A DNA stretch of 64,000 nucleotides from positions 1,631,883 through 1,695,882 of the forward strand of contig NC_020802.1 in the NCBI RefSeq assembly GCF_000153405.2. The letters are read 5' to 3'. This stretch comes from Psychromonas sp. CNPT3 (GTDB lineage Bacteria; Pseudomonadota; Gammaproteobacteria; Enterobacterales; Psychromonadaceae). Positions 1 through 64,000 of this stretch are shown here, piece by piece. A program made the translations under genes and the position numbers. The first letter of the stretch is position 1. The number at the start of each line of letters is the position of its first letter. The notes under the pieces were generated by a model that was given only the letters and a program-made list of their open reading frames with translations, did no database searches and had not been told where the DNA came from.

Positions 1-52
1 ACATCCAGATACCAACTTCCGCTTTTAACTTTGATAATGCTTTGATTTTCAT
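1..52 (-). CDS. tdh: L-threonine 3-dehydrogenase, N-terminal fragment (cut by window edge)
   Basis: Only the first 17 codons are inside the window. On the minus strand they read MKIKALSKLKAEVGIWM, which matches the start of E. coli Tdh apart from two extra residues. Tdh is a zinc-dependent enzyme that oxidises L-threonine to 2-amino-3-oxobutyrate with NAD. It follows kbl after an 8-nt gap, and an AGAGG ribosome binding site lies in the end of kbl, so the two genes form the usual kbl-tdh operon. The rest of the gene lies outside the window. Confidence 0.85.
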   Translation of the reverse strand, partial: MKIKALSKLKAEVGIWM

Positions 53-60
53 AGTAACCT

Positions 61-1254
61 CTAAATTAAGTTCATCTCTTTGCCCACTTCAATAAAGACA
101 TTAATTGCTTTATCTAATTGTGCTTGTGTATGTGCAGCTGACATTTGGGTGCGGATCCGTGCTTGGCCTTTAGGCACCACAGGAAACGAAAAGGCAACCA
201 CAAAAATACCCTTTTCTAATGCGCGTTGCGCAAATTCAGCGGCCACTTTTGCATCACCTAACATGATAGGGATAATGGCATGATCTTGGCCTGCCAACGT
301 AAATCCAGCAACACTCATACGCTCACGAAATTGACGCGAGTTTTCCCATAATTGCTCGCGTAGTCCGCCACTTTGTGCCAATAAATCAATCACCGCAATA
401 GAGGCGCTCACAATACAAGGCGCTAATGAATTAGAGAAAAGGTAAGGACGAGAGCGTTGACGTAACCAATCAACCACTTCTTTTTTGGCAACCGTATAAC
501 CACCCGAGGCGCCGCCCATCGCTTTGCCTAATGTACCGGTAATAATATCAACACGTTGCATCACATTATGAAATTCATGAGTACCTCGACCATTTTCACC
601 CATAAAACCAACGGCATGTGAGTCATCAACCATTACTAATGCATCATATTTATCCGCAAGATCACAAATAGCAGGTAGATTGGCAACGATACCGTCCATC
701 GAAAAAACGCCATCCGTCACAATTAACTTATGACGAACACCCGCAGCATCCGCCGCTTTCAATTGCACCTCTAACGCGTCCATATCATTGTTGGCATAGC
801 GAAAGCGTTGCGCTTTACATAAACGCACGCCATCGATAATAGAGGCATGATTTAATGCATCTGAAATAATGGCATCTTCGGCATTTAATAAGGTTTCAAA
901 TAACCCTGCATTGGCATCAAAACACGAGGTATAAAGGATGGTGTCTTCTTTACCTAAAAAAGTAGCGAGTTTAGCTTCGAGTTCTTTATGCTTATCTTGT
1001 GTACCACAAATAAAACGTACTGATGCCATACCAAAACCTTGGTTATCTAACCCTTGTTTAGCGGCCTCAATCAATGTTGGATGATTCGCTAAGCCCAGAT
1101 AATTATTAGCACAGAAATTAACAACCTTGGCGCCACCTTCAAGTGTGACACTGGCATTTTGTGCAGAGCTAATAAGACGCTCTGATTTATAGAGACCTTC
1201 CGCTCGCACTTGCGCTAATTGATCTTTCATTTGTTGATAAAATTTTTGAGACAT
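61..1254 (-). CDS. kbl: 2-amino-3-ketobutyrate CoA ligase (glycine C-acetyltransferase)
   Basis: This 397-residue protein has the family's usual length and is very close to E. coli Kbl throughout. It is a PLP-dependent cytoplasmic enzyme of the alpha-oxoamine synthase family. It cleaves 2-amino-3-oxobutyrate, the product of Tdh, with CoA to give glycine and acetyl-CoA. Visible family landmarks are CANNYLGLA near residue 48, the DDSHAVGF block near residue 213, and the PLP-lysine segment [14 protein letters not shown] near residue 240. A GGG-rich ribosome binding site precedes the ATG. It is the first gene of kbl-tdh, with a 435-bp noncoding stretch upstream. Confidence 0.96.
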
Positions 1255-1689
1255 AAATAACCCTTAAATAACAAAAATAAAGATGCCTTTTAATCCCCGC
1301 TATGACACGGGCATTGCTTAATGGCACCTTTATAAAATAATACGATGTACACTTTTATATATTAATACTGTCATAAACAAGTATATACCTGAACTGTTGA
1401 TTGTAACGTTTAATGCTACCTGCAGGCAGAGATTAACTGATTTTAAGCGCACAATATATTGCTAAACATAAAAAATGGAAGACAAATAACAAAAAAACAA
1501 CATGACGGTTAATACGTTATGTAAATAGCCTTAATACGGATAAAAAGACCCAATACAGGTTATGTCACGGATAAAGTCTTAATTTTATTAAATATCAGCA
1601 AATAAACATAAAAGAGATTGATAAGTACGCCTGCGATAAGCTATAAATAGAGAAGGGAAACGCAGTAAACTATGAACAAAGGGATCAAT
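1255..1689. other. Divergent intergenic region between kbl and the DUF3014 gene
   Basis: This AT-rich stretch must hold the promoters of kbl-tdh (leftward) and of the membrane-protein gene (rightward). I see no RNA gene, no clear operator palindrome and no convincing ORF. An AAAGGG at 1678-1683 is the ribosome binding site that decides the start of the next gene. Confidence 0.5.
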
Positions 1690-2598
1690 ATGCGAAATAG
1701 CCAAAAAAAACATTCAGGCGCAATTAAAAGAAATGTCATTATTATCTTAGCGTTGTTGTGCATTGCTATAGGCAGTTATTCCTATTTTTTCAGTCAAGTT
1801 CCACAGCAACTCGCTATCGAGCAAACCCAAGAAGAAAAAATTAGCGACACGCTAGAGACAAACTTAAACACTGAAAAACCACTTTCCGATAAAGTGCTTG
1901 ATGAGCAGAGTCGCGTTAAAGCGGACCTCATTGTGGCAACGCCAAAAATAACGCCGATCATTAAAACCGTAGTAGCTGTCGCCCCCAAAAAACGAGCATC
2001 GAAAGTCTTACCTCAACTCGATAATTCAGATCCGTTACTCATTCAAAAAAGTCGCTCTTTTTTAAGAAATTCAGAGCAAAGACGTTTACTTATCAACATT
2101 GGGATAGTGCGTAATTTTGTGGTCTTTATCGATAACTTTTCTCGCGGTATATTACTCACTCAATTTAGTAATTTTAATGCACCACAGCAACGTTTTTTAA
2201 TTGAAAAACAAGATCATAATTTATTCCTCAATAAAAAGAGCTACCAACGCTATGACATCTATGCAAATGTCATTGCAAATATGAACACCGCTTTGGTAAT
2301 TAAAGAATATAAAAAATTACAACCTTTATTCGATGAAGCTTATAGTGATCTTGGATACCCAAAAAATGCGTTTAATGCCACGCTGTCACTCGCCATTGAA
2401 AACGTATTACAAGCACCTATCCTTGAAGGCAATATCCTGTTGGTCGCCCCCTCTGTGATGTATCGCTTTGCTGATGAAGATTTAGAGTCCTTACCCGCAA
2501 CGCAAAAACTGCTCATTAGAATGGGCCCAGATAATAGCATCAAAATTAAACATAAATTAAGAGAGATCCAACGCGCTTTAGATAAGTTAAGCAACTGA
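1690..2598 (+). CDS. DUF3014 domain membrane protein
   Basis: The ~302-residue product has one N-terminal membrane segment (about residues 14-34 of the chosen start). A low-complexity Glu/Thr/Lys stretch follows, then a C-terminal domain of about 200 residues that I recognise as DUF3014. Landmarks are VRNFVVFIDNFSRG, the YRRYD-like YQRYD, the PLFDEAYSDLGYP block and the closing LLIRMGPDN. The function of DUF3014 is unknown, and the domain is expected to face the periplasm. An in-frame ATG exists at 1672, but the ATG at 1690 has AAAGGG six bases upstream and is preferred. A strong hairpin terminator follows. Confidence 0.8.
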   Translation: MRNSQKKHSGAIKRNVIIILALLCIAIGSYSYFFSQVPQQLAIEQTQEEKISDTLETNLNTEKPLSDKVLDEQSRVKADLIVATPKITPIIKTVVAVAPKKRASKVLPQLDNSDPLLIQKSRSFLRNSEQRRLLINIGIVRNFVVFIDNFSRGILLTQFSNFNAPQQRFLIEKQDHNLFLNKKSYQRYDIYANVIANMNTALVIKEYKKLQPLFDEAYSDLGYPKNAFNATLSLAIENVLQAPILEGNILLVAPSVMYRFADEDLESLPATQKLLIRMGPDNSIKIKHKLREIQRALDKLSN

Positions 2599-2632
2599 TC
2601 TCGGCATAAATATCAGCCCTCAAGCCTAAAAT

Positions 2633-2659
2633 AAAAAAAGCGCAATATGCGCTTTTTTT
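2633..2659. terminator. Bidirectional rho-independent terminator
   Basis: An 11-bp stem (A7-GCGC / GCGC-T7) with a 5-nt loop sits between the convergent DUF3014 gene and radD. The A and T tracts allow it to act in both directions. Confidence 0.9.
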
Positions 2660-2663
2660 GTTT

Positions 2664-4403
2664 TTAAGATTTATAAAAATCCAGATCAAATAATTTGTCT
2701 CGGACTTTCCAAAAACGCCCCTCTTTTTTGGCAATGATCATCTCTGGATGACGTAATCTATGCTGATATCTGATCACTTTACTGGGCGCACTCTCTGTAA
2801 ATTCACGGTGCCTATCAATTAAATGCGAGGCGATAAAACGCGCGAGAAAGTCTTTTTTCTGACGTACCGTGCCAAGTTGCCATGTTTCATGGATTTTAGC
2901 GTTATCGTCCCCAATATAGGTCACTTGTAACTGCGCTTTCCCAAATTTGTTTTTACCCGCCTTTAACTGCATATCCACGCAGGTTAACAGCATTGCATCT
3001 TTTAAATTTAAAGCATCACGTAATTTTTTATCTGCATCAACGAGAATATGTTCGCACTGCGAGCAGCGCCGCGCCGCAATATCATTAGCACAGCCACACA
3101 TTTCACATATTTTCGCCCGAAATCGATAACCACAGATAATACGTTCCCCAAGCGCATCTTCGGAGTAGCCTTGGCATTGACGCCCATAATGCTCAATAAC
3201 AAATCCCGCCGGATCCACTTTAGCCCAAAAATTGTTTTTAAAAGAGCAAGCAGGACACGGGATAGTGACCATTTCACTGTCACTATCGGGTCTTGGCTCT
3301 CCGACTTCAGGCTGGTATAAGTCATAATGATTGCCCGCATATTCCAAAACTAAACATTCAGTTTTACCCGCAAACAAGCGCAGACCACGCCCCACTATTT
3401 GCTGATATAAACTAAGTGATGCGGTGGGACGTAATATCGCTATCAAGTCCACATGCGGGGCATCAAACCCGGTGGTTAAGACAGACACATTGACTAAATA
3501 TTTTATTTTTTGCGCTTTAAACGCATTAATAATACGATCCCGCTCAATACTCTCGGTATCACCAATGATCAAGGCTGCATTTTGCATGCTTAAATAGCCC
3601 ATGATCTCTTGTGCATGCGCGACCGTAGAGGCAAAAATCATCACCCCTTTACGATCATGACTGTACTCAATTACCTGCTTAATAATTTGCGGGGTTACTC
3701 TTATTGCTTTGTTTATCACCGCATTCAAATCTTGCTCTTGGTAATGCCCTGTTGATGAGCTTTTAAGCGCCGAAAAATCATAGCCCATGATCGCCATATC
3801 TAATACTTTAGGCTCTGTTAAGTATTTCTCTTCGAGTAAAAATCGGATCGGCAAATCAAAAATACAGTCACGGAAAAAACGTTTTTCTGTGCTCCGCACT
3901 TGCCCTCTCGTGTGGTATTGATAAATCCAACCAAGTCCTAATCGATACGGCGTTGCCGTCAAACCTAATACTTTTAAGTTTGCATTGCGCGTTTTAAGAT
4001 GATTTATGACGCGCTGATAAGCACTGTCTTCATCTAATGGGACGCGGTGACATTCATCGATCACCAGCAAGGAAAATTGCTCCGTAAACTGATCCAAACT
4101 ATTAGCAATGGATTGCACCGAGGCAAAAACCACTTTTTTATCGGTTTCTTTACGCCCGAGCCCCGCTGAAAATATAGAGGCTTTTAATGCATAACTTTCA
4201 TATTTAGCATGGTTCTGCTGTACTAATTCTTTCACATGCGCCAGCACTAAAACGCGCCCTTTCGCTAAACGCGCGAGCTCAGCGATGATCAAACTTTTGC
4301 CAGCTCCAGTTGATAGCGCAAGCACTGCTGGCGTATTGTGTTTACGAAAATAATGTAACGTGGCTTGCACGCTATCTTGCTGGTAAGGTCGAAGAGTGTA
4401 CAT
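2664..4403 (-). CDS. radD: RadD (YejH) superfamily 2 DNA helicase/ATPase
   Basis: The 579-residue protein is collinear with E. coli RadD. RadD is an SF2 ATPase involved in DNA double-strand-break and crosslink repair that interacts with SSB. Walker A STGAGKS is at residues 31-37, the DECH box at 116-119, and the motif III segment LGLTATPYR follows. Motif VI is QQIVGRGLR. The C-terminal third carries the cysteine clusters typical of RadD (CPACSF, a CQGY segment, then CEMCGC and CSQC), presumably a zinc-binding region. It is transcribed alone and converges on the DUF3014 gene across a shared terminator. Confidence 0.93.
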   Translation of the reverse strand: MYTLRPYQQDSVQATLHYFRKHNTPAVLALSTGAGKSLIIAELARLAKGRVLVLAHVKELVQQNHAKYESYALKASIFSAGLGRKETDKKVVFASVQSIANSLDQFTEQFSLLVIDECHRVPLDEDSAYQRVINHLKTRNANLKVLGLTATPYRLGLGWIYQYHTRGQVRSTEKRFFRDCIFDLPIRFLLEEKYLTEPKVLDMAIMGYDFSALKSSSTGHYQEQDLNAVINKAIRVTPQIIKQVIEYSHDRKGVMIFASTVAHAQEIMGYLSMQNAALIIGDTESIERDRIINAFKAQKIKYLVNVSVLTTGFDAPHVDLIAILRPTASLSLYQQIVGRGLRLFAGKTECLVLEYAGNHYDLYQPEVGEPRPDSDSEMVTIPCPACSFKNNFWAKVDPAGFVIEHYGRQCQGYSEDALGERIICGYRFRAKICEMCGCANDIAARRCSQCEHILVDADKKLRDALNLKDAMLLTCVDMQLKAGKNKFGKAQLQVTYIGDDNAKIHETWQLGTVRQKKDFLARFIASHLIDRHREFTESAPSKVIRYQHRLRHPEMIIAKKEGRFWKVRDKLFDLDFYKS

Positions 4404-4725
4404 CTTAAGCAGATATCCATTTTAGAGGGCGTACGCGCCTCATGATAATATCACCAGGCGTTAAATAGAAAATATTATACTACAACGCGTTTTATTTGAT
4501 AAAACATCTTTATACCAAAAGAACTAAAAATATGATCTGTCTTGCTGGAAATATTATCTCTACCTGGGTTGTAAGTTGTGAAGTGAGAACAATTATCTCC
4601 TGAAACTCACGCATTGTTAGAGCTGATTTTTCCTGCGTAATACATTAATTCCATTGGTATGTAAGTATCATCACTATCATCTTTTTTAAAAATAAGGATA
4701 ATACACCTATTATTAAGGGGTACAC
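4404..4725. other. Divergent intergenic region upstream of radD
   Basis: The 322-bp gap separates divergent radD and the 102-residue orphan gene, so it should contain both promoters. AAGGGG at 4716-4721 is the ribosome binding site of the rightward gene. I see no RNA gene or convincing operator. Confidence 0.45.
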
Positions 4726-5034
4726 ATGCAACAACAGATAAGCAAAGAACAACTCATTGCGCAGATAACGCGATGGAAAGACGCTAAGTTATCCAACGTG
4801 CAATTGCAAGATTGGATGGTGACACATTATGATCCACCCGATGTAGAAATCGGTAAAGGTGAAAATGAAACGGTGATTGAAGCCATGAATATCATTATGA
4901 ATGAATATGAACTGGCTAAAGTAGACAAATTTAAAATTGAAAGCGCACAAGCGGCCCTCGACTTTTTAAATTGCAGCGAGGATACGTTTGAAAAATGTAA
5001 ATATGCTTTTGTACATCAAGGCTTTTTAGATTAA
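4726..5034 (+). CDS. Conserved-looking small protein of unknown function
   Basis: This 102-residue, acidic, soluble protein has no signal peptide, membrane segment or cysteine cluster that would suggest a role. Two Trp residues (W17, W29) and a C-terminal predicted helical region are its most visible features. A strong AAGGGG ribosome binding site lies five bases before the ATG, and an intrinsic terminator overlaps the stop codon. Codon use looks like its neighbours, so I take it as a real gene. I do not recognise a family. It is monocistronic. Confidence 0.7.
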   Translation: MQQQISKEQLIAQITRWKDAKLSNVQLQDWMVTHYDPPDVEIGKGENETVIEAMNIIMNEYELAKVDKFKIESAQAALDFLNCSEDTFEKCKYAFVHQGFLD

Positions 5035-5062
5035 AAAAAGGGGGAGAATATCCCCCCTTTTT
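5033..5062. terminator. Bidirectional rho-independent terminator
   Basis: An A-tract, GGGGG, a short AT-rich loop, CCCCCC and a T-tract form a strong hairpin between the convergent orphan gene and uxaC. It can serve both. Confidence 0.9.
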
Positions 5063-5066
5063 ACTT

Positions 5067-6482
5067 TTATTTAAGCATTTGGAAGAATTTTTGCGCATTA
5101 TTAAAGCAAATGTCTTTCACCATTTCGCCTAATAAAGCAGGATCATTTGGCGCAAGCCCCTCAACTACCCAAGTACCTATCATATTACATAATATACGAC
5201 GGAAGTATTCATGGCGGGTGTAAGATAAAAAGCTACGAGAATCCGTTAACATACCCACAAAACAACTTAATAAACCCAGCTGTGATAATTGCTGCATTTG
5301 TTGCTCCATGCCATCTTTTTGGTCATTAAACCACCAGCCAGATCCAAATTGAATTTTTCCGGCGATGCCTCCCCCTTGGAAATTACCAATCATTGTTGCG
5401 ATCATGGCATTATCTCTTGGGTTTAAACAATAAATAATGGTTTTAGGTAGTTCATCAGTGACATCCATCGCATCTAAAAAAGCACTTAATTGCGCGGAAT
5501 AATTAGCATCGCTAATCGAGTCAAATCCGGCATCTGCGCCGAGCAATTTAAACATTTTAGTACTGTTATTACGCTGTGCTCCAATATGTAATTGCATTAC
5601 CATCGCATATTTAGCATATTGCTTGCCTAAAAAGACTTGCACCGCCGTTGAAAATTGTGCGATTTGAAGCTCCGTTAAAGGCTGTTTTCTTATGCCTAAA
5701 TCTAAAATAATATCCAGCTCTTTTAAACTCGGTTGCACTGCAAAACGCACGATCTCAAGACCATGATCCGCAGCTTTACAACCCTGCTGAATAAAATACT
5801 GTAATCGATTTTTCAACGCACTTAATAACGCATCAAAGGAGTCAATCTCAATGTGAGCTGCAGCTCCGAGTAACGTCATGTACTCACTAAAGCCATCTAA
5901 CTCGATTTTAAATGCTTTATCGGGCCTAAATGTCGGGCACACTTCAATATCAAAGCTGTTATCAGAGGCGATTTGTTGGTGCGCCGCTAAGCTATCTATC
6001 GGATCATCCGTCGTCCCTACCATCACCACGTTCATTTTTTTCATGATAGCGCGGGTAGAAAATTCAGGGGTTGCTAGCATCGCATTACAGTCATGCCAAA
6101 TGCTATTTGCACTCTGTGTATTTAACTGTTTATCGGTTATCCCAAAAGGACGTCTTAATTCTAAATGCGTCCAATGATAAAGCGGATTACCCATTGTTTT
6201 AGGCACCGTTTGTGCCCATGCTAAGAATTTTTCATGATCGCTACTTGTAGTTCCCGTGATCAAGGCTTCTGGCACGCCAGCTGCCCGCATACCCCGCCAT
6301 TTATAGTGATCACCTGCCAGCCAAATTTGCGTTAAATTATCAAAGTTTTTATCATCGGCGATTTGAGAGGCATCTAAATGACAGTGGTAATCATAGATAG
6401 GCATATCTTTGGCAAAATGATGGTATAAATCGATAGCAACTTTATTTTGTAATAAAAAATCATCATCTAAGAAATTTTTCAT
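5067..6482 (-). CDS. uxaC: Uronate isomerase (glucuronate isomerase)
   Basis: At 471 residues it matches the length of E. coli UxaC (470) and its sequence along the whole protein. It is a cytoplasmic amidohydrolase-fold isomerase that converts D-glucuronate to D-fructuronate, and D-galacturonate to D-tagaturonate. The metal-binding HxH is visible as YHCHL (His33, His35). The family blocks [16 protein letters not shown] and [13 protein letters not shown] are all present. It lies 10 nt after uxuB and is the last gene of dctQ-dctM-uxuB-uxaC. No uxaA or uxaB (galacturonate branch) is in the window, so glucuronate is the likely main substrate. Confidence 0.96.
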
Positions 6483-6492
6483 CGGTTTCTCC

Positions 6493-7965
6493 TTAACCTT
6501 CTAATGACGCAACAGCAGACTTTGCGCCCTCTGTTAATAACAATTGAAATGCATTGGTGAGATCATTCACAAATGCCTCATCACGAAGTAATTCACGAGG
6601 GAAAATACTACTGATTGCCAATAAATCTTTTACCACGCTTTTATCTAAGCCACGTTCTTTATAGATACCCACAAAGGTCTCGAGTAACGGGTCTTTAACG
6701 TCGATACTTATCTTGTTTTCATCTACACAAGAGACATAACGCATCCAAGCTGCAATCCCTAAGATCAAGGCTTTGTGTGCCGATTTGTTTTTTAAATGTA
6801 CGCATAAAGAGTGGATCATTCTGGGTGGTAATTTTTGACTGCCATCCATCGCAATTTGCCACGTTTGATGTTTTAAGCTTGGATTTTTAAAGCGCGCAAT
6901 CAAAAGATGTGCATATGCTTCTAAATCGACCCCATCAGGTACATTCAATGTTGGCGCTTGCTCATTGAGCATCAATGCCAACGTTGCTTTCTCATACGCT
7001 TCATTTTGCATCGCATCGCAAATATGCTTATACCCACCGAGATAACCTAAATACGCTAAAAATGAATGGCTACCATTTAGCATGCGTAACTTCATCTCTT
7101 CAAAAGGGATCACATTTTCAACAAAAGTTGCACCCGCCAGGTTCCAATTAGGACGCCCGTTAACAAAGTTATCTTCAATGATCCACTGTCTAAAAGGCTC
7201 ACAAGCGATACCACAAGGATCATATACACCTAAGTCAGATTCTATCTGGGTAAGGGTTTGCTCTGTGACGGCGGGGACAATTCTGTCGACCATAGTGCAT
7301 GGGAAGCTGACGTTATCTTCAATCCATTGGCCCAGATTTTTATCTAATAAACGGGCAAAGCTAAGTACCGCAATCTTAGTCAAGGCGCCATTTTCTTGGA
7401 CATTGTCACATGACATGACTGTGAAGGCTTTGATGTTTTTCTCTTTGCGTCGTCTGAGCGCTTCAACAATATAGCCAATAGCACTACTTGGAGCATGAGG
7501 CGTTTTAAGATCCGCTTTAATTAATGCATTCTCAACATCTAATGTTGAAGAGCCTAAATCAACACAATAGCCTTTTTCAGTGATCGTTAAAGAGACAATC
7601 GCCACTTGCGCTTCGCTCATTTTACTGAGCACCGCCTCTTTACCATCTAACTCAGGGTGTAATGAGCCAACAATAGAGGTGATCACTTTTACTTGTGTGT
7701 TACTCGCCCCCATTTCGCTCACACTGTACTGATGATCTTGCGCGCGTAAGCTCGTAATGAGCGCTTCGCCACCAAACAGATTGATTTCAAAAATACCCCA
7801 GTCTGATTTTTCTTGGGCCAACATCTCATGTGTTATTAAAGCTTGATGACCACGATGAAAAGCGCCAAAACCCAAATGTACAATTTTACTTTTTAATTGG
7901 CTGCGATCATAACCTAATTGTTGTACGTCTTGGTTAAGCGCTGTATTTGCTATATTTTTACTCAT
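6493..7965 (-). CDS. uxuB: Fructuronate reductase (mannonate oxidoreductase)
   Basis: The 490-residue protein is collinear with E. coli UxuB (486 residues), a polyol-specific long-chain dehydrogenase. It reduces D-fructuronate to D-mannonate with NADH. The nucleotide-binding start reads [15 protein letters not shown], and family blocks [33 protein letters not shown] and [10 protein letters not shown] are all visible. It sits between the TRAP permease genes and uxaC in one leftward operon. UxuB, rather than UxaB or MtlD, is favoured by near-identity in the central [13 protein letters not shown] block and by the adjacent uxaC and uxuA. Confidence 0.95.
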
Positions 7966-8074
7966 TTATATTGCTCTCCTATTTATATGACAAGCAAGTT
8001 TAAGTCGGTATGGATGAAAAGGAGGTACGCGTTGAGTGCACCGCCTTTGTTTAATCGATTATATTGTTAAAAAA

Positions 8075-9376
8075 TTAATAACCTAAAATTAAGCGTGGTA
8101 AAAACAGGCTGATATCAGGGATAAAAGTCACCAGCATTAAGGCAATAAATAACACAACGTAGAAGGGTAATAAGGGTTTTATCACGCGATCTATAGAGAC
8201 TTGACCCACCGAGCAACCAATAAATAAGGCGCTACCTACCGGTGGTGTACATATGCCGATACAAAGGTTAAAGGTCATCATTACCCCAAAATGCACGGGA
8301 TCAATACCGAGATCTAACGCAATGGGTAAGAAAATAGGGGTGAAAATAAGTAAAGCGGGCGTCATATCCATAAACACACCCACAATTAATAAAATAATAT
8401 TAATGGCGAGCATGATCACAATAGGATTATCTGATAAGTTAAGTAAACTGTCGCTGATCATATAAGGGATATCGGCGTTAGCCATCGCCCAAGACATGCC
8501 CATAGAGGCACCAATCAATAACAGCACGATAGACGTTGTTACCGTGGACTCTAAAATTATTTTAGGTAATTGACTTATTTTAACTTCTTTATAAATAACC
8601 ACCGCTAAGATAAAGGTATACATAACGGCAATCGCTGACGCTTCTGTTGCCGTAAAAACGCCACCGATAATGCCACCCATAATAATAACAATCAGCATTA
8701 AAGAAGGCATCGCATCAATGGTTTTTAACATGATCTCTTTCATGCTGGCTTTAGGCGATAAAGGATAGCCCCTTTTTTTCGCAATCACCCCCGCAACGAC
8801 CATCAGGCTTAAGCCCATTAAAATACCTGGGATATAACCGGCTAAAAATAAAGCGGCAATAGATGTACCACCTGATACTAACGAATACACAATGAAGGTA
8901 TTACTTGGTGGAATTAATAACCCGGTCGGACATGAAGTGATATTAACCGCCGTTGAAAAGGCATCATCATAACCGGCTTCTCTTTGTAAGGGCGCCATTG
9001 TGCCACCTACTGCGGCAGCCGATGCAACGGCTGAGCCTGAGATAGAGCCAAACATCATATTGGCAAGGATATTACAATGCGCAAGGCTACCCGGTAGGCG
9101 CCCCACTATCACTTGTGCAAATCGTATCAAGCGTAACGCGATGCCACCTTGATTCATTATATTGCCCGCTAAGATAAAAAACGGGATAGCCAATAACGCA
9201 AAGCTGTCTAAACCGGATGCCATCTTTTGGGCGATCACGGTGATAGCAGGATCAAACGGCAGAGAGAGCATAATGGTTGCAAGCGACGATAAACCTATTG
9301 CAAATGACACAGGAACGCCTAATGCCAACATCACAGCAAAACTGCCAAATAAAGTAACGATCACAGTCCAATCCAT
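8075..9376 (-). CDS. TRAP transporter large permease subunit (DctM family)
   Basis: This 433-residue, strongly hydrophobic protein has about 12 membrane segments and the DctM signature regions, such as the Gly/Ala/Ser-rich LANMMFGSISGSAVASAAAVGG block and TFNLCIGICTPPVG near the C-terminus. It forms the ion-coupled translocation channel of a tripartite TRAP transporter in the inner membrane. Its start overlaps the stop of the DctQ gene as TAATG, implying translational coupling. Genes for hexuronate breakdown on both sides imply glucuronate or a related uronate as substrate, which is inference from context. It is followed by uxuB after 109 bp. Confidence 0.94.
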   Translation of the reverse strand: MDWTVIVTLFGSFAVMLALGVPVSFAIGLSSLATIMLSLPFDPAITVIAQKMASGLDSFALLAIPFFILAGNIMNQGGIALRLIRFAQVIVGRLPGSLAHCNILANMMFGSISGSAVASAAAVGGTMAPLQREAGYDDAFSTAVNITSCPTGLLIPPSNTFIVYSLVSGGTSIAALFLAGYIPGILMGLSLMVVAGVIAKKRGYPLSPKASMKEIMLKTIDAMPSLMLIVIIMGGIIGGVFTATEASAIAVMYTFILAVVIYKEVKISQLPKIILESTVTTSIVLLLIGASMGMSWAMANADIPYMISDSLLNLSDNPIVIMLAINIILLIVGVFMDMTPALLIFTPIFLPIALDLGIDPVHFGVMMTFNLCIGICTPPVGSALFIGCSVGQVSIDRVIKPLLPFYVVLFIALMLVTFIPDISLFLPRLILGY

Positions 9377-9888
9377 TAGTTACACTCCTTGTTTGAATTA
9401 TTAGCAGATTTGTAGAGTAATTTATTTATGGGATCAATAAGAAACATCAAACAATAAAAAGTCATGATAGCGCCACTCAGTGGCAGTACGAGATACACAT
9501 AGCCCATTTCAATTCCCAATGCAGGAGATACTTGCCCTGTACTGAGCGTTTTTAGCATTAAACCCCCGCCACCATAAATCATGATCAACGTAGAAAATGT
9601 CAACATCAAAACCAAAATGGTAATTTCAGAAATAAGTTTTCTTGTTCCCTGAAGCTTTAACGTCAGTAAATCAATGGCTAAATGTTTCTTTTGCCCTGTT
9701 GTGTAAGCAGCACCTATTAAACCAACCCACATAAATAAAAATCGCGCCATTTCATCCGTGAAAGTACTTGGGATACCAATAACATAACGTGAAATCACCT
9801 GCCAAATAACACAGAACACGAGAAGAACAGATAAAGAAACTGTGAAATAAACCAATAACTTATCTACCACCTTGACAATTAACTGCAT
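9376..9888 (-). CDS. TRAP transporter small permease subunit (DctQ family)
   Basis: The 170-residue protein has four predicted membrane segments. The DctQ hallmark is visible in the first half as ISRYVIGIPSTFTDEMARFLFMWVGLIGAAY. It pairs with the large subunit, whose start codon it overlaps by one base. It is the first gene of the leftward dctQ-dctM-uxuB-uxaC operon, transcribed from the divergent promoter region that holds the UxuR-type operator. Confidence 0.92.
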   Translation of the reverse strand: MQLIVKVVDKLLVYFTVSLSVLLVFCVIWQVISRYVIGIPSTFTDEMARFLFMWVGLIGAAYTTGQKKHLAIDLLTLKLQGTRKLISEITILVLMLTFSTLIMIYGGGGLMLKTLSTGQVSPALGIEMGYVYLVLPLSGAIMTFYCLMFLIDPINKLLYKSANNSNKECN

Positions 9889-9985
9889 AAATAGTCCTTT
9901 GTTTTTAATACATTATTTAATTTGTAAGGCGACAAAATATACACGCGTCCATTAAAAATAAACGAGACACAGATCACGTTAATTA

Positions 9986-10001
9986 AATTGGTAAACCAAT
10001 T
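9986..10001. promoter_or_regulatory. UxuR/ExuR-type operator between the divergent hexuronate operons
   Basis: The sequence AATTGGTAAACCAATT is a palindrome with 7-bp arms around a central AA. It matches the remembered E. coli ExuR/UxuR box (AAATTGGTATACCAATTT) in every arm position. It lies between dctQ and dctP and could control both arms, most likely through the GntR regulator encoded at 11165-11929. A second copy lies at 11113-11130. Confidence 0.85.
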
Positions 10002-10119
10002 AATGTATATTTTTGTGACTTACTAGACCAATTTGCGTATTGCCTTTTGACAGCGCCATTAACTTTATATAACTTGACGTTGAAATTTTTTTTTACCAAA
10101 ACAATAAAGGATTAATGTG

Positions 10120-11100
10120 ATGAAATTAAATAAAAAAGCACTTGTACTCGGTGGGAGCTTATTATTTGCAATGGGATCGAGCAGCGTTTTTGCAACGACC
10201 ATTTTAAAATTAAGCCATAACCAAACACGCACACATCCCGTGCATAAAGCAATGATGTATATGGCACAAGCAGCTCAAAATTATTCTCATGGTGATTTAG
10301 TCATTCGTATTTACCCGGATGCACAATTAGGGACACAACGGGAATCTCTTGAGTTACTACAAAATGGTGCGATTGCCATGGCTAAATCTAATGCATCTGA
10401 ATTAGAAGCCTTTGCTCCCGCTTATGGCGTGTTTAACCTCCCTTATATCTTTAAAGATAGAGCGCATTACTACCGTGTTATGCAAGGCTCTGTGGGTGAA
10501 GGCATTTTAAAATCATCTGAAGCTCAAGGCTTTATTGGTTTAACTTATTATGATGCCGGTGCTCGTAGCTTTTATGCAAAAAAAGCAATTCGTACGCCCG
10601 CTGATTTAATGGGCTTAAAAGTAAGAGTACAACCTAGTCAAAGTGCAATTGCCATGGTTAAAGCGCTGGGTGGCAATCCAACACCGCTTGCATATGGTGA
10701 GTTATACACCGCCTTACAACAAGGCGTTGTTGATGCAGCAGAAAACAACATTACGGCTCTTACTTTAAATAGACACGGTGAAGTGGCTAAATTTAGTAGC
10801 TTAGATGAGCATACTATGGTGCCCGATGTTCTTGTTATCTCTACTAAAGTTTGGAACAGTTTATCAGCTGATAATCAAAGCGCATTGAAAAAAGCGTGTG
10901 ATGAATCTATGTTGAAAATGAAAAAACTTTGGGCAGAAACTGAAAAAGTTGAACGCTTAAAAGCTGAAAAAATGGGTGTTACTTTTATCACTGTTGATAA
11001 AGCCCCCTTTGTTAAGGCAGTGCAGCCAATGATCAAAAAATTAACAGAAAACAACCCTAAACTCGCAAAAATAGTAGAAGAAATTAATCGATTACGTTAA
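10120..11100 (+). CDS. TRAP transporter substrate-binding protein (DctP family)
   Basis: The ~326-residue protein starts with a Sec signal peptide (MKLNKKALVLGG, hydrophobic core, then a predicted cut after VFA near residue 26). A complete DctP solute-binding domain follows. Family features include the GxxxxExxxxGxxxMxxSN-like region near residues 75-95 and the conserved arginine segment LMGLKVRVQPS, whose Arg usually contacts the substrate carboxylate. It delivers the substrate to the DctQM permease encoded divergently. A GTG at 10117 is possible, but the ATG at 10120 has better spacing from AAAGG. A uronate ligand is inferred from the neighbours. Confidence 0.93.
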   Translation: MKLNKKALVLGGSLLFAMGSSSVFATTILKLSHNQTRTHPVHKAMMYMAQAAQNYSHGDLVIRIYPDAQLGTQRESLELLQNGAIAMAKSNASELEAFAPAYGVFNLPYIFKDRAHYYRVMQGSVGEGILKSSEAQGFIGLTYYDAGARSFYAKKAIRTPADLMGLKVRVQPSQSAIAMVKALGGNPTPLAYGELYTALQQGVVDAAENNITALTLNRHGEVAKFSSLDEHTMVPDVLVISTKVWNSLSADNQSALKKACDESMLKMKKLWAETEKVERLKAEKMGVTFITVDKAPFVKAVQPMIKKLTENNPKLAKIVEEINRLR

Positions 11101-11109
11101 GATCGAGCG

Positions 11110-11138
11110 GCGAAATTGGTAAACCAATTTCGCCCTTT
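11110..11138 (+). promoter_or_regulatory. Second UxuR-type operator embedded in a hairpin between dctP and uxuR
   Basis: GCGAAATTGGT and ACCAATTTCGC flank AA, giving an 11-bp inverted repeat whose core equals the operator at 9986-10001. As RNA it folds to a 10-bp stem with a TAAA loop followed by CCTTTTAT. It could therefore act as a weak terminator after dctP as well as an operator in front of uxuR. Confidence 0.7.
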
Positions 11139-11164
11139 TATCCCAACGCAAATAGCACAAGGCA

Positions 11165-11929
11165 ATGACTCAGATGTTTTCATATAAACCTAAAAGATTA
11201 TACCAAGAAATTGGATTCAAATTACATGATGACTTATTACAAGGTAAATATAAAATAGGCGACAAATTACCACCTGAGCGTGTTATTTCTGAACTCTTTA
11301 ATGTCAGCCGTACGGTAGTACGTGAAGCATTGATCATGCTTGAATTATCTGGACTGATAGATGTGCGTAAAGGATCGGGGGTTTATATTATTAAATTGCC
11401 ATCAGCCGAAATGCCCCGGACACCTGAACTGCTTGATGATATAGGCCCGTTTGAAATGATCCAAGCGCGTCAATTAATTGAAAGTAATATTGCAGAATTT
11501 GCAGCCACACAAGTCACTAAAAGTGATATTTCTAAAATGAAAAAAGCATTACAACTTGAACGTTTAGAAATAAATTCTGGCAGCGTAAAACACAGTGGCG
11601 ATAAACTCTTCCATCAACTTATTGCGCAAGCAACACAAAATAGTATTTTGGTTGATATGCTCGAAAGCCTATGGACTTTAAGAGAAAAAAGCCCCATGTG
11701 GAAACAACTCCATGCTCGAATAGCAAAACAAGAATACCGTACAGAATGGTTAAACGATCACGCCAGAATTCTGTCGGCATTACAAAAACGTGATCCTCAA
11801 GAAGCAAAAAAAGCCATGAATCAACATCTTGAAAATGTTAAAAACTCTCTTTTAGCATTATCTAATGTTGATGATCCTAATTTTGATGGCTATTTGTTTC
11901 AAGCAAACCCTATTGACATCATCAAATAA
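11165..11929 (+). CDS. uxuR: GntR/FadR-family transcriptional regulator of hexuronate genes (UxuR/ExuR-like)
   Basis: The 254-residue protein has an N-terminal winged helix-turn-helix (about residues 8-78, with LPPERVISELFNVSRTVVREAL and a KGSGVYI wing) and a C-terminal all-helical FCD ligand domain. The DNA-binding part is nearly superposable on E. coli UxuR. Two matching operator palindromes flank dctP, one directly upstream of this gene, suggesting autoregulation and control of both divergent arms. In E. coli, fructuronate is the usual ligand of UxuR. It lies between dctP and uxuA on the same strand. UxuR versus ExuR cannot be separated by eye. Confidence 0.88.
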   Translation: MTQMFSYKPKRLYQEIGFKLHDDLLQGKYKIGDKLPPERVISELFNVSRTVVREALIMLELSGLIDVRKGSGVYIIKLPSAEMPRTPELLDDIGPFEMIQARQLIESNIAEFAATQVTKSDISKMKKALQLERLEINSGSVKHSGDKLFHQLIAQATQNSILVDMLESLWTLREKSPMWKQLHARIAKQEYRTEWLNDHARILSALQKRDPQEAKKAMNQHLENVKNSLLALSNVDDPNFDGYLFQANPIDIIK

Positions 11930-11977
11930 TAAAAACGATTATTGATAGATATAAACTCTCTTTTTAAGGAAATAATA

Positions 11978-13156
11978 ATGCTACAAACTTGGCGCTGGTA
12001 TGGACCTAATGATCCCGTTTCTCTTCAACATGTACGCCAATCAGGTGCCACGGGCATTGTAAATGCATTGCACCATATTAAAAATGGTGACGTTTGGTCT
12101 ACAAAAGAAATACAACAACGTAAAAAAATCATCGAAGAGATGGGCATGACCTGGTCTGTGGTTGAAAGTGTGCCAGTGCATGAAGATATCAAAACACGCA
12201 GTGGTCATTATCAGCAGTATATTAATAACTACAAAGAAAGTTTAAAAAACTTGGCAGAAGCCGGTATTAAAACCGTCTGCTACAACTTTATGCCAGTATT
12301 AGATTGGACACGTACCGATCTTGATTTTGAAATAGAAGATGGCTCAACAGCCCTACGCTTTGATAATACAGCCTTTCTCGCTTTTGAGCTGTATATCTTA
12401 AAACGTCAAGGCGCTATTGAGAGTTACTCCAAAGAAACGCAAGCTCTTGCTTATGCTTATTATCAAAAAATGAATGCCGATGATATTGCAAAACTAACGT
12501 CAAACATCATTGCCGGCCTACCTGGTGCGGAAGAAGGTTATAGCTTAGAAGAATTTCAGGCGCAATTAAATAAATATAAAGATATCGACAAAAATGTCTT
12601 ACGACAAAATTTGGTGTCTTTTTTAAAAGAATTAATGCCGACATGTGAGCAATACGGTTTATGCCTCGCCATCCATCCCGATGATCCACCACGCTCCATT
12701 TTAGGTCTACCTCGTATTTTATCGAGCCTAGATGATTTCGCTTGGCTTATTAAACAAATACCTAGCAAACAAAATGGTTTAACGATGTGTACCGGATCCT
12801 TTGGCGTAAGCGAAGGCAATAATTTACTTAAGATCTTCCAAAGTTTTGCCGATCGCATCTACTTTATACATTTGCGCTCAACGCAGCGAGAAGCAGACAG
12901 CCTTAATTTTTATGAGGCAAATCATCTTGAAGGTGATGTCGATATGTACGCTATCGTACTTGAGATATTAAAAGAAGAAAAACGCCGCACCGATGCTGGA
13001 GATTTAAACCCTATTCCGATGCGCCCAGATCATGGCCATCAAATGCTCGATGACTTAAATAAAAAGACGAACCCAGGTTATTCAGCTATCGGTCGTTTGA
13101 AGGGACTTGCAGAGCTTCGAGGCCTTGAATTTGCCCTTAAGCGCGCTTTCTTTTAA
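11978..13156 (+). CDS. uxuA: Mannonate dehydratase
   Basis: The ~392-residue protein is collinear with E. coli UxuA (394). It dehydrates D-mannonate to 2-keto-3-deoxygluconate using Fe2+/Mn2+ in the cytoplasm. Landmarks are the start [14 protein letters not shown], the [13 protein letters not shown] block, [23 protein letters not shown] and the C-terminal [13 protein letters not shown]. The frame opens at a TTG at 11942, but the ATG at 11978 aligns with the family start and has AAGGA seven bases upstream. It ends the dctP-uxuR-uxuA arm and is followed by a strong terminator. Genes for the next steps (kdgK, eda) are not in the window. Confidence 0.96.
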
Positions 13157-13186
13157 ACGTAATATACAAAGAAGCGTTTTTACTGA

Positions 13187-13229
13187 CCCTCAATAATGGA
13201 AAAGCTATTTTTTATTGAGGGTTTTTTTT
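13187..13229 (+). terminator. Rho-independent terminator after uxuA
   Basis: CCCTCAATAA and TTATTGAGGG form a 10-bp stem around a ~15-nt loop, followed by eight T residues. It separates uxuA from the convergent condensin-like operon. Confidence 0.9.
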
Positions 13230-13235
13230 AGACTT

Positions 13236-14099
13236 TTATAATGAAAAGAGGGATAACGCCAAATTTTTAGCTAACATATGCTCTTGCTGTAACGTCTTTT
13301 GCGTACTTTTCATGGCATCATAAGCATTTTGACACGATAAGGGTAAGGACGTTTGTTGATCAAGCCACCTCTTACTCTCCCTTTGCATGATCCATTCTTG
13401 CTCAATACCACGTAACGACGAATTTAAAGCCGTTAAATCCTCAATACCTAACCACTGTGTCGCGCCACTATTTAATGCCATTTGTGATCCTGCTGGATCT
13501 AAATCGCCAAAAAAGATTAAACGATTCGTTTGCTTAAAGCGCCTGAAAAACAGATACGAATAATGGGTGTTATTGCTCGGTTTGATATCACCTCGATATA
13601 AAAACAAGGCGTTCTTTAAACTCTCTGGTAGATTTAATAGCGCCAAGTTACCCATGACTTCTAAGTTTTCAACCATAATAATATGCGAGTGTTGCACCGA
13701 TTTTATGTCCGATGCGCACACGATAATACCTTGTGCATTAATATCGGGAAGCGTGTATGTTTGCTGGTTTAAACATAATAAATTTAAACTGTTGAGCAGT
13801 ATATAATCGTGATTAACAGCTAATGCATTGAATTTTTCATCTTTAAACTCCCCAGCTTGGCTTACTCGTTTGCCTTTTTCAGGGTACTTATCAATAAAAA
13901 AATTTAACTGCTCATCAGCAATGAGTCGCTGTTTTAATTTTTCAATGTCATGCGCATTAAAATAAAAAAATTTGCCTTGTAACTCGCCAAAATAATACTT
14001 ATCAAAAAGCGCTTGAGATAAAGGGCTCTTTTTAATTTTATTTTTAAGGGCCCCCCTAAAATTATTTTGGCAGTATTTATAAAGACTGCGACTTATCAT
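13236..14099 (-). CDS. JetD/MksG-like Toprim nuclease (DUF2220-type) of a condensin-like operon
   Basis: The C-terminal half of this 287-residue protein shows the two Toprim signatures of the JetD/MksG family. These are a VENLE acidic segment (Glu144, Glu147) and FFGDLDPAGSQMAL with Asp199-x-Asp201. In Wadjet systems JetD cuts circular plasmid DNA after loop extrusion by the condensin subunits. The N-terminal ~120 residues probably correspond to the DNA-binding part, but I cannot name a domain there. It is the last of five leftward genes and starts one base after the membrane-protein gene ends. It is shorter than typical JetD (about 350-400 residues), so it may lack part of the N-terminal arm. 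Function is inferred from motifs and context. Confidence 0.75.
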   Translation of the reverse strand: MISRSLYKYCQNNFRGALKNKIKKSPLSQALFDKYYFGELQGKFFYFNAHDIEKLKQRLIADEQLNFFIDKYPEKGKRVSQAGEFKDEKFNALAVNHDYILLNSLNLLCLNQQTYTLPDINAQGIIVCASDIKSVQHSHIIMVENLEVMGNLALLNLPESLKNALFLYRGDIKPSNNTHYSYLFFRRFKQTNRLIFFGDLDPAGSQMALNSGATQWLGIEDLTALNSSLRGIEQEWIMQRESKRWLDQQTSLPLSCQNAYDAMKSTQKTLQQEHMLAKNLALSLFSL

Positions 14100-14100
14100 C

Positions 14101-14568
14101 TTATTTGCTTTGGATATTAATGATCATGCCATCGACGACATAAAGCTGGTAAAAGGTACCTATCTTGTCAAAAAAACCTTCGTTACCCGCACTATAATTA
14201 TAAAGATATGGGTTCAGTACTATTTTATCAATTTTAAGCTCTTTGCCACCGATCTTGATCAGCATGTGCTCTGCGCGTGCTTCAGGGCCTTTAATATATT
14301 CACGAGACATTAACGGGCCACTCACAATTTCACAGTTTTCAGAGGTGCATTGTGCTTGCTGCGCCGTCAATATATTAAAGGTATAGCCGACACTGACCAC
14401 CAATAAATAAGTAAACACAGGGATAAATAAAATTCCGGCTAAATAATCTTTTAATTGCAACATCTTGCGGAGGGTATAAAGCTTTCTTAATAAGCCAATT
14501 AAAAAACCTAATAAGATCAAGTTTAAGATGATCAAGATAGGCGTTGAGGTCGAGTAAAGTAGTTGCAT
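14101..14568 (-). CDS. Small membrane protein inside the condensin-like operon, unknown function
   Basis: The 155-residue protein has two predicted membrane segments (about residues 9-27 and 43-66). A soluble domain of about 85 residues with two cysteines in CTSENC follows, probably on the periplasmic side; it is rich in beta-type sequence. I recognise no family. It begins 13 nt after the MksF/JetA-like gene and ends one base before the Toprim gene, so it is translated with them. A membrane subunit is not part of the Wadjet jetABCD set as I know it. It could be an anchor, a sensor or an unrelated passenger. Confidence 0.7.
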   Translation of the reverse strand: MQLLYSTSTPILIILNLILLGFLIGLLRKLYTLRKMLQLKDYLAGILFIPVFTYLLVVSVGYTFNILTAQQAQCTSENCEIVSGPLMSREYIKGPEARAEHMLIKIGGKELKIDKIVLNPYLYNYSAGNEGFFDKIGTFYQLYVVDGMIINIQSK

Positions 14569-14581
14569 ATTTAATGTTTCT

Positions 14582-15823
14582 CTATTTTAAAACGATAACA
14601 ATATCGCTATAACTATAATTGGCAGTGGTACCAGGTACCACTACACCTTTGGGTTTAATGTCCAATGCATTTTGCTGCTCAAGCGTTAGTTTACAATAAC
14701 AACTAAACACCAGTTCAACCCATTGCGTCGGACAAATTTCTTTGTTTATTTGAGCCCATAACAACAGATTAGTTTTCCAAAAATCCACGGCTGAAACTGC
14801 TTGCGCAGATGTGATAGCCTGCTCAAACAATAATTCGGCTTGATCTTCAAAATAATCATAATGTGACGGTGCGAGTTCAATTGGCGCCATTTCAACGCGA
14901 TTAACCTCGCGTTTTTTTATTTGTGGCGCACTACTTTGTTTACGTAATGACTGCACAATATTAATCAATGCATCTTCTAACGCACTATTTTTGACGTCAA
15001 CGTAGCTTTTAAGTGTTAATCGAGGCGAGAATTTTAAGCGTTTATCTAAATTGCTATCCTCATACAAAGTATCGCTAAGCTCAAATTCTGGATGTTGACG
15101 TAAATAACGCGCCATATTACGCAGTAAGCTGGCTTGTTTTTCATCGTGACGTAAACGAAATAAACTTAAGCGCATATTATCAATAATAAAACGCAAACGT
15201 GGCAAGGTTTGATTAAACCAGTAAATAAATCCACTTATTTTACGTGCAAACTCAGTAGGACACGCCCAATCACTCCATTCATAACAGCTTTCAGGATCTA
15301 TTTGCTGTAACTCGGTGAGTAATTTTTGCGCATAATTTAAAGCTTTTTCATTTTCGCGCACTTTCGCGCTTAATGAACTCACAAACCCAAACTGACTTGA
15401 GATAGCATAATGCATGTTATCCAAGCTCACGTTGAGGTTATCTTTGGCGTCATAAAAGAGATCATCAAGCTGATCCAAATAATACTGAGCATCATCATAA
15501 AGCTTGCTCTGCACAGATAATCGATAATCGTGCACCGTATCATCTAAGACATCGATAACTTTACCCATGTCCGTTAACTGCCGATAACTACTCTGTTTAC
15601 GCATTAAGCGGTTTAACATGCGCTTAAGCTCAGCCGTTAAACGGTACTCACCCGGCTCATCATCCGGGCGTAATAAACCTTTTTTATGCAAGATATTTAT
15701 CTGCCGAATATCTTGCATGTCCATGCTGATAGAGCCATAGACATAAGCCTCAGCAATCATTTTATCATGACAGCCAATATGTCTTAGTAGTTCAGCGACT
15801 TGCCCTGCATCATAACCCGCCAT
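14582..15823 (-). CDS. JetA/MksF-like kleisin subunit (putative)
   Basis: The 413-residue protein is mostly helical, with a winged-helix-like N-terminus (through about residue 70, including NILHKKGLLRPDDEPGEYRLT). A long helical/coiled central part follows and then a C-terminal domain. No single motif is diagnostic. The call rests on its size, its architecture and its position next to a DUF4194-like gene and an SMC-like ATPase gene, as in mksFEB and jetABC. Its start overlaps the preceding stop by one base (TAATG). The role would be to bridge the ATPase heads as a kleisin. It is too diverged for me to assign DUF3375 with certainty. Confidence 0.62.
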   Translation of the reverse strand: MAGYDAGQVAELLRHIGCHDKMIAEAYVYGSISMDMQDIRQINILHKKGLLRPDDEPGEYRLTAELKRMLNRLMRKQSSYRQLTDMGKVIDVLDDTVHDYRLSVQSKLYDDAQYYLDQLDDLFYDAKDNLNVSLDNMHYAISSQFGFVSSLSAKVRENEKALNYAQKLLTELQQIDPESCYEWSDWACPTEFARKISGFIYWFNQTLPRLRFIIDNMRLSLFRLRHDEKQASLLRNMARYLRQHPEFELSDTLYEDSNLDKRLKFSPRLTLKSYVDVKNSALEDALINIVQSLRKQSSAPQIKKREVNRVEMAPIELAPSHYDYFEDQAELLFEQAITSAQAVSAVDFWKTNLLLWAQINKEICPTQWVELVFSCYCKLTLEQQNALDIKPKGVVVPGTTANYSYSDIVIVLK

Positions 15824-16446
15824 TAAAAGAGTAACTCTTCTTGTTGATGGGCATCATTTTCGGGCAGCTCAATACTCTCCGCATCATTTAAAAATTCAAT
15901 TAATAAATAAATAATATCAAAGCGCGCCGTACCATAATAACGACTGCTACCACTATTTTTACGCACTAAATAGCCCATTTCTTCAAGCTTATGAAACACT
16001 AAGCCTAACTGCTCTCTTGACTCTAGCTTATTAGTTTTAAACGGTTTCAATGTCGTTAAGTGGCGAAGTTGTTCGCGCAGTGTCTGGTCATGCTCAAACG
16101 GGTCAAATAATTCATTAATATTGATCACCGATTTTGCGCGCACCGGAAAATCGGTTTGTGTGGCCATTAAAAGTAACTCTAAAAACTCCACGAGCGGACG
16201 AAACACCCCGCGTAATTCACTAAATAAAGCGCTAAGTTCGGCTTTATTAGAGTCATCAACACTTTGAAAGGTACAATAGTAGGCATCTGCACTCTCTAAA
16301 TACGTTAAATCCCGGTCTAAATTAAGCAGAAAATCAGTGACTTTTTCTTTGTTTTCAGAGGATTTTAAATATTCAAATTCATCGCTCATTGCCGTTTCAC
16401 AAATGATAGCGCCACTGAGCAGTTTTTGTACCGTTTGTTTAAACAT
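15823..16446 (-). CDS. JetB/MksE-like accessory subunit (DUF4194-like, putative)
   Basis: The 207-residue protein has the size and layout of JetB/MksE, the KITE-type winged-helix subunit that binds the kleisin. It starts with LLSGAIIC, resembling the LL-x-G-x-I opening of DUF4194. It has a middle LELLLMATQTDF helix and a C-terminal winged helix (LESREQLGLVFHKLEEMGYL, then a wing and SRYYGTARFDI). Its ATG overlaps the end of the ATPase gene by 8 bp, and its stop overlaps the next start, indicating tight coupling. The call is by resemblance and context. Confidence 0.65.
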   Translation of the reverse strand: MFKQTVQKLLSGAIICETAMSDEFEYLKSSENKEKVTDFLLNLDRDLTYLESADAYYCTFQSVDDSNKAELSALFSELRGVFRPLVEFLELLLMATQTDFPVRAKSVININELFDPFEHDQTLREQLRHLTTLKPFKTNKLESREQLGLVFHKLEEMGYLVRKNSGSSRYYGTARFDIIYLLIEFLNDAESIELPENDAHQQEELLF

Positions 16447-19400
16447 TATCTAACTCCTCTACCACGACCTTATTTTTACGCAACGCCAGCAATTCATCTA
16501 AGCGCGATGTTGGGATCTCGGCATGATAAATTTTATTATCTTTTAATTTATAATGACGATGATATAACGACAATATATGCCTGTCTGTTGACGGTGAAGC
16601 CGATAATATTGAGATGTGATTCGCATTAAACATTTTAAGTAATAAATCGATGTTTTCCGCGGCCAATTCACCGAGCTCATCCACCGGTAATATGATCTGT
16701 GACGCATGCTCATCATTGCCTCTGAGCATGCCTAATATCCCGGCAAAAAGTGATAGCATGGCTAAATAAGACAGCCCTGTAGAGCTGATTTTTTTAAGTT
16801 GTCTTGCATTGCGAGCATGTTTCAACTGCCCTTTTTCTAAAATGCTAAATTCAATATCAAATAACTGCTCAAGCTCTAAAACAAAGCCCTCACTGGGTAA
16901 ATAAGAAGCTAATTTTTGCATGGCGTACACTAAATCATCAGGGATCTCGCCACTGCCTTCGCGGAGCTCATCTCTATATTTTTCAAACAAGGTCGAAAAC
17001 TGCTGTAAAGGGCCCCAATATTCAAGCTCTTCTTGTTTCATTACCGTATAGACATTGATATCGGCTAACGCTTCAAAACTGGCTAATGCCGTCACATTTT
17101 TAGACAATAATTTACCAATACTTTTTATGCGTTGACCAAAATTCTTAATATGCTGATAAAATTCATTGATCATATTGGCATTAATGGTCACCAACTGGTA
17201 AGTGTTTTTTTGCTTTTGCGCTGCACTACTCAACAGATCTGCAATGGCACTTCGGTACTTAAATAAGGTGCGAGCACCTTGGAATTGGTCATTATCACTC
17301 AGTAATGCCTGCCAATTTTCATATAACTCACTGCTTGAATGATCTTTTCTAAACTTTTCAGTAAAGCCTTTTAGCTCGCCTGCAAGGCGTTTTTCAACCC
17401 CTTTAAACTGCTCCAGCCAATCAAAACAAAAGCTGACACTTAAATCTGCTTCATTATTTGGCTCCAGCTCATTGCTTTGTAAGGCAATGCCGTGTTTTTC
17501 ACAATTCTCTTGGCTTTCTCTCAGCTGATACAACAGATCCTCTGTGGTGCGCAATTGCGTAATATATTTTTTAAGTCGCTGATGCAGCGTTTTAATTTGT
17601 GTGTTTTTTTCAATCAAAAGCTCTTCTAAGCTATTTTGAAAACCGCGTAACTCGATATTACGATTTTGATTTACTTCGAGCAATTGAGGCAGATGCACAT
17701 AGCGTTGACTCATAAATTGTTCATATTCACGCGCTTTACGTGCCCATACCGCGCATTTTTCAAGCTCTGTTTCTAATTTTGTGCGTTGTACATTACATTT
17801 ATCGACTTCACCATCGGGATCTATCTCTTGTAACGCAGTATTTTTTTGCTTTTTATGTTCGCTAAGGCGCGCCTTAACATTGCTTTCTATTTCTTGGTGT
17901 TGCGCGCTTAATTGGCTTAGTTGGCTATCTCTATCAGACTCCACCACCATGCGTTGCTCTAACATTAGATTTTGTAGATCATGACGTTCATCTTGCTCAG
18001 TTTCTGCAAAGCTTTGCATTTTCTGTTGATGCGCTTTTATCTCACTTTTTAGTGAGGTCACTGACACGTCTAATGCCTTTGCACTCTCTTTTTGCATGCG
18101 TATTTTTTTGGCTTGAATATTTTGCTGTTGTACTTTTAACTGCTGTAATTTCAGCTGATTTTGTTGCTCTTTTTGTGACGCTTCAAAAATGTTAATTTTT
18201 TGCGCATCTATCTGCTTATTTATCTGCGTAAGCTGCTCTTCAAGATTACTAAGCATCGCAACATGCGAGATTATTTTAGCCTCTAACGTATTTAATTTTT
18301 CACGAAGCTCAGTTTCATTTAGCTGTAGGTCATTTTCCTGCAACACTTGCAGGTCCAGTTGCAAACCATATAATGTATCGCTTTGTTGTTTCCATTGAGG
18401 CGCTAAATCAGTGCGTCTTAATTGCTCTGTTGATAGTACTCGGCCAATGTTATCCTTCCATTGACTCGCAAGTGGCTCATTGCTTAAAAAATATTGTAAC
18501 GAGCCTGCTTGTGGGAGTAATTGCATCTCTACTTCAAAACATTGCTCACGCAACTTAAGCAGTTCACGATTTTCTTTTTTATGCTTATCGAGTAACGTTT
18601 CACGTTGCTTTTCAAGGGTAGTTAAATGACTTTGTAACGAGACATTATTTTGTAAATGTACATTTTGATTTTCATGACAAAGATTTAAGTCATTCTGATT
18701 TGTTTCTAATACAGCCAACAGCTGCGCATCTAGTTGCGGATTTTGTTGCGCGCTCAATATTTTTTCAAGCTTAAGTTCAAGCGCTTGCGCATGCAGATTT
18801 AACTTTAAATGCGTTTCATGTAATTGCTGATTTAACGTTAATAATTGCGTTTGGTAAGTATCATTTATTTTTAAAAGTTGCTTATTTACCTGCTCTTTGA
18901 TATTTGCAGTTTGCGCTTGATTAGCACTGATATCTTGTAAATGTTGCAGTTTAAGTACTTGCGTCAGTTTTTCAAATTTGCCTTGTATTTTACTGACATT
19001 ACCTTCAAAGGCATCAATAATGGCATTCACTTCTTGTAACTGTTGCTCTATGTTACCGACTTGATCTGCGCGTACTTGAAAACTGGCAGCATCCTTTTCA
19101 TCAAACGTCCATTTGTCACTTTCTAACAAATCGATACGGCTTTGATCCGCTTCAATTAACGCGTTAAGTTGTGCTATCTCTTGGCGAAATTGTTTTGAAC
19201 TTTCCTCTAATTGTATTTCTAAGCGATCTAGACTCTCTCTCGCTTGTTGTTTTTCTGTTTTACGCTCGGCTTGCACTTCTTCTAAATTTTTCTGGTGCGC
19301 CACAATTTCAACATGTAGATGCTGTAATTTAACCAATAAACTATCTAATTGCGTAAAATCGGTTTGCCAAACTTTAATCTTTTCCGCTACTTTTTGAATA

Positions 19401-20128
19401 GCACGACTCGCTTGAATATCGGCAAGCCAATGTTGGATATCTTCTTTATTAAGGCTTATTTGCTCTTTGTTATCTAACGTGTCACGTGCTAAATGGTCAC
19501 TTGCTATCGCAACTAACATACGTTTTACCGCATCAAAATCGAGATTTTTCTCAATCGTACCATTGATCACTTTATCGATATGGGGCATTGGCTGCTCACT
19601 AAATGAGAAGCGTTTTTGTAGATTGCGGATCTCTTTTAATTTACGGCCACTGCGCAAGTTTTGGATCACTTGACGATATTTATCAATGCCTAAAAAATTA
19701 GACGTCTCAGCCCCTGCATGACGATAAATACGCTCGACTTCATTCACACTTAAAGGTTGCTGATTTTTATCTATAAATAAAGCGCTATCATAAGCACTAT
19801 CAATAAATTTAAAATGTACCCCTCTGCCATCACTGCTGGCGAGTACCATACACGTTTGCCCATAAGGTCTCTTATATTCATAGATCAGCATACTTGAATC
19901 ATTGGGGAGGTAATAATCAGCAAAATTTCGCGCTTGATCGACTTTACTTACGATATCACTTGGACGCATGCCATAAAATAAAGGTAATAAACGCATTAAA
20001 GAGGTTTTACCCGCGCCATTTGTCCCTTCAAGTTGAGTATGCCCAGTCAGACAAAGTTCATTTACTTGTCCTTTCCAAAAACTATCGATAATAATAATAC
20101 GCAATAATTGATAGGCTGATTGAGCCAT
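16439..20128 (-). CDS. SMC/MukB-like ATPase of a Wadjet/Mks-type condensin (JetC/MksB-like)
   Basis: The 1229-residue protein has the architecture of an SMC-type condensin motor. Walker A (GTNGAGKT) is at residues 35-42. A very long coiled coil rich in Gln/Glu/Lys is interrupted near residues 535-590 by a small hinge-like globular segment (LASQWKDNIGRVLSTEQL, then LYGLQLDL). The C-terminal head has a signature-like STGLSYLAML and a Walker B IILPVDELGE. The TGLS signature resembles MukB more than the LSGG of classical SMCs. The hinge segment resembles MksB/JetC. It is the first gene of a five-gene operon with AAAGGA before its ATG. A role in loop extrusion for plasmid restriction or chromosome organisation is inferred. 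Confidence 0.82.
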   Translation of the reverse strand: MAQSAYQLLRIIIIDSFWKGQVNELCLTGHTQLEGTNGAGKTSLMRLLPLFYGMRPSDIVSKVDQARNFADYYLPNDSSMLIYEYKRPYGQTCMVLASSDGRGVHFKFIDSAYDSALFIDKNQQPLSVNEVERIYRHAGAETSNFLGIDKYRQVIQNLRSGRKLKEIRNLQKRFSFSEQPMPHIDKVINGTIEKNLDFDAVKRMLVAIASDHLARDTLDNKEQISLNKEDIQHWLADIQASRAIQKVAEKIKVWQTDFTQLDSLLVKLQHLHVEIVAHQKNLEEVQAERKTEKQQARESLDRLEIQLEESSKQFRQEIAQLNALIEADQSRIDLLESDKWTFDEKDAASFQVRADQVGNIEQQLQEVNAIIDAFEGNVSKIQGKFEKLTQVLKLQHLQDISANQAQTANIKEQVNKQLLKINDTYQTQLLTLNQQLHETHLKLNLHAQALELKLEKILSAQQNPQLDAQLLAVLETNQNDLNLCHENQNVHLQNNVSLQSHLTTLEKQRETLLDKHKKENRELLKLREQCFEVEMQLLPQAGSLQYFLSNEPLASQWKDNIGRVLSTEQLRRTDLAPQWKQQSDTLYGLQLDLQVLQENDLQLNETELREKLNTLEAKIISHVAMLSNLEEQLTQINKQIDAQKINIFEASQKEQQNQLKLQQLKVQQQNIQAKKIRMQKESAKALDVSVTSLKSEIKAHQQKMQSFAETEQDERHDLQNLMLEQRMVVESDRDSQLSQLSAQHQEIESNVKARLSEHKKQKNTALQEIDPDGEVDKCNVQRTKLETELEKCAVWARKAREYEQFMSQRYVHLPQLLEVNQNRNIELRGFQNSLEELLIEKNTQIKTLHQRLKKYITQLRTTEDLLYQLRESQENCEKHGIALQSNELEPNNEADLSVSFCFDWLEQFKGVEKRLAGELKGFTEKFRKDHSSSELYENWQALLSDNDQFQGARTLFKYRSAIADLLSSAAQKQKNTYQLVTINANMINEFYQHIKNFGQRIKSIGKLLSKNVTALASFEALADINVYTVMKQEELEYWGPLQQFSTLFEKYRDELREGSGEIPDDLVYAMQKLASYLPSEGFVLELEQLFDIEFSILEKGQLKHARNARQLKKISSTGLSYLAMLSLFAGILGMLRGNDEHASQIILPVDELGELAAENIDLLLKMFNANHISILSASPSTDRHILSLYHRHYKLKDNKIYHAEIPTSRLDELLALRKNKVVVEELDNV

Positions 20129-20220
20129 ATAAGATCCTTTACATGCATTTTGCTAAATAAGAATAAGAACGGGCTAATTTATAAGGATCTCAACGCTTTG
20201 TCGATGCTTTTAGATAAACA

Positions 20221-20258
20221 ATGTACGAAAATTAACATATTGCTAAAATATCGTACAT
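20221..20258. promoter_or_regulatory. Inverted repeat upstream of the condensin-like operon
   Basis: ATGTACGA (20221-20228) and TCGTACAT (20251-20258) are perfect 8-bp inverted repeats, 22 bp apart. They lie in the 167-bp gap upstream of the ATPase gene. The spacing suits a two-site operator over the promoter. The binding protein is unknown. Confidence 0.45.
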
Positions 20259-20295
20259 ATTATGCAGATCCTTTGATATTAAAACCTATTTTGGC

Positions 20296-21207
20296 CTATT
20301 GTGGCTTCTGATAATTTAATAAGGCGGCCCCGCGAACGCCACCAACACCACCAAATGTCGGTCTACAAATAACCGGTAAGGCAACGTCTTTTAAAAGATG
20401 CTTAGGTAAGCGCTCTTCTAACGCGTCATATAGTTCATCAAAATTAGAGAGGCCACCACCAATAATGATCACATCGGGATCAAGGACTAACATTGCCGTC
20501 GCAAGACCCGCTGCTAAAATATCAAAATAGATATCAATAATGCGCCGCGTTAGTATATCGCCCGCACGATATTTTTTAATGATCTCAATCCCAAGCAAAG
20601 GCGTTTTTGCATAATGCGCGTATAAACGTTCCAATCCGATGCCGGACATATAAGTCTCTAAGCACATCGCCCTGCCACACGCACAATCAAACAAAGGCAG
20701 CTCAGGATACTGCAACACGATCGTTGCAGGCAAAGGATAATGACCCAGCTCTCCGGCAAAACCGTTCAAACCACGATGTAGTTGCCCATTCACAAAAATG
20801 GCGCCTCCCACTCCCGTTCCTAAGGTAATACCTAATACACATTGGCCACCTTCAGCACTTCCGCCATAACACTCAGAAAGTAGAAAACAATTAGCATCGT
20901 TTTCTAACTTAACGTCACGCTTTAAAGCATCAGAAAGCTCAGCAGAGAGACAATGGCCTTTAATGGCAGGCACATTAACGCAGTACAAACTCCCATCCTG
21001 TTGATTAATTGAGCCGGGAAATCCCAAACCGATATGACCCTTACAATTATATTTTAAATCAGCGTTGTTCACCCACAAACAGATCATCTGCATAAACTCA
21101 TAATGCGTCGAGGGAGTCGGCTTTTGATCTACAAAAATACGTTGTAAATTCATGTCATAAATACAAAAAGCGATTTTTGTGCCACCAATATCAAATCCGT
21201 ATAACAT
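20296..21207 (-). CDS. nagK: N-acetyl-D-glucosamine kinase (ROK family)
   Basis: The 303-residue protein equals E. coli NagK in length and aligns throughout. It phosphorylates GlcNAc to GlcNAc-6-phosphate in amino-sugar salvage. The phosphate-binding start GFDIGGTKIAF, the NDANCFLLSE block, GTGVGGAIF, and the ROK zinc-binding cysteines in CACGRAMCLE are present. The C-terminal VIIIGGGLSNFDELY also matches NagK. It follows ycdX after 63 bp on the same strand. ROK sugar specificity is hard to read by eye, but the match is better to NagK than to Mak or glucokinase. Confidence 0.9.
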   Translation of the reverse strand: MLYGFDIGGTKIAFCIYDMNLQRIFVDQKPTPSTHYEFMQMICLWVNNADLKYNCKGHIGLGFPGSINQQDGSLYCVNVPAIKGHCLSAELSDALKRDVKLENDANCFLLSECYGGSAEGGQCVLGITLGTGVGGAIFVNGQLHRGLNGFAGELGHYPLPATIVLQYPELPLFDCACGRAMCLETYMSGIGLERLYAHYAKTPLLGIEIIKKYRAGDILTRRIIDIYFDILAAGLATAMLVLDPDVIIIGGGLSNFDELYDALEERLPKHLLKDVALPVICRPTFGGVGGVRGAALLNYQKPQ

Positions 21208-21229
21208 TTAAGCCTCTTTTTCTTTTATA

Positions 21230-21254
21230 AGCACAACGCACTCAGCTTTGTGCT
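21230..21254. other. Short hairpin between ycdX and nagK
   Basis: AGCACAA and TTGTGCT form a 7-bp stem with an 11-nt loop in the 63-bp gap. It could be an mRNA-stabilising or attenuating structure. It lacks a good T-tract on the coding strand, so it is not called a terminator. Confidence 0.35.
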
Positions 21255-21270
21255 GCGTATAAGTACGTTT

Positions 21271-22011
21271 TTATAAATGTGCAAATTCAGCAATCGGTTT
21301 TCTACCACGTAATTTCAAAAAGTCTAAAAATTGACGCGTCGATGCCGTAATAATTTTTGCTTGTGGGAAGTCTATATTGCTTAACAATGCTTCAGCTTGC
21401 GTAAAATTACCTACCGCGTGCGCAAAATGTGCATCTGATCCGGTGGTAATATACGCGCCCATTTTCTTACAAAGCTTTGCAATCTCAATGCAACGTGGCT
21501 CACTGCCGATTCGTGACAGGCAAAGTGAAGAGTTATTGATTTCGATAGCCACATTATATTTAATGGCCTGCGCTATTACTGCCTCAAAATCAAAATCAAA
21601 ATTAGGATTTCCTAAGTGCGCCAAAACATCTACTTTATTAGAGCTGATCACATTTAATAACGTTTGTGTGTGTGCGGCTTTATCAAGCGGTTTAAAAATG
21701 GGCTCATGTAAACTTGCAATGATCCAATCTTGCGCATCTAAACAATGATCAGAAAAATCGATCTCACCTTGTGTATTTAAGATATTGACTTCAGCCCCCT
21801 TTAACAATCCAACACCCGATAAAAAACGTGGGATCACTTTTTGGTTCATGAAATACCAATAATGAGGCGCACCCGGCATAGAAGACGCATGATCGGTCAT
21901 ACAAAGTAGAGTCAGTCCATTTTTTTTAGCCGACTCTGCATTTTCAATTATCGTACTGTAAGCGTGTCCGCTTGCGATTGTGTGAGTATGAGTATCTACA
22001 ACAAATTTCAT
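21271..22011 (-). CDS. ycdX: PHP-domain phosphatase YcdX
   Basis: The 246-residue protein has the length and sequence of the YcdX family of trinuclear-zinc PHP-fold hydrolases. The metal-binding HTHT is at residues 8-11. Further ligand segments are [39 protein letters not shown] and [12 protein letters not shown]. These enzymes act as phosphatases in vitro; in E. coli ycdX is linked to swarming motility. It precedes nagK on the same strand and probably shares its transcript. The true substrate is unknown. Confidence 0.92.
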
Positions 22012-22239
22012 TTTTATGCCTCTTATTCAAATATTTAATACACCTGCGTTTTACGCATTCTGAGATGTGTTTTTTAGATACATCTCATTTTTATCGCCAC
22101 TCTGACTTTAATGACGTTTAAAAGCACCACGCATCAATACCATAACACCTCTGATCTCCCCTTTGATTGTCTAAAAACAAAAAGATCTGCGTTCACATTA
22201 AAAATAATTAAAATACATGAGACTTTTAAAAATATAAGC
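22012..22239. other. Intergenic stretch upstream of ycdX and the metal operon
   Basis: Together with the MerR-type promoter that follows, this fills a 304-bp divergent gap. It must hold the leftward ycdX promoter. I see no RNA gene or clear repeat in it. Confidence 0.4.
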
Positions 22240-22270
22240 TTGACCTTAGATTCAACTCTAAGGTTATACT
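22240..22270 (+). promoter_or_regulatory. MerR-family promoter with 19-bp spacer and operator dyad
   Basis: TTGACC (-35, 22240-22245) and TATACT (-10, 22265-22270) are separated by 19 bp, the stretched spacing diagnostic of MerR-regulated promoters. Between them lies the dyad ACCTTAGA-N6-TCTAAGGT (22243-22264). It controls the regulator gene and the efflux permease gene downstream, so the operon is autoregulated. Confidence 0.88.
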
Positions 22271-22315
22271 TGTCTTATATCTTTCACTTTAAAATAATGC
22301 CTAAAGGATCGTCCC

Positions 22316-22777
22316 ATGTATCGTATTGGTGAACTTGCAAAACGCTATCAGGTAAAAGCAGATACATTACGCTTTTATAACAAAAACGGGCTACTTATTC
22401 CGTCGTCGCGCAGCACCTCTGGCTACCGTTTGTATACCGAGCATGATGCGCAGCGCCTGAGCTTTATTTTACGCGCCAAAGAGGTAGGCTTTTCCTTAAC
22501 CGATATCGCCGAGTTATTATCCATCGAATTAGAGCGAGATAATTGGGCATGCATGGACGTAAAAGGCCTTGTAGACAGTAAACTCAAAGATATAAACAAT
22601 AAAATAGAAGAGTTAAAGTGCTTTAAAAACTCGTTACAACAACTCTCAAATTCTTGTTGTGGTGGCCCTGAAAGTGCTCTGCACTGCTCTATTTTAGAAG
22701 CATTAGAGTCAAACACAAAAGCCTGTCATAAAGCGCATTCACATTCCCGTCCCGTATTACGTAATAACAAAAAATAG
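22316..22777 (+). CDS. zntR: MerR-family metal-responsive regulator, ZntR-like
   Basis: The 153-residue protein has the ZntR start (MYRIGELAKRY), a MerR winged helix-turn-helix (residues 1-70), a dimerisation helix and a C-terminal metal loop. Cys79, Cys114, Cys115 and Cys124 align with the zinc ligands of E. coli ZntR. ZntR His119 is Glu here, while a His sits at position 123, so the metal site may be altered. A His-rich tail (KACHKAHSHS) is a further possible ligand. It should activate the 19-bp-spacer promoter just upstream when it binds Zn or a related ion. The permease gene starts 8 nt after its stop. Confidence 0.85.
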   Translation: MYRIGELAKRYQVKADTLRFYNKNGLLIPSSRSTSGYRLYTEHDAQRLSFILRAKEVGFSLTDIAELLSIELERDNWACMDVKGLVDSKLKDINNKIEELKCFKNSLQQLSNSCCGGPESALHCSILEALESNTKACHKAHSHSRPVLRNNKK

Positions 22778-22785
22778 AGATCATT

Positions 22786-24051
22786 ATGTTACTGACTAAC
22801 TTTGTAAATATATTTTTAGACTCCGCACCTTGGCTACTACTAGGACTGCTTTTAGCTGGGATGTTAAAAATGTTTGTGCCCATGCAATGGATGCAAAAAC
22901 AATTAGGGGGTCATGGTTTTAAAAGCATCATAAAAGCCGCCATGTTAGGTGCCCCTCTGCCACTTTGCTCATGTGGCGTTATCCCAGCAGCCATTGGTCT
23001 TAGACGCTCTGGCGCATCAAAGGCCTCAACGGTTTCTTTTTTAGTTTCAACTCCTGAAACAGGTGTCGATTCTATCACCGTTTCTTATGTATTACTTGGC
23101 CCATTTATGGCCATTGTTCGCCCTATTGCAGCCGTGCTAAGCGCCATTGTTGCGGGGCTTTTAGTAGGACGAGATGAAGAACTCGATGAAAAGCAGGAAA
23201 AGGCAGCACAAGCATCGCTAAAAACACCCTGCTCGCATAACAAGGTGGCAACTGAGCCAACAAGCCCTTGTTGCTCAAAAAACATGGCAGAAGAGCCTCA
23301 AAAAACGATAACCTGTTGCTCATCAAAAAATATTGTAGAAGCGCCTCAAAAAACGACACCATGTTGCTCATCAAAAAAGGAGCCACAAACGTCGACCCAT
23401 TCGCATCAACACGCTAATGAAGATACCTGTTGCGATCATGACTCTGATATTGCCTACGAATTAAAAGACAAATCTATTTTGCATCGCATCAAAAAAGGCT
23501 TACATTTTGCGTGTACTGAGCTCGTTGAAGACACGACAGTTTGGCTACTTATAGGCTTATTTTTTGCAGCCTTAGTACAAACATATGTACCAACAGATTT
23601 AATGAGCGAATGGGGTGATGGCATTTTTGCTATGCTGTTTATGGTAGTGATCTCTATCCCGATGTATATTTGCGCCACTGCCTCAACACCTATTGCTGCA
23701 GGTTTATTACTCGCAGGTATCTCACCGGGCGCCGTTTTAGTGTTTATGCTTGCAGGCCCTGCCACGAATATCGCAACGATAGGCATGGTAAATAAAGAGC
23801 TCGGCAAACGTGCATTGGGCGCTTACCTCACCGGCGTGATGAGTGTTGCACTGCTTTCAGGCTTACTTGTTAATTATGTTGTTGATAATTTTGCGATTGA
23901 GGTCATGCCCAAAGTGGGCCCTGAACATGCATTACTGCCGGCCGTTATTGTTTATACCTCCGGTATTGTATTGGCTATTTTAATGGCAAAAGTTATTTTT
24001 GATTTAGTCGGGCGTAAAGTGAATAAAATTAAAGCGGGCGCATCTTCGTAA
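22786..24051 (+). CDS. DUF318-type metal efflux permease (SO_0444-like Cu/Zn transporter)
   Basis: The 421-residue protein has two hydrophobic halves of about four membrane segments each. A hydrophilic linker of about 100 residues (roughly 125-225) separates them and is rich in Cys and His. The first half contains the family motif PLPLCSCGVIP (Cys61, Cys63), and the second has YICATASTPIAAG. The linker carries several CC pairs in tandemly repeated units (PQKTxxCCSSK) and a HSHQHANEDTCCDHD segment. This layout matches the SO_0444 family of Cu/Zn efflux transporters as I know it. It shares an operon with the ZntR-like regulator and ends before a strong terminator. Confidence 0.85.
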   Translation: MLLTNFVNIFLDSAPWLLLGLLLAGMLKMFVPMQWMQKQLGGHGFKSIIKAAMLGAPLPLCSCGVIPAAIGLRRSGASKASTVSFLVSTPETGVDSITVSYVLLGPFMAIVRPIAAVLSAIVAGLLVGRDEELDEKQEKAAQASLKTPCSHNKVATEPTSPCCSKNMAEEPQKTITCCSSKNIVEAPQKTTPCCSSKKEPQTSTHSHQHANEDTCCDHDSDIAYELKDKSILHRIKKGLHFACTELVEDTTVWLLIGLFFAALVQTYVPTDLMSEWGDGIFAMLFMVVISIPMYICATASTPIAAGLLLAGISPGAVLVFMLAGPATNIATIGMVNKELGKRALGAYLTGVMSVALLSGLLVNYVVDNFAIEVMPKVGPEHALLPAVIVYTSGIVLAILMAKVIFDLVGRKVNKIKAGASS

Positions 24052-24065
24052 AAGAGCACAAACAT

Positions 24066-24099
24066 AAAAAAACCGCCTTCTTTTAACCGGCGGTTTTTT
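24066..24099. terminator. Rho-independent terminator after the metal-efflux operon
   Basis: AACCGCC and GGCGGTT stems around an 11-nt loop, with flanking A and T tracts, form a strong bidirectional terminator. It also serves the convergent dipeptidase gene. Confidence 0.9.
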
Positions 24100-24147
24100 A
24101 TTCTTAGTATTTTATAAACACACTATAAAATACTAAGCTCATGAAAA

Positions 24148-25620
24148 TTATAAGCTCATGATTTTTTTGAACTCTTCTGCAGAATATTTCTTCTCGGTAC
24201 TTTTAGTAAGATCGGTCATCATTTTAAAGCGATATTGTGTCGCAATATCTAGCATGTTTTGTAATTGATCGTATGAATAATCCGATGCCATTTTGATAGC
24301 TGCAGCTTTGTCTGTTTTATAAAGCGCTTTTAAGCTTGGATCAAGACTTTGCATATCAGAATATAATTTGCTTTCGTGTTTATCCCACATTGTACTTAAA
24401 AAGGGTAAATATTTACCCTGATCAGCCGTCGCTAATGCCGTTAAGCTTCTAAACTGCCAGTAAGCAGAATCATCACTGTATGTGTCTGTACCACGGGTAT
24501 AGGCTAGAGGGTATTCACGTAATGTATTGTAAACAGGCACCAGCACTGATTCACTTAATACACCAAAACTTTGCCAAATAACACCTTGGAACTCTTTAGG
24601 CATATTGGCACGAAGTTGGATCACATGCGTTTCTAATTGACGCTCTACACGCATAGGTCGTTTAGCAATACCTTCAAGCTCAGTACCTTTAAACGTTGCA
24701 CTTAATAACTTATCAATATCACGTACAGACAATTTATGATCAGGTTTTAAAAACAGAGGATATTGTTGTAAGCCTGTTTTTTGCTTCAAAGAAGGCGTTA
24801 ACATTTTTTGGCCTAACCATTCGCGATCGATATTATAAGCATCACCAATCACCCCAAAAGCTTTGGCAAAGTTAAAGGACTTAGGATCTACATTTTTCAA
24901 TAGTTTATGTTTTTTTACAAACGCCACTAAATCTTTTGAATGCATCACGTCTTTACTATTTAAGTCAACGCCATGTACACGTAGTCCATTGGCAATCATC
25001 GCATAACTATCATCAGGGACGCGCACTGCAATCCAATGATGTCCAGAGCCGATTTCAAAAAGCCATGCACCTGTAATATCTGCAATATAAAGGCTGTTAC
25101 CTTCGCCTGCACCATATTTTTCAACATATTGACCTAAAAGCGCAACACCCTCTTTGGCTGTTTTAGCTTGTGCTAAAATAAGCGAAGGAATGATAGCTTC
25201 GATAATACCGTCTTTCACTAATGGATCAGCTTTTTCAGCCGCTTTATTAACTTCAGCACTGGTTGTTGCAGATATCGCCACATTAAATTCATTAATGCCA
25301 CGCTCTTCATAAAACTTACTTTGACTGTCAGAGATATTGGCATCCCAATCAGGCATTGCGGAATAAGCTAAGAAACTGGCTGGCATTGGCACAGTTAAAC
25401 CATTACCAAGTACCCATTCTGCTGCTGAATTATTTTGAGCAGGATGGAATAACATGTATTTACTCCAGTTATTCGTACCAAAATCTTCATTTCGTGCAAT
25501 CATAATACTGCCATCGACAGAGGCATCCTTACCTACAATAGCTCCCGTACAAGCAAAAGTATTCGTGCTTAGAAAGGATAATACCGCTACTGAAAAGACC
25601 ACAATTGGTGTTTTTTTCAT
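24148..25620 (-). CDS. Secreted C69-family dipeptidase (Ntn hydrolase)
   Basis: The 490-residue precursor has a 23-residue Sec signal peptide ending FA, and the next residue is Cys24 in CTGAIVGKDAS. Peptidase family C69 (formerly U34) enzymes use a processed N-terminal Cys as nucleophile. The downstream GSIMIARNEDFG block and a C-terminal WQFRSLTALA region also fit. Here signal-peptide cleavage itself would expose Cys24, suggesting a periplasmic or secreted peptidase. It is monocistronic, converging on the metal operon. Its upstream gap contains one copy of the ~130-bp repeat. The substrate is unknown. Confidence 0.88.
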   Translation of the reverse strand: MKKTPIVVFSVAVLSFLSTNTFACTGAIVGKDASVDGSIMIARNEDFGTNNWSKYMLFHPAQNNSAAEWVLGNGLTVPMPASFLAYSAMPDWDANISDSQSKFYEERGINEFNVAISATTSAEVNKAAEKADPLVKDGIIEAIIPSLILAQAKTAKEGVALLGQYVEKYGAGEGNSLYIADITGAWLFEIGSGHHWIAVRVPDDSYAMIANGLRVHGVDLNSKDVMHSKDLVAFVKKHKLLKNVDPKSFNFAKAFGVIGDAYNIDREWLGQKMLTPSLKQKTGLQQYPLFLKPDHKLSVRDIDKLLSATFKGTELEGIAKRPMRVERQLETHVIQLRANMPKEFQGVIWQSFGVLSESVLVPVYNTLREYPLAYTRGTDTYSDDSAYWQFRSLTALATADQGKYLPFLSTMWDKHESKLYSDMQSLDPSLKALYKTDKAAAIKMASDYSYDQLQNMLDIATQYRFKMMTDLTKSTEKKYSAEEFKKIMSL

Positions 25621-25683
25621 TCCATGTTTCCCTTTAGTGTCATTAATAATGCGCTCATTATAATACCTCTAAATAAATAGACT

Positions 25684-25812
25684 GTAGCCTTGATCACAGT
25701 TGAAATTGTCAGTGCACCTTTTCTAGGCACCTATCACTCAAAAAACAAACAAAAACATAACTAAGTAACAATTAATGGCTACTTTGCAAACAAACTGTGT
25801 GTTATTTAATCT
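25684..25812 (+). repeat. Dispersed intergenic repeat, copy 1
   Basis: This ~130-bp noncoding block is clearly similar to 27461-27588. Shared segments include GATCACAGTT, AAATTGTCAG, ACTCAAAAAACAAACAAAAA and CAATTAATG, in the same order and spacing. It sits just upstream of the dipeptidase gene, in the opposite orientation to it. Its nature is unknown. Confidence 0.8.
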
Positions 25813-26206
25813 AAAATATGTGCTTTTTGACATATTTATTGCAGTGCAGAGTAATTTTACTTTAGTGTAAATTAAAGGTTAAAGGGCAGATCTCGTCAGC
25901 ACATGTTCAACTTTTAGTTTATATAAAAAAGTATTGGATAATGACTAAGCAGGGCTCATAAGAGATTATTGATGGGAAATAATGAATAACATTATATTTT
26001 TCATAAGGTTAGTATTTACTCTAAACGCATAAGGTTTTCTGAGTGGACTACATAATAGAAGAATATGTCGTGGTTGATAAATATTTTGGCATCTAAGTTA
26101 GAGTACATCAACAACATTTTATTAAGTCGCTTTGTGGCCCATTATAATATGAGTTTCTTACAAATTTTCAGCCCATATTACTTAGTCAAAACACTGTGTG
26201 ATCAGC
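25813..26206. other. Intergenic stretch without recognised features
   Basis: About 390 bp of AT-rich sequence lies between the repeat and the cold-shock gene terminator. I see no ORF with a ribosome binding site, no tRNA and no strong hairpin. Confidence 0.4.
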
Positions 26207-26240
26207 AAAAAAAATGCTAAACCCGTAAAGGTTTAGCATT
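26207..26240 (-). terminator. Terminator of the cold-shock gene
   Basis: AATGCTAAACC and GGTTTAGCATT form an 11-bp stem with a 6-nt loop. Read leftward it is followed by a run of T, as expected for the minus-strand csp gene. Confidence 0.9.
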
Positions 26241-26290
26241 CTCTAAAATATTTATTCAGCTCTGTGTAGGAGCTAAAATATCACAGCAAA

Positions 26291-26497
26291 TTAAATCGCT
26301 ACGATATTTTCTGCGTTCGGGCCTTTTTGACCTTGAGTTACAGTGAATTCAACTTTTTGGCCTTCAGCTAAAGTTTTGAAACCTTCGCTAGCGATAGCGC
26401 TAAAGTGAGCAAACACGTCTGGACCATTTTCTTGCTCGATGAAACCAAAACCTTTAGATTCGTTGAACCACTTAACTGTACCTAGAACTTTAGACAT
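26291..26497 (-). CDS. Cold-shock protein (CspA family)
   Basis: The 68-residue protein is a single cold-shock domain. RNP1 is KGFGFI and RNP2 is DVFAHF, and the start [19 protein letters not shown] is typical of CspA/CspC/CspE proteins. It binds single-stranded nucleic acid as an RNA chaperone. AGGA lies eight bases before the start. The long AT-rich region upstream fits the long, structured 5' leader of cspA-type mRNAs. I cannot say which csp paralogue it is. Confidence 0.95.
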
Positions 26498-27161
26498 AAT
26501 ATTATCCTGAAATTTTAATGTTAGATTGCCTTAATAGGCCTGAATAGCGTAAAAACAGACTGGAACTTAAAAACTACAAAACGAGGTATTATTAATAATA
26601 CAACGATATGAAGAATGTAAATAAAAGGCTTTCTTTCTTGCTGAAAGTGCATCATATAGAATATATATTATAAGTCAACAGCTGTTTAAAAAATGTACAG
26701 CGAATATTCCTAAAAATACACTCGAATTTGAATGAATTTTGACCATTTTTAGATATTTAAGAAAAATACTATAAGTCGGTTTATGCCCTGAAGCGCCTTA
26801 GAAAGCTAAGTCGCGAAGTTTTTGTTATTTGCTATCGACGACAATTAATATTTTTTTCGAGCATAGGAACTTATTAACTACCTTAAGTGAATGTAATCGG
26901 TCGTCTCTCTTATTTTATAGAGGCTGACGAATAACAACGCCACTGGCGTAATATCACTAATTTTATCTCGCGTAAATTCAAGATCCAATACCTGACCTTA
27001 TAGCTGTGATCACTTCATAGAACTCACTTAGCTTGCTGTTTTTAAATAGAACTTTGTGCTATAAAAATAAATTATTGATATAAGTACTAAATAATTTACA
27101 TACAGCGCCCGAGTATAAATAAGCCCGTACGTTTCACGATCCCATTTTAAGGAAGTATTAC
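26498..27161. other. Long intergenic region: csp leader/promoter and upstream of an orphan gene
   Basis: The 664-bp gap contains the leftward csp promoter and leader. A perfect 16-bp palindrome GTATTATTAATAATAC lies at 26586-26601. Further right, GCG-C-CTTAG / CTAAG-T-CGC with an AAAG loop (26793-26814), then GAAGTTTTTG, looks like a weak terminator hairpin. It might end a small RNA, but no matching promoter was recognised. AAGGAAG before 27162 is the ribosome binding site of the next gene. Confidence 0.4.
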
Positions 27162-27425
27162 ATGAGTAAATGCATCAACATTTTTAAAGGTTTATATCTT
27201 AATTTAGATCAAATTGTCGCTTTTGATATTGCAGATAATCATCAAATATTTATTTACAGTAGTATTCATCCGGAGAATAACTCGGGCATGTTTATTGTGA
27301 CTTACTCGGAATCCCCTGAAGATGAAGACTCGTTAGGCGCTTATAAACACGTCACAATGCAAGAAATGCATAGGATCAAACGTGAATTATGCGCCTATTT
27401 TAAAATTGTAGAGCCCATTTTTTAA
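27162..27425 (+). CDS. Small protein of unknown function
   Basis: This 87-residue soluble protein has an AAGGAAG ribosome binding site and a start MSKCINIFKGLYLNLDQIVAFD. The first ~55 residues look beta-rich (LNLDQIVAFDI...HQIFIYS...MFIVTYS). The C-terminus is helical (HRIKRELCAYFKIVEP). I recognise no family. It is monocistronic, with the second copy of the ~130-bp repeat just after it. Confidence 0.65.
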   Translation: MSKCINIFKGLYLNLDQIVAFDIADNHQIFIYSSIHPENNSGMFIVTYSESPEDEDSLGAYKHVTMQEMHRIKRELCAYFKIVEPIF

Positions 27426-27460
27426 TAAACAAAATAACAGAGTCAGCACAGCCTTAACCG

Positions 27461-27588
27461 ATAGCCTGATCACAGTTAAAATTGTCAGCGCAAATTTTTA
27501 GGCCTGATGACTCAAAAAACAAACAAAAACAGAAACACCTTGCAATTAATGCCTGCTTTTCGAACAAATAGTATATTATTCAACCTCA
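27461..27588 (+). repeat. Dispersed intergenic repeat, copy 2
   Basis: This block is homologous to 25684-25812 over about 130 bp and is also noncoding. It lies directly downstream of the 87-residue orphan gene. No inverted terminal repeats or transposase were seen, so it is not an obvious IS or MITE. Confidence 0.8.
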
Positions 27589-27911
27589 TTGTTACGGGGG
27601 TTACATATCTGCAACTGTACCGATCCCTTTTTCAACTCTTTTAAAGCTTATTTTACTACGTATTAACCTAAAAATAGGCAAGCCCCGTTTATCTATTATA
27701 AAAAAGGGAGTGAATTTTATGAGAGCTCTAAAGCATATAATAGGTATTTATCTTGAATGTCACATTGACTGCCGTATTATAATATACTTAAGATACATCG
27801 AAACTTAAGAGCGGTGTTGTTTTTATCCCTTAACGTTATCTCCTCTCGCCAACGCGCTGATGAGATATCCGTTCAGATATGTATAAAATCACAATTAGCC
27901 ATGGAACGCCT
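27589..27911. other. Intergenic region upstream of the sulfatase gene
   Basis: About 320 bp of AT-rich sequence. It holds a possible 29-codon ORF (listed separately) and presumably the promoter of the sulfatase operon. No RNA gene was recognised. Confidence 0.4.
27719..27808 (+). CDS. Possible small ORF (29 codons) upstream of the sulfatase gene
   Basis: An ATG eight bases after a good AAAGGGAG ribosome binding site opens a 29-residue frame (start MRALKHIIGIYLECH). It ends about 100 bp before the sulfatase start. It could encode a leader peptide or small membrane protein, or be chance. There is no homology evidence. Confidence 0.25.
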   Translation: MRALKHIIGIYLECHIDCRIIIYLRYIET

Positions 27912-29435
27912 ATGAAATTTAAAAGAATGAAACCCAAAAAACGCATGCTTAATGCTTGCACTCTGGCACTTGCTCTCTCTCTTAGTACTGTTTCAGGGAT
28001 TGCTCGAGCAACGGAGAAACCCAATATTGTTGTTATCTTTGGTGATGACATTGGATATTGGAACCTGAGTACTTATAACCAAGGAATGATGGGATATTCA
28101 ACACCAAATATCGATAGTATTGCTAACGATGGCGTTAAATTTACCAACTTTTATGCACAACAAAGCTCTACTGCTGGTCGCTCTGCGTTTATTACAGGGC
28201 AGATGCCTAAACGCACGGGATTATCAAAAGTAGGTATGCCTGGCGCAGCACAAGGTATTTCTGAAAAAGATCCGACAATGGCAACAATGTTAAAAGAGTT
28301 GGGCTATGCAACCGGTCAATTTGGTAAAAACCATTTAGGCGATCGTGATGATATGCTACCTACCAATCACGGCTTCGATGAATTTTTTGGTAATTTATAC
28401 CATCTAAATGCAGAAGAAGAGCCAGAGCAAGCAGATTACCCTAAAGATCCTGAGTTTCATAAAACATATGGCCCACGCGGTGTTATTCGATCTTTTGCCG
28501 ATGGAAAGATTGAAGATACTGGCGCTCTCACCAAAAAAAGAATGGAAACAATTGATGATGAAGTGTTAGATGTCGCGACCTTCTTTATGGAAAAACAAGT
28601 CCACGCTAAAAAGCCCTTTTTTACTTGGATAAATACAACTCGCATGCACAATAACACCCATCTTGACGCTAAAGCCAAAGGTAAAACTGGCTTAGGTGAC
28701 TACGCAGATGGCATGGTTCAACACGATGAGCAAGTGGGTAGGATCTTAAAAACAATTAAAGATCTTGGTATTGAAGATAATACGATTGTTATTTACACCA
28801 CAGATAATGGCCCTATGATTGCCACATGGCCAGATGCCGGTATGACGCCATTTCGTGGTGAAAAAAATACGGGTTGGGAAGGCTCCTTTCGCGTCCCAGC
28901 AATGGTTAAATGGCCAAACCATATACCTAAAGGCAAAAATCTTAATGGCATAATGTCATTAGAAGATTGGTTGCCTACATTGCTTGCTGCCGCCGGCAAT
29001 ACAACTGTCAAACAAGATCTTTTGAAAGGTGTTGTTGCTCAAGGTAAAAATTACAAGGTGCATCTTGATGGTTATAACCAGTTGCCAATGCTGACCGGTA
29101 AAACAGAGAAAAGCGCACGTAAAGAGTTTGCTTATTGGAGTGATGATGGTGATCTATTAGCCATTCGCTACGAGCGTTGGAAGTTTCACTTTATGATCCA
29201 AGAGCATGAAGGATTTGATGTATGGAAATATCCATTTACTAAACTTCGTGTCCCGCTTGTTTTTGATTTGAAAGTAGATCCTTTTGAACGTGGCGATGTG
29301 GGTATGGGTTATGAGCGTTGGGTATATGATCACTCATATGTCATGTTTATCGCTAAGCGTGAAGCTGAAAAAATCTATAAGTCATTTGAAAAGTTTCCAC
29401 CACGTATGGCGCCGGGTAGTTTTGTTCCCAAATAA
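27912..29435 (+). CDS. Secreted arylsulfatase, Ser-type (formylglycine from serine)
   Basis: The ~507-residue protein has an N-terminal signal (Lys-rich start, hydrophobic core, cut near ARA-TEK) and a sulfatase family S1 domain. The metal-binding start is NIVVIFGDD (Asp45, Asp46). The catalytic motif is SSTAGRSAFITG, where Ser86-T-A-G-Arg90 fits the (C/S)-x-(A/P)-x-R rule with Ser as the residue converted to formylglycine. Ser-type sulfatases need the radical-SAM maturase encoded next door. The ATG at 27912 is preferred over one at 27879 that lacks a ribosome binding site. The sulfate ester substrate is unknown. Confidence 0.92.
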   Translation: MKFKRMKPKKRMLNACTLALALSLSTVSGIARATEKPNIVVIFGDDIGYWNLSTYNQGMMGYSTPNIDSIANDGVKFTNFYAQQSSTAGRSAFITGQMPKRTGLSKVGMPGAAQGISEKDPTMATMLKELGYATGQFGKNHLGDRDDMLPTNHGFDEFFGNLYHLNAEEEPEQADYPKDPEFHKTYGPRGVIRSFADGKIEDTGALTKKRMETIDDEVLDVATFFMEKQVHAKKPFFTWINTTRMHNNTHLDAKAKGKTGLGDYADGMVQHDEQVGRILKTIKDLGIEDNTIVIYTTDNGPMIATWPDAGMTPFRGEKNTGWEGSFRVPAMVKWPNHIPKGKNLNGIMSLEDWLPTLLAAAGNTTVKQDLLKGVVAQGKNYKVHLDGYNQLPMLTGKTEKSARKEFAYWSDDGDLLAIRYERWKFHFMIQEHEGFDVWKYPFTKLRVPLVFDLKVDPFERGDVGMGYERWVYDHSYVMFIAKREAEKIYKSFEKFPPRMAPGSFVPK

Positions 29436-29455
29436 AAGCCTCGATAACCTCGTTT

Positions 29456-29496
29456 AATAACAGAGTTAATATAACAATGTTTATTAACTCTGTTTA
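29456..29496 (+). other. Hairpin after the sulfatase gene
   Basis: CAGAGTTAATA and TATTAACTCTG form a stem of about 11 bp around a short AT loop. It is followed by T-rich sequence but no clean T-tract. It may be a leaky terminator or an mRNA 3' stabiliser between the sulfatase and maturase genes. Confidence 0.5.
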
Positions 29497-29514
29497 TTAA
29501 CAAGGTGTTATTTT

Positions 29515-29537
29515 AGAGTGGCGCGGAGTGCCACTCT
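29515..29537 (+). other. GC-rich stem-loop just upstream of the maturase gene
   Basis: AGAGTGGC and GCCACTCT form a perfect 8-bp stem with a 7-nt loop, 19 bp before the preferred maturase ATG. A GTG start at 29518 lies inside it and is therefore unlikely to be used. It may tune maturase expression relative to the sulfatase. Confidence 0.5.
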
Positions 29538-29556
29538 CTCCTATATAAGTGATGGT

Positions 29557-30858
29557 ATGTCTTATTCTTCAATAAAAAACAGCACCTTTTTAGAGGTGAT
29601 CCCGCTTAAAACAGCAGAAAAAAGTGCCGATACACAGCGCCGTTTTCACGTCATGTCTAAACCGGGTGGTTCCAAATGTAATATTGATTGTCAATATTGC
29701 TTTTATCTTCATAAAGACGAGCTTCTTCATCAGCCCAAGCAACCCATGATGGATGACGCGACGTTAGAAAAGTTTATTAAAAGTTATATTGAGAGTCAAG
29801 ATGGTGATCAAGTCATCTTTTCATGGCAAGGTGGTGAGCCCACGTTATTAGGCATAGATTATTTTGAAAATATTGTAAAATTACAACGTAAACACTGCCC
29901 TGATGGCGTCAAAATTGAGAATGATTTACAAACTAACGGTATTTTGTTAAATGATCAATGGTGTCAATTTTTAAAGACCAATCACTTTTTAGTCGGCCTA
30001 TCTATCGATGGGCCTGCTGAGTTTCATGATAAATACAGAGTCACACGCAGTGGCAAACCCACTTTTCATTTAGTCATGGAAGCTGCGCAACGCCTGAAAA
30101 AGCATGGCGTACCTTTTAATGCCCTTGTGGTCGTCAACCGCCATAACGTCAAACACCCATTAGATGTTTATCGCTTTTTAACCAAAGAGCTCGGGGCAAC
30201 CTATATCCAATTTACCCCCTGTGTTGAAGCAAAAGATTTTAAAACCACCGCACCACAATTTTGGAACGCTTCACTCACCCCAAATAAAGGCAGTGAACGC
30301 GCAAAACCGGGTCACCTTATGTCTATTGTGACCGACTGGTCAGTCGATCCTGATGATTGGGGTGATTTCTTAAATAGTGTCTTTAAAGAATGGGTCAATA
30401 ATGATTTGGGCCGCGTCCTCGTTAATTTATTTGAAACGGCCGTCGCACAAGTGATGGGGAAAGCCTCTCAATTGTGCACTAGCGCGGAGTTCTGTGGTAA
30501 AGGTTTGGCCATGGAGCATAATGGCGATGTCTTTAGCTGTGATCACTACGTTTATCCCGAATACAAACTCGGCAATATTAACGATCGTGGTTTAAATGAA
30601 TTTGCATTTTCTACCCGTCAACAGGCCTTTGGCATGGCAAAAAGAGACAGCCTCCCTCAATATTGTAAAGCCTGTCCTTATTTGAAACTTTGTTGGGGTG
30701 AATGCCCTAAAAACAGATTAATTAATACGCCGGATGGTGAGCCGGGACTTAACTATTTGTGCAGTGGTATTCGCGCTTTCTTTGATGAAAGCTTACCCAT
30801 GTTAACGGGCATTTGTGTGTTACTAAAGAAACAGCAAAAAGACACAACAAAACAATAA
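29557..30858 (+). CDS. Anaerobic sulfatase-maturating enzyme (radical SAM, SPASM; AtsB type)
   Basis: The ~433-residue protein carries the radical-SAM cluster motif CNIDCQYC (Cys41, Cys45, Cys48). It also has the family blocks FSWQGGEPTLLG, DLQTNGILL and LSIDGP. The C-terminal SPASM cysteines are visible in SAEFCGKGLAMEHNGDVFSCDHYV and in YCKACPYLKLCWGECPKN. It oxidises the active-site Ser or Cys of sulfatases to formylglycine without oxygen. It directly follows the Ser-type sulfatase gene. The start is uncertain: the ATG at 29557 is preferred to an upstream GTG in a hairpin, although its ribosome binding site is weak. Confidence 0.92.
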   Translation: MSYSSIKNSTFLEVIPLKTAEKSADTQRRFHVMSKPGGSKCNIDCQYCFYLHKDELLHQPKQPMMDDATLEKFIKSYIESQDGDQVIFSWQGGEPTLLGIDYFENIVKLQRKHCPDGVKIENDLQTNGILLNDQWCQFLKTNHFLVGLSIDGPAEFHDKYRVTRSGKPTFHLVMEAAQRLKKHGVPFNALVVVNRHNVKHPLDVYRFLTKELGATYIQFTPCVEAKDFKTTAPQFWNASLTPNKGSERAKPGHLMSIVTDWSVDPDDWGDFLNSVFKEWVNNDLGRVLVNLFETAVAQVMGKASQLCTSAEFCGKGLAMEHNGDVFSCDHYVYPEYKLGNINDRGLNEFAFSTRQQAFGMAKRDSLPQYCKACPYLKLCWGECPKNRLINTPDGEPGLNYLCSGIRAFFDESLPMLTGICVLLKKQQKDTTKQ

Positions 30859-30891
30859 AACAATAAAAACATGCAGACTAATGGAGTTATT

Positions 30892-31872
30892 ATGCACTCG
30901 GCGCAAACAGCAGTTACTCAATTAACTGATCACCTAAATCAATCTGTTATTGGTCAAAAACATGTGATCCAATCTTTAATTATCGGCTTGCTGACTAATG
31001 GTCATGTGCTTTTAGAGGGCCTGCCGGGCACTGCAAAAACGCGATCGGTTAAAGCGCTAGCAGATGCGCTCGCCTCCTCTTTTGGGCGAATTCAATTTAC
31101 CCCCGACTTATTGCCCTCTGACGTAACCGGCACTGATGTTTATCAAGAAATAAATGGTAAACCGCATCTTGATTTTCAACCGGGTCCTATTTTTAATAGC
31201 ATCGTATTGGCCGATGAAGTCAACCGAGCGCCCGCTAAAGTGCAAGCTGCACTCTTAGAGGCCATGGCCGAAGGCACGGTCACGATCAACGGACAAAGTC
31301 ATAAATTACCTGAAATTTTTATGGTACTCGCAACACAAAATCCCATCGAGCAAGAAGGCACTTATCTGTTACCCGAAGCGCAAATGGATCGCTTTATGAT
31401 GAAAGTGAATGTGCCCTACCCAGATGATGCAACCGAAAAAGAGATCATGCGTTTAGTGCGCCAAGAAGGCAGAGAGCAGGCTGATAATTGCCAACAAAAA
31501 ACACTGCAGATTGATCCTCAATATATTCTTGATGGGCGCAAAGAACTCTTCGACATACACGTTTCAGACATCGCTGAAAACTATATTGTGGCATTAGTCA
31601 TGGCGACGCGTCACCCCGAGCGCTACCCCTATACCTTATTAGAAAAGTCGATAGAAATAGGCGCAAGCCCACGCGCCTCGATTGCATTAGATAAATGTGC
31701 ACGCGCGCATGCATGGCTTGCAAAAAGAGATCATGTCTTAGTGGATGATATTCGCGCGGTCGCACACGCCGTATTGGGCCACCGAATTAGTTTAAGTTAT
31801 GATGCACTCGCCGATGGCATAAGCACAACAGATGTTGTGCAAGTGCTGTTAAACTCTGTCGTTATTGGTTAA
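30892..31872 (+). CDS. MoxR-family AAA+ ATPase
   Basis: The ~326-residue protein has Walker A GLPGTAKT (residues 43-50) and Walker B LADEVNR (106-112). The MoxR motifs GRIQFTPDLLPSDVTGTD, TQNPIEQEGTYLLPEAQMDRF and GASPRAS are all present. MoxR ATPases act with VWA-domain partners as chaperones for folding, cofactor insertion or stress resistance. The ATG at 30892 has GGAG at good spacing; an upstream ATG at 30871 does not. It opens the moxR-DUF58-DUF4381-batA-batB-batD cluster and lies 33 bp after the maturase gene, so it may share its transcript. Confidence 0.94.
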   Translation: MHSAQTAVTQLTDHLNQSVIGQKHVIQSLIIGLLTNGHVLLEGLPGTAKTRSVKALADALASSFGRIQFTPDLLPSDVTGTDVYQEINGKPHLDFQPGPIFNSIVLADEVNRAPAKVQAALLEAMAEGTVTINGQSHKLPEIFMVLATQNPIEQEGTYLLPEAQMDRFMMKVNVPYPDDATEKEIMRLVRQEGREQADNCQQKTLQIDPQYILDGRKELFDIHVSDIAENYIVALVMATRHPERYPYTLLEKSIEIGASPRASIALDKCARAHAWLAKRDHVLVDDIRAVAHAVLGHRISLSYDALADGISTTDVVQVLLNSVVIG

Positions 31873-31878
31873 GCGCTT

Positions 31879-32847
31879 ATGCTATCTACAGAGACACTTT
31901 TCACGCCTAAAAAATCGACTTTAGATCCCCGAATTCATTGCGATTTTACTGCGCTTGTTAAACTACAACGTCATATTAATCGATTTTCTCTTTTTTCTGG
32001 ATTAAAAACGAGCTGCATGCTCGCAGGAAAGCATTTATCTCACGAGCGCGGTAGAGGCTTAAATTTTGAAGAGTTACGCCATTATCAGCGCGGTGATGAT
32101 ATTAGAACATTAGATTGGAAAGTGACGCTAAGGACGGGAAAGCCTCACGTTAGAGCCTATACAGAAGAAAAAGATCAAAATGTCATCCTTTGTATCGATC
32201 AACGCTCAACCATGTTTTTCTCATCGGTTGATACCCTAAAATCTGTTGTGGCAGCAGAGCTTGCAAGCCTTTGTGCATGGCGCGTCATTAAAGAAAGCGA
32301 TCGTGTCAGTTTTTGTATTATTAAAGATCAAGAGATACAAAGCCTACCCGCTACCCGCCATCAACGTGATTTATTACATTACCTCAAACAATTAGCCACC
32401 AGCAATCAATCTCTACACGTAAACACCGAGACGCCCCCTCGCGCCTCGCTATTTTCAGATGCGCTACATTCGCTTAATCGACGTAAGTTAAAAAACAGTA
32501 TTATTATTATTTTTAGTGATTGGATAAGCGTAAGCGACAAAGATATCGCCTTACTCAAACATCTGCAAAAATCCAATGATGTGTTAAGTATTTTGATCAG
32601 CGATCCGATGGATCGTGCGGTGAGCATAAATCCCGCGTCAACATGGGTATTTAGTAATGGCCAAAAACAAATTAACTTACATAAAAAAAGCGACCTGCTC
32701 ACGGTTAACCAAAGCCTCGAAAGCCATTATCAGAAACGATGTGAAACATTACGCCACTTAATGGCCATGAAACATTTGCCTTTTATTGAGATCAATACCT
32801 CCGGAGGCCATATCGCCCAATTTATTAAATCCTTTAGCAGTACATAA
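31879..32847 (+). CDS. DUF58 domain protein of the MoxR/Bat cluster
   Basis: The 322-residue protein shows the DUF58 signature GRGLNFEELRHYQRGDDIRTLDWKV followed by TGKPHVRAYTEEKDQNV. The C-terminal part has a VWA-like fold, with LCIDQRSTM as the degenerate metal site. DUF58 proteins nearly always accompany MoxR ATPases and are thought to be adaptor partners. It starts 6 nt after moxR and ends 1 nt before the next gene. There is no membrane segment, so it is cytoplasmic. Confidence 0.92.
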   Translation: MLSTETLFTPKKSTLDPRIHCDFTALVKLQRHINRFSLFSGLKTSCMLAGKHLSHERGRGLNFEELRHYQRGDDIRTLDWKVTLRTGKPHVRAYTEEKDQNVILCIDQRSTMFFSSVDTLKSVVAAELASLCAWRVIKESDRVSFCIIKDQEIQSLPATRHQRDLLHYLKQLATSNQSLHVNTETPPRASLFSDALHSLNRRKLKNSIIIIFSDWISVSDKDIALLKHLQKSNDVLSILISDPMDRAVSINPASTWVFSNGQKQINLHKKSDLLTVNQSLESHYQKRCETLRHLMAMKHLPFIEINTSGGHIAQFIKSFSST

Positions 32848-32848
32848 A

Positions 32849-33379
32849 ATGACGCATACACTGCCCAGATCCTATCTTTTAAAAGGGATAGTAGACACCC
32901 AAGTCGCAGATAGCATTGCATGGCTACCTCAAACTTTCGCGTGGACGATACTATTTTGGTTATTGGCCTTTGCCTTTTTGGCAGGCATGTATCACGCGTT
33001 TCGACGCTATCAAAAAAATCAATATCGCAGAGATGCGTTACATCAATTAGCACAAATTAACCGCGCCGACACCTATGATGCATTATGTGCTCTATTGCAT
33101 ATCGTTAAACACGTTGCCGTGCACTTAGATAACAATAACGCATCTAAAACAGATGACGATTTATTAAACTTTTTTGAAGTTACAAAAACGCGAAGCACCC
33201 CCTCTTTTCACAGAGCATTAAATCAACGCGCCTTTAAAGAAGTTTGGCAACCAAAAGATCAGTGCACCTTTAACTCAAAACAAATAGATGACTTATGTGC
33301 CCAATTTAAAACGTGGATCCGTCATCATTGTTTAGATAAGGATCATCTTCTGATGTCTGAGGGAAAAAAACATGATTGA
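32849..33379 (+). CDS. DUF4381 membrane protein of the MoxR/Bat cluster
   Basis: This ~176-residue protein has one membrane segment (about residues 30-52, TFAWTILFWLLAFAFLAGMY) preceded by IAWLPQ. A cytoplasmic helical tail follows, as in DUF4381 proteins that sit between DUF58 and BatA genes. The frame is open further upstream, but the ATG at 32849 follows the DUF58 stop by one base and gives the family-type start. It overlaps batA by 8 bp. The function is unknown beyond association with the MoxR complex. Confidence 0.85.
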   Translation: MTHTLPRSYLLKGIVDTQVADSIAWLPQTFAWTILFWLLAFAFLAGMYHAFRRYQKNQYRRDALHQLAQINRADTYDALCALLHIVKHVAVHLDNNNASKTDDDLLNFFEVTKTRSTPSFHRALNQRAFKEVWQPKDQCTFNSKQIDDLCAQFKTWIRHHCLDKDHLLMSEGKKHD

Positions 33380-34421
33380 GTTTTTTTTGCATGATCTCGA
33401 ATTAATATATCCGATGTGGTTATGGTTATTACCTTTACCCCTGATCATTACGCATATTACGCCGTCTTATCGGACCCAACAATCAGCCATTAAAGTCCCC
33501 TTTTTTGCTATCTTAATCGACGCACTAAATATCTCTACGACCCAAGGCGCCAGTCAATTAGTCGCAACGCGTTGGCAAAAGTATTTATTGTGTTTTACGT
33601 GGATAATGATTTTATTTGCATTAACGAAACCTACGCTATTAGGGCCCCCTCAAGTAAGAGAGCAGATAGGCAGAGACATCATGGTTGTCGTTGATCTCTC
33701 AGGCTCCATGCAAAAAAAGGACTTTGTTAACCAACAAGGCCATAAAATAAGTCGATTAGATGCGGTGAAAGAAGTGTTAACCGACTTTATTAAAACGCGC
33801 CAAGGAGATCGTCTCGGTTTGATCCTTTTTGGAGATGCCGCCTTTGTGCAAACCCCCTTTACAGCAGATCATGATGTTTGGCTTGATTTGTTAATGCAGA
33901 CCCGCGTAAATATGGCAGGTAAAAGCACCCATTTAGGCGATGCCATTGGTCTTACTATTAAACGTTTTAACGAGGCCACAAAAAACCAAACTAGCGAAAA
34001 AACACGAGAAAAAGTCGCCATTATCCTGAGTGATGGTAATGATACCGGCAGTTATGTCCCCCCCATTGATGCGGCTATGGTTGCAAAAGTAAATGCGGTG
34101 CGTATCTATATGATAGCAATAGGCGATCCTAAAAGTGTTGGCGAACAAAGCCTTGATATGCAGACCATTAATAAGATTGCCAGCGTCTCTGGCGGACAAG
34201 CCTATCAAGCATTAAATCAACAAGAATTACTTAACGCATACGCCAAAATCGATAAATTAGAGCCTCAGCTTTATCAAAGTACCCAATATAGAGCGAAGAA
34301 AAGTCTGCATCACTACCTTGTTATTTTAGTGCTACTGGTACACCTACTCTTTTTTGCAGGGCTATTATGTCAACGCCTCTATTTGAAAAAGGTAACATCA
34401 AAAGGTGATGCTGATGTTTGA
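33372..34421 (+). CDS. VWA-domain membrane protein, BatA-like
   Basis: The 349-residue protein has N-terminal membrane segments (about residues 12-28 and 72-90), a VWA domain and a C-terminal membrane segment (near 315-340). The MIDAS motif DLSGSM is intact (Asp108, Ser110, Ser112), with later ligands in the GKSTHLGDA and ILSDGND segments. The VWA domain is expected in the periplasm or at the membrane face. It overlaps both neighbours by 8 bp, showing translational coupling in the cluster. Confidence 0.92.
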   Translation: MIEFFLHDLELIYPMWLWLLPLPLIITHITPSYRTQQSAIKVPFFAILIDALNISTTQGASQLVATRWQKYLLCFTWIMILFALTKPTLLGPPQVREQIGRDIMVVVDLSGSMQKKDFVNQQGHKISRLDAVKEVLTDFIKTRQGDRLGLILFGDAAFVQTPFTADHDVWLDLLMQTRVNMAGKSTHLGDAIGLTIKRFNEATKNQTSEKTREKVAIILSDGNDTGSYVPPIDAAMVAKVNAVRIYMIAIGDPKSVGEQSLDMQTINKIASVSGGQAYQALNQQELLNAYAKIDKLEPQLYQSTQYRAKKSLHHYLVILVLLVHLLFFAGLLCQRLYLKKVTSKGDADV

Positions 34422-36192
34422 CATTCAATCTTCTCAATGGGAATTCATACAGCATCTTTTGGGGCAATTTCATTTTATTCGGCCCTGGTGGCTATTGTTA
34501 CTTTTACCCTTAACGATCATTGGTTACTGGAAGTACCAACAAGATCCTCAAAATAACCATAAGAACCCATTACCTGCGCACTTACAAAAAGCATTACGCT
34601 TAGAAAGCAGCAACTGGGGAAAACAATTACCCCTAAAACTTTTAATTTTAGTGTTTAGTTTAGGCATACTCGTTTGTGCCGGCCCCTCTTGGCAAAAACA
34701 AGTATCTCCTTTTGAAGAAGATAAAGCCCCCTTGCTGATCATTTTAGACAGTAGCCTCTCCATGCTTGAAAAAGATGTCATGCCGAACCGACTTAGCCGA
34801 GCAAAACAAAAGATCACCGATTTATTAATGCTACGTGGTGGTGGTAAAACAGGGCTTATAGTGTATTCGGGAAGCGCACATTTAGTGATGCCCTTAACCC
34901 AAGATCTTGCTGTTTTGGGGCCTTATCTTATGGCCATCGGTCCCGATATTATGCCCATTGAAGGAAAATCTGCTTATAAAACGATCCCGTTGATAAAACA
35001 GCAACTGTTAACGCTTTCTAAATCAAAATTACAGATCTCTGCCACTGTTCTTTTGATCACAGATGCCATTACAACGTTAGATAAACAAATGTTCACAGAA
35101 TATTTTAAGCACTCAAAAAATCAATTACTTATTCTTGGTGTGGGTGATACAAATAATCGCAGTGATTTTGCACTCAATATGCACTCATTAAACGCCTTAG
35201 CCGATTTAAACCAGGGCGGGAGCATACAATTAAGCGTAGACGATCAGGATATCAATTGGCTAAATCACCAAATTAAACGGCATATGCAATTGAGTCAGGA
35301 CTCAGCTCAGCCATGGGAGGACTTAGGCTATTATTTGCTTTACCCTATCTTATTACTGACTTTATTATGGTTTAGACGAGGATGGTTGGTACGCTGGTGT
35401 CTTGCGATGATCTTTATTGGATCGCTGAGTAGTTATAGCCCGCCGACCTTTGCGTTGATGGTGTCATCGAGAGCGCTAAACTCGGTAACGTCTGAGAATA
35501 TAACCTTGGTCGATAAAAGCATCCAATACTGGATGGATCTGTGGCTGAGCCCAGATCAACAAGGCCAATGGTATTTTGACCAAAAGCACTATGCTCTGGC
35601 AGGTCAACATTTCCAAGATCCCTTGCGTAAAGGGATCGCCTTTTATTATGCAGCTGAATATAAAAAATCCTATATTGCTTCGATGGCCGGTATCAGCGAC
35701 CTCCAAGCCATTATAAAGAGACAAGATATTCCACAAAATAGCGATCCCGATCCTATCAAACAACAAAGAGCAGAAACGACAAGGCTTCTCTTATTTAATG
35801 CGGCCAACGCACTGCTTAGGCAACGAGAATATCTTGCTGCTCGCGATCTTTTTAAAATAATAAGCAAACATTTCGTCAATAATAAAGATGCCAAACATAA
35901 TCTCATACTCGTGCAACATAGGATTGATGAAATTAATCTTTTAAGTGAGAGTCAGGCCAATACCGGAGAAGTGCAGTCGACATTATCTCTCGCAGATAAA
36001 CCCCGGATAGCAAACGGTGCAGATGAGAAAGTGATGCAATCAAAAACTGAAAAATTAACACTTTCAGCGGCACAAATTTTGGCAGATAAAAATTTAGCAA
36101 ACAAATGGTTACGCCGCGTAGAGGCTGATCCTAAATATTTTTTAAAAAACAAATTTCACATGCAGATACTTTCTGCACAAGGTAATGAATGA
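34414..36192 (+). CDS. VWA and TPR-like membrane protein, BatB/BatC-like fusion
   Basis: The ~592-residue protein has two N-terminal membrane segments (about 24-38 and 73-90) and a VWA domain. Its MIDAS motif is DSSLS (Asp112, Ser114, Ser116), so the usual Gly is replaced by Leu. Membrane helices near 310-345 and a helical C-terminal part follow. In that part FNAANALLRQREYLAARDLF resembles a tetratricopeptide repeat, as in BatC, so this looks like a BatB-BatC fusion. Of three possible starts, the ATG at 34414 has the best spacing from AAAGG. It overlaps batA and batD genes. Confidence 0.87.
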   Translation: MFDIQSSQWEFIQHLLGQFHFIRPWWLLLLLPLTIIGYWKYQQDPQNNHKNPLPAHLQKALRLESSNWGKQLPLKLLILVFSLGILVCAGPSWQKQVSPFEEDKAPLLIILDSSLSMLEKDVMPNRLSRAKQKITDLLMLRGGGKTGLIVYSGSAHLVMPLTQDLAVLGPYLMAIGPDIMPIEGKSAYKTIPLIKQQLLTLSKSKLQISATVLLITDAITTLDKQMFTEYFKHSKNQLLILGVGDTNNRSDFALNMHSLNALADLNQGGSIQLSVDDQDINWLNHQIKRHMQLSQDSAQPWEDLGYYLLYPILLLTLLWFRRGWLVRWCLAMIFIGSLSSYSPPTFALMVSSRALNSVTSENITLVDKSIQYWMDLWLSPDQQGQWYFDQKHYALAGQHFQDPLRKGIAFYYAAEYKKSYIASMAGISDLQAIIKRQDIPQNSDPDPIKQQRAETTRLLLFNAANALLRQREYLAARDLFKIISKHFVNNKDAKHNLILVQHRIDEINLLSESQANTGEVQSTLSLADKPRIANGADEKVMQSKTEKLTLSAAQILADKNLANKWLRRVEADPKYFLKNKFHMQILSAQGNE

Positions 36193-37418
36193 TGCGTCAG
36201 CTTTTATTATTCCTCTTATTCATAAGTACTTTTGCTAGCACTGGCGTTTTTGCAAAAGAGCAGGCATTGATGACAATGCAAACATTAGTCGACACTGGGC
36301 AGGTAAAATTAAGGAGTGGGCTAATGATAGATAAAAATAAAGTCGCCAATATCTCCATTGATCAGGCCGTTATTTTTTACATTGATATTGCCACTCAACG
36401 TTGGTTTTCAGGGGCGACATCTATCGAGTCGATTTCGGTGTCTAATTTGATAGCACAGCCGCAACGTTTACAAGCCATTAACTATAGCGAGACTCTCGAT
36501 GGGAAATCGTGGTCCCACCAGCGCTGGGAGATCTCTCTTTTCCCTCAATTATCAGGCAATTATCTCATCCCGGCTTTACACGTTAAAATGCGCGTTTCCA
36601 TCGCTACAGGCAAAGATGTTGAAGGTATATTGTTAACTCAGCCTCAGCGTTTTTCAGCGCATCGCCCTACGGCTCAAATGACCAACCCCGATGAATGGGT
36701 CGTTGCATCTGCAGCAACTCTTTCGCAAACATGGGAAATATCTAGCGCCGTAAAAGAAAGCCCAAATAGGCAACTACGTGTTGGGGATGCCATCACTCGT
36801 AGAGTGTTACTCAAGGCGCCAAATTCACTTGCCATGTTGTTACCTGCTTTGATCCCGCCTGTAAAAAATAATGCAGTGAAACGCTACGCATCGCCTTTTA
36901 AACTCAAAGATACAAATACACGGGGGCAACACCTTGCTCAAAGAGAAGAGTCCGAGACCTATATTTTACAACAAGGAGGCGAGCTAACCTTACCCAGTAT
37001 TAGTATTCCCTTTTGGGATACTCGCACCCAAACAGTGCAAAAATTAACGCTACTTGGTAAAAAGATACAGGTGAAACATACCCTCAGCTCTTGGTTTAAA
37101 GCCTATTGGTTGGTTCTGTTTACTATTTTTAGCCTTTTGGCACTTTTATATCTTATTTTTAATACAATAAAAAAACATTACCAGTCCCATGCATATCCTG
37201 ATTGGCTACTCTTTTTAAAATCGATTAATAATAAAGATTGGCCACTTACCCGCCTTTATCTTTATCGTCGATTATTTAACAAAACCAAAAAATTGCAGCT
37301 AAAAAAACATTTAGACAGCGTGAGCAGTAACGAAAAACCTAATGAGCACAGTGAAAAAATTCAAACATCAACATGCTCACCCCGTCACCTTTTACGGATC
37401 TGGTTAAAAATAAAATAA
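36189..37418 (+). CDS. BatD-like membrane protein
   Basis: The 409-residue protein begins with a signal peptide (MMRQLLLFLLFISTFASTGVFA). A beta-rich periplasmic region of about 270 residues with BatD-like repeats follows, then a membrane segment near residues 310-335 (AYWLVLFTIFSLLALLYLIF) and a basic cytoplasmic tail. BatD proteins close MoxR/Bat clusters. Its start overlaps the stop of the VWA/TPR gene (ATGA). The sequence is diverged, so the call depends partly on position. Confidence 0.82.
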   Translation: MMRQLLLFLLFISTFASTGVFAKEQALMTMQTLVDTGQVKLRSGLMIDKNKVANISIDQAVIFYIDIATQRWFSGATSIESISVSNLIAQPQRLQAINYSETLDGKSWSHQRWEISLFPQLSGNYLIPALHVKMRVSIATGKDVEGILLTQPQRFSAHRPTAQMTNPDEWVVASAATLSQTWEISSAVKESPNRQLRVGDAITRRVLLKAPNSLAMLLPALIPPVKNNAVKRYASPFKLKDTNTRGQHLAQREESETYILQQGGELTLPSISIPFWDTRTQTVQKLTLLGKKIQVKHTLSSWFKAYWLVLFTIFSLLALLYLIFNTIKKHYQSHAYPDWLLFLKSINNKDWPLTRLYLYRRLFNKTKKLQLKKHLDSVSSNEKPNEHSEKIQTSTCSPRHLLRIWLKIK

Positions 37419-37567
37419 TGCGAAAAATATAATATTTTACACTGTATAAACGAATGTAAATAAGCCACATGATAGTTGGCTTTAACCCTGCATCACTCAT
37501 TTTAACCCGCCCTTATTTCCCTCTTAGTGGGGATTAAGCGCGCATGATATTTTTAGGTAATTTAATT

Positions 37568-38413
37568 ATGATACTTACATCTTTGATTGATAATAAAAGA
37601 TTAAATCATCGATCCGATCTCGCAATAGAAAGAGGACTCTCCATCCACGCGAGCACCATGGGAAAAAGTATCTTGTTTGATGCAGGCAGTAGCCGCGCCT
37701 TTTGCGATAATGCAGCTTTATTGAACGTTGATATTAAAGAGGTTGATGTGGCCATTATTTCACATCGTCATCATGATCACTGTAATGGCATCACCCACTT
37801 TCTTGAGGAAAATTTAAAAGCTCAGGTATATCTGCGAGAATGCGAAGACACCCATTATTTTTTCAAAACATGGGGGTTTAAAAGTGATGTCGGGTTAAAT
37901 AAACAATTACTTAGCAAAGCAAGCAATCGTTTGACCTTTATTAATAAAATGACCGAGATATTACCTAATATCTTCATCATCACAGATTTAAGTCATCAAC
38001 ATGCACAGCCAAAAGGGAATCAATATCTTTTCACTGACGCGGGTGATGGTTGTAAACCTGATACCTTTGATCACGAATTATTACTTGTAATAAAAGAGGA
38101 AGACGGCCTTATTGTCTTTACCGGTTGCGCGCATAACGGTGTTCTTAATATGATAGACACTGCGCTGAATCATTTTCCCAACACACGAATTAAAGCGGTT
38201 GTGGGTGGTTTCCATTTAGTAGGCTTGCCCTTATTTAATAGCATGGGAGCCACTAAGAAACAGATCGAAGACGTCGGAACATTAATGTTAGATCTCCCCG
38301 TTGATAAATTCTATACAGGGCATTGCACAGGGATGAAAGCCTATAATATTTTAAAAGGTGTACTTGGGGAGCGCTTAGAATATTTTCCAACGGGTCGTAG
38401 TGTCAATATCTGA
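37568..38413 (+). CDS. Metallo-beta-lactamase-fold hydrolase
   Basis: The ~281-residue protein has the MBL metal motif SHRHHDH (His66, His68, Asp70, His71). Later ligand segments are FTGCAHNGVLN, VGGFHLVG and YTGHCTG. The pattern resembles the subgroup often annotated as methanopterin-synthase-like (RFA-P synthase-related) MBL proteins; no substrate can be named. The ATG at 37568 has AGG ten bases upstream and gives a family-like start; an ATG at 37544 does not. A diverged fragment of a related gene lies at about 45771-45835. Confidence 0.87.
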   Translation: MILTSLIDNKRLNHRSDLAIERGLSIHASTMGKSILFDAGSSRAFCDNAALLNVDIKEVDVAIISHRHHDHCNGITHFLEENLKAQVYLRECEDTHYFFKTWGFKSDVGLNKQLLSKASNRLTFINKMTEILPNIFIITDLSHQHAQPKGNQYLFTDAGDGCKPDTFDHELLLVIKEEDGLIVFTGCAHNGVLNMIDTALNHFPNTRIKAVVGGFHLVGLPLFNSMGATKKQIEDVGTLMLDLPVDKFYTGHCTGMKAYNILKGVLGERLEYFPTGRSVNI

Positions 38414-38499
38414 CTTTAAATATGCCTCTAAATTTCAAAAAAACAATAGATACCAGTCTTTGTAAAATTTAATGAGTTAGGTCTTTTATAGTGGATATA

Positions 38500-38537
38500 T
38501 AAAAAAAAGGATTGCCTGAAAGGCAATCCTTTTTTTC
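38500..38537. terminator. Terminator, unit A
   Basis: AGGATTGCCT and AGGCAATCCT form a 10-bp stem with a 3-nt loop, flanked by A and T tracts. It can stop the MBL transcript (rightward) and the Big2 lipoprotein transcript (leftward). Confidence 0.9.
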
Positions 38538-38643
38538 ATAGATTAATGGCACTATCAGAAGCTAAAAAACACGCCCTAAATGCCAACTTATGATGGTCAT
38601 TTAAAGGTGAAAATTGAAGCTGTGTTCAAATTTAAAAATATAC

Positions 38644-40875
38644 TCATTGTTCCGCTTTGACACAAATCGTATACAAAGAAACATCACCCTTGGATTCAAT
38701 CCAACCTTGCCCTTCTGGCCACAATGTCATTCGGGCAGCCCTTCCTAACTGCTCAACCCAATAGTCCTCGTATTTTAATGGCCAGCCGTAGTTGAGGTAA
38801 AGCGCCGCATCCGTATCATTATGCTTAGTTTCTTTGTAAAGCCGACGAAGTTCGGTTAGCGTCGGTAAACGCTTGCCTTGTGAAGCACAAAAATCCCTCG
38901 CTTGCTCTTGAGTAAATGCAACACCTCTCATACCGACAGGAGACATTTTACCATCCGTTTCAACTCTCACTTTAGTATATTGAGCCTCTAACAAATCAGC
39001 CTGCTCTTGGGTCGGAGGGCAGTCATATATGAGGCCATCTTGCGTTATCGAGGGGACAGAGCAAGCGGTACTCTGCTCAGGGATGATGGATAAGAAGATT
39101 TTGCTAGAAGTAAAACCTGCATATGAAGCAAAAATACCCACATGCTCAACAGAATGGCTTACGGCCACTGCTTTGTAGTATGGGGCCTCAGAGCCGTCAG
39201 TCATACTTGCGGTGGCACTATTGGTCGTCTGCCAGATTATATCCGCATCATTTGTCACATCCCTCCACTTCCCATCACTGAATATTACTTTTGCGGTAAA
39301 TTGTCGACGAGAGCCTAAAGTAAGCTCATTTGTAGACGGTGAAGTTACTTCTAATCTAATCATTACCGCTTTCGTTACTTGAAGCTCACTGCTAGTAGCA
39401 CTAAACGTTTTTTGGCCGACTAGCAATGCAGTAATCGTTGCACCCGTACTTATATTCACACCGGTCGCAATTCCGGTGTCCGAGTCTATAGTGAATTTAT
39501 CAATATCACTACTTTTCCATGATAAAGCAGAATCGGTAGTAACATCGACAACGGAGCCGTTAGACAGTGTCGCGAACGCTTCGAATTGCTCCGAGAATCC
39601 TTTCGGTATACTGAGTGTAGAGGGAGTAAGGATAAGGCTTTCGACCAAAGCATTGATGACTGTAAGTTTCACGACTTTACTGTAATGATGGCCATCAATA
39701 GAGCCTGCAGCTGTGATATTCACGGTGCCAGGTACTAAACCAGTGGCTATTCCCGTGTCGACATCGATGCTCGCAACAGAAGTATTATCGCTAGTCCATG
39801 AGATAGCGGATCCTGCCATAATATCGATAACCGAATCATCGGACAGTGTTGCTTGCGCTTCAAATTGTTGCGAAAGCCCTTCGATTATAGTCGCTGTAGC
39901 GGGAGTAACGTGAAGGCTTGTAACGATAGCATCGGTGACGGTAAGTGCGACATGTTCAGAGAAATGATGACCATCAGCAGTGCCTGATGCACTGATGCTC
40001 ACATCACCTGTTATTACACCTGTCGCAATTCCGGTATCGGTATCAATGGTTGCTATAGAGGGGTTGTCACTACGCCAGGATAGGGCTGGATCGGTAGTTA
40101 CATCGATAACCGAGTCATCAGACAGCGTAATGAGTGCTTGAAATGGGCGAGAGATGCCGACAGCGAGACTCGCTATAGCAGGAGTAACTTGAAGGCTTGT
40201 CACGATCGCATCGGTGACTTCAAACTCAACTGTTTGAGTAAAAAAGCCTTTATTCGCAGTGCCTGATGCAGTGATGTTCACCGTCCCAACTGCTACACCT
40301 GTCACCCATCCTGTATGGGTATCGATGGTCGCAACAGAGGTATTATCACTACGCCATGATAAGGCAGGATCGAGAGTTACATCGATAACCCAATTATTAG
40401 TCAGCGTAGCTTGTGCTTTGTATTGTTGCGAAAACCCGACGGGGGCACTCGCTATCGCGGGAGTAACTTGAAGGCTTGTCACGTTAGCATTGATGACAGT
40501 TAGCTCAACTATTTCAGTAAACGTCTTTTCATCCGTAGAGCCGGTGGCAATAATATCTACTATCCCTGATTTTATAGCTGTAACAGTACCCGTGTTAGGC
40601 TCAACAGTGGCGATAGATGTATCACCACTACTCCACTTCAAAGCGTCATGTGTCGTAATATTCACAGTAGTATCATCGAACATAATAGCCGTCGCTTTAA
40701 ACTGTTGATGCAACCCCACAATAACAGACGCTTTGGCGGGAGTAATTTGCAACGCAGAAACACGTTCCCCTAATTCAGGCGCGTCCTTAACACCTTCACT
40801 TTCATTATCATTATCACATGCTGTAAGCATTAATGAGGCTAAAAAAAATAAAACATACTTTAAATGATTAATCAT
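38644..40875 (-). CDS. Big2-domain lipoprotein adhesin, copy A
   Basis: The 743-residue protein starts with a lipoprotein signal whose lipobox is LTAC (Cys20). Five to six bacterial Ig-like group 2 (Big2) repeats of about 88 residues follow. Each opens with a motif like VTSLQVTPAIAS and contains LSWRSDNTSVATID and TGxxTGVxxGTVNITASG. The last ~140 residues form a lectin-like module with FCASQGKRLPTLTELRRLY and YLNYGWPLKYEDYW, as at the tips of invasin-type adhesins. It is probably an outer-membrane or surface lipoprotein for attachment. It is paralogous to the protein at 41816-44041. The OmpA-like gene upstream is destroyed. Confidence 0.87.
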   Translation of the reverse strand: MINHLKYVLFFLASLMLTACDNDNESEGVKDAPELGERVSALQITPAKASVIVGLHQQFKATAIMFDDTTVNITTHDALKWSSGDTSIATVEPNTGTVTAIKSGIVDIIATGSTDEKTFTEIVELTVINANVTSLQVTPAIASAPVGFSQQYKAQATLTNNWVIDVTLDPALSWRSDNTSVATIDTHTGWVTGVAVGTVNITASGTANKGFFTQTVEFEVTDAIVTSLQVTPAIASLAVGISRPFQALITLSDDSVIDVTTDPALSWRSDNPSIATIDTDTGIATGVITGDVSISASGTADGHHFSEHVALTVTDAIVTSLHVTPATATIIEGLSQQFEAQATLSDDSVIDIMAGSAISWTSDNTSVASIDVDTGIATGLVPGTVNITAAGSIDGHHYSKVVKLTVINALVESLILTPSTLSIPKGFSEQFEAFATLSNGSVVDVTTDSALSWKSSDIDKFTIDSDTGIATGVNISTGATITALLVGQKTFSATSSELQVTKAVMIRLEVTSPSTNELTLGSRRQFTAKVIFSDGKWRDVTNDADIIWQTTNSATASMTDGSEAPYYKAVAVSHSVEHVGIFASYAGFTSSKIFLSIIPEQSTACSVPSITQDGLIYDCPPTQEQADLLEAQYTKVRVETDGKMSPVGMRGVAFTQEQARDFCASQGKRLPTLTELRRLYKETKHNDTDAALYLNYGWPLKYEDYWVEQLGRAARMTLWPEGQGWIESKGDVSLYTICVKAEQ

Positions 40876-41243
40876 TGTCCATTACCGCCATTATTTGATG
40901 TACTGTTTATTACTTCCTCTGTCATGCTTTTTTCAAACTTGAGCACCGGTCTACTCTCTTTAAAATGAGTTCCCACCCTCGTAAACCGACATAGCATGGG
41001 CTTTTTTATGAGCATCACTATAGTCGCTAAATTCACTGCTAATCGAGTGTTCTACTTGTGCGTAAACAGGCACTGAAAGTAAAAATAACACAGAAGAAAA
41101 AACCTGTTTTTACATTTTATTCGAATTAAAAATGAAACCTAAGGAAGAGATAAAACACGTTTAAGTCTGCCTCTATTTATCCTTTACCTTCGAAGAGTTA
41201 AACGATGCTGACTTGAGTACTTAAAAGTAAGAGAAGGATGCAT
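40872..41243 (-). pseudogene. Degenerate OmpA-like gene (internal deletion and stops)
   Basis: This is the unit-A counterpart of the intact gene at 44038-45285. It keeps the start (MHPSLTF...), the signal-peptide end (VPVYAQV), EFSDYSDA, and the C-terminal end (LKFEKSMTEEVINSTSNNGG) with the same ATGA overlap into the Big2 gene. It has an early stop after about 18 codons. About 300 codons between the poly-G region and the end are missing. It cannot make an OmpA-like protein. Confidence 0.85.
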
Positions 41244-41815
41244 ATGTGATCAATCCATTATTTATAAGCGTTATACTGATGATTCAACAACACTTAGTGT
41301 TCAGTGTATTTTTAGGGATTGTTAGAGTGCCAACCTAAATTGAGGGTAAGTATCAAACTAAATATCCACCTGCGATCAGATAGTTTTGTACTTTCTTATG
41401 ATTAAGATAGTAAAAAAATAAAGAACTGCCACAAAAATGTTTTTTTATTGAATTGATATAGGGGGAAATCACAAAAAATTCAAAGCATTGCGATGTTTCT
41501 ACTGACAAGTCTTTAAAGTCGAGAGCAATGATCCCCCTTCTTAGCTAAATTAGTGCCTAAAAATTTTAACTTTTCGATTAGACCCAAGTCTTTGTAATGT
41601 TTGCAAATTTAGGTTTTTATAGTGGATATATAACAAAAAAAAATGATTGCCTGAGAGGCAATCATTTTTATATAGATTAATAGAACTATCACAAGCTAAA
41701 AAACACGCCCTAAATACCAACTTATAAGAGTTATTTGAAGGTAAAAGCCGCATTCATGACGAACCTAACCCTACATAAGTAAAAATTTAAGCCGTGTTAA
41801 TATTTTAAAATAGAC
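41244..41815. other. Noncoding junction between the two duplication units
   Basis: This stretch holds the upstream region of unit A (to about 41460), a ~120-bp spacer without a counterpart in the other unit, and the start of unit B with its terminator. The spacer has GGGGG near 41461 and CCCCC near 41532, about 65 bp apart. No gene is seen. Confidence 0.5.
41635..41669 (-). terminator. Terminator, unit B
   Basis: ATGATTGCCT and AGGCAATCAT form a 10-bp stem with a 3-nt loop between A and T tracts. It is the counterpart of the terminator at 38500-38537 and ends the OmpA-like/Big2 operon. Confidence 0.9.
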
Positions 41816-44041
41816 TCACGTCGCCGTTTTTACACAAACGGTGTACAAATAAGCCTCCTCAGCATATTCAATCCCATTGCTATCCGGCCACGTGGCCATA
41901 TTGACACCAATTCCAAAGTTATCAGTCCAATAATTCTCATGTTTTAGTGGCCAACCGTAGTTGAGGTAAAGCGAGGCATCTGTATTATTGTGTTTAGTCG
42001 CTTTGTAAAGGATACTAAGTTCATCTAGCGACGGTAAACGCTTACCTTGTGATCCACAAAAATCCATCGCTTGAAATAGAGTAAACGCAACGCCTTCCAT
42101 ACCGACAGGAGACATTTTTCCATCCGTTTCAACTCTCGAGATAGTATAGTTAGCATCCAATAAATCAGCCTGCTCTTTGGTCGGAGGGCAATCATATATG
42201 AGGCCATTTTTAGTTATCGAGGGAATAGAGCAAGCGCGACTCTGCACAGGGATGATAGCTAACTCGACTTTATTCGAAGTAAAACCGGCATATGAAGCAA
42301 AAACACCTACATGCCCAACAGAATGGCTTACTGCCACCGCTTTGTAGTATGGAACCTCAGTCTCGTCGGTCATACTTGCGATAACACTATCCGTAGTCTG
42401 CCAGATTAAAGCCTCCTGACTCATCAAATCCGTCCTCGTCCCATCACTGAATATTGCTTTTGCAGTAAATTGCCGACGAGAGCCTACAGTCAACTCATTT
42501 TTGGACACTGAAGTCACTTCTATGCCAACCATTACCTCTTTCGTTATGCTAAGCATCGCATCAGCATTTAACATTTTCCCTTTTCTCGATAGCAATACGC
42601 TAATCATTACGCCAGAAGTTTCATTCACACCTGTCACTATCCCAGTGTCCGATTCTATCGTGGCTTTATTAGTATCATCACTGACCCATGACACAGAGGG
42701 ATCGGTAGTAACATCGACATACAAACCATTAGACAGTGCAACGTACGCAGAGAATTGCGTCGTGAGCCCTCTAGCAACACTAAGCTCACCGGGATCGATC
42801 ATAAAGCCATCCACTGTGGCCTCGGTTACTGTCAGAGTAACGCCGTTACTATAATGATGGCCATCATTAGAGCCGGCTGCTGTGATAGTTACCGTACCGG
42901 GTACTAAACCAGTGGCTTTACCCGTCTCTGCATCGATGGTTGCAACAGACGTGTTATCGCTACTCCATGAGATAGAGGATCCTGTCGTAACATCAATAAC
43001 CGAACCATCGGACAATGTTGCTTGCGCTTCAAATTGTTGCGAGAGCCCTTCTATTATCGTGGCGATAGCAGGCGTAACGTGAAGGCTTGTAACGATAGCA
43101 TCGGTGACGGTAAGTGTGACGTGTTCAGTGAAATAATGACCATTAGCAGTGCCTGATGCAGTGATGTTCACATCTCCCTTTATTAGGCCTGTCGCAATTC
43201 CGGTATTGGTATCAATGCTTGCTATAGAGGGATTATCACTATGCCATGATAAAGCGGGATCGGTAGTCACATCGAAAACTGAATCATCCGACAGCGTAAC
43301 GAGTGCTGTATATGGTCGAGAGATGCCGACAGCGAGACTCGCTATAGCCGGAGTAACTTGAAGGCTTGTAACGAGAGCACCGGTGACTTTCATCTTCACA
43401 GTTTGAGTAAAAAAATCGCCATTCGCAGTGCCTGATGCAGTGATGTTCGCCGTACCCGCGGTTAGACCTGTCACAATACCCGTATTGGTATCGACGGTCG
43501 CAACAGAGGTGTTATCACTACTCCAAGATAGAGCCGGATCGGTGGTCACATCGAAAACCAAATGATTAGTCAGCGTAGCTTGTGCCATGTAGTGTTGCGA
43601 TAATCCAGCGGGGATACTCGCTACCGCGGGAGTAACTTGAAGGTTTATCACGCTAGCACTGATGACGGTAAGCTCAACTTTTTTAGTAAAAGGTTTTTCA
43701 GCAGCAGTAGTACCGGAGACCATAATATCCACTGTCCCTGACTTAACAGCGGTAACAGTGCCAGTGTCGGCATTGACAGTGGCGATAGAAGTGTCACTAC
43801 TGCTCCACTCCAGTGCGTCATGTGTCGTAATATTCATTGTAGAATCATCGAACATAATAGCCGTCGCTTTGTACTGTTGACTCAACCCGACAATAACAGA
43901 AGCTCTAGCGGGAGTAACTTGTAAATCAGAAACAAGTTCCCCTAATTCAGGCCCTTCCACAAGACCTTCACCTTCGTTATTACACGCAGTAAGCATTAAG
44001 GTGGCGAAAAAAAACAAAGCATATTTTAAGTAGTTGATCAT
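41816..44041 (-). CDS. Big2-domain lipoprotein adhesin, copy B
   Basis: The 741-residue protein has the same plan as copy A: lipobox LTAC (Cys20), five to six Big2 repeats of ~88 residues, and a C-terminal lectin-like module (FCGSQGKRLPSLDELSILY, YLNYGWPLKHENYW). The copies are similar throughout but differ most in the fifth repeat and the last 40 residues, the parts most likely to face a ligand. Its ATG overlaps the stop of the OmpA-like gene (ATGA), so the two are translated together. A two-part surface complex is a reasonable inference. Confidence 0.87.
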   Translation of the reverse strand: MINYLKYALFFFATLMLTACNNEGEGLVEGPELGELVSDLQVTPARASVIVGLSQQYKATAIMFDDSTMNITTHDALEWSSSDTSIATVNADTGTVTAVKSGTVDIMVSGTTAAEKPFTKKVELTVISASVINLQVTPAVASIPAGLSQHYMAQATLTNHLVFDVTTDPALSWSSDNTSVATVDTNTGIVTGLTAGTANITASGTANGDFFTQTVKMKVTGALVTSLQVTPAIASLAVGISRPYTALVTLSDDSVFDVTTDPALSWHSDNPSIASIDTNTGIATGLIKGDVNITASGTANGHYFTEHVTLTVTDAIVTSLHVTPAIATIIEGLSQQFEAQATLSDGSVIDVTTGSSISWSSDNTSVATIDAETGKATGLVPGTVTITAAGSNDGHHYSNGVTLTVTEATVDGFMIDPGELSVARGLTTQFSAYVALSNGLYVDVTTDPSVSWVSDDTNKATIESDTGIVTGVNETSGVMISVLLSRKGKMLNADAMLSITKEVMVGIEVTSVSKNELTVGSRRQFTAKAIFSDGTRTDLMSQEALIWQTTDSVIASMTDETEVPYYKAVAVSHSVGHVGVFASYAGFTSNKVELAIIPVQSRACSIPSITKNGLIYDCPPTKEQADLLDANYTISRVETDGKMSPVGMEGVAFTLFQAMDFCGSQGKRLPSLDELSILYKATKHNNTDASLYLNYGWPLKHENYWTDNFGIGVNMATWPDSNGIEYAEEAYLYTVCVKTAT

Positions 44042-45285
44042 GATCTATTACCACCATTATTTGAGGTGTTATTTATTACTTCTTCCGTCATCATTTTTTC
44101 AAACTTGAGCTCAACACGTCTATTTTCAGCTCGACCCGTTGCCGTTTTATTGCTAGCTACGGGATAGAATTCTCCTTCACTTTTAACAATAAGACGTGAT
44201 GAACTGATACCTTCACTGATGATATAATTAGCAACCACTTTCGCTCGTTTTTCTGATATCCACTGATTATATTTCACAGATCCGAGGTTATCAGAATAAC
44301 CAGTAATAATGATATTTCCTTCTTTTGATTGAAGTGATTTCATTATCAGATCAATCAGATCTGGATTGGTTTTAAATTGTGACGAATTGACACTAAATAA
44401 GGCATTTGTGACAAAATACGTTTTTTTAGCAACAAATACAGGTGCAATGACAGGAACGGATGTCACAATAACAGGCTCAGCAATAATAGGTTCAGAAATA
44501 AGAGGAGCACTAATAGCAACTGCACTGAACAATTTTTCCTGTCCAAAATGATAAGTTAAGCCTAATGAAACAAAGTGCACATCAACGTGCGTCAGATCGT
44601 TCTTGCCAGTATCATCTATAAACTGGTATTCCCCACGAAGCGACCAGCTAGTTGATAGCCGATAATCCAACCCCACAGCGGAAACGACTCCCCAGTCACC
44701 TACCAGCTCTTCTGTGGGCCATATACTCTCTTTATGAGCGTGTTGATAGCTGGCCCCAACGCGAAGATAAGCATCTAAAGACTCAAATAGATCGTAAGAA
44801 AATACGCCTGACAGCTCACTGCCCCAGGTCTCAACACTAACCTTATTCGTTCCGTAATAAGTGGCACTTATTGAGCCATAGTCAGTTAAAGCGGCTTCAA
44901 GTGCAAACCATGACGTAAATTGATAACCCCCATAAAAACCGTATCCTAAAGTATCATCGTTGCATTTTGAACTGCCGCTTGAACACGCCTTTTCAAAATT
45001 TGCCCCCCCCCCTCGTAAACCAACATAAACATGGGAATTATTTTGACGTGTATCACGATAGTCGCTAAATTCGCGGCTAACCGCGTTATCTACTTGTGCG
45101 TAAGCAGGCACTGCAAGAAAAAATAACACGGCAGAACACAAAGCCTGTTTTTTAATTTTATTCAAATTAAAAGTGACGTCGAAGGATGAGGTAAAACACT
45201 TTTTAATCTCTCGACATTTATCATTCACCGTCGTAGGAGTAAAATGATAACGACTTGAGCAGTTAAAGGTATTAAAGGGATGCAT
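44038..45285 (-). CDS. OmpA-like outer-membrane protein with a G10 tract
   Basis: The 415-residue frame has a signal peptide unusually far in (about residues 41-64, ending VPAYA). An eight-strand OmpA-type barrel follows (YVGLRGG...GYGFYGGYQFTSWFALEAAL...HFVSLGLTYHFG), then a Pro/Ile/Val linker and a C-terminal OmpA/MotB peptidoglycan-binding domain (TGYSDNLGSVKYNQWISEKRA, ENRRVELKFEK). The frame opens at the ATG at 45285. A TTG at 45165, just before the hydrophobic core, would give a normal signal peptide, but neither site has a strong ribosome binding site. A run of ten G lies in codons for LRGGGA. Confidence 0.85.
   Translation of the reverse strand: MHPFNTFNCSSRYHFTPTTVNDKCREIKKCFTSSFDVTFNLNKIKKQALCSAVLFFLAVPAYAQVDNAVSREFSDYRDTRQNNSHVYVGLRGGGANFEKACSSGSSKCNDDTLGYGFYGGYQFTSWFALEAALTDYGSISATYYGTNKVSVETWGSELSGVFSYDLFESLDAYLRVGASYQHAHKESIWPTEELVGDWGVVSAVGLDYRLSTSWSLRGEYQFIDDTGKNDLTHVDVHFVSLGLTYHFGQEKLFSAVAISAPLISEPIIAEPVIVTSVPVIAPVFVAKKTYFVTNALFSVNSSQFKTNPDLIDLIMKSLQSKEGNIIITGYSDNLGSVKYNQWISEKRAKVVANYIISEGISSSRLIVKSEGEFYPVASNKTATGRAENRRVELKFEKMMTEEVINNTSNNGGNRS
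45003..45012. repeat. Homopolymer of ten C (G10 on the coding strand) inside the OmpA-like gene
   Basis: The run falls in codons CGA-GGG-GGG-GGG-GCA near residue 93. Gain or loss of one base would shift frame early in the barrel. Such tracts are classic slipped-strand phase-variation sites. The pseudogene copy has the interrupted form GAGGGTGGG at the same place. Confidence 0.85.
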
Positions 45286-45317
45286 ATGTAATCAATCCAT
45301 TATTTATAAAAGTTAAG

Positions 45318-45340
45318 AATTATGAGTGGTGCTCATAATT
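45318..45340. promoter_or_regulatory. Palindrome upstream of the OmpA-like/Big2 operon
   Basis: AATTATGAG and CTCATAATT are perfect 9-bp inverted repeats with a 5-bp spacer, about 33 bp upstream of the OmpA-like ATG. The counterpart in unit A lacks it. It may be an operator or leader hairpin. Confidence 0.45.
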
Positions 45341-45559
45341 AAACGCCACTTAAGATTCTTTGTATTTTTTGTATTTTTTGAGGTTGTTATAATGCGGACT
45401 TGAATTGAGGGAGAGTATCAAACTAAATACCCACCTGCGATCTGATAGCCTTGCACGTTATTGTGCTTAATATAGTAAAAAAATAAAGAACTGCCACCAA
45501 AGTACCTTTTTATTTATTTAGAGAGCGAGTAAATAAAAAAAATTGTGATGCTTTTTAAT

Positions 45560-45772
45560 TTTAAACCACGACGGCCTTTACTACGAGACAGTTATTTTGA
45601 ATAACTCTTAAATACCTTGCCAGTACCTTCTCTTCTAGTGACCTATTTTTATTAATACGCGCAAAAAAACTATCTACGGTGTACCGCTATAACGTTCTAC
45701 ATTAATAGAGGCATGTGACATAACATATTTATTAACGGTTGAATGGTAAAGAGCTTTAGAAATTTTACACAG
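45560..45772 (-). pseudogene. Fragment of a tyrosine-integrase gene
   Basis: The core 45626-45772 is closely similar to 53492-53610 inside the intact integrase gene. Long identical runs cover TATAACGTTCTACATTAATA and ATATTTATTAACGGTTGAAT. Only the middle of the protein is represented, with frame damage. It marks an older, decayed relative of the sbcB-associated element. Confidence 0.85.
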
Positions 45773-45835
45773 ATATGAAAGCCTATAAAACCTTAAAAGA
45801 GGTACATGGAGTGAACTATAAATTCTACTTACCAT
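45771..45835 (+). pseudogene. C-terminal fragment of an MBL-hydrolase gene
   Basis: It translates as MKAYKTLKEVHGVNYKFYLP, clearly related to MKAYNILKGVLGERLEYFP near the end of the MBL protein at 37568-38413. The fragment abuts the integrase fragment directly. It is too diverged to be a recent att duplication. Confidence 0.65.
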
Positions 45836-46190
45836 TTAAGCATAAAATTCATCATGTACATATCACAAAATAATGTTAACCTATTGTTTATAAAAACTTT
45901 TAAAGCTACAGCTTATTTTATCAATGAATATTAGTAAGTATGCGTTCTAATACCCTGTTAGTCGCCAATGTGTTTTATTTTGTGGTAAAGAAAGCGGTCA
46001 GTAATGCTGCATTCGATATAGCGATATTGAATTTCAATATATTTCCGTCAGCACTGAGCATCAAAAAAGCACATTCACTTTAGTTTTAAATAACTGGATT
46101 TTCATTCTTTTCACTGAGTTTTATAATACCGTGAACCAGTATGTAGCCCGAAAAATCAACAGACAGTAGTTAGATTTCAACTCTGGAAAC
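45836..46190. other. Noncoding AT-rich stretch
   Basis: About 350 bp between the gene fragments and the attC-like structure. No ORF with a ribosome binding site, RNA gene or clear repeat is seen. It may be decayed coding sequence. Confidence 0.35.
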
Positions 46191-46289
46191 TAACAAGAAC
46201 AAACAGTTTGACGCGTTTGAGCTTAGCTTATTTTTGCAAAAGAAAAAGCGCAAAAACTATTTTATGCCCGCACTGTGTTGTGGGCGTTA
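46191..46289 (+). other. attC-like (VCR-like) folded site, candidate
   Basis: The ends are imperfect inverted repeats: TAAC-N4-ACAAACAGT at the left and ACTGTGTTGT-N4-GTTA at the right (GGGCGTTAT at the right edge). They flank a ~60-nt variable middle. This TAAC/GTTA plus offset inner-box layout, and the GGGCGTTA end, resemble Vibrio-type attC sites. No integron integrase or second attC is in the window, and the consensus boxes are imperfect. Confidence 0.4.
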
Positions 46290-46368
46290 TATTTATTTTA
46301 GGCTTTACATTTAGTCAAGTGGCTAGCCTATTCCTATCAAAAAATTTAAATTATAAACGGAACAAAAA

Positions 46369-47937
46369 ATGAAAAAAATCAACCTTCTATTTATGTTACC
46401 AATCGTAGGATTACTATTTTCTTGTGGTACTGATGACAGCGACGATCCAGAAAAAAAAATAACACATTACAAGATAACAGGTCATGTTATAGATATAGTA
46501 GGCGCTGATGTTTTTCTTGACTTGAATCAAAACGGTAAACGTGATAATTCAGAGCCATCAGATGTCAGTGGTCCAAAAGGTTATTATTCTTTTAATGTGA
46601 AAGTTGGGACGGCACCATGCTTAGGTGTTACACCTATTGTAGCAACTGTTGATGGGGCTAAAGACGGTGTTCGTTTTGTTTCAGGTGGGTCAATTGATGG
46701 CATGTTTACACTGGTACGCCCACCCAGTTATTATATAATTTATGATGAAACTGAATACGCAAGTAAGAATATTAGTGTTATTACAACGATGAGCTGGGCG
46801 CCTGTACCACTCCCTATTAATTTAGATGGAACCATGGGCGCATGTCGTAATGAAGACTCGACTGACTTCTCTCCTTATGCCGAACAACAAAAAATATTTT
46901 TCTCCTCAAAAGAAAAGTATCAAGATCTTTATAAAGATTTAGAGCCTTTGGCCGTTAATGATTTGTTACAAACTTACATTAAAATTGCAAGCAAAAAAAA
47001 TCCCCAAGAAGAATATCACAAGGTTGGTTATGTCCTATCCCCAAAGGACGGCTTTGACATCTACACGCCAAGCTCATTTGATGTTTTAAAGTTCGACTTT
47101 AAATCATCAAATAACGAAACAAAAACATACCAAGAAACAATATCAGAGTTAAACGGTACGAATGTAGGTTCTTCTATGGACTACAGTAAATCATTTAGCA
47201 GTGAAAAATCATTCTTCGATTTTCACAAATACAATCCTGAAAACGATATAAGTAAACTTAATGCTTTTCCCAGTCTTGTTAAAGTTGGAAATACGCAAAC
47301 AAAAATTCATAACTATGAATCAAATACATGTAAAATGAAAGAAGCCGTTGTGTTTTTAAGTCAAGAAGATATGTTTACACGCGCAAAAGAAATTGAAAAT
47401 GTTATTTATAATGACGGCGACTGCCCTTCTTTCTATAAGGGTGTATTTTTTGATAAAGCAACAATAACAATTGCACACTATTCAGGAACTGACTTCGAGT
47501 CTATCCTAAATTCTACAAAACGATATGCGGCTAAAAAGAAAGCCACTGGATATGACTATTCAGTGTATTTTGATTTCAAATCCGGTTTTAAACATGGATT
47601 AACAGATGGTGGTACATACAACATCAACAACCTGGCTAATCTTTCTACACATGCAAGAACTGCGCATCAAGATATATGTGCAAGTTCAAACTACAAAAGT
47701 GGATATTTAAGTGCAACTTCAAATTATGCATCACTATCTTATGGAAACGACAAACCTTTAATACAAGAAGAATCATATACCTATAAGTTCGAAATATTAA
47801 CTCCAGATACACTCCCTACAGGAATTTGCTACACAAGCTCGACCGTTATCAGTAATCTTAGCATCGATAAATACGGATATGTAGCAGAAGATAAAAACGC
47901 ACAGGTTATATACGAAGATAAAACAAACCGTTTATAA
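46369..47937 (+). CDS. Orphan surface lipoprotein
   Basis: The 522-residue protein has a lipoprotein signal with Cys19 in LLFSCG and an acidic DDSDDPE spacer. Next comes a domain of about 60 residues whose ADVFLDLNQNGKRDNSEPSD segment resembles the SdrD/Cna B-type repeats of surface proteins. I recognise no family for the remaining ~430 residues, which are Tyr/Ser/Asn-rich with few cysteines. It is monocistronic, preceded by the attC-like structure, in a region of decayed mobile DNA. It probably is a cell-surface protein acquired by transfer. Confidence 0.72.
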   Translation: MKKINLLFMLPIVGLLFSCGTDDSDDPEKKITHYKITGHVIDIVGADVFLDLNQNGKRDNSEPSDVSGPKGYYSFNVKVGTAPCLGVTPIVATVDGAKDGVRFVSGGSIDGMFTLVRPPSYYIIYDETEYASKNISVITTMSWAPVPLPINLDGTMGACRNEDSTDFSPYAEQQKIFFSSKEKYQDLYKDLEPLAVNDLLQTYIKIASKKNPQEEYHKVGYVLSPKDGFDIYTPSSFDVLKFDFKSSNNETKTYQETISELNGTNVGSSMDYSKSFSSEKSFFDFHKYNPENDISKLNAFPSLVKVGNTQTKIHNYESNTCKMKEAVVFLSQEDMFTRAKEIENVIYNDGDCPSFYKGVFFDKATITIAHYSGTDFESILNSTKRYAAKKKATGYDYSVYFDFKSGFKHGLTDGGTYNINNLANLSTHARTAHQDICASSNYKSGYLSATSNYASLSYGNDKPLIQEESYTYKFEILTPDTLPTGICYTSSTVISNLSIDKYGYVAEDKNAQVIYEDKTNRL

Positions 47938-48199
47938 CTATTATTTATAGCGAGTTTTCAGTGAGGGAAAATTTGTTGAAAATAATGTCGGGATCACCCA
48001 ACTAAATGAAAGTGCAGTAGTCAGACTCTTTTGTATGGCTACAACTCTTGGCTTAATAGCCTCTGTCATTATTTAGTACCAAGATTAATCCCGTTCGGTG
48101 CAGATTATTCTGCACTTAACAGATCTGAGGCTCAGTCAAGTCTAATAATTTTACTAGCCCCACATCTAACTCTTGCGCGGTACCAAATTCATAACAAAA
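47938..48199. other. Decayed sequence after the lipoprotein gene
   Basis: No intact gene. The rightward frame VGITQLNESAVVRLFCMATTL (about 47984-48070) looks like a small remnant of coding sequence but I cannot name it. Confidence 0.3.
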
Positions 48200-48350
48200 T
48201 ACTATTTCTGCATTAAATGCCACCTTGTCTCATAACACCTAAAAACAAGCACGAACTAATTTATGTGTAGCGCGTTTAATGGTAACAATTTGATTTGGTT
48301 TAGCTAACTTTCGTTGATAATAACTTTTAACGGTTTTGTTATAACGAACA
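48200..48350 (-). pseudogene. C-terminal remnant of an IS110-type transposase
   Basis: Minus-strand translation gives VRYNKTVKSYYQRKLAKP and then a HKLVRACF segment, followed after in-frame stops by DKVAFN. This resembles the C-terminus of IS110/IS1111-family transposases. Stops and the missing N-terminal part show it is dead. The family call is from memory of the C-terminal pattern. Confidence 0.5.
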
Positions 48351-48379
48351 GAATAATTGACGACTTAGAGCACCGCTCA

Positions 48380-48410
48380 TATTTACTTATTTACTTATTT
48401 ACTTATTTAC
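48380..48410. repeat. Tandem octamer TTATTTAC, about four copies
   Basis: Three full copies and one 7-base copy lie end to end in noncoding DNA, in a region of IS and island debris. No ORF is read through it. Confidence 0.85.
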
Positions 48411-48621
48411 TCCTAAGATCATAAATAGCCCCCTACGTTTTCATCCACGCTTTATGCTCATACCAAAAACATACCTATTTTAATGGCATATATTATTTTC
48501 ACACGTAGGGTATTGAATCATTTAATGCTATCTATCACCAAGATGTAAAATAAGCTAAAATATGTACCATATTAGAGATAAACAACAAAATAACCTTCAA
48601 CGGTTAATGGCATAGAGTCAA

Positions 48622-48703
48622 TGAGGCCTGCAATGGAAAAAACACAACAAAAACCGACATGGGTAAATACCAACAATGAGCCCACTTTATACTGGCACGA
48701 TTA
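48622..48703 (+). repeat. Left direct repeat (attL-like) of the sbcB island
   Basis: The 82 bp are identical to 54063-54144 except for T at 48677 (C in the right copy). Similarity stops exactly after GATTA on the right side and at TGAGG on the left. Confidence 0.9.
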
Positions 48704-48728
48704 TCACAAGGTATTCATTACCATTTGA
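48633..48728 (+). pseudogene. Truncated sbcB start left outside the island
   Basis: The frame starts MEKTQQKPTWVNTNNEP like SbcB, keeps LYWHDY, then diverges and stops after 31 codons. It retains the sbcB ribosome binding site and presumably the ancestral promoter upstream. The catalytic Asp is present but the paired Glu is lost, so it has no exonuclease function. Confidence 0.85.
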
Positions 48729-49107
48729 TATTAAAGAGTATTATCTAAAATCACTGTATTTGCGGACAGTGCTTGGTACAAGGTTATTCATAGATAAACG
48801 ATATTGTGAATTACTTATTTACTAAAAAACACGTATATCTATGATATGCAATATTTTCCGGTTCATAACCTTTAAATAGTACTTTTATATTTAGCATAAT
48901 TAATTGGTTTATAACTGCAGTTAATGTTTTTTTATGAAAGTTCCCTTCTTCTTTTTAATTTAATCCCCTTAAGCGTGGTTTATTGTTTTTTGAAAAATAG
49001 ACTAATATTATCTTACTTTGCCATATTTAATAGATTATAAAAAGGTAGATTAACTTTCTGATAATTTAAAATAAAATATAATAATCCGCTATTTAAAGGA
49101 AAACTAT
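48729..49107. other. Noncoding left part of the island
   Basis: About 380 bp of very AT-rich DNA between the attL-like repeat and the broken cold-shock-like gene. No supported feature was found. Confidence 0.4.
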
Positions 49108-49330
49108 ATGATCGGTTCTATTAAAACGATCGTTACAAATGAAAATGGTGATGGTGGATACTATTGATTTGTTTTAGTGTACGGTGATCCAAAAGGTTAC
49201 TATTTCACAAAAAAATATTACATAACCTTCCTGTCGAAGATGTCAAAATAGATGATAAAATAAAATTTGAAACTAATGACGTAGAAAGACTTGTGAGTGA
49301 CTTGATTTTTCTAGGGGGATTATTTTATTA
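49108..49330 (+). pseudogene. Broken cold-shock-domain-like gene
   Basis: An ATG with AAAGGA upstream opens MIGSIKTIVTNENGDGGYY, then an in-frame TGA at codon 20. The frame continues FVLVYGDPKGYYF, and after a one-base shift reads HKKILHNLPVEDVKIDDKIKF and on to a stop at 49330. The pattern (G-x-I-K start, a KGYYF-H-K aromatic strand, DKIKFE end) resembles a cold-shock domain. The stop plus frameshift indicate inactivation. Confidence 0.5.
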
Positions 49331-49489
49331 GATAGACTTTTTTAACTCATAAAATAGCTAATAATTCTTATCAGGCATGTAAATATATTTTCAAGCTATA
49401 ACAAATTTTATCTAATAAGTATTAGTAAGCATAAAATCTAATACTTATTAGGTAAATATACATTTATTCATAAACTAGGGAAGTAAAGA

Positions 49490-50041
49490 ATGATAAAACA
49501 TCTAATATCGTTAATTATTTTGGCAACTATAACTGGTTGTGTAAATACACTCGATGATCTTAATAGTGGTTTAGCCTCTATTAACACAACCTTAAATAAC
49601 ACAACCTTAAATAACACAACCTTAAATAACACAACTAATAATAATGTAAAAAAATTATCTCCTAGTGAACTTGATAGATTAGATAACCTGCTTCTAGTGT
49701 CATCCAAAAATGATGCGGTGCGATCTGCGATAAATGAAGCGAAAGTAAATATTAAAGCAGCTATTAGTCTCGATGCATGTAGTGCAAGCCGAAATAAAAT
49801 GACAAAATATGCAGCTCCGGGTTCAATGATAAAATATTATCGTCCTCCTATGAGTTCAATGAGATACCATAATTCGGATGCAAATCAGTGTCTAAATGTT
49901 GTCAGAGTTCAAGGTATGAAAATGCTGGCCAAAAATGCAATGGCTTTTGAGGTGACATATGAATCAAAGATAAGCGATGAAGTTGCAACTATGAAGTATC
50001 GCATGCTCAAGCAACCTTCAGGAGAATGGCTGTTCGAATAA
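49490..50041 (+). CDS. Small orphan lipoprotein with a tandem repeat
   Basis: The 183-residue protein has a lipoprotein signal with Cys17 in ATITGC. A Thr/Asn-rich stretch made of NTTLN repeats (residues ~32-49) follows, then a domain with four cysteines and a C-terminal beta-rich part ending PSGEWLFE. I recognise no family. The repeat is encoded by a 15-bp tandem array that keeps frame if copy number changes. It is an island passenger. Confidence 0.7.
   Translation: MIKHLISLIILATITGCVNTLDDLNSGLASINTTLNNTTLNNTTLNNTTNNNVKKLSPSELDRLDNLLLVSSKNDAVRSAINEAKVNIKAAISLDACSASRNKMTKYAAPGSMIKYYRPPMSSMRYHNSDANQCLNVVRVQGMKMLAKNAMAFEVTYESKISDEVATMKYRMLKQPSGEWLFE
49583..49635 (+). repeat. 15-bp tandem repeat inside the lipoprotein gene
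   Basis: Three exact copies of AACACAACCTTAAAT and a partial fourth encode NTTLN units. The unit length is a multiple of three, so slippage would change spacer length without a frameshift. Confidence 0.92.
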
Positions 50042-50257
50042 AACCAGCCAATAATCCCTATTTAAAGCAGATTATCAACACTGTTACATTGGTTGAAAAG
50101 ACAAATAGCACATTGCGTCAGCATTGCTTTCGACTCATGGCCTGTTAGCTATCCATACAAATGACAATGGTTTTAAATATTCACTCACATAAACAGAGTG
50201 CTATTTCTACAATGAAATAACACTCTGTTTTGTTATTTTCTAGCCACAAAATCACAA

Positions 50258-50848
50258 TCAATAACTCAGCATCATATTGCCTGTGTCTAATTTTATGTTT
50301 GTACCTTTATCGTTCTTAATTTTGTCGATACTGATTGGCTTTTCAGATTTTATTGTTAACGACACTTCAGCCTTGCTTTTCATTACATAGTTGGTTAATG
50401 GTGGCACTTTGGATATAGGGCTTAGGTTTTCAGAAAAACTATTTTTTGATGACCAACGAGAGTGCTTGTTAAGCGTATCGTTGGTTGTGATGCCTAGTTT
50501 TACGTTTTTATCTTTTAGTTTTCCAAGCTTAGTATTGAGTTTATCAACTTCATCACCCGCCTCTTCTGCAGACGTTTTCCAACCATCGGGGATAAGTGCA
50601 TCAGGTAGCATTTGTATCAATGATTTAATACCTTCCCATACCCACCCTATCGCCTCGCCAACGACTTTTAATACCACATCAAATCCAATGAATTTATCGA
50701 TTAAATAACCTATTCCAACAACGGCCGCCAATGCAGCTGCAACCATTAACATAATGGGATTCATCATAATAACGGAGTTGAGAGTAATGAACGCTATTTT
50801 TAAGATAAGCAAGATCGCAGTTACTTTAGTGCCAAAATTGTAAAGCAA
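50258..50848 (-). pseudogene. Remnant of a phage tail tape-measure gene
   Basis: The 196-residue frame has paired hydrophobic segments, then NPIMLMVAAALAAVVGIGYLI and GWVWEGIKSLIQMLPDALIPD. This matches the membrane-associated and C-terminal parts of P2-like tape-measure proteins. Intact tape-measure proteins are several times longer, no other tail genes are nearby, and no ribosome binding site supports the start. It is a prophage leftover inside the island. Confidence 0.65.
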
Positions 50849-50981
50849 ACAAACTTTTTAGAAATAGCGCCTCCCATTCGTTTATACGGCAATGGATCTC
50901 CTAAGTATCAATTGAAAGACGTTTTGAAATTTATTGAAAGTAGAAAACAACACCACTGTAATTAAACTCGAAAGGCTTACC

Positions 50982-51311
50982 ATGATCAGAAATTATAAAA
51001 AAAATGATTTGAAAAGCGGGTTCGTGGGTGTGCGAGTTGCGGTTAGCGTAGGAGGAAAGCTTAAACAAAAATGGTTCGCAAACAGTCTATTTGCGCAACC
51101 AACTGCAATGAGATTAGCAGAGGACTTAGAAAATAAATGGCTAGGGATGCAACTTCAACATCAGCGTAATAATGTAATATCCCTACATTCAAATGCAGGA
51201 TTTATAGGAATTTGCTTTTGCATATCACTATTTATAATATCCCAGCCCCCCCCTTTTTTCTTCATTCCTACTTTCAAAAAAAATGTAATTATGCGATTTA
51301 CATTCAATTAA
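50982..51311 (+). CDS. Small protein, possibly AP2-like DNA-binding, damaged C-terminus
   Basis: The ATG at 50982 has AAAGG six bases upstream; the frame also opens at an upstream TTG. Residues 11-32 (KSGFVGVRVAVSVGGKLKQKWF) resemble the strand pattern of AP2-type domains in phage and homing-endonuclease proteins. A second weaker copy may begin at NAGFIGICFCIS. The tail after that is hydrophobic, contains a C8 run (51246-51253) coding PPP, and looks frameshifted. The identity is uncertain. Confidence 0.4.
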   Translation: MIRNYKKNDLKSGFVGVRVAVSVGGKLKQKWFANSLFAQPTAMRLAEDLENKWLGMQLQHQRNNVISLHSNAGFIGICFCISLFIISQPPPFFFIPTFKKNVIMRFTFN

Positions 51312-51369
51312 TTTTCAATTACCATCCGTTTTTATCAAGAATGTATATATTTAAAGGAATAAGTATAAA

Positions 51370-52740
51370 ATGCGATATAGTCTTCTACTTTTTATAATGT
51401 TGGTATTAAATGGTTGCGGGGGAAAAGATAAAGATATGCCTATTGGCGCCATATCTACCACTGAAAACAATGTAATCTCGACTCTTTCACCTGATAGCCT
51501 TGATACAGAATTAGATAACGGTACCCTTGAAATTTTTCATCCGCATGAAAATACACCTATAGACTTAAACTCTTCTAATGTTCTATTAAATCAATCATAT
51601 GACGACCAAAACAAAATACCTTTAATTGGAACTCAATTAGTGGGCCGATTAAAAATAAACCCTAATAAAACTTATCAAACACAATGGGTTATTGGCGAGA
51701 AAGGCAGTCCCAATTACCAAGTTTATGATAAAGGGATCTGCAACATTGAGCAAGTAACAGATAATTGTATCTATAATATCAAAAAATCAGATGCAGGACA
51801 TAACATCAAATTTTGTGTAATAGTAAATAACAATAAGACTAGTTGCTCAAAAAGTATTTTATTACCTAAAATTTCATTTAATGGAATACTTAATTATAAA
51901 TCTACTATATATACAAAACTAACTGGATTCTCTGATGATATTGCAATTCAATGGCATGTGAGCGCAGATGATGAATTGATTGCATCAAATATTTATTTAC
52001 CTGCCATTTCGAAAGATTACCAAGGAACATCTTATCAATTAAGCTCAGCGGATGCCAAAGTAGAAACATATTTATATCACTATTTATTTTTTTGTATTGA
52101 AGATAATAAAAACAAATGGGTGCAACAATGTTTTAACGTAGGTGAGTTTACCCCTAATACTTTAGCTATTACAGATATTATGGGTGATAAAAACACTATA
52201 TATGATGCTGACATTTATAATGGAGCTGCTAACAATAAAGTCGTTGGAGGCATACTCTATAACTCTTATAATACAAACAGAATGATTGGGCCCCTCGCTT
52301 ATATTGATGGCCAAAGAAAACTTTTTGATGGTCTTTCTCATTATCGGCTATTTCGGCCTATGACTAATGCTGAAATTAAACTAGCTAAACTACAATTATC
52401 ATCAAAAGGATCCAATGACGAAAATAACCTATACCCTCATTTATTAATCAATGTACACGGCGATAGCTATTCTTATGGTTATGCCGAAGAAGGTTTTACA
52501 CTAATAAAAAGTGCTAATGAATTATGCGATAAAACAAACCAACGTTTTCAATTAATAGATATTAAGGACTTCGAAATATTAAACTTTTCTGATTCTGGAT
52601 GGCCTAAAGGTTACTATGTGAGTAACACTAAATCAACATCCAATGGTGTTGTGCTGTATCACATTTATAAAAAAGAAGTCAGTAAATACTCTAGCGACAT
52701 CGAAGGTACGGTTGCTTGTAGTGCAAGTTATCTATCTTAA
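51370..52740 (+). CDS. Orphan surface lipoprotein, possibly lectin-like
   Basis: The 456-residue protein has a lipoprotein signal (Cys16 in LNGC). Two beta-sandwich-like regions each contain a Cys pair (about residues 119-160 and 230-260). A C-terminal ~150 residues follow, with YRLFRPMTNAEIKLAKL, a NELCDKTNQRFQLIDIKDFE segment, GWPKGYYVS and a late Cys. This C-terminal order of features recalls the lectin-like end module of the Big2 lipoproteins. It is carried on the sbcB island as its largest passenger gene and is convergent with the integrase gene. Confidence 0.72.
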   Translation: MRYSLLLFIMLVLNGCGGKDKDMPIGAISTTENNVISTLSPDSLDTELDNGTLEIFHPHENTPIDLNSSNVLLNQSYDDQNKIPLIGTQLVGRLKINPNKTYQTQWVIGEKGSPNYQVYDKGICNIEQVTDNCIYNIKKSDAGHNIKFCVIVNNNKTSCSKSILLPKISFNGILNYKSTIYTKLTGFSDDIAIQWHVSADDELIASNIYLPAISKDYQGTSYQLSSADAKVETYLYHYLFFCIEDNKNKWVQQCFNVGEFTPNTLAITDIMGDKNTIYDADIYNGAANNKVVGGILYNSYNTNRMIGPLAYIDGQRKLFDGLSHYRLFRPMTNAEIKLAKLQLSSKGSNDENNLYPHLLINVHGDSYSYGYAEEGFTLIKSANELCDKTNQRFQLIDIKDFEILNFSDSGWPKGYYVSNTKSTSNGVVLYHIYKKEVSKYSSDIEGTVACSASYLS

Positions 52741-52752
52741 ACAATGGGTGTA

Positions 52753-53940
52753 TTATGAGGCAGATTTAAGAATCAGTAACTCTTTCTCTAGCAGTTCATA
52801 ATACAACTCATAACCCAATAACTGTTCATCCAGCCAATCATGTTTGTTATAAATTGCCATGATCCCACCGAGCTCATGGCCAAGCATCTTTTCAGTAACA
52901 TGTGGCATAACGCCATTTTCACTTAATCGAGTAACAATTGTTCGTCTAAAATCATGCGGTACAAAATATTCTAATTTCATGCGATCATTTAAGCGTTGTA
53001 CAAAACGATTTTGGGCATGACTTGTTAATGGCTTTTTAAATGATTGACCGGGTATCAAAAATTCACGACCATTGCCATACGGTAAAGTTAAAGATTTAAT
53101 TAACTCAATAACTTTAACCGACAAAGCACGCCTGATTGCTTTTCTCGTTTTAGAACGATCCGCTGGCAATATCCAAATGCTTCGTTGTAAATCAAATTCT
53201 TCAAGTCGAGCTTCTCGAATTTCACTATTACGTGCACCGGTTAAAATCAACAGTTGTGTACAAACCCGGCAGCTAAGTGCCGCACGACTTAATTCAATCT
53301 CACGCCATAATTTTGCAACTTCATACCATTCTAAAGTTCGCTCTCTTCTACGCTGATGCTTACCAACAGCTAAAGTAGGAATATCAAGTAAGTGGCTCTG
53401 CCGAATACGCCCGCGAGATTTAGCCCAACGTATAAACGTTTTAAATCGCCTTAATATATTTCCTGCATTTTCTGGTGAGGTATCTTTATTAATACGATCA
53501 AAAAAGGCTATCCATTGTGTATAGCTATAACGTTCTACATTAATAGAGGCATGTGGCATGACATATTTATTAACGGTTGAATGATAAAGTGCTTGAGAAG
53601 TTTTACTGAGTTCTTTATCTACACGAAGCGTTAAAAACTCCTGAGCAATATTACCCAGTAACTCCTGATCTGATCCATTACCTAATAAATGCCTTGGATC
53701 ATCCCCATTAAACACGGCACGCCTGAGTTTAATGACTTGCTCTCGTGCTTCTGCTAGTTTAATCTCAGGATATCGGCCTAATTTCATGCGTTGGGACTTT
53801 CCAAACCACTGGAAACGGAAATTAAAAATAACAACAGCAGTTTTAGATATGCGAACAGTTAATCCGTCACGATCAAAGATTTCTGCTTTTCCTGTATAAG
53901 GCGCTCGAATATTTCGTATTTTTGTGTCTGACAAAGCCAT
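52753..53940 (-). CDS. Tyrosine recombinase (island integrase, P4-like)
   Basis: The 395-residue protein has an N-terminal arm-binding domain of the DUF4102 type (ALSDTKIRNIRAPYTGKAEIFD...LGRYPEIKLAEARE). A core-binding SAM-like domain and a catalytic domain follow. The catalytic residues are Arg237 (TGARNSEIREA), His329-x-x-Arg332 (HDFRRT), His355 (LGHE) and Tyr364 (IYNKHDW). All are present, so it should be active. It lies 122 bp from the right direct repeat and is divergent from sbcB, the expected place for an integrase that targets the sbcB 5' end. Confidence 0.94.
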   Translation of the reverse strand: MALSDTKIRNIRAPYTGKAEIFDRDGLTVRISKTAVVIFNFRFQWFGKSQRMKLGRYPEIKLAEAREQVIKLRRAVFNGDDPRHLLGNGSDQELLGNIAQEFLTLRVDKELSKTSQALYHSTVNKYVMPHASINVERYSYTQWIAFFDRINKDTSPENAGNILRRFKTFIRWAKSRGRIRQSHLLDIPTLAVGKHQRRRERTLEWYEVAKLWREIELSRAALSCRVCTQLLILTGARNSEIREARLEEFDLQRSIWILPADRSKTRKAIRRALSVKVIELIKSLTLPYGNGREFLIPGQSFKKPLTSHAQNRFVQRLNDRMKLEYFVPHDFRRTIVTRLSENGVMPHVTEKMLGHELGGIMAIYNKHDWLDEQLLGYELYYELLEKELLILKSAS

Positions 53941-54062
53941 AAGTCACCGAGGTACAAAGCAAGTTAAAATTAGGTACAAACCGAGGTACAAAAAGAATAG
54001 TTAGCAGACAATAACAAGAAACAACACTAACCACCATAAAATGATAAGAAGTATAGAGGATT

Positions 54063-54144
54063 TGAGGCCTGCAATGGAAAAAACACAACAAAAACCGACA
54101 TGGGTAAATACCAACAACGAGCCCACTTTATACTGGCACGATTA
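54063..54144 (+). repeat. Right direct repeat (attR-like) of the sbcB island, within sbcB
   Basis: The 82 bp include the sbcB ribosome binding site (TTGAGG), start codon and first ~23 codons. They are nearly identical to 48622-48703. Confidence 0.9.
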
Positions 54145-55531
54145 CGAAACATTTGGGCTCAGCCCAGGTAATGACAGACCGTCTCAGTTTGCGGGGATCC
54201 GCACCGATCTCGATCTTAATATTATTGCAGAGAAAGATGAATGGTTTTGTCAGATCCCTCGAGACTATTTGCCCGAGCCAGTTGCTTGTTTAATAACGGG
54301 GATCACCCCGCAACAAACGTTACAACATGGTATTCCTGAAAATGAATTTATTGACAATATTAATCAGCAATTTAGCCAAGCTAACACGTGTGTTGTCGGT
54401 TATAACAATATTCGCTTTGATGATGAAGTCACCCGTTTTACGTTATATCGTAACTTTGCAGATCCTTACCAACGCGAATGGAAAAATGGTAATTCACGTT
54501 GGGATATTATCGATCTGGTACGTGCTTGTTACGCATTACGTCCCGAAGGGATCAATTGGCCCGTTGATAACGACGATGTTCCCTCTTTTCGTTTAGAATT
54601 ATTAAGTAAAGAAAACGCACTTGCACATGATCAAGCCCATGATGCAATGTCAGATGTCTATGCAACGATTGCCGTTGCTAAGTTAATTAAAGAGAAGCAA
54701 CCTAAGCTATATAACTATTATTTTAATTTACGCAATAAAAAAACGGTCTTAGAAACGTTAAAAGTGGGATCATTTACCCCTCTTATGCATGTTTCTGGCA
54801 TGTTTCCCGCTTTGCAGGGGTGTATCTCTTACATTTTGCCCATCTGTATGCACCCCACCAATAAAAATGCAGTCATTGTTGTCGATTTAGCAAAAGATTT
54901 AACTAACTTAGAAAGTTTATCGGTTGAACAAATACGCCAATATATGTACAGCAAAACAATCGATTTACCCGAAGGGATCACAAGACCGGCTCTAAAGCTT
55001 ATACATTTAAATAAATGCCCTTTTGTTTCTCCTGCAAAAACATTATCTGAATCGAGAGCGGATGAATTAGGTATTGATAGAATTCAATGCAGAAAATCAT
55101 TAAATTTCATTAAAGAAAATTTGGCACTGGTCGATAAGCTATATGCAGTCTATAATACAGCACACGCGCCAAAACAAGGACTGTGCGCCGAAGAGATGTT
55201 GTACCATGGCTTCTTTAACCAAGAAGATAAGCAACAAATTGAAGACGTGAAACACAGTAACTGGCAAGTACTGGCAAATAAAACGTTTCATTTTAATGAT
55301 GCGCGTTTAAAAACACTCTTATGGCATTATCGAGCGCGTAATGCGCCTGAAACGATGAGTGAAGAAGAGCAAGATAAGTGGGCAAGAGAATGCCAAGCTT
55401 ATGTTCTCGACAATACTCAGCAATATATTGAAAAAATTGATGCGCTTGCATTGGAGCATCAAAACGATGTGGCAAAAATAGAAATATTGCAAAAGCTACA
55501 TCATTATTTACAATTTTTAACTGGCCACTAA
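54074..55531 (+). CDS. sbcB: Exodeoxyribonuclease I
   Basis: The ~485-residue protein matches E. coli SbcB (ExoI) along its length. It is a 3'-5' single-strand DNA exonuclease of the DEDDh family that works in recombination and mismatch repair. Visible motifs are WHDYETFG (catalytic Asp and Glu), GYNNIRFDDEV and the later HDAMSDVYATIAVAKL. The frame is open from 54041, but the ATG at 54074 has GAGG six bases upstream and fits the family start. Its first ~23 codons coincide with the island repeat, so its promoter now lies in the 122 bp between it and the integrase gene. Confidence 0.95.
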   Translation: MEKTQQKPTWVNTNNEPTLYWHDYETFGLSPGNDRPSQFAGIRTDLDLNIIAEKDEWFCQIPRDYLPEPVACLITGITPQQTLQHGIPENEFIDNINQQFSQANTCVVGYNNIRFDDEVTRFTLYRNFADPYQREWKNGNSRWDIIDLVRACYALRPEGINWPVDNDDVPSFRLELLSKENALAHDQAHDAMSDVYATIAVAKLIKEKQPKLYNYYFNLRNKKTVLETLKVGSFTPLMHVSGMFPALQGCISYILPICMHPTNKNAVIVVDLAKDLTNLESLSVEQIRQYMYSKTIDLPEGITRPALKLIHLNKCPFVSPAKTLSESRADELGIDRIQCRKSLNFIKENLALVDKLYAVYNTAHAPKQGLCAEEMLYHGFFNQEDKQQIEDVKHSNWQVLANKTFHFNDARLKTLLWHYRARNAPETMSEEEQDKWARECQAYVLDNTQQYIEKIDALALEHQNDVAKIEILQKLHHYLQFLTGH

Positions 55532-55561
55532 GTGCCATTACATCTATAAAAAGAGGGACGT

Positions 55562-56110
55562 ATGTTACAAGCATTATTACTCATTACATTATTTTTCTCT
55601 TTTAATTGCTTTGCAAAGGCGATCCCCGCCAATGCTTTGCAAGTAGAATTCCAACAAAGTAATGCTATTGATAACAAAGTACCACGCACTACACTGGACT
55701 CGTTGTATGCATTGCCTAAAAACACCTACACTTACATTAGTGATGTATTGGGATCTTTTTATAACGTCGTGACGTTAAGAAAAGCCAAAAAACGTGAAGA
55801 TGTTTTACACTCTAGTGCGTTCTCTATCCCGCTTATTAATGATCATAAGAAAGGCTTTCAATTTGAAGTGTTTGGTCGCCTATCCGATCCTTCGCTCGAT
55901 TATCTAAGCAATTTATCGGCTGATCATGCACTGTATAACTATATTAGTAATACAAGACAAGTCGATATAAATGACTATGATCTTTCTCTTGGAGCAGGCG
56001 TTAGTTTTCAAACTGGAGAAAACAGCCGAATAAAACTTATTATCTCTAATAGTGAGATCCCAGGTTTTGGCGATAGCACCACCCTACTTGGCTTCGAAAC
56101 GCGTTTTTAG
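55562..56110 (+). CDS. Secreted or outer-membrane protein of unknown function
   Basis: The 182-residue protein has a signal peptide (MLQALLLITLFFSFNCFA, cut before KAIPAN). A beta-rich C-terminal part ends in LGFETRF; a terminal Phe is common in outer-membrane barrel proteins. I recognise no family. GAGGG lies before the ATG and the gene starts 30 bp after sbcB, so it may be cotranscribed. Confidence 0.65.
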   Translation: MLQALLLITLFFSFNCFAKAIPANALQVEFQQSNAIDNKVPRTTLDSLYALPKNTYTYISDVLGSFYNVVTLRKAKKREDVLHSSAFSIPLINDHKKGFQFEVFGRLSDPSLDYLSNLSADHALYNYISNTRQVDINDYDLSLGAGVSFQTGENSRIKLIISNSEIPGFGDSTTLLGFETRF

Positions 56111-56297
56111 CACTTTCTTAGAACATACCCTACAATATTATCTTTACTACTCGCTAAAGATTAAAAACGCGTGCTAAGCGCACCAATTATCAACACCCAT
56201 CAAAATAGCTATATCTTATAATCAAATATTAGTTTGCCACTTTTAAACTTAGGTTATGCTTACCTTTACCCAATATCTTTAATGTATAGGAAATTCA

Positions 56298-57251
56298 ATG
56301 ACTAAGATCTTCACCGATAATTCACAAACAATTGGTAATACCCCTCTAGTACGTTTAAATAATGTTACTGGTGGCAATGTATTTGCTAAAATAGAAAGTC
56401 GTAACCCAAGTTTTAGTGTGAAATGCCGTATTGGCGCCAATATGATCTGGGAAGCTGAAAAAAATGGCACATTAAAAAAAGGTATTGAATTAATTGAAGC
56501 AACAAGCGGTAATACAGGCATTGCACTGGCTTTTGTTGCAGCCTCTCGTGGTTATTCGATCACATTAACGATGCCAGATACCATGAGTATCGAGCGCCGT
56601 AAATTACTGCTAGGCTTAGGTGCAAAATTAGTCCTAACCGAAGGCGCATTAGGTATGAAAGGGGCGATAGAAAAAGCAGAAGCCCTCGCCCAACAAGATC
56701 CCGATAAATATTTAGTTTTACGTCAATTTGAAAATCCAGCTAACCCACAAATTCATGAAACCACCACGGGCCCTGAAATTTGGAACGACACGGATGGCAA
56801 TATAGATGTTTTTGTTGCAGGAGTTGGAACTGGTGGCACTCTAACGGGTGTAAGCCGTTATATTAAGCAAACACAAGGCAAAGCGATTATAAGCGTTGCT
56901 GTTGAGCCTGCGGACTCACCTGTCATAAGCCAAACACTCCGAGGTGATACAATACAACCCGGACCACACAAAATTCAAGGTATTGGCCCCGGCTTTATCC
57001 CTAAAAACTTAGACTTGTCATTAGTTGATCGCGTCGAAACCGTCAGTAATGAAGAAGCCATCGAGATGGCGCGATTATTAATGGAGAAAGAAGGTATTTT
57101 AGCTGGAATTTCATCAGGCGCTGCCGTTGTAGCGGCCGCTCGTTTAGCTAAATTAGACGAATTTAAAGATAAAAATATCGTGGTTATTTTACCAAGTTCT
57201 GGTGAACGCTACCTATCAACAGTGCTTTTTTCTGGGATTGGCGAAGAATAA
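56298..57251 (+). CDS. cysK: Cysteine synthase A (O-acetylserine sulfhydrylase)
   Basis: The 317-residue PLP enzyme joins O-acetylserine and sulfide to give cysteine. The start [13 protein letters not shown] is typical. The PLP-binding Lys42 lies in [15 protein letters not shown], and further blocks are [32 protein letters not shown] and [10 protein letters not shown]. CysK rather than CysM is favoured by the length and the SVKCRI segment. It stands immediately upstream of ptsHI-crr, the same order as cysK-ptsHI-crr in E. coli. AGGAAA precedes the ATG. Confidence 0.95.
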
Positions 57252-57654
57252 CCCTCTAAAAAAAATATAAATGTTGCAAAAATGTAGCAAAAAAGAGAGT
57301 AAAAGAAAGTACAAATAATGATAATTTTTTTTATTTGTAAAAAATAAATGTTTTATGCCTAAAAAACAGTCAGCATTTTAATTCTTTGCTCTTTTTTACT
57401 TATAAAAGTAAAAAACAGATTGACCTGTCTTAAGTAATTAAGGATTATTTAACAACTTTTGAATATTGCTCTACGTCATAAGCGTAAAAAATATATTTAC
57501 GCTTATCTCAAACTTGTGACTAAAAATTTGACCTAGATTAAAATCTTTGTGTTCATTTTTAGTTATTTTAATAAGACCAATATTATTCTTCGTGGTAGTG
57601 AGGCTTTCTTTTAGTCTCATTATCGCATTAATTTTTTTTACTTAAGGTGTTCCC
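57252..57654. other. Intergenic region upstream of ptsH
   Basis: The 403-bp gap contains the ptsHI-crr promoters. A TTGACC / TAAAAT pair near 57529-57544 is too closely spaced to call. No good CRP palindrome was found; TTGTGACTAAAAATTTGAC near 57513 has only one good half-site. No RNA gene is seen. Confidence 0.4.
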
Positions 57655-57912
57655 ATGTACCAAAAAACTGTAACTATCACTGCGCCGAATGGCCTACATA
57701 CTCGTCCAGCAGCTCAATTTGTTAAAGAAGCTAAAACATTCGCTTCAGATATCTCTGTTGAAGTCGGCAGCAAATCTGCAAGTGCAAAAAGTCTTTTTAA
57801 ACTACAAACATTAGGCCTTACTCAAGGTACTTCTGTTAACATCAAAGCTGAAGGCGCTGATGAGCAAAAAGCAGTTGATGCTTTAGTTGAATTAATGGCA
57901 ACATTAGTCTAG
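57655..57912 (+). CDS. ptsH: Phosphocarrier protein HPr
   Basis: The 85-residue protein is HPr, which carries phosphate from enzyme I to the sugar-specific EIIA proteins of the PTS. The phosphorylated His15 is in PNGLHTRPA and the regulatory Ser46 is in SAKSLFKLQ. The length equals E. coli HPr. It is the first gene of ptsH-ptsI-crr, preceded by AAGG. Confidence 0.97.
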
Positions 57913-58006
57913 TTGCATTGAGATAAAACACAGCTTTGCTTGCAGAACTGTGTTTTATGCGTAAAAAAGTATTTAGATTTTTAGTTTGTATTTTAAAGGA
58001 TTGATT

Positions 58007-59728
58007 ATGATATCTGGCATTCTTGCATCTCCCGGCATAACCTTTGCGAAAGCGTTGTTATTAAAAGAAGAAGAAATTTCTCTTAATACGGGAAAAGTTG
58101 ATGATATTGACCTGGAAATTAGCCGTTTCCTAACTGGGCGCGGAAAAGCTTCCGCACAACTGACAGTAATTAAACAAAAAGCCTTAGAAACATTTGGTGA
58201 AGAAAAAGAAGCTATCTTCGAAGGTCATATCATGCTCCTTGAAGATGAAGAGCTAGAAGAAGATATCGTCTCTTACATTAAGAAACATAACTGCTCTGCA
58301 GATTATGCGATCCACCAAATTGTAGAAGAAAATGCGGCGATGTTACAAGCATTAGAAGATCCTTACTTGCGTGAACGCGCAGCGGATTTTCGTGATATCG
58401 GCATGCGTTTACTTAAAAATGTTTTGGGTATCAATATTGTTAACCTTAGCAATATCAAAGATGAAGTAATTTTAATTGCTAATGATTTAACCCCTTCTGA
58501 AACAGCTCAGATCAATTTGGATAAAGTATTAGGTTTTATCACCGATATCGGTGGTCGTACTTCACATACTTCTATCATGGCTCGCTCTTTAGAAATTCCA
58601 GCGATTGTGGGTACTACCGACATTACGCAACGTGTTAAAAATGGCGATATGATCATCTTAGATGCGATTAATAATAATATTATTATTAATCCTTCAGACG
58701 CTGAATTAAGTGCAGCAAAAAAATTAAAAAGTGATTTCATTGCAGAACAAGACGAGCTTGCTAAATTAAAAGATCTTCCCGCTATCACGCTTGATGGTCA
58801 TCAAGTAGAAGTTTGCTCAAACATCGGTAACGTTAAAGATACCGACGGTGCAAAACGTAATGGCGCAGAAGGTGTTGGTCTGTACCGCACTGAATTCTTA
58901 TTTATGGATAGAGATCGTCTACCCACTGAAGATGAGCAATTTTTAGCTTATAAAGATGTCGTAGAAGCGATGGAGGGTAAAGCTTGTATTATCCGCACCA
59001 TGGATATTGGTGGTGATAAAGACTTACCTTACTTAAATCTTCCTGAAGAAATGAATCCTTTCTTAGGCTGGCGTGCAATTCGTATCTGTTTTGATCGCCC
59101 TGAAATAATGAACCCGCAACTGCGTGCATTATTACGTGCATCAGCATTCGGTACTATCCGTATTATGTTCCCTATGATCATTTCAGTTGAAGAAATTCGT
59201 AAACTGAAAATCATTGTAGATACGTTAAAAGCGGAATTAACATCTGAAGGCAAAGCCTTTGATAAAGACATTCAAGTCGGTGTTATGATTGAAACACCAG
59301 CGGCGGCGGCCATTGCTCACCACTTGATCAAAGAAGTTGATTTCTTTAGTATTGGTACCAATGATTTAACGCAGTACACACTTGCCGTTGATCGTGGTAA
59401 CGAAATGATATCTGCGCTTTATAACCCAATGAGCCCTTCTGTCTTAACGATTATTAAAACCGTTATTGATGCTTCACATGCTGCCGGTAAATGGACGGGT
59501 ATGTGTGGTGAGCTTGCAGGCGACGAACGTGCTACCTTGTTATTACTCGGTATGGGCTTAGATGAATTTTCAATGAGCGCTATTTCTATTCCAGCGGTTA
59601 AGAAAATCATTCGTAACACACAATTTTCAGAAGTAAAAGCGTTAGCAGATAAAGCATTATCTGTCGCAACCGCAGCTGAAATTGAAACATTAGTTAATGA
59701 CTTTAACAAAGCAAAAGGCATTAGCTAA
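58007..59728 (+). CDS. ptsI: PTS enzyme I (phosphoenolpyruvate-protein phosphotransferase)
   Basis: The 573-residue protein is collinear with E. coli enzyme I (575). It transfers phosphate from PEP to HPr. The active His187 lies in [13 protein letters not shown], and the PEP-binding C-terminal barrel shows [27 protein letters not shown] and [14 protein letters not shown]. The frame opens at an upstream TTG (57986), but the ATG at 58007 has AAAGGA six bases before it and gives the family start [10 protein letters not shown]. It lies 94 bp after ptsH. Confidence 0.96.
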
Positions 59729-59734
59729 TTATAT

Positions 59735-59768
59735 AAACGGGTAAGGATCATTGTTTCACTACCCGTTT
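59735..59768 (+). other. Hairpin between ptsI and crr
   Basis: AAACGGGTA and TACCCGTTT form a perfect 9-bp stem around a 16-nt loop just after the ptsI stop. There is no long T-tract. It may be a partial terminator or mRNA processing/stability element that sets crr apart from ptsHI. Confidence 0.6.
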
Positions 59769-59845
59769 ACACTTTGTTCTTTACACATCATATATTTAAC
59801 ATGGTATTATAATAGATACCTATTAATAAAATTTGGAGTTACACC

Positions 59846-60355
59846 ATGGGTTTTTTTGACTCAATTAAAAAAGCAATGAGCGGCAATACAAGCACTGAAC
59901 AAACAATTGATATCATTGCACCTTTGTCAGGTGAAATTGTTGCTATCGAAGATGTTCCAGACGTTGTTTTTGCAGAAAAAATCGTCGGTGATGGTATTGC
60001 AATTCGTCCTACAGGCAACAAAATGGTTGCTCCTTGTGACGGCGAAATTGGTAAAATCTTTGAAACAAACCATGCGTTCTCTATTGAATCTGATAGCGGT
60101 GTTGAATTATTCGTACATTTCGGTATTGATACCGTAGAATTAAAAGGCGAAGGTTTTACGCGTATTGCACAAGAAGGCCAAAAAGTTAAAGCCGGTGATA
60201 CTATCATCGAATTTGATCTTGAATTCTTAAAAGCAAATGCAAAATCAATCTTAACACCTGTTGTTATCTCAAACATGGATGAGCTTAAAGAGCTACAAAA
60301 AATGTCTGGTAACGTAGAAGTGGCCGTTGATCCTGTTTTAAAAATCATCAAATAA
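59846..60355 (+). CDS. crr: PTS glucose-specific EIIA component
   Basis: The 169-residue protein has the length and sequence of E. coli EIIA-Glc. It passes phosphate from HPr to the glucose permease and regulates adenylate cyclase and non-PTS permeases. The conserved histidines are in [11 protein letters not shown] and [14 protein letters not shown]. It follows ptsI after 117 bp containing a hairpin, with GGAG before the ATG. A terminator closes the operon. Confidence 0.96.
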
Positions 60356-60378
60356 GTCACCTTGTACTTATTTGTTTA

Positions 60379-60404
60379 AAAAGGGCCAGTTTACTGGCTC
60401 TTTT
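60379..60404 (+). terminator. Rho-independent terminator after crr
   Basis: AAAAGGGCCAG and CTGGCTCTTTT form a stem with a 4-nt loop and one G-T pair, with a T-tract in the 3' arm. Confidence 0.85.
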
Positions 60405-60466
60405 AGTTTCTCGCATTCCTAAAACTTGATATATTGAAGCTCAATACAATTTAGAGCAGACTTATC

Positions 60467-60817
60467 ATGAAAACAATTTTATACGGCATCCCTAATTGCG
60501 ATAGTATCAAAAAAGCACAAAAATGGCTGACCCAACAAGCCATTCCTTTTACCTTTCATGACTACCGTAAACAAGGTTTAGATGAAGCACTGCTACAATC
60601 ATTTTTAGAACGTTTTACTTGGCAGGAACTCCTCAACAAACGCAGTACCAGCTACCGCGCCTTAAGCACTGAGCAAAAAGACAATCTCAATCAAGATAAT
60701 ATTCTTAGCCTATTTTTAGAATTTCCAACATTGATAAAGCGCCCGCTTTTGCTGCACAATGATGCGCACCTGCTTGGCTTTAAAGAAGCTCAATACCAAT
60801 CTTTATTCACTTTATAA
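60467..60817 (+). CDS. yffB: ArsC/Spx-family reductase-like protein YffB
   Basis: The 116-residue protein belongs to the ArsC/Spx thioredoxin-like family. The start is [16 protein letters not shown], with a single N-terminal Cys in NCDSIKKA, followed by HDYRKQGLD and [10 protein letters not shown]. It resembles E. coli YffB, whose gene also lies just upstream of dapE. The Cys could allow glutathione-linked reductase activity, but arsenate reduction is not established for YffB. The dapE start follows 10 nt after its stop. Confidence 0.92.
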
Positions 60818-60827
60818 AGGGATCCCT

Positions 60828-61961
60828 ATGCGCAGCAGCCCCGTAATTTCATTACTTAAAAACCTCGTTAACCGCCCCTCTGTGACGCCCAATGATGCGG
60901 GCTGTCAGACGCTACTCATTGAGCGTCTTGAAAAGTTAGGCTTTACATGTGAAGTCATGCATTTTGAAGATACACTCAATTTATGGGCGCGTCGCGGTAC
61001 GCAAAGCCCTTTATTTTGCTTTGCAGGCCATACAGATGTTGTACCAACGGGTCCAGAGCATTTATGGAAGTTCCCCCCTTTTCAAGCAACCGAGTCTGAT
61101 GGAAAGCTCTATGGGCGTGGCACTGCCGATATGAAAGGCGGGATAGCCGCCTTTATGATTGCCGTTGAACAATTTATTGCACAACATCAAGATCACCAAG
61201 GCTCTATTGCAATGCTTATTACCAGTGATGAAGAAGGACCTTTTATCAATGGTACAACGCGCGTTATTGATTGTTTAGAAAAACGTAATGAAAAAATTGA
61301 CTATTGCATTGTGGGAGAGCCCAGCAGTACGGAGCAAGTCGGAGATGTGATTAAAAATGGGCGCAGAGGCTCACTCACTGCCGATATTCGTATTATAGGC
61401 AAACAAGGCCATGTTGCTTACCCGCACTTAGTTAAAAACCCCATTCACAGTTGTTTAAGCGCCTTTGCTGAGCTTAGCAATGAAATGTGGGATAACGGTA
61501 ATGCTTATTTCCCACCCACCAGTTTTCAAATCACCCAATTTAATGCCGGTACGGGGGCGAGTAATATGGTGCCAGGTGATGCACAGCTACAGTGCAACTT
61601 TCGCTATTCAACGCAATTAAATAGCGAGCAAATAAGCGCGCGCCTAGAAGCGATTTTAGATAAACATCAACTCAACTATGAAATTAACTGGACTTACAAC
61701 GGTAGCCCCTTTATCACTACGCCCGGCTACTTAACGGATGCCGTGAGCGACGCTATTTTTGAAATAAATGGCCTTAAAACAGAGTTATCAACCAGTGGAG
61801 GCACCTCTGATGCGCGCTTTATTGCTCCAACAGGCGCACAAGTCGTTGAACTTGGTGTGTGTAACGGCAGTATTCATCAAATAGATGAGAATGTTAATAT
61901 TAATGATGTTGAGCAATTAACGCTTATCTATCAACGCATTTTAGAGAAGTTATTATGCTAA
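60828..61961 (+). CDS. dapE: Succinyl-diaminopimelate desuccinylase
   Basis: The ~377-residue protein matches E. coli DapE (375). It is a di-zinc M20-family hydrolase that makes LL-diaminopimelate for lysine and peptidoglycan. Metal and catalytic segments are [34 protein letters not shown] and [18 protein letters not shown] is near the C-terminus. The frame is open from 60759, but the ATG at 60828 has AAAGGG and the family start. It overlaps the next gene by 7 bp. Confidence 0.95.
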
Positions 61962-62641
61962 AAACGCAATTAACAGGTCAAGTCACCTCACATTTGACCC
62001 AATTACACAAAAACATCTATCTTCACCATGATGTGAAATTGCCTTTTCTCGCTTTACAACAAAGTGCAAAAGAAGCCGGTTTTGAGCTTCACATTGCCAG
62101 TGGATTTCGATCTTTTGAGCGCCAAAAAAATATTTGGAATAATAAATTTGGTGGTAATGTTGCTATTTTAGATAAAAATGAACGCCCTCTTTTAAAGGCC
62201 ACGCTGTCTGATTTAGATAAATTATTTTCCATTTTACACTGGTCTGCTTTACCCGGTGCCAGTCGCCATCATTGGGGGACTGACTTTGATATTTATGATG
62301 TTAAGCAATTACCTGCGCAACAAACCTTACAATTAAAAACCGCGGAGTATGATCAAGGTGGTTATTTTTATGATTTATGCGCTTGGTTAGATGAAAACAT
62401 GCAAAAATTTGGATTTTATTTGCCTTATCGTACTTATCAAGGAGGTGTCGCCAGAGAGCCTTGGCATATTAGTTATTTTCCGATTTCTAAACCTGCACTA
62501 GAAGAATTTGATCTAGATCTTATTTTAACACTCATTATCGAAAATAATGTCCTTGGTAAATCGCTTATTTGTCAGCAATTACCTATGATATACAAACAGT
62601 ATATTTGTAATATCAATGCACCAGAGCATATTAGCAAATAG
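61955..62641 (+). CDS. M15B peptidase (VanY/LdcB-like D,D- or L,D-carboxypeptidase)
   Basis: The 228-residue protein carries the zinc and catalytic motifs of the M15B family: [20 protein letters not shown] and EPWHISYF. Such enzymes trim D-alanine from peptidoglycan peptides. No signal peptide is visible, so it may act in the cytoplasm on recycled muropeptides or be exported another way. Its start overlaps dapE by 7 bp, tying it to diaminopimelate and cell-wall metabolism. Confidence 0.88.
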
Positions 62642-62670
62642 ATCTCTAGTTAACTTAGTAGGAAAAAATC

Positions 62671-63051
62671 ATGTCAGAAAGACGTAAATTTTCAAGGATA
62701 TCTTTCTCGGGCCACTGTTATTTAAGCGAGAAAGTGGACACTCAAGAAACACAATGGAACAGTGAATTACTCGATATTTCATTAAATGGCGCATTAATAA
62801 AACGTCCTGACCAATGGCAAGATCATGACAATAAAGCGTTACAATTTAATCTTAAATTCGAGAATTCTGACGTAGAATTACGCATTAAAAGTGTAGTTTG
62901 TCACCAAGAAAAAACCTGTCTAGGGATAAAGTTTATTGCCCTTAGTTTAGAAAGTATTTCACATATTAAACGCTTAGTTCAACTCAATTTAGCCGATGAA
63001 AGTTTATTAAACCGAGAAATATCACAACTCATCAATATTGATCCTGAATAA
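62671..63051 (+). CDS. PilZ-domain protein
   Basis: The 126-residue protein is a single PilZ domain. The c-di-GMP-binding RxxxR is within ERRKFSRI at the N-terminus, and the D/NxSxxG motif is DISLNGALI. PilZ proteins bind cyclic di-GMP and change motility or surface behaviour. AGGA lies before the ATG. It is 29 bp after the peptidase gene and is followed by a terminator. Confidence 0.9.
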   Translation: MSERRKFSRISFSGHCYLSEKVDTQETQWNSELLDISLNGALIKRPDQWQDHDNKALQFNLKFENSDVELRIKSVVCHQEKTCLGIKFIALSLESISHIKRLVQLNLADESLLNREISQLINIDPE

Positions 63052-63078
63052 AGAAATAAATAAAATTAACCTAATAAA

Positions 63079-63106
63079 CGCGGGAATAAATACCCCGCTC
63101 TTTTTT
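63079..63106 (+). terminator. Rho-independent terminator after the PilZ gene
   Basis: GCGGG and CCCGC form the stem around a short AT loop, followed by TCTTTTTT. It ends the dapE-peptidase-PilZ transcript. Confidence 0.85.
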
Positions 63107-63306
63107 ATATAAATATATATAAAAATATTTTTTAAAATCAAAATCGATGGAGACCTTTAAAAATCAACGATCGGCATTAATTACAGTCTTTTATTTTCTG
63201 TAAGTCGTTTCTCATTGTTTATAAATTGCTAAATATAAGTAAACATTTTGCATCATTATCGTTACACTTATCACAAGCCGACGCATCGACATGGGAGTCA
63301 CACGGT

Positions 63307-64000
63307 ATGGATTTAAAGGATCATCAGGCGCAGCTACAACAGCTCATCGCATTACGTAATGAAAAAGATTTTAATGGTCTAGTTGAACGCATCTTAAGTG
63401 ATGAGACTAACAGTGATAAATTCCTGATAAAAATGGAACTCGCACGCCTAACTAAACCTTGCCAACGCCTTATTGATCTACGCCACAGAGTCCCTGAAGA
63501 ATGCCAAAAGTTTAGCCACGAAAACCTTGATCACTACTTGCCTCCACAATGTATTCGCGTTTTATGCACAAACATTGCCCTTTATGGTTGCTACAGTGTG
63601 GGTGCTTTTGAGGCGGTCTATAACGCGATTGGAGAACAAAAGCAAAAGGTGATCTTGCAAGAACCAAAAGCACCCGATATCACTTATTTGGCAGAGCTTG
63701 TACAGTTTAGCCATCAACGCTCTCGAAGTAGTGCACGCATGTACTTTGTTTCAGATATCTCGATTGTGCTCCAAGGTGAAACATACCTTGCTCAAACCTG
63801 TGATATCTCGACCGACGGGCTTAAAATAAAACTCAATGAAGGGCTTAATTTTAAACAACATGAAATGATCAGCGTGACTTTTTTAGGTTTAAAGTCTGAT
63901 TATGCCAATGCTATTCTTTCTGAAAAGATCAATTATCAGTTTATAAAAAAAGAAACGCAACAGCATAAGTTTTATTTATATCTCAATTATGCGGATGAGC
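63307..64000 (+). CDS. Larger PilZ-domain protein, C-terminus beyond window
   Basis: An ATG at 63307 opens a frame that stays open to the window end (231 codons). The product starts MDLKDHQAQLQQLIALRNE. The first ~130 residues are a domain I cannot name, of the kind found in long PilZ proteins of Vibrio and Shewanella. A PilZ-like segment follows, with RSRSSARMYF and TCDISTDGLKIKL, so it likely binds c-di-GMP. Promoter and terminator between it and the preceding PilZ gene suggest separate transcription. Confidence 0.8.
   Translation, partial: MDLKDHQAQLQQLIALRNEKDFNGLVERILSDETNSDKFLIKMELARLTKPCQRLIDLRHRVPEECQKFSHENLDHYLPPQCIRVLCTNIALYGCYSVGAFEAVYNAIGEQKQKVILQEPKAPDITYLAELVQFSHQRSRSSARMYFVSDISIVLQGETYLAQTCDISTDGLKIKLNEGLNFKQHEMISVTFLGLKSDYANAILSEKINYQFIKKETQQHKFYLYLNYADE

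Follow-up and report, generated by a model that had tools for sequence, protein, structure and literature searches.

In Wadjet type I systems, the kleisin gene comes first (jetA-B-C-D), and the PADLOC models for JetC1 are described as "DUF3584 domain; MukB-like". Some members of the Wadjet group lack MksG, which is treated as an optional component in a large published phylogeny (PMC7617805, as far as its accessible text goes). According to the accessible part of another paper, Corynebacterium glutamicum has an MksBEFG of Wadjet type I, and mksFEBG is the gene order of mks operons in both this genus and Pseudomonas (PMC10123090). In Pseudomonas aeruginosa, which also has Smc-ScpAB, MksBEF is presented in the available portion of the source as acting on the chromosome beside Smc (PMC7485682). 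Chromosomal activity is undocumented for any JetABCD system, at least in the available sections of a review (PMC10586767). In E. coli, MukBEF has the order mukFEB and no nuclease; the hosts of MukBEF usually have no other condensin. The takeover of chromosome organization by MukBEF is reportedly the subject of a 2011 paper by Gruber.

The window analyzed here (a stretch of 64,000 nucleotides from Psychromonas sp. CNPT3) holds five leftward genes. Four of them make up a MukBEF-like SMC module of the Mks/Wadjet group (ATPase, KITE, probable kleisin, and Toprim nuclease). The open reading frames, all found on the minus strand, and the gap upstream of them are the following:

16439..20128, minus strand: SMC gene, 1229 aa, MksB/JetC-like ATPase (Pfam DUF3584) with intact motifs
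15823..16446, minus strand: KITE gene, 207 aa, MksE/JetB-like, with a match to the JetB profile
14582..15823, minus strand: probable kleisin gene, 413 aa, with the position and length of MksF/JetA and a conserved place in the operon
14101..14568, minus strand: membrane-protein gene, 155 aa, two helices by eye, a lineage-specific add-on
13236..14099, minus strand: nuclease gene, 287 aa, MksG/JetD-like Toprim protein (DUF7281) with E144, D199, and D201
20129..20295, minus strand: gap 5′ of the SMC gene, 167 bp, presumed site of the operon promoter

The tight co-directional packing claimed in the preliminary description is borne out by these coordinates, with overlaps of 8 bp and 1 bp and gaps of 13 nt and 1 nt at the junctions. 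The same holds for the setting of the locus among catabolic and regulatory genes (UxuA, a GntR/FCD regulator, ROK, and PHP). A promoter scan of the 167-bp gap gave as its best result a 9-of-12 sigma-70-like match (20204-20176), a frequency not above chance.

For the subunit assignments, family profiles were built from 43 SMC, 47 KITE, 44 kleisin-position, and 36 nuclease sequences. They were compared, profile to profile, with reference sets of 10 to 16 sequences per JetA-D subunit and 15 per Muk subunit; among the Jet reference loci, PADLOC types L194 (all four subunits) and L200 (JetA and JetC) as Wadjet type I. Seven pairs, none involving the SMC, were each set against 24 block-shuffled nulls. 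The real score exceeds all 24 nulls in each pair, far above for the KITE and the nuclease and barely for the kleisin.

The SMC of the window is a full-length DUF3584 protein in Pfam (E 0, 1069 bits), with intact Walker A (EGTNGAGKTS), signature (ISSTGLSYL), and Walker B (IILPVDELGE) motifs. In the profile comparison, its family matches in the head both JetC (97.4%, E 1e-11) and MukB (96.9%, E 2e-10), so that the MukB/JetC-like ATPase of the preliminary description stands. The canonical SMC model TIGR02168 gives E 0.61 only, and the MukB N-terminal domain PF04310 was not found in the Pfam scan of the protein. One could also think of a repair or defense ATPase of the Rad50/SbcC/RecN or Lamassu kind, instead of an SMC with kleisin and KITE partners. 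Its one point in favor is a weak LmuB match in PADLOC (E 0.011); with the full-length DUF3584 assignment, the head match to both JetC and MukB, and the MksE/JetB-like neighbor on the other side, we consider such an identity extremely improbable, and the Lamassu-like variant was rejected.

The KITE family matches JetB (87.9%, E 3e-6), in agreement with the MksE/JetB-like protein first proposed, and MukE at 2.7%. Among 21 KITEs of the family, Pfam MksE matches 11 and DUF4194 matches seven; the copy in the window has no Pfam match by itself. The nuclease is a DUF7281 protein (122 bits, Pfam), and its family matches JetD (94.9%, E 5e-8) over 133 columns, with the Toprim half alone aligned. All 36 copies keep residues E144, D199, and D201, and the JetD/MksG-like Toprim nuclease is likewise upheld. 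The PADLOC models JetD1, JetD2, and JetD3 match the nuclease family weakly (JetD3 E 0.0035 for the window copy). For the other window proteins, PADLOC gives no JetA, JetB, or JetC match and nothing for the three middle genes. Searches of solved structures with profiles of all four subunits retrieved no SMC complex.

The third core protein is assigned by position and length, whereas the three other subunits are assigned by sequence; it is a probable kleisin. The comparisons with JetA (1.5%) and MukF (1.7%) are nonsignificant, on a scale where accepted pairs are also low (6.4% for MukF-JetA and 10.1% for MukE-JetB). The corresponding scores are 24.9 and 25.1, against shuffled maxima of 24.6 and 21.8 and a score of 31.2 for the accepted MukF-JetA pair. 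A Pfam scan of 21 kleisin-position proteins gave no kleisin match, just scattered weak ones to unrelated families. Position, length, and co-conservation thus fit the kleisin of the preliminary description, without a significant sequence match to MukF or JetA.

The ATPase-first order is confirmed. It had been taken as unusual and, within the family, it is not: the order SMC-KITE-kleisin, followed by the nuclease if present, occurs in the first 20 regions mapped, in all those additional regions, on chromosomes or plasmids, that allowed the module to be mapped, and in 68 more loci, some of them cut by the ends of contigs or stretches. A local rearrangement of the gene order is therefore rejected, since the order is family-wide. 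On plasmids, the SMC is broken up in L118 and L119 (the kleisin also in L118), and L120 is an SMC fragment only. In L124, the kleisin position is held by a protein left unscored by the first profile. Two genomes (G006 and G021) have the nuclease gene some 5 kb farther downstream, beyond genes that by reading are kbl- and tdh-like. The "added gene" of the preliminary description is indeed present between kleisin and nuclease; it is an add-on of two genomes of 41, that of the window and its sister G004, at the identical place, which excludes it as a regular subunit. The membrane protein would be a recent accessory, perhaps a membrane tether.

With Wadjet type I, the module has in common a JetC-like SMC head (97%), a JetB-like KITE (88%), and a JetD-like Toprim domain (95%). 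It differs from it in the order, ATPase-first in Psychromonas and kleisin-first in Wadjet, and in the nuclease, which is shorter (287 aa) and resembles JetD in the Toprim half alone. Apart from the weak JetD3 match, the window proteins are not recognized as Wadjet type I, II, or III. The mksFEBG order of mks operons is different as well. By description, the module can be likened to the MukBEF-like MksBEF of P. aeruginosa, with its chromosomal role there, and the Pfam MksE matches to 11 of the 21 KITEs are a further likeness; unlike P. aeruginosa with its Smc-ScpAB, Psychromonas has mostly kept the nuclease. The SMC head is as similar to that of MukBEF (97%), whereas the Psychromonas KITE is nearer to JetB (88%) than to MukE, the order is not mukFEB, and MukBEF has no nuclease. 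With Smc-ScpAB, the module would share the general SMC-kleisin-KITE plan, and it differs in the poor fit of its SMC to TIGR02168 and in the absence of ScpB from Psychromonas. The distinct lineage suggested at first is supported.

Conservation was followed in searches of 60 genomes each, including 24 of Psychromonas (with the window genome counted in). Of these 24 genomes, 21 are at least 93% complete, and the other three are at 85, 79, and 51%. The DUF3584 SMC occurs in single copy in each of the 24 (36 of 60 overall). The nuclease is found in 22 (28 of 60 overall) and is missing in G004 and G007, where the SMC-KITE-kleisin core is intact and where no nuclease remnant was found at the locus at E up to 1. 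The membrane gene of G004 (79% complete) lies 118 bp from uxuA. The mean identity within the genus is 67.9% for the SMC, 78.9% for the KITE, and 71.5% for the kleisin (23 sequences each), and 45.3% for the nuclease (21 sequences).

The chromosomal address is largely shared. With seven flanking queries (DUF1415, patatin, FKBP, ROK, PHP, UxuA, and a 191-aa gene) and G001 left out, at least one flanking gene is common to 21 of the 22 other Psychromonas loci and to none of 11 loci in other families. The count includes L126 trivially, as the source of three of the queries, and L142 is the locus that shares none. With flanks common to the genus and a GC content of 37.9% for the operon and 38.5% for the window, a recent foreign island was rejected. 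In trees built quickly and rooted at the midpoint, where the branches outside Psychromonas are long, the genus forms one clade for the SMC and one for the nuclease, each with family f2 adjacent (support 99 and 93). Within the genus, the two trees broadly agree when compared by eye.

Because of the nuclease losses, the family-wise presence, and the pattern of identities, the core is the conserved part and the nuclease the facultative part. These observations bear on the proposal that the complex is a chromosomal condensin whose Toprim protein is an enzyme of the chromosome (with an unlinking or topoisomerase-like activity, or for DNA repair) and no plasmid cutter. The co-inheritance of the nuclease with the SMC through the genus, with retention in 22 of 24 genomes, would agree with such an enzyme, as would the description of MksG as a topoisomerase VI A homolog in the accessible part of PMC10123090. 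The absence from two Psychromonas and many relatives, together with fast evolution, suits an accessory role in conflict better, and we regard a chromosomal enzyme as improbable.

In Psychromonas, the usual condensins were sought with the Smc, ScpB, and MukB profiles in the same genomes. No canonical SMC lies over the curated cut-off in any of the 24 (18 of 60 overall), and ScpB is found in none of the 24 (18 of 60 overall). MukB passes its cut-off in one, G003 (13 of 60 overall). There, the match covers 55 residues at 23.8 bits, 0.8 bit over the cut-off of 23, within a 541-aa ATPase of AAA_15/AAA_21 type with an SMC_N-like P-loop region. The host protein is too short for an SMC, and the match was discarded as a spurious fragment. 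In the 36 genomes outside the genus, the same searches give SMC in 18, ScpB in 18, and MukB in 12.

Below the cut-off, two to nine Smc matches occur per Psychromonas genome, with a best E of 1.5e-11 among the matches listed. Five Smc/MukB-like places were retrieved (one of two listed for G022, three of seven for the window genome, and the MukB-fragment site of G003). They were rejected as SMCs: in Pfam, one is a tape measure protein, two are chemotaxis receptors, one is an ABC transporter, and one is the AAA_15/AAA_21-type ATPase. A search with the JetD_C profile found nothing in two genomes (G000 and G002). The DUF3584 model stays under its cut-off in the C. glutamicum control, and an MksBEFG of that type would be invisible to it. 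With the Smc, ScpB, MukB, and DUF3584 profiles, no other condensin came to light in Psychromonas; an Mks complex of another kind may still be present there. The DUF3584 complex, usually with its nuclease, is the sole DNA-folding ring complex found so far in the genus.

Among 197 genomes sampled evenly across the order (with thresholds of E up to 1e-20 for DUF3584, 1e-100 for Smc, and 1e-30 for MukB), DUF3584 occurs in 75, Smc in 99, and MukB in 69. DUF3584 is found together with Smc in 57 genomes and with MukB in one; Smc and MukB coincide in eight. MukB occurs without Smc or DUF3584 in 60 of its 69 genomes, and DUF3584 stands alone in 17 genomes, 13 of them Psychromonas. From these co-occurrence counts, DUF3584 is mostly accompanied by Smc-ScpAB elsewhere, Psychromonas being the clear stand-alone case. 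At these thresholds, 20 of the 197 genomes have none of the three condensins (including the reduced genome G046, 0.3 Mb), so that the absence of Smc and MukB is no proof of replacement.

Family f3 may be a second stand-alone case: three of its genomes (G090, G107, and G122) have DUF3584 and neither Smc nor MukB. There is no nuclease beside the core in G090, and a weak nuclease-like neighbor (E 2.5e-4) in G107. In G039, DUF3584 also appears without Smc or MukB at the thresholds, but the assembly is fragmented, and an Smc fragment and ScpB are present.

By hand count, every sampled Smc-positive genome has the core in f2 (11 genomes), Shewanellaceae (f6, 13), f10 (12), and f16 (nine). Among the Smc-positive genomes of other families it is patchy, with six of 12 in f7, two of five in f15, and three of seven in f20. 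A nuclease lies beside the core in 5/11 loci of f2, 8/13 of Shewanellaceae, 4/12 of f10, 7/8 of f16 (eight of the nine loci, the ninth being outside the count), 0/6 of f7, 2/2 of f15, and 2/3 of f20. The facultative nuclease, and the occurrence of the complex in all sampled genomes of several families, set the module further apart from Wadjet type I. The nuclease-profile scan recovers 24 loci, from Psychromonas (14), Shewanella (eight), Colwellia ponticola (one), and Thalassotalea (one). A rescan of 31 loci for the nuclease drew no match at E up to 1, although L131, which stops at the kleisin, is uninformative. A PADLOC JetD3 search of 229 genomes of the class is uninformative too, with no match and positive controls equally silent.

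The family is also found on plasmids. In 72,556 plasmid records, tblastn with the SMC matched 43, seven of them across at least 80% of the query, and with the nuclease matched three. On a conjugative IncC plasmid, the module is near CBASS-type genes (ThiF, SAVED, and nucleotidyltransferase) and a TnsD-like one, a setting that by reading is one of defense cargo; in this copy, the SMC gene is split by an IS256-type element. The family thus travels as mobile cargo in some places and is retained on the chromosome by whole genera in others.

Such mobile copies, the IncC surroundings, and the patchiness in f7, f15, and f20 could suggest a pure anti-plasmid, Wadjet-like defense that became fixed in Psychromonas, in a genus without chromosomal condensin or using another one. 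A four-gene module with conserved catalytic residues in its nuclease would be in keeping with it. We hold this to be rather unlikely, although clearly less so than the other alternatives. The module is kept in all 24 Psychromonas, mostly at one common chromosomal address, in a genus with no Smc, ScpB, or MukB; the nuclease has gone twice with the core left intact, and the core is far more conserved than the nuclease. The core is present, often without the nuclease, throughout the Smc-positive f2, f6, f10, and f16 genomes.

The Mks/Wadjet-group complex of Psychromonas is instead, with somewhat better than even chances in our estimate, a chromosomal condensin that carries an optional subunit for cutting plasmids and has replaced Smc-ScpAB and MukBEF. 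The "plasmid-restricting condensin" of the preliminary description probably names half of its job only, because the complex is genus-wide, at a shared address, with Smc-ScpAB and MukBEF undetected. Whether the genus folds and segregates its chromosome solely with a nuclease-armed Wadjet-type complex, which would also be its plasmid restriction system, could in our view go either way. As part of that stronger proposal, and with the same balance of chances, the complex would be a living intermediate between Wadjet and MukBEF/MksBEF, before or during the loss of the nuclease.

Mechanistically, by homology, the SMC, KITE, and kleisin would load on DNA and extrude loops. On the chromosome, this extrusion would compact the DNA and aid the segregation of sisters, as the universal retention and the absence of the other two complexes suggest. 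On a small circle, extrusion could run to completion, upon which a JetD-like Toprim dimer would be activated and the DNA cut, by analogy with Wadjet and in line with the conserved catalytic residues. From the pattern of loss and divergence, the nuclease would be a dispensable, fast-evolving defense subunit, with the core as the constrained component that does the housekeeping.

In a literature search for which subscription journals were mostly out of reach, we found no paper joining Psychromonas and MukB. Within the same reach, papers on Psychromonas and condensins concern, by their titles, sea-urchin microbiota, lipids, a shikimate enzyme, and gas vesicles; no mention of DUF7281 was found in that largely open literature. 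DUF3584 appears with one mention per paper in the accessible texts. The Psychromonas lineage may already be included in Data S1 of PMC7617805.

Two Pfam families of "unknown function", DUF3584 and DUF7281, gain a likely role. As the sole ring complex found usually comes with a DNA-cutting partner, a single machine may serve to fold the chromosome and also to cut up small circles of foreign DNA. In the marine genus Psychromonas, there are natural strains whose sole condensin is apparently a complex with a nuclease, plus two relatives without the nuclease. It becomes testable whether a single machine can serve the chromosome with a plasmid-cutting nuclease on board and what then protects the chromosome; the same goes for the route from an immune system to a housekeeping condensin.

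The gene lying between those for the probable kleisin and the nuclease encodes the following product:

Window 14101-14568, minus strand: two-helix membrane protein with a cysteine pair in its C-terminal soluble part.

It is restricted, among 41 genomes, to that of CNPT3 and its sister genome G004 (the two copies being 72% identical), and in G004 the nuclease is gone while the membrane protein is still there. In two other genomes, G006 (L127:2911-7767) and G021 (L128:6721-12125), the nuclease is retained, though apart from the SMC operon, with ~5 kb of other genes (two of them resembling kbl and tdh) between kleisin and nuclease.

In family f3, three genomes, G090, G107 and G122 (loci L129, L130 and L131), contain the DUF3584 SMC with both Smc and MukB absent at the thresholds used (E 1e-20, 1e-100 and 1e-30 for DUF3584 SMC, Smc and MukB, respectively). 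The nuclease neighbor can be read in two of them, since the G122 locus stops at a contig end: no nuclease is present beside the SMC in G090, and a weak nuclease-like gene adjoins it in G107. In their relatives G025 and G050, none of the three complexes was found at the same thresholds.

The module occurs also on a plasmid:

NZ_OR497351.1 (L119), Enterobacter hormaechei IncC plasmid: DUF3584 module.

Its SMC gene is broken by an IS256-type element. CBASS-type genes and a gene of TnsD-like type lie close to the module, which has the appearance of defense cargo of a Tn7-like element.

Colwellia ponticola (L092) carries the full SMC-KITE-kleisin-nuclease module, and its nuclease is 36% identical to that of the window (vs. 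22-26% for the Shewanella copies); a transfer between Psychromonas and Colwellia is possible. Finally, the Psychromonas genome G019 (~4.3 Mb) comprises two contigs, C1 having 2493579 bases, and may include a large second replicon maintained alongside the nuclease-bearing complex.
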